A DNA stretch of 64,000 nt from Gammaproteobacteria bacterium. GTDB taxonomy: Bacteria > Pseudomonadota > Gammaproteobacteria > Eutrophobiales > Eutrophobiaceae. Below the pieces are notes generated by a model, which made no database searches, had not been told where the DNA came from, and worked only from the letters and a program-made list of their open reading frames with translations. The DNA lies in assembly GCA_026710545.1 (NCBI GenBank), contig JAPOQU010000108.1:1-64000 (forward strand). Reading direction: 5' to 3'. The translations under genes and the position numbers were made by a program. Numbering within the stretch: position 1 is the stretch's first letter; every line of letters begins with the position of its first letter. This document shows, piece after piece, positions 1 through 64,000 of this stretch.

Positions 1-520
1 CCCGACCCTTGGCGGCGGCTGTCAATCGGGTAGAAAAAATCATTGAGGGGCAAATCCAATGCGCGAAAATCGCCGCGTGAAAACTTGACCTTTTTGTCCA
101 TCATATTGTGAAACAAGGATTCCTAGGTGGAGCGAACCGTCCCGGGAACCCCGGAGATCCGTTAGTTTGAGGCATACTGGTCAATCCTAGTGGAAGCCTA
201 ATTGTAGCTATCATAACAATCCTCAAGAAACTATCCTTTATTTTGGGCTATAGACGTCACATGTTAATATTGTTCCATATGCTGAGGATCACGCAGTAAC
301 CTGCAAGATGACAAAGAAACTTGATAATATTAAAAAAATCGACATGCTTCCAACTCGAATTCGAGAAGCAGCCAATAAGCGTAAAGGAACCTCTATTAAT
401 TCAGTGTAATGATATAATACAGGTTCCTTTAACCCGAACCGTCGGGCTACCCATTGAATACCACAGTCTGTAATGGCAAGGGGTAGCTCCCCAGGTCAGG
501 ACAAATATGAGGAAATTACC
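1..520. other. Left-edge region without a confident gene
   Basis: No gene here can be supported. An open frame runs in from the left edge on the plus strand and stops at 78-80 (25 codons). It could be the tail of a gene outside the window. A 33-codon frame at 308-409 is lysine-rich and has no convincing ribosome-binding site. A TATAAT hexamer lies at 413-418, but no good -35 element stands in front of it. The stretch is more AT-rich than the core genes further right, which fits accessory DNA. Confidence 0.4.
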
Positions 521-1279
521 ATGCTGGACAATCTTGACCAAATCCAAATACCGTCCGACGTATTGGCCGACTTGGGCCTGGTGCATAAGTACCCGCTTCA
601 TATCGATGTCATCAACAACGAAACCGGCTTCGCCCTGTATGTTGAAACCCCCATTGTGTCACATATTAACGATGGTATGTGGGACCCGCTTTTCGGCTCC
701 GACGCTGAATATCACGCGAAGAACGTGCATATCGATGATTATGTGCCTGGAATGGCGCCTGAATACGAATTTGATAGCTGGAATGAAGGTGCCTATCTTC
801 GTATCCGCGAAGTGGATGATGACGGCAACACGGGAGAGTGGCACACGGTACAACTGCAAAAGAGAAATTTTACCAAGAACACGAACCCGCCCGACGCCCT
901 TGAGGATTTCGGTTTCAACCGTTTCGATAGCGTGACTTGGTTGGAAGGCTTGGACCCGGGCAAAAACTACCAGGTGCAGATGTGGCTTGATAGCCCTAGC
1001 GACAATGGACGCCTCGATTTACAGGGGTACTGGAAACGCTCGATCAATTACGTATACGACGAGCATGACAACTACGTATATGATGAGCACGGCAACGAGT
1101 TGACCGAACCGGGTGACTGGTATTATTGGCAGGAACCTGACGTATATTCCGACATCCACGACATTAATACCGATTCTGCAGTGTTCGATGTCGATATAGA
1201 CGGGGACGGTACGATGGATTTCTTTGCTGACGTTGAAGTGGTTGATGCGGGCAACGTGATGGACTCCTTCATCGCCTGA
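521..1279 (+). CDS. Acidic protein of unknown function with calcium-loop-like C-terminus
   Basis: I do not recognise this 252-residue protein. The ATG at 521 is preferred over an upstream in-frame ATG at 473 because a GAGG sits 8 bases before it. The protein is strongly acidic and rich in Asp, Tyr and Trp, with no signal peptide or membrane segment. Near residues 180-200 there is a short tandem duplication (NYVYDEHDN then YVYDEHGNE), visible in the DNA as an imperfect 27-base repeat around 1046-1100. Close to the C-terminus a DVDIDGDGTMD stretch resembles the calcium-binding loops of EF-hand or dockerin modules. With the acidic, hydrophobic-ended tail, that makes a secreted type I substrate or surface protein possible, but this is inference. 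Its neighbours are a transposase remnant and toxin-antitoxin genes, so it is accessory. Confidence 0.6.
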   Translation: MLDNLDQIQIPSDVLADLGLVHKYPLHIDVINNETGFALYVETPIVSHINDGMWDPLFGSDAEYHAKNVHIDDYVPGMAPEYEFDSWNEGAYLRIREVDDDGNTGEWHTVQLQKRNFTKNTNPPDALEDFGFNRFDSVTWLEGLDPGKNYQVQMWLDSPSDNGRLDLQGYWKRSINYVYDEHDNYVYDEHGNELTEPGDWYYWQEPDVYSDIHDINTDSAVFDVDIDGDGTMDFFADVEVVDAGNVMDSFIA

Positions 1280-1290
1280 CGAAGACCTGA

Positions 1291-1713
1291 ATAGTTAGGG
1301 CATCAACTTCCTGTTTTGGCGGGAGTCTTTGGTTTGGAATCCACGGCCAACACGCGCGCCTCCGCCTCGACCAGGTCCACCAGCGCATCGGACGAATCAG
1401 GGAAAACAGCCACGGCTTGGCCCAGCACTACGACATCACCGTACAGACCGATGAGACCGGCCAATGCGTCACCGCGGTGCGCTTCACCCGCAACGCCCGG
1501 CCCGGCTCCATGGTGACCCACCCGGGCGTGTGCTGCCTGCGCAGCAACTGGACCGACTGGGACGAGGAAGCCCTCTGGTGCACCTGCTTCATGCTCACCG
1601 ACTGTGAGGCCGTGTTCCACTCGTTAAAGTCCGAGCTTGGCCTGCGCCCCATCTACCGCCACAAACCCATCCGCGCCGAGGGGCGCCTGTTCATTACCGT
1701 CATCGCCTACTAG
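1291..1713 (+). pseudogene. C-terminal remnant of a DDE transposase (IS4/IS1634-like)
   Basis: The frame is open from just after a stop at 1288 to the TAG at 1711-1713 and has no proper start. From about 1350 it reads RLDQVHQRIGRIREN, then about 115 residues ending AVFHSLKSELGLRP followed by a Tyr/Arg/Lys-rich segment and GRLFITVIAY. In IS4/IS1634-type transposases the Glu of SLKSELGLRP is the third catalytic acid of the DDE triad, followed by this Y-x-K type segment. The N-terminal two thirds, with both Asp residues, are absent, and the C-terminus is cut short. No terminal inverted repeats were seen. It is a dead fragment that marks past insertion activity at the island edge. Confidence 0.72.
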
Positions 1714-1829
1714 TCGCACAATGCACACAATTGACCCCAGTCCCGTCACAACGGGAAGCCGGAGCGCGCATTTTGTGCGACATGTCCCTGTTCATCCTTG
1801 TCTCCCCATAATGCGCCTCGCTCGAATAT

Positions 1830-2123
1830 TCACTGTAGTTCCAGCTTCAAAGAACGTCCGACCGCCTGTGCGGCCCGGGAGAGAATATGAAGTGTGACAT
1901 GTTCATTTTTTGGGTCGAGTAACCGGTCAAGTTGAGAACGACTTGTTGACAACCGCCTCGCCATTTCCACCTTATTGATACCCTGCTGTTTCATTGCTTC
2001 GGCAAGTTGCCAGGCCAGAACCCGTTTTACAGCTTGTTCGGTTGTCTCTTCATAATTTCCTTGTTCTTTAAGAAAATCTTCAAAGAATTGACCAGCCCTG
2101 CCTCTTTCAATATTGTCGTTCAT
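1830..2123 (-). CDS. higA: HigA-type antitoxin, XRE helix-turn-helix
   Basis: This 97-residue protein has a helix-turn-helix at about residues 38-75 (LAEAMKQQGINKVEMARRL, then STSRSQLDRLLDP). It ends with the ALSRAAQAVGRSLKLEL type segment usual for XRE antitoxins paired with HigB or phage Gp49-like toxins. Its ATG overlaps the end of the toxin gene by 4 bases (2120-2123), so the pair is one transcription unit in the toxin-first order characteristic of higBA. The family antitoxin binds and neutralises the toxin and, with it, represses the operon promoter. A likely operator is described at 2479-2494. The gene symbol is by family resemblance. Confidence 0.82.
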   Translation of the reverse strand: MNDNIERGRAGQFFEDFLKEQGNYEETTEQAVKRVLAWQLAEAMKQQGINKVEMARRLSTSRSQLDRLLDPKNEHVTLHILSRAAQAVGRSLKLELQ

Positions 2124-2485
2124 TTCATGCCTCTCATTCGTTTATCGGCCAAACTTAACTCTTGAGCCGGTGTTTTCTGTGATTTCTTGATGAAGCCATG
2201 AAGCAAAATCATCGCCCCATCATGAGCACAGAATAAAACTCGCGCTATCCGTCCATTGGAGAGATTAGTACGAATTTCCCATAGTCCTTTGTGTCCTTTA
2301 AGGGGACGACAAAGCGGCATACCAACCGGCCACCCGAATTCGGCTGTTCGGATGTCATCCCCTATCAGCTTACGATCTTCAGGACTAAGTGATAAAAGCC
2401 ATTCCCGGACTGGAATGTTGCCCTTATCTGTCTCAAAGAAACGGGCCGACAGTCTTTTCTTATCATCCATGCGGAAGTGTACCAT
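2120..2485 (-). CDS. higB: HigB/Gp49-type toxin (RelE-superfamily mRNA interferase)
   Basis: The protein has up to 121 residues. It shows the Gp49/HigB family core: VREWLLSLSPEDRKLIGDDI, then the PLKGHKGLWEIRTNLSNGRIARVLF strand-loop-strand segment, then ILLHGFIKKSQKTPAQEL. In this family the basic C-terminal strand-turn region cleaves ribosome-bound mRNA. The first possible ATG is at 2485; a second in-frame ATG at 2470 would remove five residues. Neither has a clear Shine-Dalgarno, and the first ATG lies inside an inverted repeat, so the start is uncertain. The gene precedes and overlaps the antitoxin gene. Confidence 0.8.
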   Translation of the reverse strand: MVHFRMDDKKRLSARFFETDKGNIPVREWLLSLSPEDRKLIGDDIRTAEFGWPVGMPLCRPLKGHKGLWEIRTNLSNGRIARVLFCAHDGAMILLHGFIKKSQKTPAQELSLADKRMRGMK

Positions 2486-2494
2486 AAATGGTAC
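2479..2494. promoter_or_regulatory. Palindromic operator candidate at the higBA start
   Basis: A perfect 7-base inverted repeat (GTACCAT, two-base centre, ATGGTAC) overlaps the first ATG of the toxin gene on the minus strand. Autoregulated toxin-antitoxin operons commonly carry such a palindrome in their promoter. A TTGTCA hexamer lies further upstream on the minus strand (about 2514-2519), so a promoter there would place the palindrome near the transcription start. The operator role is inferred. Confidence 0.5.
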
Positions 2495-2537
2495 GTTCTA
2501 TCCAGTGTAATATTGACAACAGGTGATCTTTCCCCCG

Positions 2538-2581
2538 CGAAAAAATTCTCTCTGCGAAAAAATTCTCACGAAAAAATTCTC
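2538..2581. repeat. Three copies of a 13-base A-tract repeat
   Basis: CGAAAAAATTCTC occurs at 2538-2550, 2555-2567 and 2569-2581, immediately upstream of the promoter of the first abiF-type RNA. A-tracts in this position could act as an UP element or a bend. No such repeat precedes the second RNA copy. Confidence 0.7.
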
Positions 2582-2583
2582 TC

Positions 2584-2612
2584 TTGAAGCTGCCACCCAC
2601 AAGAACTATAAT
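2584..2612 (+). promoter_or_regulatory. Sigma-70 promoter of the first abiF-type RNA
   Basis: TTGAAG (2584-2589) and a perfect TATAAT (2607-2612) are separated by exactly 17 bases. Transcription would start near 2619-2621, just before the first base of the RNA stem at 2624. That agreement supports both calls. Confidence 0.72.
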
Positions 2613-2619
2613 ATACATA

Positions 2620-2704
2620 ACACAGCCGTCACGCCTCTAAACACAGCGACCACCTTCAATCTGTTGAAGTTGCTGTTAATGCGCAACCTTGGCGGCTTTT
2701 TTTT
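2620..2704 (+). ncRNA. abiF-type structured RNA, copy 1 (candidate RNA antitoxin)
   Basis: The predicted RNA of about 85 nt is closed by an 8-bp stem (AGCCGTCA 2624-2631 with TGGCGGCT 2690-2697) and ends in eight T residues (2697-2704), as in a Rho-independent terminator. Inside is a perfect 6-bp hairpin, CTTCAA (2654-2659), loop TCTG, TTGAAG (2664-2669), and a shorter TTGC/GCAA stem (2670-2673 with 2683-2686). The segments CACGCCTCT and ACCTTGGCGGCTTTTTTTT recur in the copy at 4161-4211. The closing stem differs at two positions between copies with pairing kept. The RNA stands 21 bases before the start of a broken abiF gene. Conserved RNAs upstream of abiF are known and have been reported as antitoxins. 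The assignment of this copy rests on its position and its match to copy 2. Confidence 0.72.
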
Positions 2705-2725
2705 GCCTGCGTTTCGAGGATCCCG

Positions 2726-3210
2726 GTGGTTGAAGCCTACACGAAATCCCCTCTCACGTTCGAGCAGCAACTGCAGCAGTTGAAAGATCACGGCCTGATT
2801 ATAGAAAATGATGATTTCGCCTTATCTCAACTCAGAACCATCAGTTACTATCGCCTGAGCGCCTACTGGCACCCGTTCCGCAAGATAGAACAGGGCGGCA
2901 CTATTGCCGATGACTTTGAAGAAGGAACTCATTTCGACGAAGTCATGACATTGGCCGTTTGTGGAACAGGGAATTAGCCATACGGCCCGGCAAGATGCGT
3001 GCCAGAGCCTGGAATCCGCCTGTTACGCCCCGTAACGACAGAGTATTTTATGTTCTCCTGGTCCTTCGACATCTATTACGCATGGCAGATACCGGCAATG
3101 ATTGGAAACAACAATGCAACATGCTGCTTAAACCTGTTGCGAAAGACAGCAAATGGCGACAGGCTATGGGATTAACAGAAAACTGGATAGACCATCCAGA
3201 GTGGCAGTAA
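2726..3210 (+). pseudogene. Broken abiF (Abi_2 family HEPN protein)
   Basis: The gene starts at GTG 2726 behind a GAGGA (2716-2720). About 75 residues match the N-terminal part of the intact abiF at 4228, including SYYRLSAYWHPF and FDEVMTL. At about 2952/2953 the sequence jumps, one base out of frame, to GRLWNRELAIRPG. The C-terminal part then runs to a stop at 3208-3210. Against the intact gene, residues about 72-215 are missing, roughly 430 bases. The lost part includes the catalytic R-x4-H HEPN motif, which normally stands directly before HGRLWN. The first frame stops at 2977. The product cannot be an active ribonuclease. The two abiF copies are too different to be a recent duplication. 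Confidence 0.82.
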
Positions 3211-3275
3211 TGGAGGGTATGTTCCCCTCCAGGATTCCCAAACCGATTAGTTCAACCTGATATTGAGAATCCACG

Positions 3276-3848
3276 TCATGCCTCACTCCAACCAACAGCC
3301 CGCTTCCGAAAAACCTCATAACGCACCCCGGCTTTCCGGCAGGCGATCCTGATTCGGTACTCAAACCGGCCTTCCCGGCCATCCGTGTCATAAATCACCA
3401 CCGCCGGCCGCTTGCCGGTCACGTGACTGAAGAACAGCGCCTGCTGTACGCTGTCCAGGCTGCTGCGCTTATCCAGGCCGCCCTCGTAAACCATCGTGCC
3501 GGTCTCACAATCCACTTCCACGTAACTGCGACCGCCGGCAGACGTATACCCATGACGGGTTTCCGTCTCCCCGTTGACCAGGGCACAAAACCAGCGATTG
3601 TAATCATCCTCTGACGCCGTCGTGGGTGGCGCCGAACGGCCAGTTTCGTTCATCGGCGTTGATTGGTTGCCCTGAGCAGGATGGCCGGACCGTGCACCAT
3701 CATGGCAATGCTGCGGCAGTTTACCTGCGTGACAGCCTTCGGAGTCTGTGCGTCCGGGATGTCCCTGGATTGACAGCGCCATCAACGACAATATGCTGAG
3801 ACCCAACAGCTTCATCAGCCACCTTTTGATACGGGTTAATATCATCAC
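3276..3848 (-). CDS. Secreted protein with YHYH-like His/Cys motif, function unknown
   Basis: This is a 190-residue protein from the ATG at 3848; an in-frame ATG at 3815 (MKLLGLSILSLMALS) would give a cleaner signal peptide. The mature part begins with HPGRTDSEGCHAGKLPQHCH, a short Gly/Cys/His motif like the YHYH-type segment found in small exported proteins (typical form GRTDSSGCH...YHCH). A Ser/Pro/Thr-rich linker follows, then a domain of about 110 residues with paired cysteines, in which VVIYDTDGREGRFEYRIRIAC is the most distinct part. I cannot assign a function. It lies between the two abiF loci, on the opposite strand, and is probably cargo of the same island. Confidence 0.65.
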   Translation of the reverse strand: MMILTRIKRWLMKLLGLSILSLMALSIQGHPGRTDSEGCHAGKLPQHCHDGARSGHPAQGNQSTPMNETGRSAPPTTASEDDYNRWFCALVNGETETRHGYTSAGGRSYVEVDCETGTMVYEGGLDKRSSLDSVQQALFFSHVTGKRPAVVIYDTDGREGRFEYRIRIACRKAGVRYEVFRKRAVGWSEA

Positions 3849-4124
3849 AAGGACCTTTTCAACAGGATATCGCAGTGTCAGGAATCATATTTCATGCTCG
3901 AAAATATAACTGGCAATATACCATGAAATATCAGTAATATCAAATAGATAACTTCATAGTTCCATAAAATATGACTAATCAAAACCAGGGGTTTGTTGGC
4001 AAAATCACGTCGCTATGAGGAAGGTTCAGTATTGATGTGTAAACCCGGATTATTTATCCTCTACACACGTCTGAACTGGAAGCTGAATTTATAGCTTGTC
4101 ACTCTCCCTGAAGATAAAATTATT

Positions 4125-4153
4125 TTGACATTAAGCCAAGAGTATATTAACCT
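4125..4153 (+). promoter_or_regulatory. Possible promoter of the second abiF-type RNA
   Basis: A perfect TTGACA (4125-4130) is followed after 17 bases by TAACCT (4148-4153), a poor -10 element. An alternative -10, TATATT (4143-4148), is too close to that -35. Either would start RNA just upstream of the stem at 4166. The upstream stretch 3849-4120 is AT-rich, with no other feature recognised. Confidence 0.4.
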
Positions 4154-4160
4154 TGACTTA

Positions 4161-4211
4161 ACAACAGCTGCCACGCCTCTCTCTGAAGCGCTACCTTGGC
4201 GGCTTTTTTTT
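4161..4211 (+). ncRNA. abiF-type structured RNA, copy 2 (candidate RNA antitoxin)
   Basis: An 8-bp stem (AGCTGCCA 4166-4173 with TGGCGGCT 4197-4204) closes a 23-base loop and is followed by eight T residues (4204-4211), 16 bases before the abiF ATG. The loop starts CGCCTCT and ends ACCT, as in copy 1, but lacks the inner CTTCAA hairpin. Compared with copy 1, the fourth pair is U-G instead of C-G and the sixth is C-G instead of U-G, so pairing is conserved through changes. The position, between promoter and toxin gene with an attenuator-like end, matches RNA-antitoxin operons: most transcripts would stop as free RNA and some would read through into abiF. The true 5' end may lie a few bases upstream. 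Confidence 0.72.
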
Positions 4212-4227
4212 GCTTGGTGTTTACATA

Positions 4228-5133
4228 ATGGAATATTCAAAACCTGCTTGTTCAGAAGAAGAACATCTAAGGATTATGGAAGAAAGGGGACTTCAGATAC
4301 CGGACCCCGATAAAGCTATCCACTATCTCAAGTATATTGGTTATTATCGACTAACAGGGTATTGCCTTCCTTTTCAGCATGGTGAAAAAGGAGATCATAC
4401 TTTTTTAAAAGGGGCTACATTCGATGACGTGCTCCGGCTGTATATCTACGACAGGAAACTCAGGTTACTGGTACTGGATGCGATAGAGGAAATTGAGGTT
4501 GCGTTTCGGGCAGTTCTTTCGAACACAATGAGTTTAGCTTATGGCCCGCATTGGTATCTGGATACAAAACACTTTGGAAACAGGTATGGGAAAAAAGGAC
4601 GCCGGCCTTACGACCATGAAAAATTACTCAAAGAAATAGATAGCGCCGATAATATTTTCCTTAGACATTATCGCAGCACCTATTCTTCTCCTGCATATCC
4701 GCCAAGCTGGATGATGATTGAAGTTCTTTCTTTCGGAACCTGTTCAATATTATTTGCTCACCTCAAAAAGCGTCAAATCGCATTAGTCAGTAAAGAATTG
4801 GGGTTGGAACCCAAACTATTGGTATCCTGGATGCAGGGCCTCGTCGTATTGAGAAACTTAAGCGCTCATCATGGTCGTCTTTGGAACTGGAAGTTTCCTC
4901 ACACTTTATCTACCTGGAGAAATATTCCAGAAGATTTGTCAGAGAATTTTGCCCAAAGTAATACATTTTACGAATACGCCTGTCTCGTTATGTTTTTCCT
5001 GAAACTTATTTCTCCAGAAACTACTTGGGGAAAAAAATTATCAGCACTTATTACAGAACATAAAATTAAAGTATCTGACATGGGTTTTCCAAAAGACTGG
5101 GAAGATAGAATTATCTGGAAATATTACCTATAA
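4228..5133 (+). CDS. abiF: AbiF, Abi_2 family HEPN ribonuclease (abortive-infection toxin)
   Basis: The protein has 301 residues from the ATG at 4228; a TTG at 4210 would add six residues but lies in the T run of the upstream RNA. Features of the Abi_2/AbiD-AbiF family are SKPA at the start, a GYYRLTGYCLPF segment (residues 38-49), FDDVLRLYIYDRKLRLLVLD (65-84), IEEIEVAFRAVL (86-97) and PSWMMIEVLSFG (159-170). The HEPN catalytic motif is R209-NLSA-H214, directly followed by HGRLWN. The C-terminal end reads MGFPKDWEDRIIW. The family limits phage spread by cleaving RNA, and AbiF has been described as a toxin restrained by its upstream RNA and as a relative of Cas13. No Shine-Dalgarno is obvious; ribosome access may depend on the leader RNA. 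Codon use is more AT-rich than in the core genes, suggesting transfer. Confidence 0.88.
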   Translation: MEYSKPACSEEEHLRIMEERGLQIPDPDKAIHYLKYIGYYRLTGYCLPFQHGEKGDHTFLKGATFDDVLRLYIYDRKLRLLVLDAIEEIEVAFRAVLSNTMSLAYGPHWYLDTKHFGNRYGKKGRRPYDHEKLLKEIDSADNIFLRHYRSTYSSPAYPPSWMMIEVLSFGTCSILFAHLKKRQIALVSKELGLEPKLLVSWMQGLVVLRNLSAHHGRLWNWKFPHTLSTWRNIPEDLSENFAQSNTFYEYACLVMFFLKLISPETTWGKKLSALITEHKIKVSDMGFPKDWEDRIIWKYYL

Positions 5134-5157
5134 GTGGCACCAGATAATCGTAATATT

Positions 5158-5202
5158 GACCCTCTCCCCATTCTTGAGCCACGAACCGTTTAGGGAGAGG
5201 TC
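5158..5202. repeat. Inverted repeat downstream of abiF
   Basis: GACCCTCTCCC near 5158-5168 and GGGAGAGGTC at 5193-5202 can pair over about 10 bases with one bulge. No T run follows, so a terminator role between convergent abiF and bamD is possible but unproven. Confidence 0.4.
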
Positions 5203-5236
5203 ATCTGCGATAATCTGCGTAATCTGCGGATTAATC
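5201..5236. repeat. TCTGCG-TAA dispersed repeat at the bamD 3' end
   Basis: Three units of ATCTGCG(N)TAATC type run across 5201-5236 and include the bamD stop codon region. A near-identical array lies at 57136-57167 on the 3' end of the RND transporter gene. Confidence 0.6.
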
Positions 5237-6019
5237 TTCGATGATGATATCCCTGATGTCGTAGATCCCGGGGTGGCTGGGGTAGTTCAGTTCCAGCACG
5301 CGCACGGTATCCGCGGAAAGGTCCGGCATCTCCAGGACTTTATAGGTCTTGGCCATGAGCACCAGGGCATCGGGCACGGAAGGCGTGCGCGGGTAGGACT
5401 CCACCACGGTGCGCGCCCGGTTAAGAGCCGCCAGGTATGCGCCTCTTTTCAAATAATAGTTTGCCACGTGAATTTCGTGCCGGGCAAGGCGGTTGCGCAG
5501 GAATACCATGCGCTTTTTGGCATCCTCGGCGTACTGGCTCTGGGGGTATTTTTCCAGGAGTTCTGAAAACGCCTGGAACGAGGTCATGGCCGCTCCCTGG
5601 TCGCGCTGGCTGGAATCAATCGGTAAAAAACGTTCCGTGAGCCCCCTGCCCCGGTTGAAATTCACCAGGCCCTTGAGGAAGTAGGCATAATCCACGTGGG
5701 TATTCTGGGGATACAACCGGATAAAGCGGTCACAGGCCGAGAGGGCTGATTCGAATTCCTCGGTCTTGTAATAGGCGTAGGCCAGGTCCAGCAGAGACTG
5801 TTGCCCGTATACACCGAATGGAAAGCGGGTTTCGAGAAACTCGTAATACTCAACCGCCTTGCTGTAATAGCCGGAGTCGAGCGCGCCCTTGGCCTCGGAA
5901 TACAAGCGCTCCACCGTCCAGTTACTTGCTTCGTTGTCACCCTTGTCGCCAAACCAGGCACAACCGCCGAGCAGCAGCAAGGCCGTATAAAGGCAGAGTA
6001 AATATATCTTATGGGACAT
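5231..6019 (-). CDS. bamD: BamD, outer-membrane assembly lipoprotein
   Basis: The protein has 262 residues from the ATG at 6019. The start is chosen because it opens a lipoprotein signal, a hydrophobic run ending LLLLGGC with the lipidated cysteine about 18 residues in. TPR-like repeats follow (for example SEAKGALDSGYYSKAVEYYEFLETRFPFG and LLDLAYAYYKTEEFESALSACDRFIRLYP), as in BamD/ComL/YfiO. BamD is the essential lipoprotein partner of BamA in beta-barrel insertion. The rluD-pgeF-clpB genes that often sit beside bamD are elsewhere in this window (47011-51454). It is divergent from petA, with about 200 bases between them. Confidence 0.93.
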   Translation of the reverse strand: MSHKIYLLCLYTALLLLGGCAWFGDKGDNEASNWTVERLYSEAKGALDSGYYSKAVEYYEFLETRFPFGVYGQQSLLDLAYAYYKTEEFESALSACDRFIRLYPQNTHVDYAYFLKGLVNFNRGRGLTERFLPIDSSQRDQGAAMTSFQAFSELLEKYPQSQYAEDAKKRMVFLRNRLARHEIHVANYYLKRGAYLAALNRARTVVESYPRTPSVPDALVLMAKTYKVLEMPDLSADTVRVLELNYPSHPGIYDIRDIIIED

Positions 6020-6218
6020 CCGGGCAATTTTACCGTTTCTCCGCGAATAATCGCACAGTTCAAGAGTCGATATCAATCGGTAATTGAACTGGTTGGCCCT
6101 GCGAAGCTTGTTCCTGCGATAGTACGGAGCAGGGGACTGTCGGGGCGACACGAAGTGATCGATCATGATATACTCCCGGTTTTGCCAACAGGCATTAATG
6201 AGTTTGAGGATAAACTGA

Positions 6219-6824
6219 ATGAAGTCTGTCGAAGTGAACAGCGAACGTCGCCGCTTTCTTACCACTACCGCATCCGTGGTCGGCGGCGCGGGGGCGCTGG
6301 CTACCACCATCCCCTTTGTGTCCACGTTAACACCCAGCGCCAAGGCCAAGGCGATCGGCGCCCCGGTTGAAGCCGATATAGATGATTTGGAGGTCGGGGA
6401 GCGAAAAATAGTGAAATGGCGCGGTAAACCGGTCTGGATCCTGCGCCGGGATGATGCAGCAATCGACGAACTCAGCGAACTGGACGACGACGTAAAGGAT
6501 CCGGCCTCGAATACCGAACAACAACCGTTTTATGCCAGGAACGAGTACCGTTCACAGCGTGCGGAATACCTGATTGTCCTGGGGATCTGTACCCACCTTG
6601 GCTGTTCTCCTGTTTATGCCAGAAAAGGGGAAGGGGAAGCCCACCGGCTCGGCGCCGACTGGAAGGGCGGTTTCTTCTGCCCCTGTCACGGCAGCCGTTT
6701 TGACCTCGCCGGCAGGGTTTTCAAGGGCGTTCCGGCGCCCTCCAACCTGGTTGTGCCGCCGCACCAGTACCTGAGCGATACACGGGTATTGATCGGCGAT
6801 GATTCAGCTGTCGTGCAGTCATGA
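6219..6824 (+). CDS. petA: Ubiquinol-cytochrome c reductase iron-sulfur (Rieske) subunit
   Basis: The protein has 201 residues. The N-terminus ERRRFLTTTASVVGG plus a hydrophobic stretch (residues 9-35) is a Tat-type signal anchor, usual for Rieske proteins, which are folded before export. The [2Fe-2S] ligands are in C124THLGC129 and C154PCHGS159. It passes electrons from ubiquinol to cytochrome c1 at the periplasmic face. A GAGG lies 8 bases before the ATG, and a TATACT about 45 bases upstream could be a -10 element. It overlaps petB by 4 bases, so the three pet genes are one operon. Confidence 0.96.
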   Translation: MKSVEVNSERRRFLTTTASVVGGAGALATTIPFVSTLTPSAKAKAIGAPVEADIDDLEVGERKIVKWRGKPVWILRRDDAAIDELSELDDDVKDPASNTEQQPFYARNEYRSQRAEYLIVLGICTHLGCSPVYARKGEGEAHRLGADWKGGFFCPCHGSRFDLAGRVFKGVPAPSNLVVPPHQYLSDTRVLIGDDSAVVQS

Positions 6825-8041
6825 CTAAACGCCTGCTTGCATTGCGCGACTGGGTGGACGCGCGCTTTCCGTTACTGCAATTGTGGAATGACCACCTGGC
6901 CCGGTATTACGCGCCGAAAAATTTCAATTTCTGGTATTTCTTCGGCTCATTAGCGCTGTTTATCCTGGTGATCCAGATCGTTACCGGGATCTGGCTGACC
7001 ATGAACTACAAGCCGTCCGCGGAACTCGCGTTTGCCTCGGTCGAGTACATCATGCGTGACGTGGAGTGGGGTTGGTGGATACGCTACATGCACTCTACCG
7101 GCGCGTCCGCATTCTTTATCGTGATCTACCTGCATATGTACCGCGCCATGCTGTACGGTTCCTATAAACGGCCCAGGGAACTGCTCTGGATCATAGGCAT
7201 GCTTATCTATTTCACCCTCATGGCTGAGGCGTTTTTCGGCTACCTGCTGCCGTGGGGACAGATGTCTTACTGGGGAGCCCAGGTAATCATCTCGTTATTC
7301 GGCGCCCTGCCGGTTATAGGAGACGATCTTGCCTTGTGGATACGGGGTGATTTCGTCGTGTCCGACGTGACCCTGAACCGGTTTTTTTCCCTGCACGTCA
7401 TCGCCTTCCCCCTGGTGCTTTGCGGCCTGGTAGGCGCGCACCTGATCGCCTTGCACGAGGTCGGGTCGAATAATCCTGACGGTGTTGAAATAAAGGATAA
7501 CAAAGGCGCCGACGGTATCCCGCTGGACGGCATCCCGTTCCATCCCTACTACACTGTCAAGGACATCGTCGGTGTCGTGGTTTTCCTGATCATCTTTTGC
7601 GCGGTTGTGTTTTTCCAGCCCGAGATGGGTGGTTACTTTCTCGAAGCAAATAATTTCATCCCGGCCGACCCGCTGAAGACACCGGAACACATTGCGCCGG
7701 TGTGGTATTTCACACCGTTCTACGCCATCCTGCGGGCCATCCCGAGCCAGTTCGGCGGTGTCGTCGCCATGGGCGCGGCAGTCATGTTATTCTTTTTCCT
7801 GCCCTGGCTGGACCGGAGTCCGGTCAAGTCCATACGCTACCGGGGCTGGAATTACAAAATTGCCCTGGCCTTGTTTACGCTCAGCTTTATCGTACTGGGC
7901 TGGCTGGGCCTTCAGCCTGCCACCACGGCATACACCTGGATGGCGCGGCTTTTCACCTTGATTTATTTCCTGTTTTTCCTGTTGATGCCGTTTTATACCG
8001 CCTCCGACAGGGAAAAACCGGTACCGGACAGGGTGACATGA
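6821..8041 (+). CDS. petB: Cytochrome b subunit of the bc1 complex
   Basis: The protein has 406 residues, the normal length for bacterial cytochrome b, with eight or more hydrophobic helices. Recognisable segments are NFNFWYFFGSLALF, GWWIRYMHSTGASAFF and FFGYLLPWGQMSYWGAQV (Q-site region) and the second heme-histidine helix FSLHVIAFPLVLCGLVGAHL. The PEWY-type loop appears as APVWYFTPFYAILR. The protein holds the two b hemes and both quinone sites in the inner membrane. It overlaps petA and petC by 4 bases each. Confidence 0.96.
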   Translation: MTKRLLALRDWVDARFPLLQLWNDHLARYYAPKNFNFWYFFGSLALFILVIQIVTGIWLTMNYKPSAELAFASVEYIMRDVEWGWWIRYMHSTGASAFFIVIYLHMYRAMLYGSYKRPRELLWIIGMLIYFTLMAEAFFGYLLPWGQMSYWGAQVIISLFGALPVIGDDLALWIRGDFVVSDVTLNRFFSLHVIAFPLVLCGLVGAHLIALHEVGSNNPDGVEIKDNKGADGIPLDGIPFHPYYTVKDIVGVVVFLIIFCAVVFFQPEMGGYFLEANNFIPADPLKTPEHIAPVWYFTPFYAILRAIPSQFGGVVAMGAAVMLFFFLPWLDRSPVKSIRYRGWNYKIALALFTLSFIVLGWLGLQPATTAYTWMARLFTLIYFLFFLLMPFYTASDREKPVPDRVT

Positions 8042-8850
8042 TTAACGCGCGTTTCTCCATACCGGAACGGGAACCGGCAAAACGGGGACGGAATTTAATT
8101 CCGTCCCCTGTCATTCTGCTGCTGTTGCTGCTGGCAAACCCCTGCTGGTCGGCCGGGGAGGGTGGTTACACCCTGCGTGCCCACGTCGACCTGTCCGACA
8201 GGAAATCACTGCAACGGGGCGCCCGAACGTTTGTAAACTATTGCCTGAGTTGCCATTCCGCCTCATTCATGCGCTATAACCGCCTGGGCAGGGACTTGCA
8301 TATCAGCGAAGACGTCCTGAAGGAAAATTTCATGTTCGGAACCGATAAAACCGGGGATACCATGACCGTTGCCCTGAACAGGCGTGAAGCGGAAAAATAT
8401 TTCGGCGTGGCTCCACCCGACCTGTCCGTTACTGCCCGTTCCCGCGGCGCAGACTGGTTGTATACTTACCTGATGACGTTTTACCGGGACACATCCCGCC
8501 CCAATGGCGTCAACAACCTGGCTTTTGAGGATACCGCCATGCCGCATGTGCTCTGGCAACTGCAGGGTTGGCAGGAACCGGTATATAAGGAAGAAGTTCA
8601 CGAGGACGGCAGGGTGAGCCAGGTGATCGACCACCTGGAAGTTGTGACAGGGCCTGTTGAAAAGCCGCAGCCCTACCAGGAGGAAAGCTACGAGGAGACG
8701 GTCAGCGACCTGGTGAACTTCATGGTTTACCTGGGAGAACCCATCAAACTCAAACGCAATAAGATAGGCGCCTGGACAATTACCTATCTGCTTGTATTGC
8801 TGGTTCTGGTTTACCTGCTGAAGCGGGAATACTGGCGCGACGTACGATGA
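8038..8850 (+). CDS. petC: Cytochrome c1
   Basis: The protein has 270 residues. The ATG at 8038 overlaps the petB stop. A signal peptide (hydrophobic core about residues 22-38, cleavage near WSA) is followed by the heme-binding C69LSCH73 and a C-terminal anchor helix (ITYLLVLLVLVYLL) with a basic tail. The axial methionine lies in the C-terminal half; TAMPHVLW is a typical segment. Unusually, a 25-base palindromic repeat (8084-8108) is built into the reading frame as residues 16-24 (RGRNLIPSP), in the positively charged part of the signal peptide. The petC end and sspA start overlap. Confidence 0.95.
   Translation: MINARFSIPEREPAKRGRNLIPSPVILLLLLLANPCWSAGEGGYTLRAHVDLSDRKSLQRGARTFVNYCLSCHSASFMRYNRLGRDLHISEDVLKENFMFGTDKTGDTMTVALNRREAEKYFGVAPPDLSVTARSRGADWLYTYLMTFYRDTSRPNGVNNLAFEDTAMPHVLWQLQGWQEPVYKEEVHEDGRVSQVIDHLEVVTGPVEKPQPYQEESYEETVSDLVNFMVYLGEPIKLKRNKIGAWTITYLLVLLVLVYLLKREYWRDVR
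8084..8108. repeat. GGGGACGGAATT palindrome inside petC
   Basis: A perfect 12-base inverted repeat (arm GGGGACGGAATT, one-base centre T) is translated as part of the petC signal peptide. The sister copies at 62189-62213 and 63162-63186 have GGGGACAGAATT arms. The A-to-G change is compensated in the other arm, so the hairpin is intact. Confidence 0.85.
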
Positions 8851-9485
8851 CAGCCTTACTTAACGGCGGCCCCGTAATGGTCCTGTACTCCGATGCCACG
8901 GGCCCGTTCAGCCACAGTGTGCGCCTGGCCCTGGCGGAAAAAGATATTGATACCGAGGTCAAGTATATCCATGAGGAGATTATTCCCGAAGAGCTGGCGG
9001 AATTGAACCCGTACAATACGGTACCTACCCTCGTGGACCGCGATCTCGTTCTGTATGATGCTCAAATCATACTGGAGTACCTGGATGAACGTTTTCCCCA
9101 TCCGCCGCTGATGCCGGTTGATCCAATGTCACGCGCCGTTAACAGGCAATTGAGATACCGGATTACACGGGACCTGTACCGGCTGGCTGAAGAACTGGAC
9201 AGCGAAAATGAAATTGCTGCAGCCGGCGCCAGGAGGGACCTGCGCAACAGCCTGCTGGCGCTCGACCCGGTGTTTTCCCAGTTTCCCTATTTCATGTCGG
9301 AGGATTATACCCTGGTGGATTGCTGTATCGCGCCGTTGTTATGGCGGCTGGGCGCCTACAACATCAGGTTGCCCGCCGGCGCCAAGGCGTTGCGGAAATA
9401 TGCTGAATCACTGTTCGCCCGCGCTGCGTTCCAGTCCAGCATGTCCGAACCGGAACGAGACATGTGTGAGCGTTTGACGGCCTGA
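8847..9485 (+). CDS. sspA: Stringent starvation protein A (GST-fold)
   Basis: The protein has 212 residues. The thioredoxin-like N-domain carries MVLYSDATGPFSHSVRLALAEK and the cis-Pro region NTVPTLVDRDLVLYDAQIILEYLDERFPHPPLMPV, which is nearly diagnostic of SspA. A helical C-domain follows, with YTLVDCCIAPLLWRL. SspA binds RNA polymerase and shapes stress and virulence transcription. The ATG at 8847 overlaps the petC stop; an internal ATG at 8877 is an alternative. The usual downstream sspB is absent; a convergent dolP follows instead. Confidence 0.93.
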   Translation: MTALLNGGPVMVLYSDATGPFSHSVRLALAEKDIDTEVKYIHEEIIPEELAELNPYNTVPTLVDRDLVLYDAQIILEYLDERFPHPPLMPVDPMSRAVNRQLRYRITRDLYRLAEELDSENEIAAAGARRDLRNSLLALDPVFSQFPYFMSEDYTLVDCCIAPLLWRLGAYNIRLPAGAKALRKYAESLFARAAFQSSMSEPERDMCERLTA

Positions 9486-9528
9486 CACCCCTACAAGGGA
9501 TTTTGTTGCTTAGCATGGATGTACAATC

Positions 9529-11147
<1,619 letters not shown>

Positions 11148-11158
<11 letters not shown>

Positions 11159-13001
11159 GTTCAAGCAGTTCGGGTTTGCCGTTGATAATTTTACCCCAGG
11201 GTAATTTTCTGCTGATCCTGCCGTCCCCGGACATGCTGAGCAGGCCCGTCTCACCACTGAAGCGGGCGTCATCATCGAACGCCAGCCGGTAAAGATTCGG
11301 GATCAGATGGAAAACATCCACCCCTAATGCATACAGGCGCTGGTAGACGGATGTATCGGCCTGGAAATTTTCGTTGACCCGCGACTTAATCGATGGGCTG
11401 CCATCATGGGGAAACAGGATCCACGGCAAATCCGGAAACATGACACCGTCCATATCCATATCGGCCTGCGGGTTAACGCTGCCGGTAAAGACATGCGATG
11501 TCGCATAGACCGGGATACCTCCCGCTTCATGGAAGCGTAACTGCGGGATAATCTGGCGTCCGGAGATGGGAAATGCGGCCATGAAAATTACGTCCGCGTC
11601 CTGGCGCCGGCGTGTCAGGTTTTCAAGACTCCGGTTCAGCGCCTGCCGGAGTTTTCGCACCCTGGATTCACTGCTGTCGACATTCAGCAATTGTGTGACC
11701 GGGGCGGAATAATCATTGTTTTGCGGGTCGTAGTCAATTCTTTCGAGTATATTCCCGCCCTGCGCCAGCCAGTTTTCCCGGAATGCATCGTACAGGCGCC
11801 TGCCCCACTGGTCGTCCGGGACAATGACCAGGGCCCTGCTGTGCCCGTCCGCAAATGCCCGGTCGGCAACCTGGCGCGCTTCATCTTCCGGGGACAGGCC
11901 GAATTGCATGAGGGCAGGGACCAGGTTTCCGTTGTCGCCGCTTGACATGTCGGCAACAGGTTGAACCCGGTTCAGGGCCAGTGTGGGCACGGACAGGTCC
12001 GCCATTGCAGATAACCTCGTCAGCGCCTGTTTTTCCAGTGGTCCCACGATGAAATCCGCACCTTCCGCCACTGCCTGTGAATAAACCTTTTCAATGTTCA
12101 ATGAGTTCCCTTCGTAAAGCTTTATCAGGGGTCTGTCCTGGCCCGAGTCGTACCAGGCGCTGATAAAGCCGTCCCTGATGGCTTCGGCAGCTTTACGGTA
12201 AGCCCCGCGCAACGGCAATAAAAGGGCAATTTGGCGGGGCCGTATCTCATAGCTCCGGGCGGCGGCGCGCATCTGCCCGATGATACCGGGATTGGCCGGA
12301 TGCGCCGGATATTTGCCCTGCCAGGCTGCCAGCGCTCCGGTCAATGCCGTAAGGTCAGCCAGCATGGTCCTGTTGATGAGCGCAAGCTCCAGCCAGCCTG
12401 AGAGTGCCTGCGGGTGCGCGCGGTGGAGTTCCCGCAGAACTTGTTTGTCAACCTTGTTCAGGGTCTCCCAGATTTTCGCCGTGTTGGCGTCTGTGTCGTC
12501 ACGTTGCAGCGGATAAGCGCCGTAGCTGATGCGTTCTGTTGCCGCATTGATAAAATCTGCCTGCTGTTCGTAGGCAAGGGCTCTGACCTCATGGCGCCGT
12601 GCCCGGAGTGAAGCCGGTATGACATCCGGGAAATCCGCTGACAGAAGTTCCAGCGCTTTTTCCGGCTGTCTCTCCTGCAAGTGAAGTTCGGCCTGCAACA
12701 GTGTCTTCAGGACCCTGTCGTGCGCGTCCTGCGGAGTTATGGTGGATAATATTTCAGCGGCTTCGGCAGTCCGCTGTATTGAAATCATGGCGGCTGCGGC
12801 CTGCAAATGGTAGAAACCGGATTTTTCCGGGTATAACTCCGCCAGGCGCAGATATTCCCCGGCGGCTTGTTGATAGCGGCCGTCATCCAACAACTTCCTG
12901 ACTTCCTGTTCCGCATCGACGGGCGCTGCAGCTTTTTTGACCTCCAGCGTACAGCCTTGCAACAATATGACAGTGAGCAAAATCTTGAGTAACGCGCGCA
13001 T
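11148..13001 (-). CDS. lpoA: LpoA, lipoprotein activator of penicillin-binding protein 1A
   Basis: The protein has 617 residues with lipoprotein signal LLTVILLQGC (Cys at about residue 17). The first 240 residues are TPR-like helices (LLDDGRYQQAAGEYLRLAELYPEKSGFY). The rest resembles periplasmic binding proteins (IALLLPLRGAYRKAAEAIRDGF; ADFIVGPLEKQALTRLSA; DVIFMAAFPISGRQIIPQLRF). LpoA spans the periplasm from the outer membrane to stimulate PBP1A transpeptidase. It is convergent with nothing nearby and is transcribed away from rsmI, as is usual for this locus. Confidence 0.93.
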
Positions 13002-13009
13002 ACGTTCAT

Positions 13010-13266
13010 TCTATAGGCAAAAGGAATGGCAGGCCATTGGAATGGAAAATTACGAATTACGAATTAGGAATTAGGAATGGGTGCATCCTGAAAGCTAAAA
13101 AGCCATATTTTTATTTATGCATCTACTGAAATGCTGTAAGTTGCCACTGCGACTCATTCGTTTCGATTCCTGCTTCTTAATTCTCACGGAGTGCAGAGAT
13201 CAAAAAACGCTGTGTTCTCTGTGCCCTCTGTGGTAAGAAAAGAGTTGGGTCTTAGCGAGTATATAC
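13010..13266. other. lpoA-rsmI divergent intergenic region with dispersed repeats
   Basis: This stretch contains AATTACGAATT/AATTAGGAATT units at 13048-13078 and a CTGTGTTCTCTGTGCCCTCTGTGG-type repeat around 13209-13233. Both are dispersed repeat types. No gene or clear promoter was recognised. Confidence 0.55.
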
Positions 13267-14139
13267 ATGGCAACCCAATCCGGCACCTTATACATCGTGG
13301 CAACGCCTATCGGCAACCTGGAGGATCTGGGCCCGCGCGCGCAAAGAATCCTTTCCGAGGTTGACCTGATCCTGGCGGAAGACACTCGCCACAGCCGCAA
13401 GTTACTGAGTTCGTTCAACATCAGGACCGCGCTACAGGCTTTCCACGAGAACAACGAGGATCGTATGACGGCGCAGGTCATCAGTCGTCTTGCCGGGGGT
13501 TGTGATATCGCCCTGGTTGCAGACGCCGGCACCCCGCTGATCAGCGATCCCGGTTTCAAGCTGGTAAGGCAGGCCCACGAAGAGAATATTCCCGTCTGCC
13601 CGGTGCCCGGCCCCGCGGCATTGATAACGGCTTTGTCGGTTGCCGGAATAGCTCCCGGGAGGTTCCTGTTTGAAGGTTTTGCTCCCGCCAAGGCGGCGGC
13701 GCGCCGCAAGCATCTCCAGGCCCTGGCCGGCGCAGAACGCACCATGGTTTTTTATGAAGCCCCGCACCGGATAAAGGCTTTCCTGGACGATGCCTCATCA
13801 ATCTTCGGCGCGCACAGGAAGGCGACTATTGCACGGGAGTTGACGAAAAAGTTTGAAACGATACGCCATGGAACATTGGGCGAATTGATCGAGTGGATGG
13901 GTGATAACCCTGACCGGCGCCGCGGTGAATTTGTCGTCGTTATCGCCGGCGCCGGCGCCGGAAAAACCGGCAAGCCCGAATTGGTTGCAACCCTGGAAAT
14001 TCTGCTCAAATCACTGACCTTGAAACAGAGTGTACGGATTGCCGCTGAACTGACGGGGGGCAACAGGAACGAAATATACGACCTGGCCGTAGCCCTGCAG
14101 CAGGATATCGACCTGCCGGCCTCTCCGGCGCGGGAATGA
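13267..14139 (+). CDS. rsmI: RsmI, 16S rRNA 2'-O-ribose C1402 methyltransferase
   Basis: The protein has 290 residues, a tetrapyrrole-methylase-fold SAM enzyme. Diagnostic stretches are GTLYIVATPIGNLEDLGPRA, LAEDTRHSRKLL, LVADAGTPLISDPGF and CPVPGPAALITALSVAG. The C-terminal helical part ends with NEIYDLAV. It methylates the ribose of C1402 in the decoding centre. It is transcribed divergently from lpoA, as is common. Confidence 0.96.
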   Translation: MATQSGTLYIVATPIGNLEDLGPRAQRILSEVDLILAEDTRHSRKLLSSFNIRTALQAFHENNEDRMTAQVISRLAGGCDIALVADAGTPLISDPGFKLVRQAHEENIPVCPVPGPAALITALSVAGIAPGRFLFEGFAPAKAAARRKHLQALAGAERTMVFYEAPHRIKAFLDDASSIFGAHRKATIARELTKKFETIRHGTLGELIEWMGDNPDRRRGEFVVVIAGAGAGKTGKPELVATLEILLKSLTLKQSVRIAAELTGGNRNEIYDLAVALQQDIDLPASPARE

Positions 14140-14248
14140 TTGCGGGCTGGCCGGTGCTTGAACCGGGCGCCGCTCTTGCTTATCATTGAAAATTGCGCGC
14201 TTTGCGGATTTTCAATGTCCAAGTAAAAAAACAGCAGGAGAAAAGGCG

Positions 14249-14866
14249 ATGAAGGGCATCACTACCCCGGCATGCCAGGCACAGGCAATACTTGACCGGA
14301 TCAGGGGCAACCTGGATTTCATTGGTCCCGTATTACTCAGGTTGTACCTGGTCCCCGTATTCTGGGTTGCGGGCAACAATAAATGGAATCCGTTTGATGA
14401 AGGCAGTTCTCTCGACTCCGTTATCGAGTGGTTCGGTAATGCGGAATGGGGCCTGGGTCTGCCGTTTCCTGCCCTTAACGCCTACATGGCCTGGGGTGCG
14501 GAATATGTCGGCGCCATTCTCCTGGCCCTTGGCCTGGCAACACGCTGGATCTGCATACCGCTGATGGCGACCATGATAGTCGCGATGGCGACAGTACATA
14601 TCAGCCACGGCTGGCAAGCCGTTCACGATCTGAGCAGCCCGTTTGCCTCCGCTGATGCCGGCGAGGCACTGGAGCGCCTGTCCCGGGCAAAAAGCATTTT
14701 AAGGGAACACGGGAACTACAACTGGTTGACGGAACACGGTAACTTCATCGTATCCAATAACGGCATCGAATGGGCGGCAACCTACTTCATCATGCTCGCT
14801 GCCCTGTTCTATCTGGGAGGCGGCAGGTACGTCAGCCTGGATTACTGGATCAGGCGCAAATTTTAA
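14249..14866 (+). CDS. DoxX-family inner-membrane protein
   Basis: The protein has 205 residues from the ATG at 14249, chosen for the GGAG 8 bases upstream. At least four hydrophobic helices are visible (LLRLYLVPVFWVAG, YVGAILLALGLATRW, PLMATMIVAMATVHI, TYFIMLAALFYLGGGRYVSLD), with the DoxX signature GxxxxxLLxLGLxTRW. A periplasmic or cytoplasmic insert of about 60 charged residues lies between helices 3 and 4. Family roles range from thiosulfate:quinone oxidoreductase subunits to redox stress proteins; I cannot choose between them. The next gene on the right, gcvP, is convergent. Confidence 0.8.
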   Translation: MKGITTPACQAQAILDRIRGNLDFIGPVLLRLYLVPVFWVAGNNKWNPFDEGSSLDSVIEWFGNAEWGLGLPFPALNAYMAWGAEYVGAILLALGLATRWICIPLMATMIVAMATVHISHGWQAVHDLSSPFASADAGEALERLSRAKSILREHGNYNWLTEHGNFIVSNNGIEWAATYFIMLAALFYLGGGRYVSLDYWIRRKF

Positions 14867-14886
14867 GTAATCATTATCGCTGCCGG

Positions 14887-17778
14887 TCACGCCGTGCCAT
14901 AGTCTTCCAGCGGTGGGCAACTGCAGAATAAATTCCTGTCACCGTGCAGGTTGTCCACCCGGCTTACCGGGGGCCAGTACTTGTCATCCCGAATGGTGTC
15001 CATGGGATAGAACGCTTGCTGTTTGCTGTAAGGCATGGTCCAGTCGGACTCGAGCAGCAACTGGTGTGTATGGGGCGCGTTTTTCAAGGGGTTGTTTTCC
15101 TTGTCCCAGTCACCCGACTCGACCAGGCTGATTTCCCTGCGAATGGCTATCATGGCATCGCAGAAGCGATCCAGTTCGCGCTTGTTCTCGCTTTCTGTCG
15201 GCTCAATCATCAGGGTATCGGGAACCGGGAAAGACATGGTCGGAGCATGAAATCCGTAATCCACCAGGCGTTTGGCAATATCGTCCACCGTGACATTGCA
15301 ACCTTGCTTGATGGGGCGCAGGTCGAGAATGCACTCGTGGGCGACCATGCCGTTTTTTCCCGTATACAGGATCGGGTAGTACTCCCGTAACCGGGCGGCA
15401 ACGTAGTTGGCGCTGAGGATGGCAACCAGCGTTGCCCGGCGCAATCCATGCGCGCCCATCATGGCGATGTAAGCCCATGAGATGGTCAGGATGCTGGCTG
15501 AACCCCAGGGTGCTGCCGAGACGGTACCGACGGTGCCGTATTTGCCTGCGGCGGGGTTGACGCCTTCCACAAGGGGGTGGCCGGGCAGGTATGGCGCGAG
15601 ATGTACTTTCACGCCGATCGGTCCCATACCCGGTCCGCCGCCGCCATGGGGGATGGCAAAGGTCTTGTGCAGGTTGATGTGCATTACATCGGCGCCCATC
15701 TCCGCCGGGCGGGCGATACCGACCAGGGCATTCATGTTGGCGCCGTCCAGGTAAACCTGGCCGCCGTATTCATGTACCAGCGCGCAGATATCATGAAACC
15801 CCGCTTCATAGACCCCGTGTGTGGAAGGGTACGTGATCATCAGGGCGGACAGGCGCTCCCGGTACTGTCCGGCCTTGTCGCGCAGGTCGTCCAGGTCGAT
15901 GTTGCCGTCACTGTCACAGGCAACCACCACCACCTTCAACCCGGCCATGACGGCGCTGGCAGGGTTGGTGCCGTGCGCCGAAGCGGGGATCAGGCAGACA
16001 TCGCGTTGCCCCTGCCCCTGAACTTCCTGGTACTTTCGGATAACCAGCAATCCGGTGTATTCCCCCTGCGAACCGGCATTCGGTTGCAGTGAAAAAGCGT
16101 CGAAACCCGTGAGATCGCACAACATGTCTTCCAGTTCCTCAAACAACTGCAGGTAACCCTGCGCCTGGTCCAGCGGCGCAAACGGGTGGATGGCATTGAA
16201 ATCACGGTATGACAGGGCTTCCAGTTCCGTGGCCGCGTTCAGTTTCATGGTGCAGGAGCCCAGGGGGATCATTGCGCGATCCAGTGAAATATCACGGCGC
16301 GCCAGCCAGCGCATGTAACGCATCATTTCGGTTTCGCTGTGGTACAACTCAAATACGGGGTGCTGTAATATGCCGTCGCTGCGTAATAACCGATCCGGGA
16401 TACACTCGTCCACGGAGGCATCAAGGGCGGCGATGTCCGGTACCCGGCCTGCAGCGGTAGAGAACACTTCCCAGAGAGTCAGCAATTCTTCGCGGGTCGT
16501 CGTTTCATCCAGCGCTATCCCCAGGTAATCCGCGTCGTAAACCCGCAGGTTGATGGAGGCTTCACGGGCCTTGGCGGCGATACGCCGTGCGCGGCTGGGA
16601 GCGTAAACCTTGATGGTATCGAAATACTGCCTGCTGGCGACGCTGAAGCCGAGCAGTTGCAGTCCGGCAACCAGCACCTGGGTCAGGCGGTGGACCCGTT
16701 CCGCGATCAGGCGCAACTCCTTGGGTCCGTAATAGATAGCGTAAAATCCGGCGATCACTGCCGGCAGGACCTGTGACGTACAGATATTACTGGTGGCTTT
16801 TTCCCGGCGGATATGCTGTTCACGGGTCTGCAGGGCCATGCGCAATGCCTTATGACCCAGGTTATCCACGGATACGCCGATAATGCGTCCGGGCATGGAG
16901 CGAACGAATTTTTCCCTGGTGGCGAAGAATGCCGCATGCGGGCCGCCGTAACCCATGGGCATTCCGAACCGCTGGGAGTTGCCCACGACGATATCAGCGC
17001 CCATTGCACCGGGCGGCGTCAACAGTACCAGGGCAAGGATATCTGCGGCCACTGATACAACGGCTCCCTGCTCATGGGCCAGCCTGGTCGGCTCACGCAG
17101 GTCCCTGACTTCGCCGCTGCTGCCGGGATATTGGAACAACGTACCGAATACGTCCTTGCCTTCGAGCCCGGTGAACGGATCACCGGTAATGGTCCGGTAG
17201 CCGAAATTATTTGCCCGTGTCTGCACGACGGCAATAGTCTGCGGATGGCAATCCTCGTCAATAAAAAACAGGTTGCTGCTGTTCCTGCCCACTCGTTTCG
17301 CCATACTCATCGCCTCAGCCGCGGCCGTGGCTTCGTCAAGCATGGAAGCATTGGCTATCTCCATGCCGGTCAGGTCCGTGATCAGCTGCTGGAAATTCAG
17401 TAATGCTTCCAGCCGGCCCTGGCTGATCTCAGCCTGGTATGGCGTGTAAGCCGTATACCATGCCGGATTCTCCAGGACATTGCGCTTGATAACGGCAGGC
17501 ATGATGGTGTCGTGGTAACCCATGCCTATCATGGAGGTAAAAACGCGATTCCTTCTGCGCATCCTGCGCAAGCGAATACCGACCTCGCGTTCGCTGATGG
17601 TCCCGGTCAGGGCAGGGGCCTGTTCGGTAAGGATCGATTCGGGGACGGCACGGTCGATAATCTGTTCCAGTTCATCCATGCGCAGGTACTCCACCATGGT
17701 ACGGATCTGGTGCCTGTCCGGGCCGATGTGGCGGCGTGTGAAACCGCCGCGCATTTCGAGTTGTTCGAGTTTGCTCAT
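14887..17778 (-). CDS. gcvP: Glycine dehydrogenase (decarboxylating), P-protein
   Basis: The protein has 963 residues, the full single-chain form (N- and C-halves both present). FTRRHIGPD at the N-terminus, SMIGMGYHDTIMPAVIKRNVLENP, and the PLP-lysine segment NLHKTFAIPHGGGGPGMGPIGV are all present, as is PLGSCTMKLNAATE. It decarboxylates glycine and loads the aminomethyl group onto the lipoyl H-protein. Its ATG overlaps the gcvT stop, so the two are cotranscribed. gcvH, often between them, is absent from the window. Confidence 0.97.
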   Translation of the reverse strand: MSKLEQLEMRGGFTRRHIGPDRHQIRTMVEYLRMDELEQIIDRAVPESILTEQAPALTGTISEREVGIRLRRMRRRNRVFTSMIGMGYHDTIMPAVIKRNVLENPAWYTAYTPYQAEISQGRLEALLNFQQLITDLTGMEIANASMLDEATAAAEAMSMAKRVGRNSSNLFFIDEDCHPQTIAVVQTRANNFGYRTITGDPFTGLEGKDVFGTLFQYPGSSGEVRDLREPTRLAHEQGAVVSVAADILALVLLTPPGAMGADIVVGNSQRFGMPMGYGGPHAAFFATREKFVRSMPGRIIGVSVDNLGHKALRMALQTREQHIRREKATSNICTSQVLPAVIAGFYAIYYGPKELRLIAERVHRLTQVLVAGLQLLGFSVASRQYFDTIKVYAPSRARRIAAKAREASINLRVYDADYLGIALDETTTREELLTLWEVFSTAAGRVPDIAALDASVDECIPDRLLRSDGILQHPVFELYHSETEMMRYMRWLARRDISLDRAMIPLGSCTMKLNAATELEALSYRDFNAIHPFAPLDQAQGYLQLFEELEDMLCDLTGFDAFSLQPNAGSQGEYTGLLVIRKYQEVQGQGQRDVCLIPASAHGTNPASAVMAGLKVVVVACDSDGNIDLDDLRDKAGQYRERLSALMITYPSTHGVYEAGFHDICALVHEYGGQVYLDGANMNALVGIARPAEMGADVMHINLHKTFAIPHGGGGPGMGPIGVKVHLAPYLPGHPLVEGVNPAAGKYGTVGTVSAAPWGSASILTISWAYIAMMGAHGLRRATLVAILSANYVAARLREYYPILYTGKNGMVAHECILDLRPIKQGCNVTVDDIAKRLVDYGFHAPTMSFPVPDTLMIEPTESENKRELDRFCDAMIAIRREISLVESGDWDKENNPLKNAPHTHQLLLESDWTMPYSKQQAFYPMDTIRDDKYWPPVSRVDNLHGDRNLFCSCPPLEDYGTA

Positions 17779-18890
17779 AGTTGGTAATACCGATGTTTGA
17801 CAAAAGGTAGAATAACAATCCGGATGCCATGCAAACGATTGCGAATTTTCACCTGCAATTCAGTGCCTTCAGCGGCGTATTCCTGTTCGATATAGCCCAT
17901 CGCCACAGGTTGGCCGATACTGGGGCCGTAACCGCCGCTGGTGATCCAGCCGACCGCCCGCTGCTCGTGGTTCAATATCCCGGCGCCATCCCGTACAGGT
18001 ATCTTCCCCTGTGAGGTAAAACCGCGTCGTACCAGCGCCGTTCCCGTCTGCAACTGTTGCAATATGATATCCGCCCCGGGGAACTGCGCCGGTACGGCGT
18101 CGCCGCGGCGGTATTTTTTTGCAACAACCCACGTTAAACCCGCTTCCACGGGGGTTGTTGCCGGATTGATGTCATGGCCGAAAAGACACAGGCCTGCCTC
18201 CAGCCGTAACGTATCCCTGGCGCCCAGGCCGATCAGCTCCACGGCCGGGTCCTGCAGGAATGTTTCAGCCAGCTTGCGGGCATGAACGGAAGGGACGGAT
18301 ATCTCGTACCCGTCCTCACCGGTGTAGCCGCAGCGATTGACAAGACAAGGCGTTCCGTCAAGATCGGCCTCCACCGCGCTCAGGAACGGCATGGTTTCGC
18401 AGCCTTGATATAACCCGGCCAGTACCTCTGCCGCCTGCGGACCCTGTAGCGCCAGCAAGGCGCGGTCGGACAGCATTTCCAGCCGGTAACCCGGGCCCAA
18501 TGCCTTCTCCAGGTAAGCGAAATCTGCCTCCTTGCACGCGGCATTGACCATGAGGAAAAGAGAATCCGGGGTCCTGGTCAGCATCAGGTCGTCGATGATG
18601 CCACCCTGCCGGTTGGTCAACAGCGTGTAGCGTTGCCGGAACGGCGCCATGGCGCTGATGTCGCCGGTGACCAGTCTTTCCATGGCGTTCTCGATACCGG
18701 CGCCGGAAAGGCGAATCTGGCCCATGTGTGAGACGTCGAACAAGCCGGCGCTGCTACGGGTATGGAGATGTTCCTCCCTGATTCCTCTCCGGTACTGAAC
18801 CGGCATCGAGTAGCCGGCAAATTCCACGAACCTGGCGCCGTGCGTTTCATGCAGTTCATACAGTGGCGTCTTTTTCAATTCTCTGTCCAT
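17775..18890 (-). CDS. gcvT: Aminomethyltransferase, glycine cleavage T-protein
   Basis: The protein has 371 residues. Typical segments are TPLYELHETHGARFVEFAGYSMPVQYRRGIREEHLHTRSSAGLFDVSHMGQ, CGYTGEDGYEISVP, and LGARDTLRLEAGLCLFGHDI; the C-terminus has GWITSGGYGPSIGQPVAMGYI. It releases ammonia and transfers the methylene group to tetrahydrofolate. It is first in a gcvT-gcvP operon with a promoter at 18945-18974. Confidence 0.96.
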   Translation of the reverse strand: MDRELKKTPLYELHETHGARFVEFAGYSMPVQYRRGIREEHLHTRSSAGLFDVSHMGQIRLSGAGIENAMERLVTGDISAMAPFRQRYTLLTNRQGGIIDDLMLTRTPDSLFLMVNAACKEADFAYLEKALGPGYRLEMLSDRALLALQGPQAAEVLAGLYQGCETMPFLSAVEADLDGTPCLVNRCGYTGEDGYEISVPSVHARKLAETFLQDPAVELIGLGARDTLRLEAGLCLFGHDINPATTPVEAGLTWVVAKKYRRGDAVPAQFPGADIILQQLQTGTALVRRGFTSQGKIPVRDGAGILNHEQRAVGWITSGGYGPSIGQPVAMGYIEQEYAAEGTELQVKIRNRLHGIRIVILPFVKHRYYQL

Positions 18891-18920
18891 TTTTTTCTGT
18901 CTGCACGGGATCGGGTCAGG

Positions 18921-18974
18921 CCTTCAATTGCCTGAAGGGAATTCATATTATGATCTCATTACCGCTTTAGACAA
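18921..18974 (-). promoter_or_regulatory. gcvT promoter and leader hairpin
   Basis: On the minus strand TTGTCT (18969-18974) and TAATAT (18945-18950) are 18 bases apart. A CCTTCA/TGAAGG hairpin (18921-18938) lies in the leader. I looked for a glycine riboswitch here and did not recognise its conserved segments. Confidence 0.5.
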
Positions 18975-19056
18975 GCAGGTCCGGGAATTTATCCCGTGAC
19001 CGCTGCTGCAAGACTTGTGTTTTTCACCTCATCCGGCGCCTGCGGACCCGGCACAG

Positions 19057-19085
19057 TTGAAAACAGCGTGGCTCCAACCTAATAT
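19057..19085 (+). promoter_or_regulatory. rnpB promoter
   Basis: TTGAAA (19057-19062) and TAATAT (19080-19085), with 17 bases between, predict a start at about 19092. This is the first base of the P1 helix of the RNA. Confidence 0.72.
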
Positions 19086-19091
19086 GGTAAC

Positions 19092-19470
19092 GGGAGTCAG
19101 CCGGACAATCGCTGCGGGAAGGGATTGATTTTGATCAGTTCCGGTTTCGGCAGAGGAAAGTCCGGGCTCCGCAGGGCAGGGCGCCAGGTAATTCCTGGGC
19201 GGCGCGAGCCGACGGAAAGTGCAACAGAAAGTATACCGCCCGGTCATTTTTACAATGGCCGGGTAAGGGTGAAATGGTGCGGTAAGAGCGCACCGCGTGG
19301 CTGGAGACAGGCACGGCATGGTAAACCCCGCCTGGAGCAAGGCCAAATAAGGGGGCGATAATGTGGCCCGCATTGCCCCCGGGTAGGCCGCAGGAGGTGC
19401 ATGGTGACATGCATCCCAGATGAATGATTGTCCTCGACAGAACCCGGCTTACAGGCTGACTCCCCCTTTT
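19092..19470 (+). ncRNA. rnpB: RNase P RNA, bacterial class A
   Basis: The catalytic RNA of tRNA 5' maturation. Conserved parts visible: GAGGAAAGTCCGGGCTCC near 19145-19165; CAGGGCAGGGCGCCAGG; GGGTAAGGGTGAAATGGTGC then GGTAAGAGCGCACCG; GGTAAACCCCGCC; GAGCAAGGCCAAATA; and the 3' ATGAATGAT...CGACAGAACCCGGCTTA. The ends pair as P1 (GGGAGTCAGCC 19092-19102 with GGCTGACTCCC 19454-19464), followed by a run of T (19467-19472) acting as terminator. About 379 nt is normal. Its position just upstream of mraZ is common in Gammaproteobacteria. Confidence 0.97.
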
Positions 19471-19472
19471 TT
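19464..19472 (+). terminator. rnpB terminator T run
   Basis: CCCCC followed by six T residues comes directly after the P1 helix, which serves as the terminator stem. Confidence 0.6.
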
Positions 19473-19646
19473 CATCCCCGATTTGACCCAAAACCTGTTG
19501 TTTTTTCTTAAAAAAACACTACAACCTAATAATATTAAAAGACTTATAGCTATTATTTTTTTTCATAACCGGTCATTTCAAGGTCGATTTACCTCTAAGT
19601 GCCTGTAACACAGGTAATTTTATTACCGAAAAATTACAAGATTTGC

Positions 19647-19676
19647 TTGACAGAACGGCAACCTGGTTCCTATAGT
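19647..19676 (+). promoter_or_regulatory. mraZ (Pmra) promoter of the dcw cluster
   Basis: TTGACA (19647-19652) and TATAGT (19671-19676) are separated by 18 bases. The predicted start, near 19683, is at the front edge of the MraZ repeats. The region 19473-19735 holds nothing else I can name beyond AT-rich sequence. Confidence 0.75.
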
Positions 19677-19684
19677 TACAGATT

Positions 19685-19709
19685 GTGGGAAAAAGTGGGT
19701 AATTGTGGA
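19685..19709 (+). promoter_or_regulatory. MraZ operator: three GTGGG/A repeats at 10-base steps
   Basis: GTGGG at 19685-19689, GTGGG at 19695-19699 and GTGGA at 19705-19709 have exactly one helical turn between starts. MraZ proteins are known to bind arrays of such TGGG-type boxes before their own gene and to repress the cluster, so this is a strong autoregulation site. Confidence 0.85.
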
Positions 19710-19735
19710 TTTTATTGTGACAACAGGGCCAGAAA

Positions 19736-20194
19736 ATGTTCCGGGGTTTCAGCAGCGTCAGTCTTGACAGCAAGGGCCGTTTAGCCATACCCAGCCGTTT
19801 CCGCGAACGGCTTGTGGAGATTGCCGGCGGTTGCCTGGTGCAGACCCTCAATCCACTGGACAGGTCCCTGTGGCTGTATCCCCTTCCCGAATGGGACCTC
19901 ATCGAAGAGAAGCTGGCCGAGTTGTCCGATTTCGACAGGCAGAGCCGCAGGACCAAGCAGATGATGCGCGGCTATGCGACAGATTGCCAGTTGGATTCTC
20001 ACGGGAGAATCCTGGTCCCGGCAGAACTGCGCGACTACGCCCAACTCGATAAGCAGGTCATCATCCTGGGTCAGGGCAACAAGTTTGAAATCTGGAACCG
20101 CGGCAGTTGGGAGGAACAGCGCGACCATTGGCTGGGCATGGTGGGTGATGAAGAGGGGACCCCTGCCGATGCGTTGCAGTCATTGTCCTTATGA
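19736..20194 (+). CDS. mraZ: MraZ, transcriptional regulator of the dcw cluster
   Basis: The protein has 152 residues. Two SpoVT/AbrB-like swapped-hairpin domains each carry the D-x-K-G-R motif: SLDSKGRLAIPSRFRE (residues about 8-23) and QLDSHGRILVPAELRDYA. It forms a ring oligomer and binds the repeats just upstream. The ATG at 19736 is preceded by an AGGG. It is the first gene of the cluster. Confidence 0.96.
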   Translation: MFRGFSSVSLDSKGRLAIPSRFRERLVEIAGGCLVQTLNPLDRSLWLYPLPEWDLIEEKLAELSDFDRQSRRTKQMMRGYATDCQLDSHGRILVPAELRDYAQLDKQVIILGQGNKFEIWNRGSWEEQRDHWLGMVGDEEGTPADALQSLSL

Positions 20195-20218
20195 TGAACG
20201 GGTATCACATCGTTCAAG

Positions 20219-21151
20219 TTGAATGAATACGCACATAAACCGGTTTTGCTCAATGAAGCGCTGGCTGCGCTTGCACTGCGACCGGATGGCTGTTATGTGG
20301 ACTGCACCTTCGGTCGCGGCGGCCACAGCAGGCCAATCCTGCAACGCCTTGGCAACCGGGGCCGGTTACTCGCCTTCGATAAGGACCCGGAAGCAATCAG
20401 GTCCGCCCAAAACGAATTCGCCGGTGATAAACGCGTCAGAGTTGTCCCGGGTTCATTCACCCGCCTTGCAGAGGTGGTCGAAGAGATGGATATGATGGGT
20501 GCGGTCGATGGCTTGCTGTTTGACCTCGGCGTATCATCGCCGCAACTGGATGATGCTTCCCGGGGATTCAGTTTTCAGAAGGAAGGCATGCTTGATATGA
20601 GGATGAACCCCGGTGAGGGGTTCAGCGCAGCAGACTGGATAAACCAGGCGAGTGAAGCGGAACTGAGTGGCGTGCTGCGCCGTTACGGTGAAGAGAGATA
20701 TGCCGCACGAATCGCCCGCGCCGTCGTGGCCGGGCGTTCTGAAACCGCCATTGCGTCTACCCGGCAACTGTCTGCCCTGATCAAAGACGCGGTCCCTGCC
20801 ACCGAGCCGGGCAAACATCCTGCTACCCGTTCGTTCCAGGCCATCAGGATCCTCGTAAATAATGAACTCGAAGAGTTGGAGACCGTGTTGAAGCAGGTAC
20901 TCGACGTCTTGCGGGACGGGGGGAGACTGGCCGTAATCAGTTTCCACTCAGGGGAAGACCGTATTGTGAAAAGGTTTATCAGGCAACAGTCCCGCGCCGA
21001 CCCCTACCCCAGTTACCTGCCCGTAACCGGTAGTGAGATCAAACCCAGGATGCGGGCGGTTGGCCGGCCCGTCAAATCCGCAGAGGAAGCAAACCGCGAC
21101 AACCCGCGTGGCAGGAGCGCCATTTTGAGGGTTGCGGAGAAGCTGCCGTGA
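20219..21151 (+). CDS. rsmH: RsmH, 16S rRNA N4-methyl-C1402 methyltransferase
   Basis: The protein has 310 residues. The start is a TTG at 20219: no in-frame ATG gives the conserved N-terminus EYAHKPVLLNEAL, and a stop closes the frame at 20195. SAM-binding segments are YVDCTFGRGGHSRPIL and LLAFDKDPEAI; LLFDLGVSSPQLDDASRGFSF and NPGEGFSAADWIN are family signatures. Its target nucleotide, C1402, is the same one modified by RsmI, encoded at 13267. The weak start suggests low expression or coupling to mraZ. Confidence 0.96.
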   Translation: MNEYAHKPVLLNEALAALALRPDGCYVDCTFGRGGHSRPILQRLGNRGRLLAFDKDPEAIRSAQNEFAGDKRVRVVPGSFTRLAEVVEEMDMMGAVDGLLFDLGVSSPQLDDASRGFSFQKEGMLDMRMNPGEGFSAADWINQASEAELSGVLRRYGEERYAARIARAVVAGRSETAIASTRQLSALIKDAVPATEPGKHPATRSFQAIRILVNNELEELETVLKQVLDVLRDGGRLAVISFHSGEDRIVKRFIRQQSRADPYPSYLPVTGSEIKPRMRAVGRPVKSAEEANRDNPRGRSAILRVAEKLP

Positions 21152-21414
21152 TTAAGCCTGCCGTTATACTCCTGCTCGTCTTCACCGTACTGGTTTCAGC
21201 CGTATCGGTAGTTCAGACGCAGCACGTCTCGCGCAAGGTGTTCATGGAGATAGAACAATTGAAAAAGGACCGGGACCTGTTGAATGAAGAATGGGGAAGG
21301 CTCCAGCTTGAACAGAGTACCTGGGCGCTGGATGAGCGGGTAGAGCGTACGGTGAAAGAGGAATTGGGCATGTACGTCCCCGAGAACGGTTCCCTGGTCT
21401 TTCTGGTGCCATGA
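21148..21414 (+). CDS. ftsL: Cell division protein FtsL
   Basis: The protein has 88 residues: a short cytoplasmic end, one membrane helix (AVILLLVFTVLVSAVSVV), then a periplasmic leucine-zipper-like coiled coil (EIEQLKKDRDLLNEEWGRLQLEQSTWAL). It matches FtsL in the FtsQLB/FtsWI regulation module. The 4-base overlaps with rsmH and ftsI imply translational coupling. Confidence 0.93.
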   Translation: MIKPAVILLLVFTVLVSAVSVVQTQHVSRKVFMEIEQLKKDRDLLNEEWGRLQLEQSTWALDERVERTVKEELGMYVPENGSLVFLVP

Positions 21415-23123
21415 GCAGCCAGGTTCCTGAATCCGGTTATGCAGGCCGCAAGTGGTTTCTGCTGGCGCTGTTCAGCCTCGCCGCAACGGCGGTTGCCTGC
21501 CGGGTTTTCTATCTGCAGATTTTGAACAAGGACTTTCTGATCGACCAGGGCGATGCCAGGGCCATTCGCAGCGTCGAGATTCCGGCATACAGGGGCACGA
21601 TTACGGACAGGAATGGCGAACCTGTGGCTGTCAGTACGCCGGTGGCGTCAATCTGGGCCGCACCCGGGAAGGTCCTGGATTCAGGGGCCGGCCTGGGAGA
21701 ACTGGCCAACCTGCTGGATACATCGGTGGAAGAGATACGGCGGTTTATGACTGACCGGCAGGACAGGAATTTCGTATTCATGAAGAGGCATGTCCTGCCC
21801 GACACGGCGCGCCAGGTACGGGACCTGAGAATTCCGGGGATCAATATCGACAAGGAATACAAGAGATATTACCCAATCGGTGAAGTAGCATCCCACCTGA
21901 TCGGGTTTACCGACATAGACGATGCGGGCCAGGAAGGAATCGAACTGGCGTTTGATGACTGGTTGCGGGGTGAGCCGGGTAAAAAACGGGTACTGAAGGA
22001 CCTGTATGGTTCCATCGTCAAAGATATCGAGAACATCAGCCAACCCGTCCCCGGCCGGTCCCTGACCCTGGCCCTGGACCAGCGCCTCCAGTACCTGGCG
22101 TACCGGGAGTTGCAAACAGCGGTGCTGCGCAACAAGGCCCGTGGCGGTATGTTGCTGTTGCTCGGCGTCAGGACCGGTGAGGTTCTCGCCCTGGCGGTAC
22201 AACCACCGTTCAATCCGAACAACCGCGCTGATTTCAAGGGCAACCAGTACAGGAACCGCGTGGTAACGGATGTGTTCGAACCCGGTTCCACCATAAAACC
22301 GTTCACCATCACGGCGGCGCTGATGTCGGGGCTGTACCAGCCGGAGACCACGGTTGATACCGCGCCCGGGAAACTCAACATCGGCCGCTATTCGATCAGC
22401 GATCTCAATAATTACGGGACCCTGAGCATCAGCGACGTGATCCGTAAATCGAGCAACGTGGGCACAACCAAGGTGGCGCTGTCACTGGGTCCGGAACGGC
22501 TTTGGAAATTACACCATAACATCGGTTTCGGCAGCCCGACCATGAGTGGATACCCGGGCGAAGTGCCGGGGACGCTTACTGATTACGCCGACTGGTCCAG
22601 TCTGGACCTGGCGACGGTTTCGTACGGATACGGCATCTCGGTAACGACCATGCAGTTGGCTCAGGCCTATTCCGTTATCGCCACCGGTGGTCTTCTGTAT
22701 CCGATCAGCTTTCAGAAAGTCAGCACGACCCCCGCACCTCGGCGCGTGATACCGGAAATGGTCGCGTTTGAGGTGAACAGGATGATGCGAACGGTAATCG
22801 GACCCGGCGGCAGCGGCAGGCGGGCAGCTGTCGAAGGCTACCATATCGCCGGTAAAACCGGCACCGTACACAAGACATCGGAATCCGGTTACGAGGAAGA
22901 CCGTTACACTTCGCTGTTTGCCGGCTTTGCCCCGGCAACGGAACCCCGCCTGGTTCTGGTTGTCGTGATAGACGATCCCGGTGCGGGTCAGTATTTCGGC
23001 GGCCAGGTCGCCGCACCCGTGTTTTCCCGGGTAATGCAAGGGGCATTACGGATATTGAATATTCCCCCCGACAACCTGATCGGGTTGAAAAAGCAGGCGT
23101 TGCTTGCCGGCAACACCAGGTGA
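21411..23123 (+). CDS. ftsI: Peptidoglycan D,D-transpeptidase FtsI (PBP3)
   Basis: The protein has 570 residues. One N-terminal membrane helix (about 14-35) and a pedestal domain with RGTITDRNGEPVAVSTP precede the transpeptidase domain, which carries S293TIK, S347SN and K482TGT, the complete penicillin-binding triad. It crosslinks septal peptidoglycan as partner of FtsW (encoded at 28485). Length is normal. Confidence 0.97.
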   Translation: MSSQVPESGYAGRKWFLLALFSLAATAVACRVFYLQILNKDFLIDQGDARAIRSVEIPAYRGTITDRNGEPVAVSTPVASIWAAPGKVLDSGAGLGELANLLDTSVEEIRRFMTDRQDRNFVFMKRHVLPDTARQVRDLRIPGINIDKEYKRYYPIGEVASHLIGFTDIDDAGQEGIELAFDDWLRGEPGKKRVLKDLYGSIVKDIENISQPVPGRSLTLALDQRLQYLAYRELQTAVLRNKARGGMLLLLGVRTGEVLALAVQPPFNPNNRADFKGNQYRNRVVTDVFEPGSTIKPFTITAALMSGLYQPETTVDTAPGKLNIGRYSISDLNNYGTLSISDVIRKSSNVGTTKVALSLGPERLWKLHHNIGFGSPTMSGYPGEVPGTLTDYADWSSLDLATVSYGYGISVTTMQLAQAYSVIATGGLLYPISFQKVSTTPAPRRVIPEMVAFEVNRMMRTVIGPGGSGRRAAVEGYHIAGKTGTVHKTSESGYEEDRYTSLFAGFAPATEPRLVLVVVIDDPGAGQYFGGQVAAPVFSRVMQGALRILNIPPDNLIGLKKQALLAGNTR

Positions 23124-24631
23124 CGATGTTGACCGTGGCCAGGCATCGAACCGGTTTCCCACTGCAGACTTTGCTGGAAGGCATGACCGATGCGCCTGTT
23201 CAAGGCAATATCCTGGTGCAGGGGATCAGTTCCGACAGCCGGGATATCAGGGAGGGTGATTTATTTATCGCCTGCCGGGGTACGCATACCCGCGGCAGCC
23301 TGTTCATCCGGGATGCTCTCAAGGCAGGGGCAGTGGCAGTAGTTATGGATGAGGAGTTGATGTCAGACCTGGACCGGCGCCGCAGCGCAATATTTCCGGT
23401 CGCGGATTTGCCGGACAAGCTGGGTTTGATTGCCGGGCGATTTTACGGCAACCCTGCTGAACACCTGCATCTCACCGGCGTTACCGGAACCAATGGTAAA
23501 ACCTCGATCTGTTGGTGGCTGGCGAAAGTCCATTCATTGCTGGCCGGCAGACCGGCAGGCTTGATTGGCACGCTTGGACACGGCAGTTATCCGCGCCTTG
23601 ATCCAGGACCGAATACAACACCCGGCGCGGTCAGCCTGCAGCGCCTGTTGGCCGGATTCGTAGAGGCGGATGCGGACACCGCGTTCATGGAAGTATCGTC
23701 CCACGCCCTGGACCAGGGCCGCGTCAACGGGGTTGATTTCGACGTGGCCGTGTTCACCAATCTCAGCCACGACCACCTGGATTACCACCGCAACCTGCAG
23801 GACTACTTCCAGGCCAAGCAAAAACTGTTCCTGTTCGATTCATTGCGTGCTGCCGTGGTCAACTGCGATGATACATTCGGGCGCGCCCTGCTGGACAGTC
23901 TGCCGTCAGGCATAGAGGTAATCGGTTACAGCTTGTCGGGAACCCCGCAGCAGTCAACTCCTCCACTCGTCAAGGCTGCGCTGCTGCCCGGCGCTGAACC
24001 GGTTCTTGATATTACCTGCCCCTGGGGGAACGGCCAGGTAAAGCCGGGGGTAACGGGCGCCTTCAACGCAGGCAATATCCTCGCCGTGGTTTCGGTGCTG
24101 GGCCTGGCGGGATTCCCCCTGGACCGGATCCTGGAGAAGCTGGAAAACATCGGCCCGGCGCCGGGCCGTATGGAAAGCTTCCGGCGCGCTGATGGTGCGC
24201 GCATCGTCGTTGACTACGCGCACACCCCCGCAGCCCTGGAACAGGTTCTCGCCAGCCTGAGGGAGTATTGTAAAGGACGCCTGATATGTGTCTTCGGTTG
24301 CGGCGGTGATCGGGACAGGAAAAAGCGGCCGCGCATGGGAGAAGTGGCACAAGCGCTTGCCGATGAAGTGATATTGACCGATGACAATCCGAGGCATGAA
24401 GCCGGGGACGGCATCGTCGGGGACATTCTCTCCGGGATGACCGGCAGGGACCCTGCCCGGGTTGAAAGGAATCGTTCCGGCGCTATCGAACTGGCGCTGG
24501 GACAAGCGGGGCCCGATGACGTGGTCTTGATCGCCGGCAAGGGACACGAGGCGTGCCAGGAAGTTACCGGCAAGCGTTATCCCTTCAGTGATCGGCAGCA
24601 GGTCAGGCATCTCCTGGGGAAACAGGGGTGA
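23120..24631 (+). CDS. murE: UDP-MurNAc-L-Ala-D-Glu:meso-diaminopimelate ligase
   Basis: The protein has 503 residues, a three-domain Mur ligase. The ATP loop is GVTGTNGKTSICWWLA; EVSSHALDQGRV and FTNLSHDHLDYHRNLQDYFQAK are family-specific. DDNPRHE near the C-terminus is the DNPR motif that marks diaminopimelate rather than lysine specificity, as expected of a Gram-negative. The GTG at 23120 overlaps ftsI; an ATG at 23126 is an alternative. Confidence 0.97.
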   Translation: MTMLTVARHRTGFPLQTLLEGMTDAPVQGNILVQGISSDSRDIREGDLFIACRGTHTRGSLFIRDALKAGAVAVVMDEELMSDLDRRRSAIFPVADLPDKLGLIAGRFYGNPAEHLHLTGVTGTNGKTSICWWLAKVHSLLAGRPAGLIGTLGHGSYPRLDPGPNTTPGAVSLQRLLAGFVEADADTAFMEVSSHALDQGRVNGVDFDVAVFTNLSHDHLDYHRNLQDYFQAKQKLFLFDSLRAAVVNCDDTFGRALLDSLPSGIEVIGYSLSGTPQQSTPPLVKAALLPGAEPVLDITCPWGNGQVKPGVTGAFNAGNILAVVSVLGLAGFPLDRILEKLENIGPAPGRMESFRRADGARIVVDYAHTPAALEQVLASLREYCKGRLICVFGCGGDRDRKKRPRMGEVAQALADEVILTDDNPRHEAGDGIVGDILSGMTGRDPARVERNRSGAIELALGQAGPDDVVLIAGKGHEACQEVTGKRYPFSDRQQVRHLLGKQG

Positions 24632-25983
24632 TCGATATGCAACTGTCAGCCGCCTGCGCCGCACTGAACGGAAAACTCATTGGAGAGGATCGGCGCTTCA
24701 GCGGTTGCAGCTATGACAGCCGCACACTTCAGCCCGGTGAACTTTTTATCGCCCTGCGGGGGGCGGCGCGCGACGGTCATGATTTTATACCCGACGCGTT
24801 GGCAAAAGGCGCGGGCGGGGCGCTGGTAGACAGGGAAGCCGCGTACCCGTTGCCCGTGGTCAGGGTGGAAGACGCCAGGAAACAAGCAGGTCTGCTGGCC
24901 GGACACTGGCGCGCCGGGTTCGACCTGCCGGTCATCGCCGTTACCGGCAGCAACGGCAAGACCACGGTCAAGGAAATGATCAATTCCATCCTGTCGGTCA
25001 ATTCGGAGGTATTGTCTACCAGGGGCAATCTGAATAATGACATCGGCGTGCCGCTGACCCTGTTCAGACTCGCGCCCGGTCACCGTTTTGCCGTGGTCGA
25101 GATGGGAGCCAATCATGCCGGAGAGATACGCTGGTTAAGCCGGATTACCAGGCCGGACGTGGCGCTGATTACCCAGTGCGCGCCTGCCCATCTTGAAGGT
25201 TTCGGCTCTGTTGAGGGAGTCGCCAGGGCCAAGGCCGAGATCTACGAAGGGCTTGCGCCCAACGGTACGGCGATAGTCAATATCGATGATGACTACTGCG
25301 GAATGTGGCTCGAATGTTCCGGGAAGAACCGGCAAATCACGTTCGGCATGGGCGCAAAAGCAGATGTAACCGCAACCAATATCAACACTGACCTGGCTGC
25401 AGGCCGGACCCGGTTCGATCTCGAATACCGGACCGGGAAGGTCAATACTGAACTTGGACTGTACGGCGGGCATAACGTCGCTAATGCACTCGCCGCCGCG
25501 GCCTGTTGTGTTGCCCTCGATATCCCCCTGGAACAGGTTAAGGCAGGTCTCGAGAAAGTACGCCCCATCAAGGGCAGGATGCAGTTGAAGACCGGACTGC
25601 GGGACGTACGCGTTTTTGACGACACCTACAATGCAAATCCCATGTCCCTGAACGCCGCACTCAAGGTCGTGTGCGAACTGCAGGGACGATCCTGGCTGAT
25701 ACTGGGTGACATGGGTGAACTGGGCGAGACCTCTGCCAGGTTTCACGAACAGGCAGGCGCGCAGGCGCGCACTCTCGGCATCGAGCGCCTGTACGGAATC
25801 GGTGAACTCGCCGCACATTCCGTCAAGGGTTTCGGCGCCGGCGCCAGGCATTTCAGCCTGATGGATGACCTGGTCGAAGCCTTGCGCCGGGACCTGCAAC
25901 CCGGCGTTGTGTTGCTGGTCAAAGGCTCAAGGTCTATGGCCCTGGAGCGCGTAGTCAACGCCCTGACGGAGGAGAGCCGGTAA
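24628..25983 (+). CDS. murF: UDP-MurNAc-tripeptide:D-Ala-D-Ala ligase
   Basis: The protein has 451 residues. N-domain [22 protein letters not shown] loop [15 protein letters not shown], then [15 protein letters not shown] and [36 protein letters not shown] marks the C-domain. It adds the D-Ala-D-Ala dipeptide to complete the UDP-MurNAc-pentapeptide. Starts within the murE stop and ends on the mraY ATG. Confidence 0.97.
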
Positions 25984-27065
25984 TGCTGTTGTGGCTGGCA
26001 GAATACCTGACCCAGTTCTACAGCGGGTTCAATGCGTTTCAATACATAATCACGCGCACCATTCTGGGCGCCTTGACGGCCCTGTTCGTGGCCTTGCTGG
26101 TCGGACCCGGACTGATCCGCTACCTGGATAAATACAGGATTGGTCAGGAAGTGCGGGATGACGGTCCGGCAACGCACCTGCAAAAGGCCGGTACCCCGAC
26201 CATGGGTGGTCTGCTGATCCTGTTGTCCATATCCATCAGCATCCTGTGCTGGGCCGACCTCTCAAACCGTTTCGTCCAGGTGGTTTTTGTCGTCATCCTG
26301 GCATTTGGACTGCTGGGCTGGGTGGATGATTATCGCAAGATAGTAAGGAAGGATCCCAAGGGCCTCAGTGCGCGCTGGAAGTATTTCTGGCAGTCGGTCT
26401 TTGGCCTGTGCACGGCGGTTTTCCTGTATGCCAGTGCGGAAGTGCCGGCTGAAACAAGCCTGATCCTGCCGTTCATCAAATCGTTTAACCTGGAACTTGG
26501 CCTGTTGTTTATCGTGACCAGCTATTTCGTAATCGTCGGGTCGAGCAATGCGGTGAACCTGACGGATGGCCTTGACGGCCTGGCGATCCTGCCGACCGTC
26601 ATGGTGGTGGGCGGCCTGACTGCGTTCGCCTACGTTGCCGGCAATATCAGGTTTGCCGAGTATCTCGGTCTGCCTTATGTGCCCGGCGTGGGAGAAATCT
26701 GTATTGTCTGCGCTGCTATCGCAGGTTCCGGACTCGGGTTTCTCTGGTTCAACACCTATCCAGCCCAGGTCTTCATGGGAGATATCGGCGCCCTGTCGCT
26801 GGGCGCCGCGCTCGGAACCATTGCGGTCGTCGTCAGGCAGGAGCTGGTCCTGTTCATTATGGGCGGCGTGTTCGTCGTCGAAACAATTTCCGTCATGCTG
26901 CAGGTGGCATCGTACAAGCTGACGGGCAGAAGGATATTTCGTATGGCGCCGCTGCACCACCACTATGAATTGAAAGGCTGGCCTGAGCCGCGGGTTATCG
27001 TGCGCTTCTGGATCATCACGGTGATCCTGGTTCTGATCGGGCTGGCGAGCATGAAGATCAGGTGA
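25983..27065 (+). CDS. mraY: Phospho-MurNAc-pentapeptide translocase (lipid I synthase)
   Basis: The protein has 360 residues with about ten membrane helices. Signature segments are [21 protein letters not shown], the first Asp pair in [35 protein letters not shown], and [14 protein letters not shown]; the [11 protein letters not shown] motif ends the enzyme. It moves the MurNAc-pentapeptide onto undecaprenyl phosphate. Only one base is shared with the murF stop. Confidence 0.97.
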
Positions 27066-27078
27066 CGGATGTTCAGAC

Positions 27079-28485
27079 ATGGGATTACCGATGATGCAGG
27101 CTGTAGCGGATACGGGTAACCGCAACATGACTGAAACTGCGCAACGGTTCGATACGCTGGTGCTGGGTCTGGGCAAGACCGGTATGTCCTGTATCAGGCA
27201 CCTGGCAGGTTCGGGAGCCAGGCTGGGTGTCGCTGATACCAGGCAGGACCCGCCTGAACTGCAGACCCTGAAACAACAGTACCCGCTGGTGCCTTTCTTC
27301 GGCGGAGAATTTGCAGCGGGCCTGCTGTGCCGGGCGCGCAGGCTGGTTGTCAGTCCGGGAATCGCGCCGGCCCACCCGGCAATCCGCGCCGCACAAGATG
27401 CGGGAGTGGAAATAATGGGCGACGTGGAAATATTCTGCCGGCACATAAATGCGCCGCTCATCGCGGTAACCGGGTCAAACGGCAAGAGCACGGTGGTGAG
27501 TTTACTTGCAAAGATGCTGGAACGTTCGGGTCTGCGGGTTGGTCTGGGGGGGAACTTCGGCACCCCTGCACTGGATTTGCTGTCCCCCGACATACCGGAT
27601 TATTACCTGTTGGAACTGTCCAGTTTCCAGCTCGAAACATTGCGTTCGCACAGGCCTGCGGCTGCTGCGGTACTGAATGTTTGCGCCGATCACCTGGATC
27701 GCTACGGGGATATGCGGGAGTATGCGCGCGCCAAGGAAAATATTTATGCCGGCGGCGGGACCATGGTCATCAACCTGGATGATGAGATTGTGTCCGGCAT
27801 GTCACAGCCGGGGCGGGAAACGCTTACGTATTCACTGGCATTGCCGGAAGCTGATTTCAGCATCAGGCGTCGCAACGGAGAAAACTGGCTGGTGAACAGG
27901 GATGCGGCACTGGTACAACAATCCGATCTCAAGGTCCACGGCAGGCACAACCTGGCAAATATCCTGGCATCTCTTGCACTTGGGAGAGCCCTGGACGTGC
28001 CTGTGCCTCCCATGCTGGAAGCGTTGTGCGAGTTTACCGGGCTGCCCCACCGTTGTGAGCGGGTGGCCGGGGTCAACGGCGTGGACTGGTTCAATGATTC
28101 AAAAGGGACAAACGTCGGCGCCACGCTGGCGGCGTTGAACGGTTTGTCGAATGGCCGGCAGAACATAATCCTGATCGCCGGCGGTGACGGGAAAGGCGCA
28201 GATTTCTCGCCGTTGGGGAGCGCGATCGGGAAACACGTCAAGTCAACAATAGTGATCGGCAAGAGCGCCAATGATATTGCCGCCATCGTGCCGGACGGGA
28301 AAACCGTTTTTTATGCAACCGGAATGGAACCCGCGGTGAATACCGCGTTCCGTCTCGCGCGTCCGGGGGATACCGTGTTGCTGTCCCCGGCCTGCGCCAG
28401 CCTGGATATGTTCAGGGATTTCGCCGAACGGGGTGATGTGTTCAAACGCTGTGTCGCCGAGGTTCTGGCGAGGGCTGGAAGATAA
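27079..28485 (+). CDS. murD: UDP-MurNAc-L-Ala:D-Glu ligase
   Basis: The protein has up to 468 residues from 27079; an in-frame ATG at 27127 (MTETAQRF) would remove 16 residues and may be the real start. Rossmann-like N-domain LVLGLGKTGMSCIRHLAGSG, ATP loop [30 protein letters not shown], and WFNDSKGTNVGATLAAL. Family length is about 440-450, which favours the shorter form. Confidence 0.95.
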   Translation: MGLPMMQAVADTGNRNMTETAQRFDTLVLGLGKTGMSCIRHLAGSGARLGVADTRQDPPELQTLKQQYPLVPFFGGEFAAGLLCRARRLVVSPGIAPAHPAIRAAQDAGVEIMGDVEIFCRHINAPLIAVTGSNGKSTVVSLLAKMLERSGLRVGLGGNFGTPALDLLSPDIPDYYLLELSSFQLETLRSHRPAAAAVLNVCADHLDRYGDMREYARAKENIYAGGGTMVINLDDEIVSGMSQPGRETLTYSLALPEADFSIRRRNGENWLVNRDAALVQQSDLKVHGRHNLANILASLALGRALDVPVPPMLEALCEFTGLPHRCERVAGVNGVDWFNDSKGTNVGATLAALNGLSNGRQNIILIAGGDGKGADFSPLGSAIGKHVKSTIVIGKSANDIAAIVPDGKTVFYATGMEPAVNTAFRLARPGDTVLLSPACASLDMFRDFAERGDVFKRCVAEVLARAGR

Positions 28486-29675
28486 TGCAGAAAATGCAGG
28501 CAATCAGGCTCCAGGATGTAAAGACGGCAAGCTGGCACGAGTACGATCCCTGGTTGGTCCTGGCCGTCATCTTCCTGCTGGTAGCGGGAGTGGTGATGGT
28601 TGCTTCCTCTTCCGTCGCCCTTGCCGAACGCCTGCACCAGGATCCGTTTTACTATCTGCAGCGTCAGGCCCTGGCGTTACTGGCCGGCCTGGTGGTTGGC
28701 GCCGTTATCCTGAAGTCACCGGTGACCATGTGGGAGAAACTGGGGACGCCCCTGCTGTTGCTGGCGATCCTGTTGCTGGTGCTGGTTTTGATCCCCGGGA
28801 TTGGCCGGGAAGTCAACGGCAGTGCGCGCTGGATCAGGTTGGGTCCCGTTAACTTCCAGAGCTCGGAACTGGCCAAGGTCTGCATTATTACCTATATCGC
28901 CGCCTACCTGGTGCGCCACGCCGGGCGCCTGCACCTGACCTTTACCGGTTTTATCCGGCCCATCGCCGTCATCACCCTGATCTCGGGCCTGTTATTGCTG
29001 GAGCCGGATTACGGTACGGTCGTCGTTATTTTTCTGACCACGATCGGCATGCTGTTCATGGCCGGAATTCCGGCAAGCAGGTTTTTTATCTGGGTGCCGG
29101 TAATTACGGCCGCATTGGCCGCGCTGGTAATATTCTCGCCGTATCGCCTGGAAAGGTTGAAGGCATTTATGAACCCGTGGGATGACCCGTTCAATTCAGG
29201 TTATCAGCTTACCCAGTCTCTGATTGCCTTCGGCAGGGGTGAGTGGTTCGGTGTCGGTCTGGGCAGCAGCGTACAGAAGCTGTTTTACCTGACCCAGGCG
29301 CATACGGACTTTATTTTTGCCATAACCGCAGAAGAGCTGGGTCTGCTGTTTACCCTGCTGGTTACCCTGGCATTTTTCGTTTTTGTCTGGCGGGTGTTCA
29401 GTATCGCCGGAGTCGCACATCAGCTTGGGAAGCATTTTGCCGCATATATGGCTTACGGAATCGGCCTTATCATCGGTATCCAGGCATTTATCCACATGGG
29501 CGTGAACGTGGGTTTACTGCCCACCAAAGGTCTGACCCTGCCGTTGTTCAGTTACGGCGCCAACAGCATTGTCTCCAGTTGCATCCTGGTCGCGATCCTG
29601 TTGCGCATCGACCTCGAAAACCGCTTTCCCCGCGGCGTCAGGATACACAGAAAGGTGTCAAACCGTGAAGACTAA
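28485..29675 (+). CDS. ftsW: Septal peptidoglycan glycosyltransferase FtsW
   Basis: The protein has 396 residues, a SEDS-family membrane protein with about ten helices. GREVNGSARWIRLGPVNFQSSELAK is the diagnostic loop, and LLEPDYGTVVV holds the conserved acidic residue; GVNVGLLPTKGLTLPLFSYG is the C-terminal signature. It polymerises lipid II at the septum in complex with FtsI. It overlaps murD by one base and murG by eleven. Confidence 0.97.
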   Translation: MQKMQAIRLQDVKTASWHEYDPWLVLAVIFLLVAGVVMVASSSVALAERLHQDPFYYLQRQALALLAGLVVGAVILKSPVTMWEKLGTPLLLLAILLLVLVLIPGIGREVNGSARWIRLGPVNFQSSELAKVCIITYIAAYLVRHAGRLHLTFTGFIRPIAVITLISGLLLLEPDYGTVVVIFLTTIGMLFMAGIPASRFFIWVPVITAALAALVIFSPYRLERLKAFMNPWDDPFNSGYQLTQSLIAFGRGEWFGVGLGSSVQKLFYLTQAHTDFIFAITAEELGLLFTLLVTLAFFVFVWRVFSIAGVAHQLGKHFAAYMAYGIGLIIGIQAFIHMGVNVGLLPTKGLTLPLFSYGANSIVSSCILVAILLRIDLENRFPRGVRIHRKVSNRED

Positions 29676-30744
29676 CCCGATCATGATCATGGCGGGAGGG
29701 ACCGGCGGACACGTGTACCCGGCACTGGCGGTAGCCGATTACCTGCGTGCAAAAGACATTCCGCTGTTCTGGCTGGGAACGACCCGCGGGATCGAGAGCC
29801 GCGTTGTCCCGGAACATGGCATTGAACTGTTGACCATCATGATAAGCGGTGTACGCGGCAAGGGGTTGCCGGGCAAACTGGTTGCGCCGGTTAAAATACT
29901 GACCGCAATACTCCAGGCCCTGTATATCTGCATTCGGCGGCGTCCGGCTGCGGTCCTGGGGATGGGGGGGTTCGCCAGCGGTCCCGGCGGTATTGCGGCG
30001 TGGTTGTTGCGTATCCCGTTATTGATCCATGAACAGAACAGGATTGCAGGTACGACCAACCGGATCCTTGCCCGCTTTGCGGTAAAGGTAATGCAGGGTT
30101 TTCCGGATACGTTCAGGGCCGGCTCCAGGGTCGTCACCACCGGCAATCCGGTACGCCGGGAGATCGTGGAGTTGAGCGTATCGAAAACCGGTAAAACAGC
30201 AAAGCGGCCGAATATCCTGGTGCTCGGCGGCAGTCAGGGCGCGCAACAGTTAAACCGGGTGCTGCCCCCGGGCCTGGACAGGTTGCAGGGCAGGTTGAAG
30301 GTGAACGTCTGGCATCAATGCGGGGCGAAAAACCTGGCAGAGACGGAGCGTCTCTATGGAAGCCTGCAACTGGACCAGGTCAGGGTCGATGCGTTTATTA
30401 CCGATATGGCCGCTGCCTACGCCTGGGCGGATATAGCCATATGCCGGGCCGGCGCCCTTACGATTGCGGAACTGTGCGCCGCCGGACTGGCGTCGGTTCT
30501 GATCCCGTTTCCCTACGCCATCGACGACCACCAGACCGCCAATGCCCGCTACCTCAGTGACGCCGGCGCTGCCCTGCTGTTGCCGGAACATGAATTGACT
30601 GAAGATCGGGTAGCCGAACTGTTATGGCAACTGTGCAGTGAGGAAGACAGCTTGCATGGGATGAGACAGAAAATCCGTTCCTATGCCTGCCCGGACGCCG
30701 CGCAGGCGGTGGGTTCATTGTGTCTGGAGGAAGCTTATGCCTGA
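29665..30744 (+). CDS. murG: UDP-GlcNAc:lipid I N-acetylglucosaminyltransferase
   Basis: The protein has 359 residues from the GTG at 29665, chosen because it gives the normal N-terminus MKTNPIMIMAGGTGGHVYPALAVAD with an AGGTG just upstream. GMGGFASGPGGIAAWLL and HEQNRIAGTTNRIL, then LVLGGSQGAQQLN, and the donor-site CRAGALTIAELCAAG are all GT28 signatures. It makes lipid II at the inner face of the membrane. Confidence 0.96.
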   Translation: MKTNPIMIMAGGTGGHVYPALAVADYLRAKDIPLFWLGTTRGIESRVVPEHGIELLTIMISGVRGKGLPGKLVAPVKILTAILQALYICIRRRPAAVLGMGGFASGPGGIAAWLLRIPLLIHEQNRIAGTTNRILARFAVKVMQGFPDTFRAGSRVVTTGNPVRREIVELSVSKTGKTAKRPNILVLGGSQGAQQLNRVLPPGLDRLQGRLKVNVWHQCGAKNLAETERLYGSLQLDQVRVDAFITDMAAAYAWADIAICRAGALTIAELCAAGLASVLIPFPYAIDDHQTANARYLSDAGAALLLPEHELTEDRVAELLWQLCSEEDSLHGMRQKIRSYACPDAAQAVGSLCLEEAYA

Positions 30745-32152
30745 AGGACACAACATGCGCCGCGTCAAGCATATCCATTTTATCGGTATCGGCGGCGCCG
30801 GTATGAGCGGCATAGCCGAGGTCCTGCATAACCTGGGTTATTCGGTATCAGGCACGGACCTTAACCCGGGGTCGTCTACGCAGCGTCTTGCCGATATGGG
30901 GGTTGAGGTCCGGTTTGAACACCAGGAGGAATGTGTTAACGGCAGCGACGTTGTCGTTTATTCGAGCGCCATCCCCGGCAACAATCCGGAGTTGTCGGCC
31001 GCGCGCAAACAGCGCATACCGATCATTCCCCGGGCGGAGATGCTGTCGGAATTGATGCGTTTCAGGGAAGGAATTGCGGTGGCAGGCACCCATGGCAAAA
31101 CCACAACCACCAGCCTGATTGCCGGCCTGCTGGCGGAAGGGATGTTCGACCCGACCTACATCATCGGCGGGCGCCTGAATATGACGGGGTCCCATGCGCG
31201 GCTGGGCAAGGGCAAATACCTGGTCGCCGAGGCGGATGAGAGCGATGCTTCGTTTCTGCACCTGCAACCCGTCTACGCGGTACTGACGAATATCGACCTG
31301 GATCACCTTGAGTACTGCGGCGGCAGTTACAAGGCTCTGCAAAACAACTTTATCGATTTCCTGCATTGCCTGCCGTTTTACGGCCTGGTGGTGATTTGCA
31401 ACGATGACGCAGGTGTTCGGGAGATCATCACACACATAAACAGGCCTTATGTTACGTACGGGATTGATTCCGATGCAGATTACCGGGCGGAATCCATCGA
31501 ATACGAGGGCGCAACCACCCGTTTCGATGTAGTGCACGGCAGCCGGGACGATACTTTCCGGGTGACGTTGAACCTGCCGGGCCGGCATAACGTCCTGAAT
31601 GCCCTGGCGGCCGTGGCGCTGGCAACAGAACTGGGTGTGTCGAAACAGGCAATCAGCGCCGGGTTGGCAAATTTCCAGGGCATAGCCCGCAGGAGTTCGA
31701 TCCTGGGGGATATCCACATCGACGGCAAGACCGTGCTGCTTATCGATGACTATGCCCATCATCCCAGTGAAATAAACGCCATCGCCAACGCAGTGGCCGA
31801 GGGCTGGCCCGGGCGCAATGTTGTCGTCGTGTTCCAGCCGCACCGGTATACCCGTACCCGGGACCTGTTCGAGGAGTTCTGCCAGGTGTTGTCCGGGCTC
31901 AGCACATTAATCATGCTCGATGTCTATCCCGCCGGCGAACGGCCTATCAAAGGCGCCGACAGCCGTTCCCTGAGCCGGGCGCTCAGGGTCAGGGGCGAGG
32001 TGGAACCAATACTGGTGGGCAACGATACTGAATTGCTGGCCGTGCTGGAAAACGTTACCGAGCATGGCGATATCCTGCTGTTGCTGGGCGCGGGTGACAT
32101 AAGCGGGTTAGGCGGCCGGTTGCTGGATTCATACGGCAAAAAGGGTGATTGA
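30737..32152 (+). CDS. murC: UDP-MurNAc:L-alanine ligase
   Basis: The protein has 471 residues from the ATG at 30737, which has a GGAGG six bases upstream; a second ATG at 30755 also has AAGGA in front. FIGIGGAGMSGIAEVLHNLGY opens the Rossmann domain, AVAGTHGKTTTTSLIAGLL is the ATP loop, EADESDASFLHL and IDDYAHHPSEI follow. It starts the peptide stem of peptidoglycan. Confidence 0.96.
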   Translation: MPEGHNMRRVKHIHFIGIGGAGMSGIAEVLHNLGYSVSGTDLNPGSSTQRLADMGVEVRFEHQEECVNGSDVVVYSSAIPGNNPELSAARKQRIPIIPRAEMLSELMRFREGIAVAGTHGKTTTTSLIAGLLAEGMFDPTYIIGGRLNMTGSHARLGKGKYLVAEADESDASFLHLQPVYAVLTNIDLDHLEYCGGSYKALQNNFIDFLHCLPFYGLVVICNDDAGVREIITHINRPYVTYGIDSDADYRAESIEYEGATTRFDVVHGSRDDTFRVTLNLPGRHNVLNALAAVALATELGVSKQAISAGLANFQGIARRSSILGDIHIDGKTVLLIDDYAHHPSEINAIANAVAEGWPGRNVVVVFQPHRYTRTRDLFEEFCQVLSGLSTLIMLDVYPAGERPIKGADSRSLSRALRVRGEVEPILVGNDTELLAVLENVTEHGDILLLLGAGDISGLGGRLLDSYGKKGD

Positions 32153-33077
32153 GATGCTTATGGAAACGCTTCCTGCACATCCGGATAACCCTGCTGCAAA
32201 ACCGCAGGCGCGCGGCCTGTTGAAACAGGACGAGGTGATGTCCAGGCATACTTCCTGGAAAGTCGGAGGTCCGGCAGACCGGTTTTATATCCCTGCCGGC
32301 GAGGACGACCTGGTCCGTTTTCTCGCGGCATTGCCGGATGACGAACCCGTTACCTGGATCGGTCTCGGCAGTAACGTGCTGGTGCGGGACGGCGGCATCA
32401 GGGGCACTGTCGTTGCGTCCTCCGGCATGAAGGACAAACTTGCATTGCTTGCGGACAACAGGGTGTCGGCAGGTTGCGGCACGGCCTGCGCAAAAGTTGC
32501 CCGGTTCAGCGCAAAATCCGGGTTGACCGGCGCCGAATTCCTGGCAGGGATCCCGGGATCGGTGGGAGGAGCCCTGACCATGAACGCCGGCGCCTTCGGG
32601 TCCGAGACCTGGAGTATCGTGGAACAGGTGGAGACGGTGACGCGCAAAGGTGTGCGCGGGATAAGAACCGGCGCAGATTTCGCGGTCGGCTACCGCCAGG
32701 TCGACCTGGCGCAGGACGAATGGTTCCTCAACGTGGTATTCCGGCTTGACAGGGACGCGGACGGTAGCGCGGAAACGCACATCAGGGAACTGTTGGCGAG
32801 AAGGGCCGAGACCCAGCCGACAGGCCGGTTCAGTTGCGGTTCGGTATTCAAAAATCCGCCGGATGATTTCGCCGGGCGGCTGGTCGAGCAATGCGGTTTG
32901 AAAGGTCTCGCGGTCGGTGATGCCCATGTGTCCGAAAAACACGCGAATTTCATCATCAATGACGGCCGGGCCCGCGCCGCCGATATTGAAACCCTGATTT
33001 TACGGGTGCAGGCGGCTGTAGAAGAAATGACCGGCACCAGGTTGGTTCCGGAAGTAAGAATCATCGGTGAACCGTAA
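32145..33077 (+). CDS. murB: UDP-N-acetylenolpyruvoylglucosamine reductase
   Basis: The protein has up to 310 residues from a GTG at 32145 (an ATG at 32154 is possible). FAD-binding: SWKVGGPADRFYIP, and GLGSNVLVRDGGIRGTVV; then EFLAGIPGSVGGALTMNAGAFG, FSCGSVFKNPP with the catalytic Ser, and VSEKHANFIIN. At about 300 residues it is the short type II MurB, as expected when murB lies between murC and ddl, not the longer enterobacterial type encoded elsewhere. Confidence 0.96.
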   Translation: MIEMLMETLPAHPDNPAAKPQARGLLKQDEVMSRHTSWKVGGPADRFYIPAGEDDLVRFLAALPDDEPVTWIGLGSNVLVRDGGIRGTVVASSGMKDKLALLADNRVSAGCGTACAKVARFSAKSGLTGAEFLAGIPGSVGGALTMNAGAFGSETWSIVEQVETVTRKGVRGIRTGADFAVGYRQVDLAQDEWFLNVVFRLDRDADGSAETHIRELLARRAETQPTGRFSCGSVFKNPPDDFAGRLVEQCGLKGLAVGDAHVSEKHANFIINDGRARAADIETLILRVQAAVEEMTGTRLVPEVRIIGEP

Positions 33078-33089
33078 CGAGGCACTGGT

Positions 33090-34016
33090 TTGGACGAGCA
33101 ATCAAAAAACAGGCATTACGGCAAAGTCGCCGTGCTCATGGGAGGCCGCTCGGCGGAGCGGGATATCTCCCTGCAGACGGGTAGGACGATCCTGGCAGCC
33201 CTGCGCCGCCAGGGTGTTGACGCGTGGGAAATCGATGCGGGTGATACGGTGGTGAGCGACCTGGTCGACGGCGGTTTTGAGCGCGTGTTCAACGCACTGC
33301 ACGGGCGCGGTGGTGAAGACGGTGTCATCCAGGGCGCCCTCGAAGCCCTGGGTCTGCCCTATACGGGGAGCCGCGTACTGGGTTCAGCCCTGTCCATGGA
33401 CAAGGTGAGATGCAAGTGGGTCTGGCAGAGGCTGGGCCTGCCGACTCCCGAATTCAGACTGATCCGCGTTGAAGCGGATCTGCACGCCGCCGCGCAGGAA
33501 CTGGGTCTGCCGCTCATGATGAAACCGGTACACGAGGGTTCCAGTCTCGGCGCCGCCAAGGTGGTCGCCGCGCAGGAACTGAAAGAGGCATGGCTTAACG
33601 CAACAGGGTACGACGATAAAGTGATGTGCGAGCGGTGGATCCAGGGTGGTGACTACACCGTGGGCATATTGAACGGTCATGCCCTCCCGGCGATCAAGAT
33701 TGAAACTGAGCGGGATTTTTATGACTACCACGCAAAATACCTGGATGACGATACCCGCTATCTCTGCCCCTGCGGCCTTGCGCAGGAGACGGAAGAAGAG
33801 CTGGCCGGCCTGGCGCTGGAGGCGTTCGATGCCATCGGCGCCGGCGGCTGGGGCAGGGTTGACATCCTGCTGGATGAAGACGAACGGCCCTACCTGATCG
33901 ATGCCAACACGGTTCCGGGCATGACCGATCACAGCCTGGTGCCCATGGCTGCCCGGCAGGCAGGCATGGATTTCGACAGCCTGGTCCTGCAGGTGCTCGA
34001 TACGAGTATAAAATGA
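33090..34016 (+). CDS. ddl: D-alanine-D-alanine ligase
   Basis: The protein has 308 residues. The start is TTG at 33090, with GAGG about 8 bases before it; the next in-frame ATG would cut into the conserved KVAVLMGGRSAERDISLQTG. ATP-grasp features: HGRGGEDGVIQGALEALGLPYTGS, MMKPVHEGSSLGAAKV, and the C-terminal DANTVPGMTDHSLVPMAARQAG. It makes the D-Ala-D-Ala used by MurF. Confidence 0.96.
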   Translation: MDEQSKNRHYGKVAVLMGGRSAERDISLQTGRTILAALRRQGVDAWEIDAGDTVVSDLVDGGFERVFNALHGRGGEDGVIQGALEALGLPYTGSRVLGSALSMDKVRCKWVWQRLGLPTPEFRLIRVEADLHAAAQELGLPLMMKPVHEGSSLGAAKVVAAQELKEAWLNATGYDDKVMCERWIQGGDYTVGILNGHALPAIKIETERDFYDYHAKYLDDDTRYLCPCGLAQETEEELAGLALEAFDAIGAGGWGRVDILLDEDERPYLIDANTVPGMTDHSLVPMAARQAGMDFDSLVLQVLDTSIK

Positions 34017-34771
34017 CCCAGGCCTACCTGCATATGGACAACGATATGGCGGCAGACGCCGGTGTGGAAGCCGCTGGTTCGAAAAATTACCTGTTAAGGA
34101 TCCTGGTCATGGCAACGTGTATCGGTCTGGCGCTGTATTTCTGGCAGAAAATTCCGGTGCCGGAAATCCTGCCGATAAAACACGTAGAGATATCCGGTAA
34201 TTTCGTACACCTCTCCCCTGCAGAGCTGGAAGAAAAGGCGGCCCAGGTTATCCAGGGCGGTTTTATGACCGTGAACGTCGCAGGCGTAAAGCGGGAGTTA
34301 CTGCGGGAGGAATGGATCGCCGCGGTTATCGTCAGACGGGTGTGGCCGGACAGCCTGATGATTTTCATAACCGAACATGAACCTGTGGCCCGGTGGGGCA
34401 GTAACGCGTTGATCAGCAACGAGGCAGCCGTTTTTTCTCCAGCGGAAGCGTCCTTCCCTCCGGGTCTGCCGTTTCTGAGCGGACCCCGGGGTAGTAAAGA
34501 GACGGTATTGGACAAATACGAATTTCTGAGATCGGAACTAAAGCGCTGGGATATGGAGATCGACATGCTGGTGCTGACGGAAAGGAGAGCCTGGCAGTTC
34601 AGGCTGGCGGACGGTCCGACCGTCCTGCTGGGGAAGAAGGATGTGGAAGGCAGGTTCAACCGATTTTTCGATTTTGCAATCCCGTACCAGGCCGACAGGT
34701 TGTACCAGGCAAAATCGATTGACATGAGGTACACGAACGGCTTTGCGGTCAAATGGACAGGGAAGTCTTAG
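34013..34771 (+). CDS. ftsQ: Cell division protein FtsQ
   Basis: The protein has 252 residues. A short cytoplasmic N-terminus and one membrane helix (LRILVMATCIGLALYFWQ) are followed by a POTRA domain (ILPIKHVEISGNFVHLSPAELEEKAAQVIQGGFMTVNV) and the beta domain with VRRVWPDSLMIFITEHEPVARWG. It works with FtsL and FtsB at the divisome. It overlaps ddl by 4 bases; 63 bases with no other feature separate it from ftsA. Confidence 0.94.
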   Translation: MTQAYLHMDNDMAADAGVEAAGSKNYLLRILVMATCIGLALYFWQKIPVPEILPIKHVEISGNFVHLSPAELEEKAAQVIQGGFMTVNVAGVKRELLREEWIAAVIVRRVWPDSLMIFITEHEPVARWGSNALISNEAAVFSPAEASFPPGLPFLSGPRGSKETVLDKYEFLRSELKRWDMEIDMLVLTERRAWQFRLADGPTVLLGKKDVEGRFNRFFDFAIPYQADRLYQAKSIDMRYTNGFAVKWTGKS

Positions 34772-34834
34772 CCTTGGTCTCCCGGCAGGTGATGAGGAGC
34801 ACAGGCTTAAACGATTGTTTCCGGGTGAGTGTAG

Positions 34835-36055
34835 ATGACTAATTTAATTGTTGGACTAGATATCGGTACTTCCAAAGTCGTCTCGATAGTTGCGGAAGTA
34901 TCCGCGGAAAACGAGATCGAAATCATCGGCCTCGGGTCGTGCCGGTCACGGGGGTTGAAAAAAGGGGTGGTGGTAAATATCGAATCGACGGTACAGACCA
35001 TCCAGAGCGCCATACAGGAAGCCGAGTTGATGGCGGGATGCAATATCCACGCGGTATTTACCGGGATTGCCGGTAACCATATCCGCAGTCTGAATTCCCA
35101 TGGAATTGTTGCGATCCGTGACAACGAAGTGACGGCAGGCGACATAGAGAGGGTCATTGACGCGGCACGGGCCGTCGCCATACCCGCAGACCAGAAGATA
35201 CTGCATATTATCCCCAGGGATTTCATCATCGACGGCCAGGAGGGCATAAAAGAGCCCATAGGCATGTCCGGCGTCCGGCTGGAGGCGAAGGTACACATAG
35301 TGACGGGTTCGGTCAGCGCGGCCCAGAACATCATAAAATGCGTGCGCCGTTGCGGCCTGGAGGCAGACGATATTGTTCTGGAGCAACTGGCGTCGAGTTA
35401 CTCGGTATTGACGGAAGATGAAAAGGACCTGGGTGTCTGCCTGGTGGATATCGGTGGCGGAACGACCGATCTGGCGGTCTTTACCAACGGTGCAATCAGC
35501 CATACATCGGTGATTCCCATAGCCGGAGACCAGGTTACCAACGATATAGCCGTTGCCTTGCGCACCCCCACCCAAAATGCCGAGGAGATAAAGGTGGAAC
35601 ACGCCTGTGCGCTGGCGCAACTGGCAAATTCCGACGAGACCGTAGAAGTCCCCAGTGTAGGCAACCGCCCAATGCGCAGGATGTCAAGGCAGACACTGGC
35701 GGAAGTCGTCGAACCCCGCTATGAAGAATTATTTTCCCTGGTGCAGGCGGAATTGAGACGCAGCGGTTATGAGAGGCAAATCGTAGCCGGCATAGTGCTG
35801 ACCGGCGGCAGTTCCAATATGCAGGGTGTCGTCGAATTGGCCGAAGAGGTTTTTCACGTACCTGTCCGGGTGGGAACACCGCAGAACGTCAAAGGCCTGG
35901 TCGAGTTAATAAAAAATCCGATCTACGCAACCGGTGTGGGGCTGCTGTTGTACGGCTTGCGGCAACAACAGGACCGCACCCCTACACGGCGTATTGACAG
36001 CGGGGCGACCAGTGTCTGGAAAAGAATGAAGAGTTGGTTTCAGGGTAGCGTTTAG
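34835..36055 (+). CDS. ftsA: Cell division protein FtsA (actin-like)
   Basis: The protein has 406 residues. Actin-fold phosphate loops IVGLDIGTSKVVSIVAEV and GVCLVDIGGGTTDLAVFTNG, plus the later GIVLTGGSSNMQGVVELAEEVF. The last residues (WKRMKSWFQGSV) form the amphipathic membrane-targeting helix. It tethers FtsZ filaments to the membrane. A 30-base gap with a strong GGAGG leads to ftsZ. Confidence 0.97.
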   Translation: MTNLIVGLDIGTSKVVSIVAEVSAENEIEIIGLGSCRSRGLKKGVVVNIESTVQTIQSAIQEAELMAGCNIHAVFTGIAGNHIRSLNSHGIVAIRDNEVTAGDIERVIDAARAVAIPADQKILHIIPRDFIIDGQEGIKEPIGMSGVRLEAKVHIVTGSVSAAQNIIKCVRRCGLEADDIVLEQLASSYSVLTEDEKDLGVCLVDIGGGTTDLAVFTNGAISHTSVIPIAGDQVTNDIAVALRTPTQNAEEIKVEHACALAQLANSDETVEVPSVGNRPMRRMSRQTLAEVVEPRYEELFSLVQAELRRSGYERQIVAGIVLTGGSSNMQGVVELAEEVFHVPVRVGTPQNVKGLVELIKNPIYATGVGLLLYGLRQQQDRTPTRRIDSGATSVWKRMKSWFQGSV

Positions 36056-36085
36056 CAATTTTTTAAAATTACGGAGGAAAACAAA

Positions 36086-37228
36086 ATGTTTGAACTTGTC
36101 GAGACCGCAAATCAGATGGCGGTAATAAAAGTAATCGGGGTCGGCGGCGGCGGCGGTAATGCCGTTAACCACATGCTGAAGGCCGAAATAGAGGGCGTTG
36201 AATTCATCTGTGCCAACACGGATGCCCAGGCGCTGACAGCCTCGAACGCGCGCAATCTCCTACAGCTTGGCAACACTATCACCCATGGTCTGGGCGCTGG
36301 CGCCGACCCGGAAGTCGGGCGTCAATCCGCGTTGGAAGACAGGGACAGGATAATGGATATCCTGGACGGCGCGGACATGATATTCATCACGGCCGGTATG
36401 GGTGGAGGCACGGGAACCGGGGCCGCGCCGATTGTCGCGCAGGTGGCAAAGGAAATGGGCATCCTGACCGTGGCGGTGGTGACCAAACCATTCTCTTTTG
36501 AAGGCAAAAAACGGGCTGATGTTGCGAATAACGGGATCCGCGAACTCAGCCAGTACGTCGATTCACTGATCACGGTGCCTAACGACAAGCTGGTTGACGT
36601 ACTGGGTTCGGATGTGCCCCTGGTAAATGCATTTGAATCCGCCGACGATGTGCTTCTTGGAGCAGTCCAGGGTATTGCCCAGGTGATAACCTGCCAGGGC
36701 TTGATCAACGTCGACTTTGCGGACGTCAAAACCGTAATGGGAGAAATGGGTATGGCGATGATGGGGTCCGGGAAAGCCCAGGGTGAAGACCGCGCCAAGG
36801 TCGCAACCGAGGCTGCCATAAGCAGTCCTTTACTGGAACACATAGACCTGTCCGGCGCCAAGGGGATACTCGCCAATATCACCGCCGGTATGGATTTTGG
36901 CATAGGCGAGTTTAATGAAGTGGGCAATATCATCCGGACTGTTGCTGCCGAAGAAGCGACTGTGGTTATAGGTACCGTGCTTAACCCTGAGCTCAGCGGT
37001 GAGTTATGGGTAACCATCGTCGCTACCGGACTCAGCCAGCCCGGTGACGAAGTAGCGCGGCCAAAGCTGGTCGCGGCGGGTGCGGGGGGCGCCGAGAAGA
37101 TGGACTATGATATACTAGACCGCCCCACGGTAATACGTAACAAAGTCGCCAATACTGATATGACCCCGGTCCGAGACGATCCCGAATTTCTTGAGATTCC
37201 TGCTTTTCTGAGGCGTCAGGCCGATTAG
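36086..37228 (+). CDS. ftsZ: Cell division protein FtsZ (tubulin-like GTPase)
   Basis: The protein has 380 residues. GTP-binding [11 protein letters not shown] at residues 20-30, tubulin signature G106GGTGTG112, and T7 loop [11 protein letters not shown]. The C-terminal conserved peptide [11 protein letters not shown] binds FtsA and other partners. An ACGGAGG stands 9 bases before the ATG, one of the strongest ribosome sites in the cluster, as expected for the most abundant protein. Confidence 0.98.
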
Positions 37229-37229
37229 C

Positions 37230-38147
37230 GTGATCAGGCAGCGCACACTCAAGAACTCGATTCGGGCGCAGGGAGTCGGGCTGCATACGGGCAAGAAAGC
37301 CAATATCACCATACGTCCGGCAACGGTGAACACGGGAATTATCTTCCGCCGGGTTGACCAGGATCCACCGGCGGCGATTCCTGCAGACATGGCCAATGTA
37401 GGAAGCACACAGTTGTCAACAACGCTGATCAAGGATGGTTTGAGTATTTCCACGGTGGAACACTTGTTGTCGGCTCTTGCCGGCTTCAGTATCGATAATG
37501 CCTATATCGATGTGAGCGCCGAAGAAGTACCGATTATGGACGGCAGCGCCGGACCTTTCGTTTTCCTGATTCAATCCGCGGGAGTACAGGAACAGGATGA
37601 GGAAAAGTGCTTTCTCCGGATAAAAAGGGAATTGCGCGTTGAAGACGGTGACAAATGGGCAATGCTTGAACCTTATGACGGGTTCAAGGTCGGTTTCACC
37701 ATCCAGTTCGACCATCCTGTTTTTCAGGACAGGTACTGCCGTGCCGAAATCGATTTTTCAACCACGTCGTTCGTCAAGGAGGTCTGCCGCGCCAGGACCT
37801 TCGGTTTCATGAAGGATTTTGATTTTTTACGAAAGAAGAACCTGATTCTGGGAGGCAGCCTGGATAATGCTATCGTTGTTGACAACGAACAGGTCATCAA
37901 TGAAGAAGGTCTGCGCTACCAGGATGAGTGTGTCAGGCACAAAATTCTTGATGCCATAGGTGATTTATATCTCCTCGGTCATAATCTGATCGGTTCATAC
38001 CAGGGGTATAAATCAGGACATGAACTGAATAACCGGTTGTTACGCAAGCTGACCCTCACCCGGGATGCCTGGGAAATCGTTAATTTCGGAGAAGACGTCG
38101 CCGCTTCGGTATCCTATATCCGGCCGCTGGCGTCCGTGGGTCTGTGA
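37230..38147 (+). CDS. lpxC: UDP-3-O-acyl-N-acetylglucosamine deacetylase
   Basis: The protein has 305 residues. [17 protein letters not shown] at the N-terminus; the zinc site is formed by His in [19 protein letters not shown] and by [14 protein letters not shown] with the later GHELNNRLL. It is the committed step of lipid A synthesis. The start is one base after the ftsZ stop. The gene ends two bases before the convergent dciA stop, and no terminator is visible there. Confidence 0.97.
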
Positions 38148-38149
38148 TT

Positions 38150-38593
38150 CTAGACCAGTTTATCCGCGATGCTGTGCAGGGTGGACCGCAGCGCCGTATC
38201 CGCAATCTGGTCGGCAGCCTGACGAATACCCTCGGCGGTGCCCGGTGAGACTTTGAGCACTTGGCGCGTGGTCCGCATCAGCGTCTCGGAGGGTACTACC
38301 TTGATGCGGACTGTCCGGAGTCCCGGCAGTTCGCCTGTGAAAGCTGCCAGAATTTCGGGGGTGCCGTAACGTAATTTAGCCGCCCAGGCGGCGCTGTCGG
38401 TATGCAGGACAAGGGTGTTCTGGCGGTAGTCGGCAACTGCAACGTGTTCAGCCAGCGGATTGCCGAGAAACTCGCCCAGTTTGATTTGTAGTCCATTGAT
38501 TATTTTGATATGGTTACATATCTGTGAGAGTCTGGCCGAAGATACAAGGAAGTCCGATATCGTACTGATGGGTTTTGTGGTATTTATAACCAT
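38150..38593 (-). CDS. dciA: DciA (DUF721), replicative-helicase loader/operator
   Basis: The protein has 147 residues from the ATG at 38593; a TTG at 38608 is less likely. The N-terminal KH-like DUF721 domain carries LGNPLAEHVAVADYRQNTLVLHTDSAAWAAKLRY. In most bacteria lacking DnaC, DciA helps DnaB helicase onto DNA. A gene of this family between lpxC and an M23 peptidase gene is usual in Gammaproteobacteria without the enterobacterial secM. It faces lpxC and diverges from the peptidase gene. Confidence 0.85.
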   Translation of the reverse strand: MVINTTKPISTISDFLVSSARLSQICNHIKIINGLQIKLGEFLGNPLAEHVAVADYRQNTLVLHTDSAAWAAKLRYGTPEILAAFTGELPGLRTVRIKVVPSETLMRTTRQVLKVSPGTAEGIRQAADQIADTALRSTLHSIADKLV

Positions 38594-38622
38594 TATCTTA
38601 ACAAGCAAACGGGTTGCGGCAT

Positions 38623-39507
38623 ATGAAGATCATAATCTTTCTGAACGAAAGAAAGAAGGCCCTGAGGCTATCTTTGAACGTCTGGACCTGTACTGTTGTT
38701 CTGGGTTTGTTTGCCGCACTCGCCGTTGCCGTTTCCGACGTGGGCCGCACCTATCTGGATAAACATGTTGTTGAGGGTGAACTGCAGGCCCTGGAGGATG
38801 TCAAGACAGATACGGAGACTGCCATAAACGCGATGGTGGGCAGGCTGAGTTTGTTGCAGGGCCATGTCATGCGGCTGGATGCGCTGGGAACCCGGCTCGC
38901 CCGGATGGCGCAACTGGATGACATGGAATTCGGCATTGATAATCCACCGGGTATCGGCGGACCGCAAACGATGCTCAACGACGGTTCAGGAAGGGTGTCG
39001 GATATGGAATTCCTCATTTCCCTCAATCAACTGGACCAGGCTCTGCAGGATCGTGAGGATAAGTTGTCGGCAATGGAAGCCATGCTGATGGGAAGAAGCC
39101 TGCAGGACCAGGCCAGACCCCTGGGCAACCCTGCCAAGGGTGGCTGGTTTTCATCATTATTCGGCTACAGGACCGACCCGATATCCGGCAAAAGAGAGTT
39201 TCACCTGGGGCTTGATCTGGCCGGCAGATCAGGCATGCCGGTTACCTCCGTCGCATCAGGCATCGTGACCTGGTCGGGTCCGAACCAGGGATATGGCAAC
39301 CTGATTGAAATCAGTCATGGTAACGGTTACGTCACCCGGTACGCCCATAACAAGGAAAATCTTGTCAACGCCGGGGAAAAGGTCGAGAGAGGAGAAATGA
39401 TCGCAATCATGGGCAGTACCGGGCGCAGCACCGGCACCCATGTCCATTTCGAAGTTGTCAGAAACGGCCGGCATATCAACCCCCGCAACTATATTTCTTT
39501 GCAGTAA
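38623..39507 (+). CDS. M23-family peptidase (LytM domain), probably membrane-anchored
   Basis: The protein has 294 residues from the ATG at 38623. One membrane helix (TCTVVLGLFAALAVAVSDV), a helical segment likely to be coiled coil (about 40-150), and a C-terminal LytM domain: FGYRTDPISGKREFHLGLDLAG with the H-x3-D zinc ligands, then GYGNLIEISHGNGYVTRYAHN, and TGRSTGTHVHFEV with the H-x-H pair. All zinc ligands are present, so it should be an active peptidoglycan endopeptidase, or an amidase activator with residual activity. Located where secM lies in E. coli. Confidence 0.88.
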   Translation: MKIIIFLNERKKALRLSLNVWTCTVVLGLFAALAVAVSDVGRTYLDKHVVEGELQALEDVKTDTETAINAMVGRLSLLQGHVMRLDALGTRLARMAQLDDMEFGIDNPPGIGGPQTMLNDGSGRVSDMEFLISLNQLDQALQDREDKLSAMEAMLMGRSLQDQARPLGNPAKGGWFSSLFGYRTDPISGKREFHLGLDLAGRSGMPVTSVASGIVTWSGPNQGYGNLIEISHGNGYVTRYAHNKENLVNAGEKVERGEMIAIMGSTGRSTGTHVHFEVVRNGRHINPRNYISLQ

Positions 39508-39602
39508 TCCTTTATTTTTTTCGGCCGTTCTGTTTTAATCAGCCAACGCCTATCTAGTACCCTTTCCAGCGTTGCTGTGCTGTACTAACCCGGATTGTCC
39601 AT

Positions 39603-42293
39603 GTGATCAAAACTTTATTCACAAAAATCTTCGGCAGCAGGAATGCGCGCGTCCTGAAGAGCATGCAAAAGACCGTTGAGAGGATCAATGAACTTGAGCA
39701 TAACGTTACCAGGCTCCAGGATAACGAGTTTCCGCAAAAAACCATCGAACTGAGATCCAGGTGGGACCAGGGTGAAAGCCTGGACGATCTCCTGCCGGAG
39801 GCGTTTGCCCTGGTACGCGAAGCGGGCAGGAGAACCCTGGATATGCGGCACTTTGACGTGCAACTGGTAGGCGGTATCGTGCTGAACCGGGGAAACATAG
39901 CGGAAATGCGTACCGGCGAAGGCAAGACGCTGGTAGCGACGTTGCCCGCTTATCTGAACGCCCTGACCGGCTCAGGCGTCCACATTATTACCGTGAACGA
40001 TTACCTGGCGCAGCGTGATGCCGAATGGATGGGGGCAATCTATTCCTTCATGGGCATGACGACCGGCGTGATCGTTTCCGGCCTCAATAATGACGAACGA
40101 AAACGGGCCTACGCCGCCGACATTACCTACGGAACCAATAATGAATTCGGTTTCGACTACTTGCGGGACAATATGAAGTTCCACGGGGACGACCAGGTGC
40201 AACGGGATCTGAAGTTCGCAATAGTCGACGAGGTGGATTCGATACTTATCGATGAGGCGCGTACACCTCTTATCATTTCAGGAAGCGTTGATGACAGGTC
40301 CGACCTGTACCTGAGCATGAACAGGATAGTACCTCGATTGAAGCTGCAGAAAGAGGAAGAGGATGGCGGCGATTATGTGCTTGACGAAAAAAGCAAGCAG
40401 GCTTACCTGACGGAAACGGGCCATGAACGGGTGGAAAAGTTGCTGCTGGAGAACGGTATCATGCAGCGGGGCATGAGTCTGTATGATCCGGTCAATATTC
40501 CCATTCTCCATCACATGAGTTCGGCGCTGCGGGCGCATTCCCTGTTTCAGAATAACGTCGACTATATCGTCCAGAACAACGAAGTGGTCATAGTCGATGA
40601 ATTCACCGGCAGGACCATGCCCGGCAGGCGCTGGTCGGACGGTTTGCACCAGGCTATAGAAGCCAAGGAAAACGTACCTGTCCAGAATGAAAACCAGACG
40701 CTGGCGACCATCACCTACCAGAATTATTTCCGCCTTTATGAAAAGCTGGCCGGCATGACGGGCACGGCGGATACCGAAGCGTATGAATTCCAGCAGATAT
40801 ACGGCCTGGAAGTAGTCGTTGTCCCCACACACCTGCCGATGGTAAGGGACGATCAGCCCGATATGGTATACCTGACCTCCAGGGAGAAGTTTGCGGCAAT
40901 CATCGATGATATAAAGTCCTGCCAGGAGAACGGCCAGCCTGTCCTTGTTGGCACCGTTACCATTGAGGTGTCGGAATACCTGTCCGGTCAACTGAAAAAG
41001 AACAAGATAAAACACCAGGTCCTGAACGCCAAGTACCACGAACGGGAAGCCGAAATCATTGCCCAGGCCGGCCGGCCGGGGACGGTGACCATAGCTACCA
41101 ACATGGCCGGGCGGGGCACCGACATCGTGCTTGGCGGGAACCTCGATGCGGAAATCAAGAGTATGGGAGATGCGGATGAAGCAGCCGTAAACAAGGTTCG
41201 CGCGGCCTGGCAGAAACGCCATCAGAGCGTGGTCGACAATGGCGGCTTGCGCATTGTGGGTACCGAACGGCACGAATCCAGGCGCATAGACAACCAGTTA
41301 AGGGGTCGTTCCGGGCGCCAGGGCGACCCGGGGTCGAGCCGGTTCTATATTTCCCTGGAAGATGATCTGATGCGCATTTTCGCGTCGGAACGGGTGGCCT
41401 CCATCATGCAGAGACTGGGGATGGAGGAGGGTGAGGCCATTGAATCCACCATGGTTACCAGGGCAATTGAAAACGCCCAACGGAAGGTCGAGGCCCATAA
41501 TTTCGATATCCGTAAACATTTACTTGAATACGATGACGTCGCAAATGATCAACGCAAGGTGATTTATGAATGGCGCAACGAGTTGCTGGGAGGAGACGAC
41601 GTTTCCACCGATATCCGGACGATGCGGGAAGATGTCGTAACAGGTATTTTTGCAAACCATATTCCCCCCGGCAGCCAGGACGAAATGTGGAACACCGCTG
41701 ACCTGGCGGATGCGCTGGCCAATGACTTGAATGTGCATTTGCCGATACAGGAATGGCTGGACGAGGATACATCCCTGGATGAAGAAGCGCTGACCGCAAA
41801 GGTTACCGGGAGCGTTGCCGAAGAAGTGGAAACAAGACATGCCGACCTGCCGCCGGATCTGGTGCGCAGGGTTGAAAAGGGTTTGATGCTGGACACCCTG
41901 GACCGGCATTGGAAAGAACACCTGGTGGCGATGGACCATCTGCGGCAAGGCATCGGGTTGCGCGGATACGCGGCAAAGAATCCCAAGCAGGAATACAAGA
42001 AGGAAGCATTTTCCATGTTTGGCGACATGCTGGAAAACATCAAATACGACGTTGTTACCATACTTGCGAAAATACAGGTCAGGGAGGATCAAGATGCACA
42101 GGTATTGCAACGGCGGCCCAGACCCGCGGAAATGCAGTTCAATCATCCGGACGCGCCCAGCGCCATGGACAAACCTGGTGAGAACCAGCAGCAAAAACCC
42201 TATATACGCAATCAAAAGAAAATCGGCCGTAATGAGCCCTGCCCCTGCGGTTCCGGGAAAAAATTCAAGTTCTGCCATGGCAAACTCAACTGA
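39603..42293 (+). CDS. secA: SecA, preprotein translocase ATPase
   Basis: The protein has 896 residues from the GTG at 39603. [26 protein letters not shown] is Walker [20 protein letters not shown] is Walker [15 protein letters not shown] and [23 protein letters not shown] are in motor domain 2. The zinc tail [14 protein letters not shown], which binds SecB, is intact. It powers export through SecYEG; SecD and SecF (62226-64000) assist the same channel. The 95 bases before it hold only an AT-rich stretch; no SecM-like arrest peptide is present. Confidence 0.97.
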
Positions 42294-42350
42294 CGACAAG
42301 TTCGTCATACCGGCCATGGATGAAATCAACGTGATCTCCATGGTTAAAAC

Positions 42351-43568
42351 ATGGCAGCCGGATTAACACATTCCACAGATCTCTCGCCTGTTGACGGCAT
42401 CAGGCTTGCCGGCTGTTCGGCAGGGATTTATGGCGCGGCCAGGGACGACCTGGCCTTGTTCGAGATCTGCGACGGCGCCAGAGTCAGCGCAGTGTTTACC
42501 CGCAACCGGTTTTGCGCGGCGCCGGTTACCGTCGCCAGGAAGCACCTGCAGCATGGTCCCGTGAAATATCTGCTTGTCAACGCCGGTAATGCCAATGCAG
42601 GGACAGGTGCGCAAGGTGTCAACGATGCAACCCAGGTCTGCGAGGCCCTGGCCGGCCTGGCCGGGTGCGCCGCGGAGGCCGTATTACCGTTTTCCACCGG
42701 GGTAATCGGAGAGTACCTGCCGGTCGATAAAATATGCCGCGCCCTGCCCGAACTGTTAGACAGGTTGGCGGATGACGCCTGGCCCGATTGTGCGCGGGCC
42801 ATCATGACCACCGATACGCGGTTGAAAGGCAGTACCGCAACGGGTGTTGGTCCCGAAGCGTTCGCCGTAACCGGCATCGCGAAGGGCGCCGGCATGATCA
42901 AACCGGACATGGCCACTATGCTTGCCTTTATCGCCACCGATGCCAACGTATCCCAGGGCGCCCTGGACCGCATACTGAAAACCGCCGTTGATGAATCGTT
43001 CAACAGGATCTGTGTTGACGGCGATACCTCCACCAACGACGCCTGCGTCCTGGTCGCCACCGGCAAAAACAACGCCGGCAGGATGGTTGGTGAAGCCGGT
43101 CCGGCGTACGACCGTCTGGAAGCCCTGATAACGGAACTATGTACCCGTCTGGCCCAGGAAATTGTCAGGGATGGCGAGGGCGCCACGAAATTTGTGACTG
43201 TCCGGGTCGATAACGCCCGGAGTGAAACAGAATGTACTGCTGTAGCCGACGCCCTGGCGACGTCTCCGCTGGTCAAGACTGCATTATATGCGTCCGACCC
43301 CAATTGGGGCAGAATATTGGCAGCAATCGGGAGAAGCAAGGGCGTGGACCTGGATATAGACAGGATTTCTGTACATCTGAACGAGGTTTGCATCGTTGAA
43401 AACGGCGCCAGGGCAAAAGACTATACCGAAGAACGGGGAATAGCCGCCATGCAGGATGATGAAATCGAGATACGCATCGACCTGAACCAGGGAACTGCAA
43501 GCGCCTGCTACTGGACCTGCGACCTGTCCCATGATTACGTCACGATTAACGCCGAATACAGGTCCTGA
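42351..43568 (+). CDS. argJ: ArgJ, ornithine acetyltransferase / N-acetylglutamate synthase
   Basis: The protein has 405 residues. The autocleavage site KPDMATML is present, with nucleophile Thr189; cleavage before it yields alpha and beta chains. GIYGAARDDLALFEICDGARVSAVFTRNRFCAAPV is a typical N-terminus and DPNWGRILAAIGRS a typical C-part. It recycles acetyl groups in arginine synthesis. The usual secA-argJ-mutT order is kept. Confidence 0.96.
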   Translation: MAAGLTHSTDLSPVDGIRLAGCSAGIYGAARDDLALFEICDGARVSAVFTRNRFCAAPVTVARKHLQHGPVKYLLVNAGNANAGTGAQGVNDATQVCEALAGLAGCAAEAVLPFSTGVIGEYLPVDKICRALPELLDRLADDAWPDCARAIMTTDTRLKGSTATGVGPEAFAVTGIAKGAGMIKPDMATMLAFIATDANVSQGALDRILKTAVDESFNRICVDGDTSTNDACVLVATGKNNAGRMVGEAGPAYDRLEALITELCTRLAQEIVRDGEGATKFVTVRVDNARSETECTAVADALATSPLVKTALYASDPNWGRILAAIGRSKGVDLDIDRISVHLNEVCIVENGARAKDYTEERGIAAMQDDEIEIRIDLNQGTASACYWTCDLSHDYVTINAEYRS

Positions 43569-43580
43569 CGGACAATCAGG

Positions 43581-43605
43581 AATTACGAATTTCTAATTCG
43601 TAATT
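43581..43605. repeat. AATTACGAATT inverted repeat
   Basis: Perfect 11-base arms (AATTACGAATT 43581-43591 and AATTCGTAATT 43595-43605) with a TCT centre, filling the 46-base gap between argJ and the Nudix-ThiE gene. Related units are at 13048 and 59675. Confidence 0.75.
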
Positions 43606-43614
43606 ATTAATCCC

Positions 43615-44628
43615 ATGCGTGCCAGAGATCATATTGCCCTGGGCGTTGTCTACAACGCCGCCCGGGACAAGGTGCTGGTGGCCAAGCGCCCGCGCCATTC
43701 CCATCTCGGCGGCATGTGGGAATTTCCCGGCGGCAAGGTCAGGGGTGGCGAAACCCTGCTTCAGGCCCTGAAGCGGGAATTGTTCGAGGAACTCAACATT
43801 GATGCCGGGGACTGTTCACCGCTTATCTCGTTCGATTACGATTATCCGGGTAAACCGTTACGGTTCAGCGTATGGAAAGTGTATGGCTGGACCGGACAGT
43901 TGAGGGGTAATGAAGGGCAGACAACGCAGTGGGTGGATATTTCTTCCCTGGCGGCAACGGATTTCCCCGCCGCCAACAAGGGGATTATTACCGCCTGCAA
44001 ACTGCCGGCAGTGTATCTCATCACCCCGGACCTGGACAGTTATTCTCCAGCCTTCATGAATGAGTTACGCAAATACCTGGCGGCCGGCGTGAAGCTGGTG
44101 CAGTTCAGGAGCAAATCGGCGCATAATCATAAACCTGCAGTCATGGAAATGATTGACGCGTGCAGGAGCTATGGCGCGGAACTCATAGTCAATTCCACTC
44201 CTGAGTTTGCCATGGAAACCGGCGCCGGCGGTGTCCACCTGACCGGCGAACGTCTGCTGGGATTAACGGGGCGGCCGTTGCCGTCCGGGTCCCGGGTTGG
44301 CGCTTCCTGCCATAACATGCGTGAGTTGATGCATGCGGTGGAGATTGATGTTGATTTCTGTGTCTTGTCCCAAGTGCGAAAAAAAGGGTCAGCCGCTACC
44401 GGCGGCGCCGGGGGGCAGGCCGCAGATTACACGGATGACACCCTGGGATGGGACGGGTTTTCCGAACTGGTCAGGCAGGTACCTGTTCCGGTTTACGCCC
44501 TGGGCGGGATGAGACTCTCCGACCTGGCGAATGCCGCATCACACGGCGCTCAGGGAATTGCCCTGATCAGCGACGTGTGGGGCAGACCCGGTTCAGTTGC
44601 GAGAATAAACCGGGCATTATCCCGGTAA
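43615..44628 (+). CDS. Nudix (MutT-like) hydrolase fused to a ThiE-like domain
   Basis: The protein has 337 residues. Residues 1-130 form a Nudix domain with the complete box GGKVRGGETLLQALKRELFEEL, typical of 8-oxo-dGTP hydrolases. Residues about 135-337 resemble thiamine monophosphate synthase: ELRKYLAAGVKLVQFRSK, LIVNSTPEFAMETGAGGVHLTGERL, GASCHNMRELMHA, and VPVYALGGM. The fusion is known in gammaproteobacteria beside argJ. The ThiE part has changes in its diphosphate-binding region (no clear GIAP-type loop), so a full thiamine role is doubtful. Its mutagenesis-protecting role is by family. Confidence 0.88.
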   Translation: MRARDHIALGVVYNAARDKVLVAKRPRHSHLGGMWEFPGGKVRGGETLLQALKRELFEELNIDAGDCSPLISFDYDYPGKPLRFSVWKVYGWTGQLRGNEGQTTQWVDISSLAATDFPAANKGIITACKLPAVYLITPDLDSYSPAFMNELRKYLAAGVKLVQFRSKSAHNHKPAVMEMIDACRSYGAELIVNSTPEFAMETGAGGVHLTGERLLGLTGRPLPSGSRVGASCHNMRELMHAVEIDVDFCVLSQVRKKGSAATGGAGGQAADYTDDTLGWDGFSELVRQVPVPVYALGGMRLSDLANAASHGAQGIALISDVWGRPGSVARINRALSR

Positions 44629-44631
44629 TGG

Positions 44632-45402
44632 TCAGGAAACGCCGAAATGCAGTTCGAATTCCACGTCATTCCCGGTCTGTTCCGGCCGGTTCGAGGTCTC
44701 GGACTGTTCCATGAACCGGACCGTAACCCGGTGTTTCCCGCCACTTACCTCAGGGAAATATTTCAGGTTCCTGGGAATGACGATCCTGATCAACTGGTAT
44801 TTCGTGCCAGAATCGACGGATTGCTGAAAAACCCCCTCCTTGGCAGTTTCCTTGGTTGCGATAGCGTTATTCCGGATCAGGTTCAGCACCAGGTTTGTGC
44901 CCTTTTTGATGGTTAACATGTCTTCCTGCCATTCGCGCAGGCACTGTTGCTTGAAACGCGTAGACTTGTTCAACCAGTGGTGATAGGCGGGCAGGTCAAA
45001 ATTGCAGGTGCCGCCTGCCACGGAGCTTTTCTGCCTGATGGACGTGATCAACTCATCCTTATCCAATGTTGCCCCGGGTACGTAGGCATTATCCTGCATG
45101 GTTTCAAGACATTCTTTGAGTTCGCTGAGGACCTGTTTGAGCTTGTATGAATCCACTCCCGGATTACCTTCCAGCGCGCCCAGGATTGACCGGCACCGCT
45201 CCAATTCCTTGGCCAGGTCAGTTTTGCAGTCGGACCACTTCATTAGATCACTCAGGTCGATCAGCAGGGAGATAGTCAGGCGTATATCCCACAGGTCCGT
45301 CGATCCCGAATAATTATCCAGGCGGCGAAACAGGTTCTCAATTCTCAGTAACGTCCTGATACGTTCGCTCAGGGGATGTTCATATACGAGACTATTTTCC
45401 AT
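44632..45402 (-). CDS. zapD: ZapD (YacF), FtsZ-associated cell division protein
   Basis: The protein has 256 residues, mainly helical in the first half (YEHPLSERIRTLLRIENLFRRLDNYSG, AELERCRS-type helices), then a beta-rich half ending VRFMEQSETSNRPEQ. It bundles FtsZ filaments. The E. coli order is coaE-zapD-yacG; here pilD-coaE-zapD is present but yacG is not seen. Confidence 0.93.
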   Translation of the reverse strand: MENSLVYEHPLSERIRTLLRIENLFRRLDNYSGSTDLWDIRLTISLLIDLSDLMKWSDCKTDLAKELERCRSILGALEGNPGVDSYKLKQVLSELKECLETMQDNAYVPGATLDKDELITSIRQKSSVAGGTCNFDLPAYHHWLNKSTRFKQQCLREWQEDMLTIKKGTNLVLNLIRNNAIATKETAKEGVFQQSVDSGTKYQLIRIVIPRNLKYFPEVSGGKHRVTVRFMEQSETSNRPEQTGNDVEFELHFGVS

Positions 45403-45424
45403 GGTTACCAGGTCAGGTTATCAG

Positions 45425-46042
45425 TTATTGGTTGTTTTTGTTAAGGGATAACTCGATATATTGGCCATGTAAATTCACGACCTTTTTTTTCAAATCGTTA
45501 ATATTACCATCGTTGACAATAATATCATGCGCGTAACGCAGTCTCTCCTCCCGGCTGATCTGGGATTTGATTATACTCCTTGTCTGTTCTTCATTCGCCT
45601 TGTCCCGCCGGGATACCCGCGCTACCTGTAATTCTTCGGGCGCATCGACCACCAGGACCCGGTCCACGGTTGCCTGCCTGCCCGTTTCCAGCAACAGGGG
45701 TATGCAGATAATGCAATAAGGATAGGTTACCCGGGTCAGGAACTCCTGTATTCCCCGGCGTACGCGGGGATGGATGATGGCTTCCAGTTGTTTTTTCATT
45801 GCCGGCCTGGCGAAGATCAGTTCGCGCAGGTATTGCCGGTTCAGGTTGCCTGCGTCGTCCAGGCACTGTTTGCCGAACAGGGCAACCACCTCGTAGAAAG
45901 CTGCCAGGCCGGGCCTGGTAATATCATGGGATATCTCATCTGCGTCTACCGTAGGGACGCCGAGGTCGTCAAAACAATTTTTGACTGTCGTTTTGCCGCT
46001 GCCTATCCCCCCGGTCAAGCCTACCCGCATGGGATGCTTCAT
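45425..46042 (-). CDS. coaE: Dephospho-CoA kinase
   Basis: The protein has 205 residues. Walker A VGLTGGIGSGKTTVKNCF; VDADEISHDITRPG; RVLVVDAPEELQVARVSRRD with the lid arginines. It performs the last step of coenzyme A synthesis. Its ATG overlaps the pilD end by 4 bases, so pilD-coaE-(zapD) is one operon. Confidence 0.95.
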   Translation of the reverse strand: MKHPMRVGLTGGIGSGKTTVKNCFDDLGVPTVDADEISHDITRPGLAAFYEVVALFGKQCLDDAGNLNRQYLRELIFARPAMKKQLEAIIHPRVRRGIQEFLTRVTYPYCIICIPLLLETGRQATVDRVLVVDAPEELQVARVSRRDKANEEQTRSIIKSQISREERLRYAHDIIVNDGNINDLKKKVVNLHGQYIELSLNKNNQ

Positions 46043-46947
46043 GTCACAATCCCTCCCGGCAGGTACAGGTAATCAAAAACGTTCAACCCCCATACCAGGC
46101 TGAGCCAGCCTGCCAGCGCAAGGAAAGGCCCGAACGCGATCTGTGCCGGTTCCTGCCTTGCCCCGCGCCGGGGCAGGCGTTGCCGCCCGCGCAGAAACAC
46201 CAGGTATATACCGACCAGCGAACCGAGCAGTGAGGAAATGAAAATAATGGATGCCAATGCCTGCCAACCTGCCCATGCCCCGAGCATGGCGAGCAGTTTC
46301 AAATCTCCCAATCCCATTCCTTCCTTTCCGGCAATGAGTTTGAACAGCACATGGATCAGCCAGAATATTCCGTAACCGGCGACGGCGCCCATCAGGGCGG
46401 AATACAAATCAGTGAATAAACCGAAATAGTTACAAATCAGGCCCAGCCACAACAAAGGCAGGGTGATACTGTCCGGCAGCAGTTGATGGTCGATATCGAT
46501 AAAGGACAACGAAACAAGCGCCCAGGTAAACAGGCAGGCAAAAACCATTTGGGCGCTGACACCGAAGTTTATGGCGACAAGCACCGTCAGCAGGGCTGTC
46601 AGGGTTTCGACGAAGGGGTAACGTAACGGGATCCTGTTGTTGCAGCCGGAGCATTTCCCCCTGAGCAGCAGGTAACTCAGAACGGGAATATTCTCGACGG
46701 GAGTTATCCTGTGTCCGCAATGGGGACAACTGGATCCGGGCCTGACCAGGTTATACGGTTCCGGGCCGGGTTGTGCTGCAGGCGCGGTTTCGAGAAATTC
46801 ATGACATTCCCGGCGCCATGCCGTCTCGATCATGACGGGGAGACGCCGTATAACCACGTTAAGAAAACTCCCGATGAGCAACCCGAGCACGGCGCTCAAG
46901 GCATAAAAAAAAGGGAGTGGTATCTGCGGGAGTATATTCAAGTTCAA
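46039..46947 (-). CDS. pilD: Prepilin leader peptidase / N-methyltransferase
   Basis: The protein has 302 residues. Two CxxC pairs in the cytoplasmic loop (CPHCGHRITP and CSGCNNRI) are complete; aspartyl sites are SFIDIDHQLLPD and the GMGLGDLKLLA GxGD-type motif. Seven or eight membrane helices. It processes type IV pilins and type II secretion pseudopilins, so such systems are expected elsewhere; no pil genes are in the window. Confidence 0.94.
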   Translation of the reverse strand: MNLNILPQIPLPFFYALSAVLGLLIGSFLNVVIRRLPVMIETAWRRECHEFLETAPAAQPGPEPYNLVRPGSSCPHCGHRITPVENIPVLSYLLLRGKCSGCNNRIPLRYPFVETLTALLTVLVAINFGVSAQMVFACLFTWALVSLSFIDIDHQLLPDSITLPLLWLGLICNYFGLFTDLYSALMGAVAGYGIFWLIHVLFKLIAGKEGMGLGDLKLLAMLGAWAGWQALASIIFISSLLGSLVGIYLVFLRGRQRLPRRGARQEPAQIAFGPFLALAGWLSLVWGLNVFDYLYLPGGIVT

Positions 46948-47010
46948 TCGTCAGTATTCAGCGTGTATCTTTATACCAAATACCGGCGACTGACAACTAA
47001 AATCTGGAAA

Positions 47011-49587
47011 CTAGCCGGCCGAAAACGTCAATACCCCGTCTTCGGCATCCACGCTAATGGTATCCGTGGCGTGAAATTTCCCGGCCAGCAGTTCCTTTGC
47101 CAGGGGAGTTTCCAGGTGGGTCTGTACAGCCCGCTTCAGGGGCCGTGCACCGTAAACGGGATCGAACCCGATATTCGCCAGGGTCTCTTTTGCCTTGTCC
47201 GAGATGGTGATGACTATGTCCTGCTCCGCCAGGCGCTGTTTCAGCCTGTTGACCTGGATCCCGGCAATGGCGTTGAGCTGCGATCGCTTCAACGTGTGGA
47301 AGACCACGAGGTCGTCAATACGGTTAAGGAATTCCGGCCGGAAATAAGAAGATACTAGTTCCAGCACCGTCGATTTCATCGTGCCATAGTCTGAATCGTC
47401 CGGCAGTTCCCGTATGCGGTCGGAACCAAGGTTTGAGGTCATGATGATGACCGTGTTACGGAAATCAACCGTCCTGCCCTGGCCGTCGGTCAAGCGGCCA
47501 TCGTCCAGCACCTGCAACAGGACGTTGAAAACATCGGGGTGGGCCTTCTCCACCTCGTCCAGCAGCACCAGGCTGTAGGGCCTGCGCCTGACCCGCTCGG
47601 TAAGTTGTCCGCCCTCGTCGTAGCCGACGTAACCCGGCGGTGCGCCGATCAACCGGGCTACCGCGTGTTTTTCCATGTATTCGGACATGTCGATGCGGAC
47701 AATGGCCTCTTCGCTGTCAAATAAAAAGTCAGCCAGGGCTTTACACAGTTCCGTTTTTCCCACGCCGGTCGGACCGAGGAAGAGAAACGAACCGTTCGGC
47801 CTGTTGGGATCGGCAAGACCGGCGCGTGCGCGCCGGATGGCGTCCGCAACCGCGACGATGGCTTCATCCTGGCCGACAACCCGCTGCCGTAACGCTTCCT
47901 CCATCTGTAACAGTCTGTCTTTCTCGCCCTGCAGCATCCTGGCGACCGGTATTCCCGTCCACTTGGAAACCACTTCCGCAATCTCGTTTTCCGTTACCTT
48001 GTTGCGTAGCAGCTGCATCGGTTTCGCTTCGGTCCGGTCTGCATTTTCCAGTTGCTTTTCGAGTTCCGGAATAATGCCGTATTGCAGTTCCGACATCCGG
48101 TTGAGGTCGCCTGCGCGTTGCGCCGCTTCGAATTCCATGCGCGACTGTTCCAGCCGTTCCTTGATATCGTGCGCGCCCTGCAACGCCGCCTTTTCGGATT
48201 TCCAGATTTCTTCCAGGTCCGCAAACTCCAGTTCGACCTGGCTTATCTCGCTTTCGAGATCGGCCAGGCGTTGTATTGAAGCCTCATCGGTTTCCTTCTT
48301 CAGGGCTTCGCGCTCAATTTTCATTTGAATGAGGCGCCGCTCCAGGCGGTCCATCGCCTCCGGTTTGGAGTCGATCTCGATGCTGATACGGCTGGCCGCT
48401 TCGTCGATAAGGTCGATTGCCTTGTCGGGCAGTTGCCTGTCGGTGATGTAACGCTGCCCCAGCGTGGCTGCGGATATGATGGCCGGATCGGTAATCTGCA
48501 CATTATGGTGCACTTCATAGCGTTCCTTCAGGCCGCGCAGGATGGCAATGGTGTCGTTCACGTCGGGTTCGTCGATGAACAACTTCTGGAAGCGGCGTTC
48601 CAGCGCGGCGTCTTTTTCAATATTTTCCCTGTATTCATCCAGGGTTGTTGCGCCTATACAGTGCAGTTCTCCCCTGGCCAGGGCAGGTTTCAGCATGTTG
48701 CCGGCATCCATTGACCCTTCCGCCTTACCGGCGCCGACCACGGTATGTACCTCGTCGATAAACAGGATGATGCGGCCCTGCTGCTTGTCGAGGTCGTTCA
48801 GGATGGCTTTCAGGCGTTCTTCAAATTCACCCCGGAATTTTGCTCCGGCAATCAGGGAACCCATGTCCAGGGCCAGCAACTGCTTTCCTTTCAGGGCATC
48901 GGGCACCTCGCCGTTGACTATGCGTTGCGCCAGGCCCTCGACTATCGCGGTCTTGCCTACACCCGGTTCGCCGATCAGCACGGGATTGTTTTTTGTTCGT
49001 CTCTGCAGGACCTGGATGGTGCGGCGTATCTCTTCATCCCGGCCGATCACGGGGTCCAGTTTTCCCTTGCCGGCCTGGTCGGTTAAATCAATCGTGAACT
49101 TGTCCAGCGCGCCGCGGTTGTCTTCACTGTGCGGGTCGTTGACATTTTCCCCGCCGCGGATCCTGTCTATTGCCGCCTCGGTTCTATGCTTATCGGCGCC
49201 GCACTCCTTCAGCAGTTTCCCCAACCCTGATTTATCTTCCAGCGCGGCAAGGGAGAACAGTTCGCTGGAGATAAATTGATCCTTGCGTTGCTGCGCGTAC
49301 TTGTCGGTGAGGTTGAGCAGTCGCTCCAGCTCCCTGGACACGAATACTTCCCCGTCATGTCCCTGTATCCTGGGTAAATTATCCATGGCCCGGGCTATCC
49401 CCTTATGCAGGCGTCCTGTGTCTACCCCGGCGAGGCCCAGCAGGTGGGTGGTCGAGCCGCCTTCCTGGTCCAGCAGTGCGGCCATCAGGTGTACCGGTTC
49501 AATGAACTGGTTATCGCGCCCGAGCGCCAGGCTCTGGGCGCTTGCCAGGGCCTGCTGAAATTTGCTGGTTAATCGATCAGTACGCAT
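47011..49587 (-). CDS. clpB: ClpB disaggregase chaperone
   Basis: The protein has 858 residues with N-domain ([22 protein letters not shown]), NBD1 Walker [19 protein letters not shown], middle coiled coil (about 410-525), and NBD2 Walker [15 protein letters not shown]. It works with DnaK to recover aggregated protein. A Shine-Dalgarno GGAG is six bases before the ATG, and a heat-shock promoter stands at 49622-49650. Confidence 0.97.
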
Positions 49588-49621
49588 AACATCTCCATAA
49601 AGTAGCTTCGCTATACTGTAT

Positions 49622-49650
49622 TAATATGGGCATCCCGCCGTGATTCAAGG
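49622..49650 (-). promoter_or_regulatory. Sigma-32 (heat-shock) promoter of clpB
   Basis: On the minus strand CTTGAA (49644-49649) and CCCATATTA (about 49622-49630) are 13 bases apart, close to the sigma-32 consensus (CTTGAAA, 13-15 bases, CCCCAT-T). This fits clpB as a core heat-shock gene. Confidence 0.75.
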
Positions 49651-49669
49651 CCGGACAGAAAAACGGCGG

Positions 49670-49707
49670 ATATTCGGGGTCAGAGCATTTGCTCTGACCC
49701 CGAATAT
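49670..49707. repeat. GGGGTCAGAG palindrome after pgeF
   Basis: Perfect 18-base arms with a two-base centre, the arm containing ATTCGGGGTCAGAGCA. It ends one base before the pgeF stop codon and lies just upstream of the clpB heat-shock promoter. No T run follows, so it is a repeat element that might also act as a terminator or mRNA end-protector. A relative is at 54751-54836. Confidence 0.8.
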
Positions 49708-50448
49708 TCACTCCATCCAGATCAGGCTTGCCATGCGCCCGGTAACGCCGTCCCTGCGGTAGGAATAGAACATCTCCTTGTTGGCGCAGGTACATTGTTT
49801 GCAATCGGATATGTCTGTAACGCCCAGTTGCAGCAGATCCGTCTTGACCAGTTGTCCAAGGTCCAGGTACCAATGGCCTGCGCGGCCGGGAGTGGTTGCA
49901 AGCCGTGTTTCCGCCCAGATCGATGAGCAGGCGGAGACCACGTCGGCGCCAACCTCGTAATTTTCCTGGCTGATATGTGGCCCGACCCAGGCCGACAGTT
50001 CATGAGGCGCGGCGTTAAACATGGACAGGCCGCGTTGGATTATCCTCTTGCACAGGCCGCGCCAGCCGATGTGCAGGGCCGCGATCTCGGTGCCGTCGCG
50101 GTTGCAGAGCAATAACGGGATACAGTCGGCGGTCTGTACCGCGCACACCACACCACCCGTACCGGTATATGCGCCGTCTGCAGGGCCGGGCTGTTCCGTC
50201 TCCGCCTTGATAACCCTGTTGCCGTGCTGCTGTTGCAGCCAGAGCGGTTCCGCCGGCAGGTTTAATTGCTTGCGCAGTTGCAGGCGGTTTTCCGCGACGG
50301 CCTCCGCTTCATCTCCGACGTGTCCGGCGAGGTTGAAACCGTTGAATGGAGCAGGGCTGGCGCCGCCGGAGCGGGTCGTGGTCCCCGCATGTACATGCGC
50401 GGGAGCCGCCCAGTCCGCATCTATCCAGTTGTTATGCGTCCGTTTCAC
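49708..50448 (-). CDS. pgeF: PgeF/YfiH-type multicopper-like purine nucleoside phosphorylase
   Basis: The protein has 246 residues from the GTG at 50448, inside the rluD 3' end. The family His/Cys zinc site is present: VCAVQTADCIPLLLC with the Cys, ALHIGWRGLCKRII with the His, and the earlier QQQHGNRV. The family (YfiH, LACC1) acts on purine nucleosides and corrects amino-acid errors in peptidoglycan precursors. The rluD-pgeF-clpB order is a conserved gammaproteobacterial trio. Confidence 0.92.
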   Translation of the reverse strand: MKRTHNNWIDADWAAPAHVHAGTTTRSGGASPAPFNGFNLAGHVGDEAEAVAENRLQLRKQLNLPAEPLWLQQQHGNRVIKAETEQPGPADGAYTGTGGVVCAVQTADCIPLLLCNRDGTEIAALHIGWRGLCKRIIQRGLSMFNAAPHELSAWVGPHISQENYEVGADVVSACSSIWAETRLATTPGRAGHWYLDLGQLVKTDLLQLGVTDISDCKQCTCANKEMFYSYRRDGVTGRMASLIWME

Positions 50449-51454
50449 TGCGTATGACAGCCAGGAGGTTTTCCATGTCGGCGGCGAGAGGCGCGTCCCA
50501 CTCCACACGGTTACCGGTCACCGGGTGCGGCAGTTCCAGCCGCACCGAATGCAGGGCCTGCCTGGGAAAGGCGGCAAGCGCCTCCCTGAGCGTAGCCGAT
50601 ACGTTTTTCGGGAAGCGCTTCCTCCCTCCATAGACGGGGTCGCCGATGACGGGGTTGCCCAGGTGCGCCATATGGACCCGTATCTGATGGGTGCGTCCCG
50701 TCTCCAGGCTTAGTTTGATATCCGTGCAGACGGGGAATTTTTTTACGATCCGGTAATGGGTGACCGCGTGTTTTCCCTTGTCTGTCACGCTCATGCGCGT
50801 GCGTTGCGTCGGGTGCCTGCCAATGGCGGCGGTTATCGTCCCGCCGCTGATCAGCTGCCCGTGTACCACTGCACGGTACTCCCTGGTAATTTTTCTTTCC
50901 GACAAATCCCTGACCAGTCTTGTGTGGGCCGGCAGTGATTTTGCCACCACCATGATCCCGGAGGTGTCCTTGTCCAGGCGATGTACTATTCCTGCCCTCG
51001 GGATCTGCGCAAGTTCGGGACAGTAATACAGCAAGGCATTGACCAGGGTGCGGTCCGGGTTACCTGCACCGGGATGAACGACAATTCCCGGCGCTTTGTT
51101 GACTACAAGAACGGCCTCGTCCTCGTGTATGACATCGATAGGGATTTCCTGTCCCGTCCATGTTTCGTTGTGACTGGTGATCTGTGCCCTTACCTCGATC
51201 GATTGTCCGCCCCGGACCGTGTCTTTCTGCTTCAGGGAAGCGCCGTCCACGGTAACAAAACCGTTCCTGATCCACGTCTGCAGGCGGGCGCGGGAATGCT
51301 GTGGGCATAACCGGGCCAGGACCTGGTCAAGCCGCTTGCCGCTATGGCGGTCCGGCACGATTACCGTAAAGTTTTCGTCGACTGGGCTCACTGAACGGTG
51401 AGGAAAGTGATGGAATAATCCCGGATTATTTGTTATAACCGGACCGAAATTCAA
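50432..51454 (-). CDS. rluD: RluD, 23S rRNA pseudouridine(1911/1915/1917) synthase
   Basis: The protein has up to 340 residues from the ATG at 51454; the first 25 residues are unusual and a later GTG (VSPVDEN) may be the true start. S4-like N-domain GKRLDQVLARLCPQHSRARLQTWIRNGFVTVDG; the catalytic Asp in GIVHRLDKDTSGIMVVAK; RTHQIRVHMAHLGNPVIGDPVYGG at the end. The overlap with pgeF suggests cotranscription. It diverges from the degS-type gene with a 27-base gap. Confidence 0.94.
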   Translation of the reverse strand: MNFGPVITNNPGLFHHFPHRSVSPVDENFTVIVPDRHSGKRLDQVLARLCPQHSRARLQTWIRNGFVTVDGASLKQKDTVRGGQSIEVRAQITSHNETWTGQEIPIDVIHEDEAVLVVNKAPGIVVHPGAGNPDRTLVNALLYYCPELAQIPRAGIVHRLDKDTSGIMVVAKSLPAHTRLVRDLSERKITREYRAVVHGQLISGGTITAAIGRHPTQRTRMSVTDKGKHAVTHYRIVKKFPVCTDIKLSLETGRTHQIRVHMAHLGNPVIGDPVYGGRKRFPKNVSATLREALAAFPRQALHSVRLELPHPVTGNRVEWDAPLAADMENLLAVIRSETDA

Positions 51455-51481
51455 GTAGATGTTGATAACACCAAAGCGAAC

Positions 51482-52675
51482 GTGAGAAAGGCTATAAACA
51501 AGTTATTTACCAGGATTTATAGCACGAAATTTATTCCGTTTAAAGGCAGTTCGATTTTTCCTCCTAAACCGGGTTTTGCCGGATTTGTTATTCAATCCGT
51601 AGTCGCCGGGTTGGCCGTTGCCTTCGTGCTGCTGTATCTGTTCCCCGGCCTGTATTCCGCGCAAAACGGCAGTGGAGCTACGCCTGGCCGGGAAGGTGTC
51701 GTCTCCTACCGCGATGCGGTGAACGCGGTGGCGCCGGCGGTAGTTAACGTCTACTCCACACGCATAGAGCGGCGCACAATTCATCCCTTTTTCCAGGATC
51801 CTCTGTTCCGCCGTTTTTTCGGCCCGCAGGCACCGGCAGAGAGGCGCAACAATCTCGGTTCCGGGGTGATTATGGACGCAAGAGGCTATCTGCTGACCAA
51901 TGCCCACGTCATCCGCAATGCAGACGAAATACTCGTTACCTTGTATGACGGCCGGCAGGGTTCTGCGGAGGTCGTGGGCGTAGACGTGGATACCGACCTG
52001 GCCGTGCTGAAAATAGCCATGGATAACCTCCGGGTCGCGCCCACCAGCGATTCCAGCCTGGTAAGAGTGGGAGACGTTGTCCTGGCCATAGGCAATCCCT
52101 ACGATTTCGGACAGACGGTCACCCAGGGCATCGTCAGCGCCACGGGCCGTAACAGGGTGGGGATTACGACGTTCGTGAATTTTATCCAGACCGACGCTGA
52201 CATCAACCCGGGCAACTCCGGCGGCGCCCTCGTTTCCGCCCTGGGGAAACTGATCGGCATCAACACTGCCATAATATCCAGCAGTGGTGGTTCGCAAGGC
52301 ATAGGTCTGGCTATTCCGACGAACCTGGCGCTGGACGTGTTGCAGCAAATAATTGAATTCGGTCACGTCATCCGGGGCTGGATCGGCATCGAAGCGCAGA
52401 TCGTCCCGCAGGACATCAGGGATGCGGCAGGACTGGACGAAAGCGGCATCCTGATTGCCGCGGTCCTCAACGGCAGTCCGGCAGATCAGGCGGGAATCAT
52501 GCCCGGCGATATCATGACACGGATCGACGGTAAGCCGCTGTATGACCCGCGCGCCACGATCAACATGATCTCACAGGTCAAACCGGGCGCCAGTGTGGAA
52601 ATAGAACTCCTGCGCGGCTGGAAAACACAGACGGTGGAGGTGCAGGTGGCGGAACGCCCCGCCCCCATGCAGTGA
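51482..52675 (+). CDS. degS: DegS-type membrane-anchored serine protease
   Basis: The protein has 397 residues from a GTG at 51482. One membrane helix at about 38-58 and no cleavable signal, then a trypsin-like domain with H142 (TNAHVI), D172 (DTDLAVLKI) and S246 (NPGNSGGAL), and a single PDZ domain (about 295-390, RGWIGIEAQ). Single anchor plus one PDZ fits DegS/AlgW, which cut RseA/MucA to release the envelope-stress sigma factor, rather than DegP. The first 30 residues (rich in Lys/Phe/Pro) are longer than in E. coli DegS. hisD-hisG-murA beside degS is a known gammaproteobacterial arrangement. Confidence 0.9.
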   Translation: MRKAINKLFTRIYSTKFIPFKGSSIFPPKPGFAGFVIQSVVAGLAVAFVLLYLFPGLYSAQNGSGATPGREGVVSYRDAVNAVAPAVVNVYSTRIERRTIHPFFQDPLFRRFFGPQAPAERRNNLGSGVIMDARGYLLTNAHVIRNADEILVTLYDGRQGSAEVVGVDVDTDLAVLKIAMDNLRVAPTSDSSLVRVGDVVLAIGNPYDFGQTVTQGIVSATGRNRVGITTFVNFIQTDADINPGNSGGALVSALGKLIGINTAIISSSGGSQGIGLAIPTNLALDVLQQIIEFGHVIRGWIGIEAQIVPQDIRDAAGLDESGILIAAVLNGSPADQAGIMPGDIMTRIDGKPLYDPRATINMISQVKPGASVEIELLRGWKTQTVEVQVAERPAPMQ

Positions 52676-52681
52676 ATTGAT

Positions 52682-52823
52682 TTAACATGGATGTACAGGA
52701 TATACAGGATTATATTGGTAAGGTTCAGTGACCACTTCCTGTGCCCTGCCAGGTTCCTCCGGTTACTATAACCTCGCTGCTTATGAATTAAAATATCCTG
52801 TTTATCCTGTACATCCATGTTAA
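52682..52823. repeat. ATGGATGTACAGGAT inverted repeat between degS and hisD
   Basis: Arms of 29 bases (52682-52710 and 52795-52823) match with one mismatch and flank an 84-base loop. The right arm contains the hisD stop codon. This gap is convergent, so the long stem could serve as a two-way terminator. A partial copy lies at 9513-9546. Confidence 0.8.
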
Positions 52824-54121
52824 TTATCTTTCATACGCAGTTCGGCAGAACGGGCATGGGCAGTCAGCCCCTCAGCGCGGGCCAGCACTGTTGCGGTGCG
52901 GGCAAGGCTTGCGGCAGACGCGGCGTTGCAATCGATGAGCGATGAGCGCTTCTGGAAATCATAAACACCCAGTGGGGACGAGAATCTTGCGGTTCTGCCG
53001 GTGGGCAGCACATGGTTTGGACCTGCGCAATAATCTCCTATTGCTTCTGCGGCAAAATGCCCCAGGAAGATCGCACCGGCGTGCCTGATACCGGCCAGGT
53101 AGCTGTCCGGTTCCCGTACGGCCAGTTCCAGGTGCTCCGGCGCCAGCCGGTTCACGATAGCGCACGCCTGTTCGATATTCCCTGCCCGGATCAACGCACC
53201 GTTGTTTTCCAGCGAAGCGCGGATTATGGCGGCGCGTTCCATCTGTCCGATTTGCCGGTTGATTGAGTTTTCAACCCTTTCCGGCAGGCTTGCGTCGGTG
53301 GTCACCAGGATGGCCCTGGCGTCCTCGTCGTGCTCTGCCTGTGCGAACATATCCATGCTGATCCAGTCCGGGTCTGCGCTCTCGTCAGCAACAATGACAA
53401 CCTCGGAAGGGCCGGCGATCATATCTATGCCGACAACGCCGAATACCAGCCGTTTGGCTGCGGCCACGTAACGGTTTCCCGGTCCGACGATCTTGTCGAC
53501 CGCGGGGACGGGACCGGCGCCGTAGGCAAGGGCGGCGATAGCCTGGGCGCCGCCGATGCTGAACACCCGGTCGACACCCGCCACTCGTGCCGCCGCCATG
53601 ACGACAGGGTTGATCTCGTCATTTACGGCGGGAACAACCATGATTATTTCCGGGACGCCCGCGACTTTAGCCGGTATTGCATTCATCAAAACCGACGACG
53701 GGTAAGCCGCCTTGCCACCGGGAACGTAGATACCGACCTTGTCCAGGGGTGTAATCCGCTGACCCAGGGTCGAACCGTCCTGGTCCTGGTAAGACCAGGA
53801 ACGGCCTTTCTGATGCTGGTGGTAATCGCGTATCCGCGCCGCGGCGTGTTCCAGGGCCCGGAGCGTGTCATCCGCGACGGCCGTCAGGGCCTGTTGCAGT
53901 GCTGCATCTGTCACTTCCAGGTCGCCGGGCCCGATACGCCGATGGTCTAACCGGTTGGTGTATTCCACCAGGGCAGCGACACCGTTGTCCCTGACGTTAT
54001 TCAGGATAGCGGAGACGGTCGCGGTCAATTCCGGGTCCAGGGTTTCATTGCCGGACAGCAGTTGTGTAAAACGGCTCTCAAACTCCGGGTCGGAATCGGC
54101 CAGCCTGGTAATGCGCATCAT
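52820..54121 (-). CDS. hisD: Histidinol dehydrogenase
   Basis: The protein has 433 residues. [33 protein letters not shown] is the signature; zinc/catalytic parts are [31 protein letters not shown], and [31 protein letters not shown] follows. It oxidises L-histidinol to histidine. Its start overlaps the hisG stop. The last codons, including the stop, lie within the dispersed repeat. Confidence 0.97.
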
Positions 54122-54750
54122 TCTGATACGGCCCCGGCAATGCGTCTTATGAGCGGCTTTATCAGCTCCTGTTTCATTTTCATGGCGGCCTTGTTGACAA
54201 TGAGGCGGGAACTGATATCCGCGATGTTTTCCAGCGCGGCCAAGCCGTTCTCTTTCAGGGTATTCCCCGTATTCACAAGGTCGACAATCAGATCGGACAA
54301 CCCCAGCACCGGGGCGAGTTCCATGGAACCGTACAGTTTGATGATCTCAACCTGTTGTCCTCTTTCGGCAAAAAAGTTCCGGGTTGTCATAACGTACTTG
54401 GTAGCGATGCGTAAACGCCCCGTCATCGCTGTCGCATCCCTGGGCCCTGCCAGCATCATGCGGCAACGGGCGATCTTCAGGTCCAGCGGTTCATAAAGGT
54501 TGTCGCTCTCACATTCCATCAGCACGTCTTTCCCGGCAATGCCGAGATCGGCGCCGCCGTTCAGCACGTAGGTAGGCACGTCAGCCGCACGGATGACGAT
54601 TAACCTGACCCCCTCCTGGTTGGTTTCAAAAATGAGCTTGCGGGTCGTGTCGGGGTCATCGAGGGGACGCACACCGGCGCGCGCAAGCAACGGCAAAGAC
54701 TCGTCCAGAATCCGCCCCTTTGAAACTGCAATAGTAATCCCGTCTGTCAT
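54118..54750 (-). CDS. hisG: ATP phosphoribosyltransferase, short form (HisG-S)
   Basis: The protein has 210 residues: [54 protein letters not shown], and the PRPP loop [18 protein letters not shown]. At this length the C-terminal regulatory domain is missing, so it is the short form, which by family knowledge needs the HisRS-like subunit HisZ. No hisZ is in the window. Its ATG touches a perfect 26-base inverted repeat, with no Shine-Dalgarno visible, which is unusual for a first gene of an operon. Confidence 0.95.
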
Positions 54751-54836
54751 AATATTTGGGGTCAGAGTAAAAATACGGCAATTAAGTATGCGGTATTGAG
54801 CTATTATTGTGTATTTTTACTCTGACCCCAAATATT
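54751..54836. repeat. Long GGGGTCAGAG inverted repeat abutting the hisG start
   Basis: Perfect 26-base arms (54751-54776 and 54811-54836) around a 34-base loop, the arm containing TTTGGGGTCAGAGTAAAAAT. It fills the murA-hisG gap and touches the hisG ATG. It shares the GGGGTCAGAG core with the element at 49670-49707. Confidence 0.88.
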
Positions 54837-54848
54837 ACTGGCCCCAAC

Positions 54849-56111
<1,263 letters not shown>

Positions 56112-56372
56112 TTACGTTGCTGAGATTACACGAAAAGGGCTCTTCTTCTTCCACTGTTCCGGCGTATAGGTTTGTATGGAGAGCGCATGGATGTCTGTTC
56201 CCATTTTGTCGCCCAGCGCCTTGTAGACCACCTGGTGTTGCTGGACCATGTTTTTTCCGGCAAAAACATCGCTTACGATAATTGCCGTAAAGTGTGTTCC
56301 ATCACCTTCCACCTCGACCACACTGTCAGGTACGCCGGCTTCGATGAGTCTTGTGATATCTTCAACCTGCAT
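56112..56372 (-). CDS. ibaG: IbaG, BolA-family protein
   Basis: The protein has 86 residues of BolA fold: LIEAGVPDSVVEVEGDGTHFTAIIVSDVFAGKNMVQQHQVVYKALGDKMGTDIHALSIQTYTPEQW. It probably binds monothiol glutaredoxin with a shared iron-sulfur cluster and affects acid stress. The ibaG-murA pairing is conserved in Gammaproteobacteria. Confidence 0.92.
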   Translation of the reverse strand: MQVEDITRLIEAGVPDSVVEVEGDGTHFTAIIVSDVFAGKNMVQQHQVVYKALGDKMGTDIHALSIQTYTPEQWKKKSPFRVISAT

Positions 56373-56402
56373 CGTGTTCCCCGGGATAAATGCAGTTGAA
56401 CG

Positions 56403-57032
56403 CTATGTTTCCTCGGTCAATGACCGCTCCAGCGTCTCGTTTTTGTCAACGAGCTTTTGCAGCAGTGATTCGAGGCCGTTATTGCGAATTTCGGAGGCAA
56501 ACGATTTCCGGTAGGTCTCCACCAGGCTGATCCCCTCAAAGGCGACGTTCACCACTTTCCAGCTGCCGTCGCTGATATGCATGGTGTAGTTGACCGGTGT
56601 GACACCGGCGTCCGAGATTATCTGGGTCTTCACCATCACGATGTTGGGTTTGGAGCCTGTCAGGGTCTCCAGGTAATTGACCTTCTCGTTGGTAAACCCC
56701 AGCACCGCCTTGGCATAGGTACGCACCAGCAGGTCCTTGAATTCAGAGGTGAAGACACCTCGCTGTTCTTCGTTGGCCTGCTTCCAGTACTTGCCCAGTA
56801 TCCACCTGGACATATTGTGGAAATCGAAGACGGGGATAATCAGGTCATTAATCAGGCCATAAACTGTCTCCGGTTGCGCATCCAGCATTTCCCTTTCCGC
56901 GGTTATGCGTGCGATCACGTTATCGACGGTACTGAGTATGACGTCTTCCGGTTTTTCTATGTCCTGCGCCGGCGCCGTGGCGGTCAACAACGGCAACAGC
57001 AATATCACAAAAATGCCAACTTTCCGCTTCAT
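56403..57032 (-). CDS. mlaC: MlaC/Ttg2D-type periplasmic phospholipid-binding protein
   Basis: The protein has 209 residues with a Sec signal peptide (VGIFVILLLPLLTATAPAQ). The MlaC fold is marked by DVILSTVDNVIARITAEREML, IIPVFDFHNMSRWILGKYWKQANEEQRGVFTSEFKDLLVRTYAKAVL and VVNVAFEGISLVETYRKSFASEIRNNGLESLLQKL. It ferries phospholipid (or another lipid) across the periplasm. The usual partners mlaF, mlaE, mlaD and mlaB are missing next to it; an RND transporter gene follows upstream, as in the HpnM/HpnN pairing of hopanoid systems. Confidence 0.9.
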   Translation of the reverse strand: MKRKVGIFVILLLPLLTATAPAQDIEKPEDVILSTVDNVIARITAEREMLDAQPETVYGLINDLIIPVFDFHNMSRWILGKYWKQANEEQRGVFTSEFKDLLVRTYAKAVLGFTNEKVNYLETLTGSKPNIVMVKTQIISDAGVTPVNYTMHISDGSWKVVNVAFEGISLVETYRKSFASEIRNNGLESLLQKLVDKNETLERSLTEET

Positions 57033-57135
57033 GGTTAGATTACTCCTGATTGAATAAGTATGGGACTAAACCCCGTATTCTAATTTGATCCTGACAATTG
57101 AGAAAGAATTAATTTGGTAAAGTTCCCAAATGTCC

Positions 57136-57167
57136 ATATCTGCGTTAATCTGCGTCATCTGCGGATT
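57136..57167. repeat. TCTGCGTTAATC repeat at the RND gene end
   Basis: Three ATCTGCG units cover the last codons and stop of the transporter gene (its C-terminal SADDAD is encoded here). The match is to the array at 5201-5236. Confidence 0.65.
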
Positions 57168-59661
57168 GGAACGGGCGGAATATCAGGATCAGTTTCGGCA
57201 ACAGGGTCAGCGCCGCCAGCAATGCAATGAACATGGCCAGGGCGGTGAGCAGGCCGAAGTAGATTGTCGGTATGAAATTGGACATCACCAGGATTGAAAA
57301 ACCGATGATGATGGTTATCGCCGTATAAAAAACGGCCCGGCCGATGTTGGCATGGCAATAATGGAGCGTCGCCACGTAGTCGGCCTTACCGGGATATTCC
57401 TCGCGGAAGCGGTAGATGTAATGGATGCTGTTATCCACTGCGATGCCGATGGTGATGGCGGCGATGGTAATCGTCATCATATCCAGGGGGATATCCAGGA
57501 TGCCCATCAGCCCCAGTATGATGCCGGCGGCCAGGATATTCGGCAGGATGCCGATGAGCGCAAGTGAGACGGAACGGAACAGGACCAGGAGCATCAGGGC
57601 AATGCCAAGCATCACGACTCCCAGGGTTTCTATCTGGGAGCTGAACAGGCTTTGCAACATGTTGTTGTACAGCACCATCATGCCGCTGACCTGGTATTCA
57701 TCCTCGGTCAGCCCCAGTTCCGTGCGCAGGTCTTCATCAATTTTTTCCAGGAATTGCTTGCGCCGCAGGTCCGGCAGGGAATCCAGGATGCGCATGTTGA
57801 TGCGGGCTTCGTTATCGTCAATGGAGATGTACGGATCGATCAGTTGCTCCTTTACCTCATCCGGTAATTTCTTGTTGATGACCGCCAGTTCAAAGGCGTC
57901 GAACTCCTCACCCTGGTTCAGGTCTTCGGCCAGGCGCAGCAGCGAAGCCAGCGATTGTACCTTGCCCACTGCCTGCAGGCTGTCCAGGTAGTCGTGGACC
58001 GCCTTGATGCGGTCGATCTTGTAGGCGGTGAACCAGGCATCCGCCGGGTCGGCAGGTTCCTCATCGAAGCCGCCGAACAGGTCGTCCAGGTCTTCGAAGT
58101 CATCATCCCCTTCCAGCGCTTCCTCCTCTTCTTCTCCATACTCCTTGACCGGGTCGAATGTCAGTGTCACATCCAGGGGCGCGGTGCCGCCCAGTTCGTC
58201 ATCGATCAGTTTCAGTCCCTGGTATATTTCCGTTTCATCGCTGAAGTAATTGACGAAACTGTTCTCCACTTTGAGCCGGGATACACCGTAAAGGCTGAGA
58301 CCGGCAAGCAACAGCGCGATCACGACCACGCCGTTACCGTATCGTTCGGTGGTCCTTGCCAGGGCTGCGGTAAACGGCACTTCCTGTTTACCGGGAGACG
58401 TGACCCTCTTGTCCAGGGATATCAGGATGACCGGGAACAGCAGGAAGGAAGTCAGGAAGGTAACGCTGAGTCCCAGGGTCATCATCCAGCCGAAATCGAT
58501 CACCGGTTTTATGTCGCTGACCACCAGCGACCCAAATCCTATCATGGTTGTCAGCGCGGTATACAGGCAGGGCCAGACCATGCGCCGGACCGTGTTGGAC
58601 ACCAGTTCCGCCTGGCTCTGGCCGGCAAAGTCACGGCTCAGTTGCCGGTAACGTACTATCAGGTGCACGTTCATCGACATGGTAAGAATGAGCATCAGGG
58701 AGATGAAATTGGACGAAATCACCGTGACCGGCCAGCCGATGAGGCCCAGCAATCCCATCATGATAACCACTGCGAACACGCAACTGCACAGGGGCAGCAT
58801 GACGAAGCGGGCTTGCCGGAATATGATCGACAACATGATAACCAGGAAGGCGAATACGCCGGCGCCGAACACCACCAGGTCGTTCTTGATGAAGGTGATC
58901 ATGTCGTCCGCAATCATGGGAATACCGCCCAGGTAGAGAGAGCCCTGATCGCGGTAGCGGTCCATCACCGCACGGGTCGCCGCCACGGTTTCGTGATTGG
59001 CCCTGGTGATCTCGTCCTTGATATCATCGTAGCGTTCCAGGGTGTCTGCCAGTTCCACTTGTTCGGCTTCAGTCAGGCCCTCGTTGTCCTGTTTGGCCAG
59101 CAGTTCGTTTTTCTTTTTCTGTGCTTCGCTAAAGATAACCTTGTTTTTCAGGTTGACCTGCAGCGCGGTGGTCCCGCCATCAGCACTGATAAGCAGGTCA
59201 AGGAATACGGGGCTGGCCAGCAGTTCTGCGCGGGCAAGGTCCCGGTCTACGGTCGGGTCCTCCAGGGTGCGATAGTTTGTGGCTACCTCAGCCAGTTTAC
59301 CGCCGACGATTTTAACCAGCGGGGCATCGATTAACGAGAACACGGATTCAACACCCGGCAGCGCTTTCAAATCCTCCCGCAAGCGGAGGATCGCTTCCAG
59401 CGACGAGTCAGAAAACAGGTCCGCGTGGGGCGTGAACGTGACGACCAGGAACTCCGCCGTCTCGTAGCGCTTGTTCATCTCGCGCAAAATGCGCAGGTCT
59501 TTATCGTGCTCCAGGATGAGGGTGTCGGTGGAGGCATCCAGTTTGAAGTCCCGGGAGTGCCAGGCAAAGAAAGAAAATATGGCGAGGAGCGCCAACAGGA
59601 CCAGTCTGGGCCGCCCGAGGATATAGCGGTCGTAGAGGACAGTTATCCGGTTTATCAACAC
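57145..59661 (-). CDS. RND/MMPL-superfamily transporter
   Basis: The protein has 838 residues with two sets of about six membrane helices. The first helix is at 17-33, a large periplasmic domain follows, then a helix cluster around residues 255-405 including DLVVFGAGVFAFLVIMLSIIF and FISLMLILTMSMNVHLIVRY; the second set is near residues 660-830 (FSSQIETLGVVMLGIALMLLVLF; IAVDNSIHYIYRFREEY). The sterol-sensing-like arrangement and length fit the MMPL/HpnN group rather than AcrB-type pumps. The second periplasmic loop has a striking acidic patch (about residues 507-543, many Glu/Asp). With mlaC next door, lipid transport is the likeliest role. The substrate is unknown. Confidence 0.87.
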   Translation of the reverse strand: MLINRITVLYDRYILGRPRLVLLALLAIFSFFAWHSRDFKLDASTDTLILEHDKDLRILREMNKRYETAEFLVVTFTPHADLFSDSSLEAILRLREDLKALPGVESVFSLIDAPLVKIVGGKLAEVATNYRTLEDPTVDRDLARAELLASPVFLDLLISADGGTTALQVNLKNKVIFSEAQKKKNELLAKQDNEGLTEAEQVELADTLERYDDIKDEITRANHETVAATRAVMDRYRDQGSLYLGGIPMIADDMITFIKNDLVVFGAGVFAFLVIMLSIIFRQARFVMLPLCSCVFAVVIMMGLLGLIGWPVTVISSNFISLMLILTMSMNVHLIVRYRQLSRDFAGQSQAELVSNTVRRMVWPCLYTALTTMIGFGSLVVSDIKPVIDFGWMMTLGLSVTFLTSFLLFPVILISLDKRVTSPGKQEVPFTAALARTTERYGNGVVVIALLLAGLSLYGVSRLKVENSFVNYFSDETEIYQGLKLIDDELGGTAPLDVTLTFDPVKEYGEEEEEALEGDDDFEDLDDLFGGFDEEPADPADAWFTAYKIDRIKAVHDYLDSLQAVGKVQSLASLLRLAEDLNQGEEFDAFELAVINKKLPDEVKEQLIDPYISIDDNEARINMRILDSLPDLRRKQFLEKIDEDLRTELGLTEDEYQVSGMMVLYNNMLQSLFSSQIETLGVVMLGIALMLLVLFRSVSLALIGILPNILAAGIILGLMGILDIPLDMMTITIAAITIGIAVDNSIHYIYRFREEYPGKADYVATLHYCHANIGRAVFYTAITIIIGFSILVMSNFIPTIYFGLLTALAMFIALLAALTLLPKLILIFRPFQSADDAD

Positions 59662-59668
59662 GATATTA

Positions 59669-59742
59669 ATTAAGAATTACGAATTACGAATTGGAACACT
59701 GCCGCAGGCGGCACATTCATTCCTAATTCCTGATGTTTAATT
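59669..59742. repeat. AATTACGAATT-family element with inner hairpin
   Basis: AATTAAG then AATTACGAATTACGAATT (59675-59692) on the left and TTCCTAATTCCTGA/TTTAATT on the right flank a TGCCGC-AG-GCGGCA hairpin. This is a small MITE-like arrangement in the divergent gap between the RND and DUF4399 genes. Confidence 0.55.
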
Positions 59743-59809
59743 CAACCATTATACGTGGTTATCTGCCTCATGCTAAACTAGCGGCTAATCCAGGTAAAGA
59801 GATACTGAT

Positions 59810-60223
59810 ATGTACAGACTGATCATCCTCATCCTCGCGCTCTGCGCGCTGCCCGGTCATGCCCAGGAGAGAACGCCGGCGCCCGATAATGCAGCACTCT
59901 ATTTCATCTCGCCTGCCGACGGGGCGACGTTATCGAACCCGATCACTGTCCGCTTCGGCCTGAACAACATGGGCGTCGCGCCCGCGGGGATCAAATACGA
60001 CGATACCGGCCATCACCATCTGCTGGTGGATACGGAATTGCCCTCCCTCGACTTTCCGATTATCAACGATGAAAACCACCTCCACTTCGGCAAGGGACAG
60101 ACCGAAGCCACCCTGGAGTTAGCTCCGGGGGAACACACCCTGCAACTGTTGCTGGGTGATTTTGCCCATATCCCCCATGAACCCGCCGTGATGTCCGAGC
60201 GGATAACGATAACAGTCGAATAA
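59810..60223 (+). CDS. DUF4399 periplasmic protein
   Basis: The protein has 137 residues with a signal peptide (LIILILALCALPGHAQ). The mature part is a single beta-sandwich-like domain: ALYFISPADGATLSNPITVRFGLNNMGVAPAG, GHHHLLVDTELP, INDENHLHFGKGQTEATLELAPGEHTLQLLLGD. The His-rich GHHHLLVD and HLHFG motifs are typical of DUF4399 and might bind a metal. No function is established. It stands alone. Confidence 0.85.
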   Translation: MYRLIILILALCALPGHAQERTPAPDNAALYFISPADGATLSNPITVRFGLNNMGVAPAGIKYDDTGHHHLLVDTELPSLDFPIINDENHLHFGKGQTEATLELAPGEHTLQLLLGDFAHIPHEPAVMSERITITVE

Positions 60224-60258
60224 CAGGCATTCCATTCCTGCACACGCAGGAACCCAGG

Positions 60259-60861
60259 TTATACAGGCAGCTTGATCTCGCCGCTGATAACGCGCGCTAT
60301 GGTGTCCACGTAGAGTTCGTGCTCGACTGCAAGTACCCGCTTGGCCAGGGTATCTGCGGTATCGGACGTTTTTACCCTCACTTTCTTCTGCGCCAGGATC
60401 GGGCCGTGGTCGTAAATCGGATCCACCACATGGACTGTCACGCCGGTCTCCCGGGCGCCCGCAGCAAGCACGGCTTCGTGCACGCGCCGGCCGTACATAC
60501 CCTGGCCGCCGTACTCCGGTAACAGGCCGGGATGGATATTTATGATGTGACCGGGGAATGTAGCCAGTGTGACCGGGCCGATTTTCTTCATGTAGCCGGC
60601 AAGGATGACCAGGTTGACGTCATGGTTGAGCAGGGTGTCGACGATTTCCCGGTCCAGGTCCTCCGCTTCCGGGTGGGTGCGGCCGCTCAGGTGAAACCAG
60701 GGAATAGTTTCATTGCGGGCCCGTTCCAGGGCGCCGGAATCCCCGTTGTTGCTGATTACGACCGCGGGGTTGGCGTCAAGCCTGCCCGCGCGGCAGGCAT
60801 CGATGACAGCCTGCATGTTCGACCCGTTGTGAGATGCAAGAAATCCGAGGTTCAGCGCCAC
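60259..60861 (-). CDS. purN: Phosphoribosylglycinamide formyltransferase
   Basis: The protein has 200 residues. LGFLASHNGSNMQAVIDACRAG binds the phosphate; catalytic Asn/His are in IINIHPGLLPEYGGQGMYG and the Asp in VHVVDPIYDHGPILAQ. It adds the formyl group in the third step of purine synthesis. purM, often adjacent, is outside the window. The first residues MALNLGFLASHNGS vary slightly from the usual LxSGxGSN, with His in place of Gly. Confidence 0.94.
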   Translation of the reverse strand: MALNLGFLASHNGSNMQAVIDACRAGRLDANPAVVISNNGDSGALERARNETIPWFHLSGRTHPEAEDLDREIVDTLLNHDVNLVILAGYMKKIGPVTLATFPGHIINIHPGLLPEYGGQGMYGRRVHEAVLAAGARETGVTVHVVDPIYDHGPILAQKKVRVKTSDTADTLAKRVLAVEHELYVDTIARVISGEIKLPV

Positions 60862-60891
60862 CTTCTTCGTACCCTGAGGGAATTATCCCGG

Positions 60892-61017
60892 TTAACTGTC
60901 GTCCACGACGGCCGTTTCGTATCCCTGCTGTTGCAGTATGCGCGGCAGCGTTGCCTGGCTGCCGTCGAATACGTCCCCGTTGCCTCGCACCCCGTTCCGG
61001 CGGCTGAAGGGTCGCAT
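60892..61017 (-). pseudogene. Sulfatase-like remnant
   Basis: This 41-codon frame reads (from residue 13) NGDVFDGSQATLPRILQQQ then GYETAVVDDS and stop. GSQ-TLP-LLQ-AGY-TAVVGKWH is a typical segment of sulfatases, in which GKWHL follows. Here it breaks off after AVV. Only this piece remains. The identification is by motif alone and rests on about 25 residues. It fills the gap between purN and pdxB. Confidence 0.45.
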
Positions 61018-61025
61018 TGTCCCTG

Positions 61026-62174
61026 CTACCCTGGCGGGGGTTTTATACTGAACCCCAGCGCCGAAAGTGTTTCGCGGATCACGCCTTGATTATCGGACAA
61101 GGCAACCCGTAATGCCGGGAATTCCCGCCTGGATGGGTACTCCGTCCTCAGGGAATTAAACATAGCGCCCCGTTTATGCGGTTCTGTTTCCGCCAACCCT
61201 TTCAGTGCCGCGCAATCGCTGCGTACGTCATAACTGGCAAGTACCGCGGTGCGGACCGCGTCCGCTACTCCGTCGAACCCGGACAGGTTTAATTCGGCAT
61301 CTTCATCCGCCAATATTACAACAGCTGCCGTTGCGTCCACGTCAAAGTACCCGCAAACCTGCTCATACACCCGTCGCGTCGCATTCAGTCTTGCCTGGGC
61401 ACTGTAACCGGCGATATGGGGGGTTGCCAGCGCCGCCAGTGCGAACAACTCGTCGTTGATATCAGGTTCGTTATCCCAGACATCCAAAACCAGCCGGCAC
61501 GCGCCGTTGTCCCGGGCAAAATCGACCAGATCGCGCTCGTTCACGACACCACCCCGTGCGGTGTTGACAAATATCACGTCATTCTTGAGCCTGCCCAGAA
61601 ACTGCCGGTCAACCATGTGCGCGCTGGGATACTCGCCTGCCGTCGTCAACGGGACATGCAGGGTAATAATATCCGAGGACAGTACGCTATCCAGGTCGCG
61701 GAAAACGAAGCGGCCGTTTTCATCCCTGATGAACGGATCGTAAACCTGTGTCTCCATACCTGTGACGTGCAGCAGGGAGCGCAGCCGCGCCCCCACGTGG
61801 CCGCAGCCGATGATGCCTGCCGTTTTGCCTTCCAGTCCGATGCCGAATTGTTCCGACAATACGAACAGGCAACTCAACACGTACTCGGCCACCGAGTTGG
61901 CGTTGCAACCTTTGGCATTGAACAGGGGAACAGCCCGGGTGTCCAGGTAGCCGGTGTCCACGTGGTCGGTACCGCTGGAGTTGCTGGCAACACATTTGAC
62001 CCGTGAACCGTTGAGCAGGTGTTCGTCAACCCGGGTCACGGAGCGGATAACAAGGCAGTCGGCATCCCTGACCGATTCAGGCGTGATGTCCTTGCTGTCA
62101 AGCGGGACGACTTCACCCAGGGTGGAAAAGAAGCGCCTGGCGTAGGGAATGGCCTTGTCGGCGACGATTTTCAT
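61026..62174 (-). CDS. pdxB: Erythronate-4-phosphate dehydrogenase
   Basis: The protein has 382 residues. D-isomer 2-hydroxyacid dehydrogenase fold: KIVADKAIPYARRFFSTLGEV, SNSSGTDHVDTGYLDTR, NAD-binding TAGIIGCGHVGARLRSLL, FVNTARGGVVNERDLVDF, and VLDVWDNEPDIN. The C-terminal domain (about 290-382) is typical of PdxB and not of SerA. It acts in pyridoxal phosphate synthesis. Confidence 0.94.
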   Translation of the reverse strand: MKIVADKAIPYARRFFSTLGEVVPLDSKDITPESVRDADCLVIRSVTRVDEHLLNGSRVKCVASNSSGTDHVDTGYLDTRAVPLFNAKGCNANSVAEYVLSCLFVLSEQFGIGLEGKTAGIIGCGHVGARLRSLLHVTGMETQVYDPFIRDENGRFVFRDLDSVLSSDIITLHVPLTTAGEYPSAHMVDRQFLGRLKNDVIFVNTARGGVVNERDLVDFARDNGACRLVLDVWDNEPDINDELFALAALATPHIAGYSAQARLNATRRVYEQVCGYFDVDATAAVVILADEDAELNLSGFDGVADAVRTAVLASYDVRSDCAALKGLAETEPHKRGAMFNSLRTEYPSRREFPALRVALSDNQGVIRETLSALGFSIKPPPG

Positions 62175-62188
62175 GTCAGAGAGCAGCA

Positions 62189-62213
62189 GGGGACAGAATT
62201 AAATTCTGTCCCC
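62189..62213. repeat. GGGGACAGAATT palindrome between pdxB and secF
   Basis: Perfect 12-base arms with one-base centre A, 15 bases beyond the pdxB start and 13 before the secF stop. Same family as 8084-8108 and 63162-63186. Confidence 0.85.
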
Positions 62214-62225
62214 CTTCACAGTCTT

Positions 62226-63140
62226 TTACTCTTCTTTTTCAACCGGCATCAAGTCCTGCTTGCTGATACCCAGCGCCAGGGTGACCGGGCTGGCAACGTA
62301 GATGGAAGAATAAGTGCCGATGATAACGCCGACTATCAACGCGGCGGAAAACGGCCGGATGATCTCGCCTCCGAACAGGAACAGGGCGGTCAGTACCAGC
62401 AGGGTTGTCAGGGACGTCATAAGAGTACGGCTGAGCGTCTGGTTCAAGGAGGCATTGACGATATCCACCGGCGACCCCTTGCGTATGCGCCGGAAATTTT
62501 CCCGGATCCGGTCAAAAACGACGATGGTGTCATTGAGAGAATAGCCGATGACCGCCAGCAGAGCGGCCAGCACGGTCAAATCAAAGTCCAGTTGCAGGAC
62601 GGAAAAGAAGCCGATGGTAATGGTGACGTCGTGCACCAGGGCGGCGATGGCGCCGACGGAAAAGAGGCGCTGAAAGCGGAACGCGATATAGATAAAGATC
62701 ATGATCAGCGCATAGATCATCGCCAGTCCGCCGTCTTCCTGCAGGTCTTCACCCACCTGGGGTCCGACAAACTCCACGCGCCGTATCTCTACGGATTGGC
62801 CCGACTGTTTCAGCACATCGATAATCTCGTTGCTGATATCTGCGCTGTTCTTGCCTTCGACCTGGGCGACCCGAATCAATATGTCCTGCGCGGAGCCGAA
62901 ATACTGCACGACCGCATCGCTGAACTGGGTAGCAGACAGCACGTGCCGCACCTGGTCCAGTTCAACGGTTTCCCCGTAACCTGCCTCCACCAGGGTGCCG
63001 CCGGTAAAATCGATACCGAAATTGAGTTTCTGCGTGAACAGGGATAACAGTGAAATACTGATAAGCGCGGCCGAGAAGACAACCGCGATCCTGCGCTTGC
63101 CCATAAAATCGAAATTGAATCTTTGCGTCGGTTCAGCCAT
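62226..63140 (-). CDS. secF: Protein translocase subunit SecF
   Basis: The protein has 304 residues with six membrane helices. IDFTGGTLVEAGYGE in the first periplasmic part; LAALLAVIGYSLNDTIVVFDRIRENFRR and NQTLSRTLMTSLTTLLVLTALFLFGG are SecF signatures. With SecD it uses the proton gradient to pull exported protein out of SecYEG. It lies downstream of secD with a 96-base gap, unusually wide for this pair, and the gap holds a repeat. Confidence 0.95.
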   Translation of the reverse strand: MAEPTQRFNFDFMGKRRIAVVFSAALISISLLSLFTQKLNFGIDFTGGTLVEAGYGETVELDQVRHVLSATQFSDAVVQYFGSAQDILIRVAQVEGKNSADISNEIIDVLKQSGQSVEIRRVEFVGPQVGEDLQEDGGLAMIYALIMIFIYIAFRFQRLFSVGAIAALVHDVTITIGFFSVLQLDFDLTVLAALLAVIGYSLNDTIVVFDRIRENFRRIRKGSPVDIVNASLNQTLSRTLMTSLTTLLVLTALFLFGGEIIRPFSAALIVGVIIGTYSSIYVASPVTLALGISKQDLMPVEKEE

Positions 63141-63161
63141 ATCAATCGTCGTAGCGCTTTC

Positions 63162-63186
63162 GGGGACAGAATTTAATTCTGTCCCC
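63162..63186. repeat. GGGGACAGAATT palindrome between secD and secF
   Basis: Perfect 12-base arms with one-base centre T, in the 96-base secD-secF spacer. A stable hairpin here may tune the ratio of the two subunits. Confidence 0.85.
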
Positions 63187-63236
63187 TTCCGGTTCTGTCC
63201 GTTCTCCTCGTCGTTCTAAAACGTTCAATTCTTTTC

Positions 63237-64000
63237 TCAAATCACCAGCTTGCGCAATCTCTTGCCGCCGTAGATCAGGTTGACGATGCTCCGGGTCACC
63301 ATGATCGCGGTGAACATGGAGCAGACTATCCCCAGGGACAGGGTCACGGCGAAGCCCTTGATCGGCCCGGTGCCGAAACTGAACAGTACGATGGCGGCAA
63401 ACAGGGTAGTAATATTGGCGTCGGCGATGGTGGTAAACGCTTTTTCATAACCGGCATGGATACTGGCCTGGGGCGAGTTGCCGTTCCTGATCTCTTCCCG
63501 GATGCGCTGGAAGATGAGCACGTTGGCGTCTACCGCCATACCCACGGTCAGCACGATCCCGGCGATACCGGGCAGGGTCAGGGTCGCCTGCAACATCGAC
63601 AGCAGGGCAACGATCAGCACCAGGTTCAGCGCCAGCGCCACGTCGGCGGCCAGGCCGAACGCCTTGTACCAGAGGACCATGAAAATCAGCACCAGGACAA
63701 AACCGATTTTTACCGACGTGAAACCCTTGTCGATATTATCTTGGCCGAGACTGGGGCCAACCGTGCGCTCCTCGATGATCTCGATGGGCGCAGCCAGGGC
63801 GCCGGCCCGCAGCAGCAGGGCCAGGTTGCGGGATTCCTCAGTGGAATCCAGGCCGGTGATCTGGAAGCGTTTACCCAGTTGCTCGCGGATGGTGGCCACG
63901 TTGATCACTTCTTCGATGGTTTCCTTGCGCTTCACCATTTCGCCGTCCTGTTCGACGGTCTCCGTCTTGTTCTCGATAAACACTACGGCCATGTTCCTGC
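63237..64000 (-). CDS. secD: Protein translocase subunit SecD (5' part outside the window)
   Basis: About 254 C-terminal codons are visible; the frame stays open through the window edge ([13 protein letters not shown]). [27 protein letters not shown], the helix [34 protein letters not shown], then [34 protein letters not shown] are SecD signatures. The N-terminal half and start lie to the right. Confidence 0.95.

Follow-up and report, generated by a model that had tools for sequence, protein, structure and literature searches.

Our favoured reading of this locus, to which we give a probability of roughly 0.55, is that a solitary RNA (RNA 1) is a complete abiF antitoxin RNA whose toxin was recently inactivated, and that it has been kept partly to disarm AbiF from elsewhere. 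This RNA probably retains the ability to neutralise AbiF. Nor is such a lone RNA peculiar to this locus in the window, by which we mean the whole 64,000-nucleotide stretch analysed: comparable copies occur in sister species, in other Gammaproteobacteria and in phages.

The abiF-type RNA and its inactivated toxin gene

The window contains two abiF loci, whose features are as follows.

2584-2612, plus strand: sigma-70-type promoter of RNA 1 (TTGAAG, 17 nt, TATAAT)
~2622-2706, plus strand: abiF-type RNA 1, solitary, ~85 nt (covariance model R2, fold, sub-threshold Rfam score)
2644-2680, plus strand: apical-loop insert of RNA 1 with a short hairpin, also found in G001:C73 and G006:C122 with drifting sequence
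2726-2953, plus strand: N-terminal remnant of abiF toxin 1, 76 codons, GTG start (Pfam Abi_2, E 1e-7)
2953-3210, plus strand: C-terminal remnant of abiF toxin 1 in another frame (match to residues 217-301 of L012)
4164-4212, plus strand: abiF-type RNA 2, preceding the intact AbiF (R2 52 bits, E 5e-14; fold z -2.9)
4228-5133, plus strand: intact AbiF, Abi_2 domain, HEPN motif RNLSAH (Pfam E 3.5e-54; PDB 8vz6)

The sequence-only reading had described a perfect TATAAT with 17-base spacing, an intact closing stem and an intact T8 at the first locus, and each of these is borne out. The hexamers TTGAAG (2584-2589) and TATAAT (2607-2612) are separated by a 17-nt spacer and agree with the consensus at 10 of 12 positions; the outer stem pairs AGCCGTC (2624-2630) with GGCGGCT (2691-2697) through seven pairs, one of them G-U and the stem otherwise complete; and the 3' end carries the T8 terminator run. 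Together with the inner stem CGC/GCG (2632-2634 with 2681-2683), the CCTCT loop segment and the single-stranded linker CAACCTT between the inner and outer stems, this makes the anatomy of an abiF RNA complete. The predicted fold has a minimum free energy of -23.9 kcal/mol (z -2.2), and RNA 1 ends ~20 nt upstream of the dead abiF remnant at 2726, the side on which an abiF RNA lies relative to its toxin gene. In the PbAbiF complex the RNA inhibits through nucleotides located in a single-stranded bulge (review, PMC12737573), and we infer that the linker of RNA 1 is the same element.

A search with Rfam at the gathering threshold returned no match at the RNA 1 or RNA 2 locus; the sub-threshold RF03085 scores were 19.4 and 23.0 bits, respectively (gathering score 37). 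As the RNA ahead of the intact AbiF, RNA 2, falls below this score too, the Rfam model is narrow for this subtype. Because RF03085 scored both copies only below threshold, we trained a covariance model, R2, solely on AbiF-linked RNAs of other genera, 11 in all, each lying immediately 5' of its AbiF gene. Within the 64-kb window R2 detected RNA 1 at 41.9 bits (E 8e-11) and RNA 2 at the score listed above; the third-best match had E = 5 and nothing else rose above chance, so both RNAs stand well clear of it. By this significant match RNA 1 belongs with the AbiF-linked gammaproteobacterial abiF RNAs. Like the RNAs of the AbiF-AbiFr and AbiF-RCd22 systems (RF03085), it is a hairpin with closing and inner stems, a CCTCT 5' loop segment, a single-stranded 3' linker, a terminator and a position upstream of an Abi_2/HEPN toxin, here a dead one; unlike them, it scores below the gathering threshold, its toxin is inactivated and its apical loop is enlarged.

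The enlargement is an insert of ~35 nt that is able to form a hairpin. The loop of RNA 1 reads CACGCCTCTAAACA, followed by this insert and then ATGCGCAACC, while the loop of AbiF-linked RNAs in other families is CACGCCTCTTAACAATGCGCAACC or nearly so (L043, L046). Since RNAs beside intact AbiF genes in Akkermansia (L016, L027) also show apical hairpins, the insert is compatible with function.

Codons 1-76 of toxin 1 are 49% identical to residues 1-76 of the intact relative L012, and from 2953 onwards another frame is 55% identical to L012 residues 217-301, up to the natural stop. Missing are ~140 residues (L012 residues 77-216), or ~420 nt, RNxxxH included, with a frameshift at 2953; the loss of about 430 bases with the catalytic motif and a frameshift, as first read from the sequence, thus holds with a slight change in length. 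The remaining 160 codons contain no stop and no further frameshift, and judged by these remains the inactivation of toxin 1 is a recent loss by one deletion. Locus 1 lacks the intact Abi_2 toxin with RNxxxH that defines a functional AbiF type III module. Locus 2 (4164-5133), with an intact RNxxxH-bearing Abi_2 toxin after an abiF RNA, is a predicted functional module of this type, and the AbiF at 4228 matches the solved protein PbAbiF (8VZ6) with E 3.7e-50.

At its left end, where the contig starts, the window is rich in toxin-antitoxin genes, among them a type II pair with a Gp49/RelE-like toxin and an HTH antitoxin (1830-2485, minus strand) that is divergent from RNA 1. Directly upstream of the RNA 1 promoter, and abutting it, CGAAAAAATTCTC is present as three direct repeats (2537-2583); in the sister copies this position holds just one AAAATTC-like element.

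Copies in sister species

The genus sample comprised seven genomes, that of the window and six sisters, the latter being drafts that are 77-97% complete. No Abi_2 domain was found in the six sister genomes, and the window's genome is the only one with this domain. Three of the six (G001, G006 and G005) nevertheless have abiF-type RNAs, and the other three have no copy; sister species thus differ from the AbiF-AbiFr and AbiF-RCd22 systems in carrying the RNA without any AbiF. At G001:C73 an intact solitary RNA with the insert is followed by ~14-17 toxin codons and then by unrelated DNA. At G006:C122 an equally intact solitary RNA with the insert precedes ~12 decayed toxin codons, which have lost both the start codon (GTG to GCG) and the Shine-Dalgarno sequence. 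G005:C119 is a decayed copy in which the 5' half of the RNA is deleted and only the 3' half remains. RNAs at two contig ends (G006:C193 and G005:C193) were left out of the solitary count, and a BLAST match in G009, 27 nt without the RNA core, was taken as chance.

The four promoter-bearing copies of the genus (that of the window and three sister copies) retain both hexamers at 17-nt spacing, with 9 or 10 of 12 consensus matches. As the three toxins are truncated at different points, toxin loss with retention of the RNA appears to have happened more than once. The genes flanking the RNA differ from locus to locus; the solitary copies lie in defence-gene neighbourhoods, not the same one each time, although a type ISP-like restriction gene is found near both G006:C122 and G005:C119.

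We then compared substitutions in the RNA core, defined as only the 42 RNA positions matched by R2, with those in neighbouring DNA. Between the window copy and G006:C122 the core is unchanged (0/40), whereas substitutions affect 13/39 positions of the toxin stub (Fisher p 3e-5), 9/37 of the apical part (p 8e-4 against the core) and 11/37 of the DNA upstream of the RNA with the promoter hexamers excluded (p 1e-4 against the core). G001 and G006:C122 differ likewise at 0/40 core positions, 14/39 in the toxin stub, 12/37 in the apical part and 16/37 upstream, while the window copy and G001 show little difference (core 0/42, toxin stub 1/39). The toxin stub of G006 has changed about as fast as its apical insert, so this toxin has probably been inactive for much of the divergence, over which the RNA core stayed unchanged. 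This comparison suggests some selection for the AbiF-neutralising ability of the solitary RNA, as a test that is essentially one of a single old orphan, G006:C122, part of whose divergence may predate the death of its toxin. A paralogue pair in G166 was uninformative as a selection test (RNA 40/43 identical, downstream DNA 57/60).

These data bear on the proposal, made from the window alone, that the RNA was kept while the toxin decayed, for which decay of the RNA in sister genomes had been named as contrary evidence. The AbiF-less sisters, with an unchanged core beside a changed stub, insert and upstream DNA, and the recurrence of the same state across Gammaproteobacteria and in phages favour it; in the direct comparison of sisters the intact solitary RNAs of G001 and G006 count for it and the decayed copy in G005 counts, once, against it.

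AbiF-type RNAs in other Gammaproteobacteria, phages and plasmids

R2 gave 35 matches outside the window at E <= 1e-5 in 369 gammaproteobacterial genomes, a count biased towards intact RNAs, which covariance-model thresholds select, so that this sample cannot show how frequently the RNA decays. A local AbiF profile placed AbiF in the same locus for 25 of the 35, including two in which it is split and apparently frameshifted (G354 and G329, where sequencing error is possible) and one in which it is cut by the contig end (G358). The other ten lack an intact AbiF in the same locus: a tandem pair in G276, three RNAs in G282, two in G166 and one each in G313, G124 and G125:C20. Apparent N-terminal remnants of AbiF, recognised by eye and below the profile threshold, follow one of the G282 RNAs and are present at G125:C20. 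In G276 the two tandem RNAs (L128, 1748-2004) precede an apparent HsdR-like restriction-enzyme subunit gene instead of AbiF, and at L053 a single AbiF is preceded by two abiF-type RNAs, a degraded one and, downstream of it, an intact one. Outside the genus, eight matches to a model of the window-type RNA (R1) were read and found to be without the abiF core, most of them resembling ordinary terminators.

IMG/VR was searched with two loop patterns, giving 238 loci (2.1 Mb), of which R2 confirmed 60 at E <= 1e-4. No AbiF was found in the stretches around these 238 loci, which were searched in place of whole contigs. AbiF thus accompanies 0 of 60 viral and 25 of 35 bacterial abiF-type RNAs (p 3e-15, with some viral loci being near-duplicates). 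The outer stem is paired in 264 of 280 cells across 40 distinct sequences from viruses and phages, which were chosen by a model that itself rewards pairing, and the stem positions show up to four pair types each. Several of the viral RNAs adjoin apparent tRNA 3' ends (L178, L190, L239, L246 and L250).

Two lytic phages, Acinetobacter phage Acj61 (58.0 bits) and Aeromonas phage PZL-Ah8 (50.1 bits), score above the RF03085 gathering threshold, with the RNA located between genes, and Sulfurimonas phage SNW-1 falls below it (33.3 bits). The abiF loop was also matched in ~30 Bacillus and 36 Staphylococcus phage records; the two representatives that were read, BSP18 and Stau2, keep most of the loop on a different and shorter stem and score poorly with R2. 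Among phage records of these hosts, tblastn with an AbiF matched only two from Staphylococcus and none from Acinetobacter, Aeromonas, Bacillus or Sulfurimonas. In the phage loci themselves (Acj61, L374 3001-3043; PZL-Ah8, L373 3006-3048; Bacillus and Staphylococcus phages, L375/L376 near 3001), Acj61 and PZL-Ah8 have abiF-type RNAs without AbiF nearby, and the Bacillus Nitunavirus and Staphylococcus Silviavirus have abiF-like loops; tRNA clusters lie close to the abiF element in Acj61 and BSP18.

Both Legionella plasmid matches that were read sit directly upstream of Abi genes. BLAST of the whole locus against plasmids and phages gave no match, the exact 22-nt core of the window was not found in viral contigs, and neither Rfam nor R2 detected an abiF motif in lactococcal phage sk1, which is reported to protect against AbiF.

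Possible reasons for keeping a lone antitoxin RNA

In the mechanism that we propose, RNA 1 would be transcribed from the promoter at 2584-2612, terminate at the T8 run and fold as the abiF hairpin, and would act in trans by binding AbiF dimers and inhibiting them, like RCd22 on the AbiF of C. difficile. RCd22, which has two abiF motifs, binds AbiF directly and neutralises it both in cis and in trans, for which the stem structure is needed (PMC12373285). Retention would then be due at least in part to the disarming of AbiF from incoming plasmids or prophages, and possibly of the AbiF at 4228.

The strongest competing explanation, which we consider possible though clearly less probable, is that the toxin was lost very recently and that RNA 1 is a remnant that has not yet decayed and has no present function. 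Antitoxins must outlive their toxins during decay, toxin-first loss being the only safe order, so that even without selection one expects to see, for a while, an intact RNA next to an inactivated toxin. Toxin 1 has only one deletion and clean remains, so for the window copy recent loss alone also suffices; the suggestion from the initial reading that this may simply be a recent loss is here equally allowed, and the decayed copy at G005:C119 fits it. It leaves unexplained, however, the intact cores in G001 and G006:C122, whose toxins are down to 12-17 codons and, in G006, drifted by a third, as well as the solitary RNAs of AbiF-less phages.

That RNA 1 instead serves the AbiF at 4228 as an additional antitoxin, supplying more neutralising RNA, is in our view unlikely. 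The two RNAs of the window have in common CACGCCTCT, the CGC/GCG inner stem, GCGCnACCTT and GGCGGCT-T8, and because this covers nearly all conserved positions, cross-neutralisation of the resident AbiF by RNA 1 is possible; tandem abiF RNAs also precede a single AbiF in G316, much as two motifs are joined in RCd22. Against this, the N-terminal 74 residues of toxin 1 and of the AbiF at 4228 share only ~35% identity, RNA 1 carries an apical insert and has a separate promoter at a distance of ~1.6 kb, and the sister copies have no resident AbiF to buffer, which rules out cross-neutralisation of a resident toxin as the general reason for retention. Recruitment of RNA 1 to another role, such as regulation of a neighbour or base-pairing as an sRNA, is very improbable: the insert does add sequence outside the abiF consensus and the solitary copies do lie among defence genes, but it is exactly the abiF core that is conserved while the insert drifts, and the neighbouring genes differ in every genome.

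The favoured reading, retention of RNA 1 partly against AbiF from elsewhere, has precedents in other systems. Phage pseudo-ToxI RNA disarms ToxIN, establishing RNA antitoxin mimicry by phages (PMC3475682), and lone CRISPR repeats serve as RNA anti-CRISPRs, or Racrs (PMC10651486); in analogy to these, a solitary abiF RNA would disarm AbiF from other sources. The pseudo-ToxI of phage PhiTE resembles RNA 1 in that antitoxin-like RNA, there in repeats, occurs without a toxin gene, and it neutralises a type III toxin in trans (PMC3475682), but it belongs to a different RNA family and inhibits ToxN, and its activity was demonstrated by experiment where that of RNA 1 is predicted. Racrs, which are mimics, resemble solitary abiF RNAs in that single copies of an RNA from a defence system often stand apart from the effector genes with a promoter in front (PMC10651486); they mimic CRISPR repeats and block Cas assembly, whereas the target of an abiF RNA would be a toxin considered ancestral to Cas13. 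An abiF RNA has been described in the lytic cyanophage S-CREM1 (PMC9964418), as in the phages here, and abiF RNAs in phages appear in a review (PMC12197685), in both cases without a mechanism; unlike in the S-CREM1 report, the solitary copies found here span several phage families and are linked to the absence of AbiF. The literature that we searched, which did not extend to the original motif and Cell 2025 AbiF-Cas13 papers, contained no proposal of solitary abiF RNAs as anti-AbiF agents.

We give about even odds to the broader idea that solitary abiF RNAs form a widespread class of anti-AbiF RNAs, acting in counter-defence in lytic phages of several families and against addiction in bacterial chromosomes that have lost the toxin. 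The window offers a compact test case, with one intact AbiF and one solitary RNA ~1.6 kb apart in the same genome. Cas13 is considered to descend from AbiF toxins with their RNA antitoxin, and in that lineage solitary abiF RNAs would, if the idea is true, be to toxin-antitoxin systems what RNA anti-CRISPRs are to CRISPR. Were lone abiF RNAs selected in both bacteria and phages, RNA-only counter-defence would exist in the lineage that gave rise to type VI CRISPR guides, and these RNAs would provide ready inhibitors of AbiF and an explanation for non-coding RNAs noted in lytic phage genomes.
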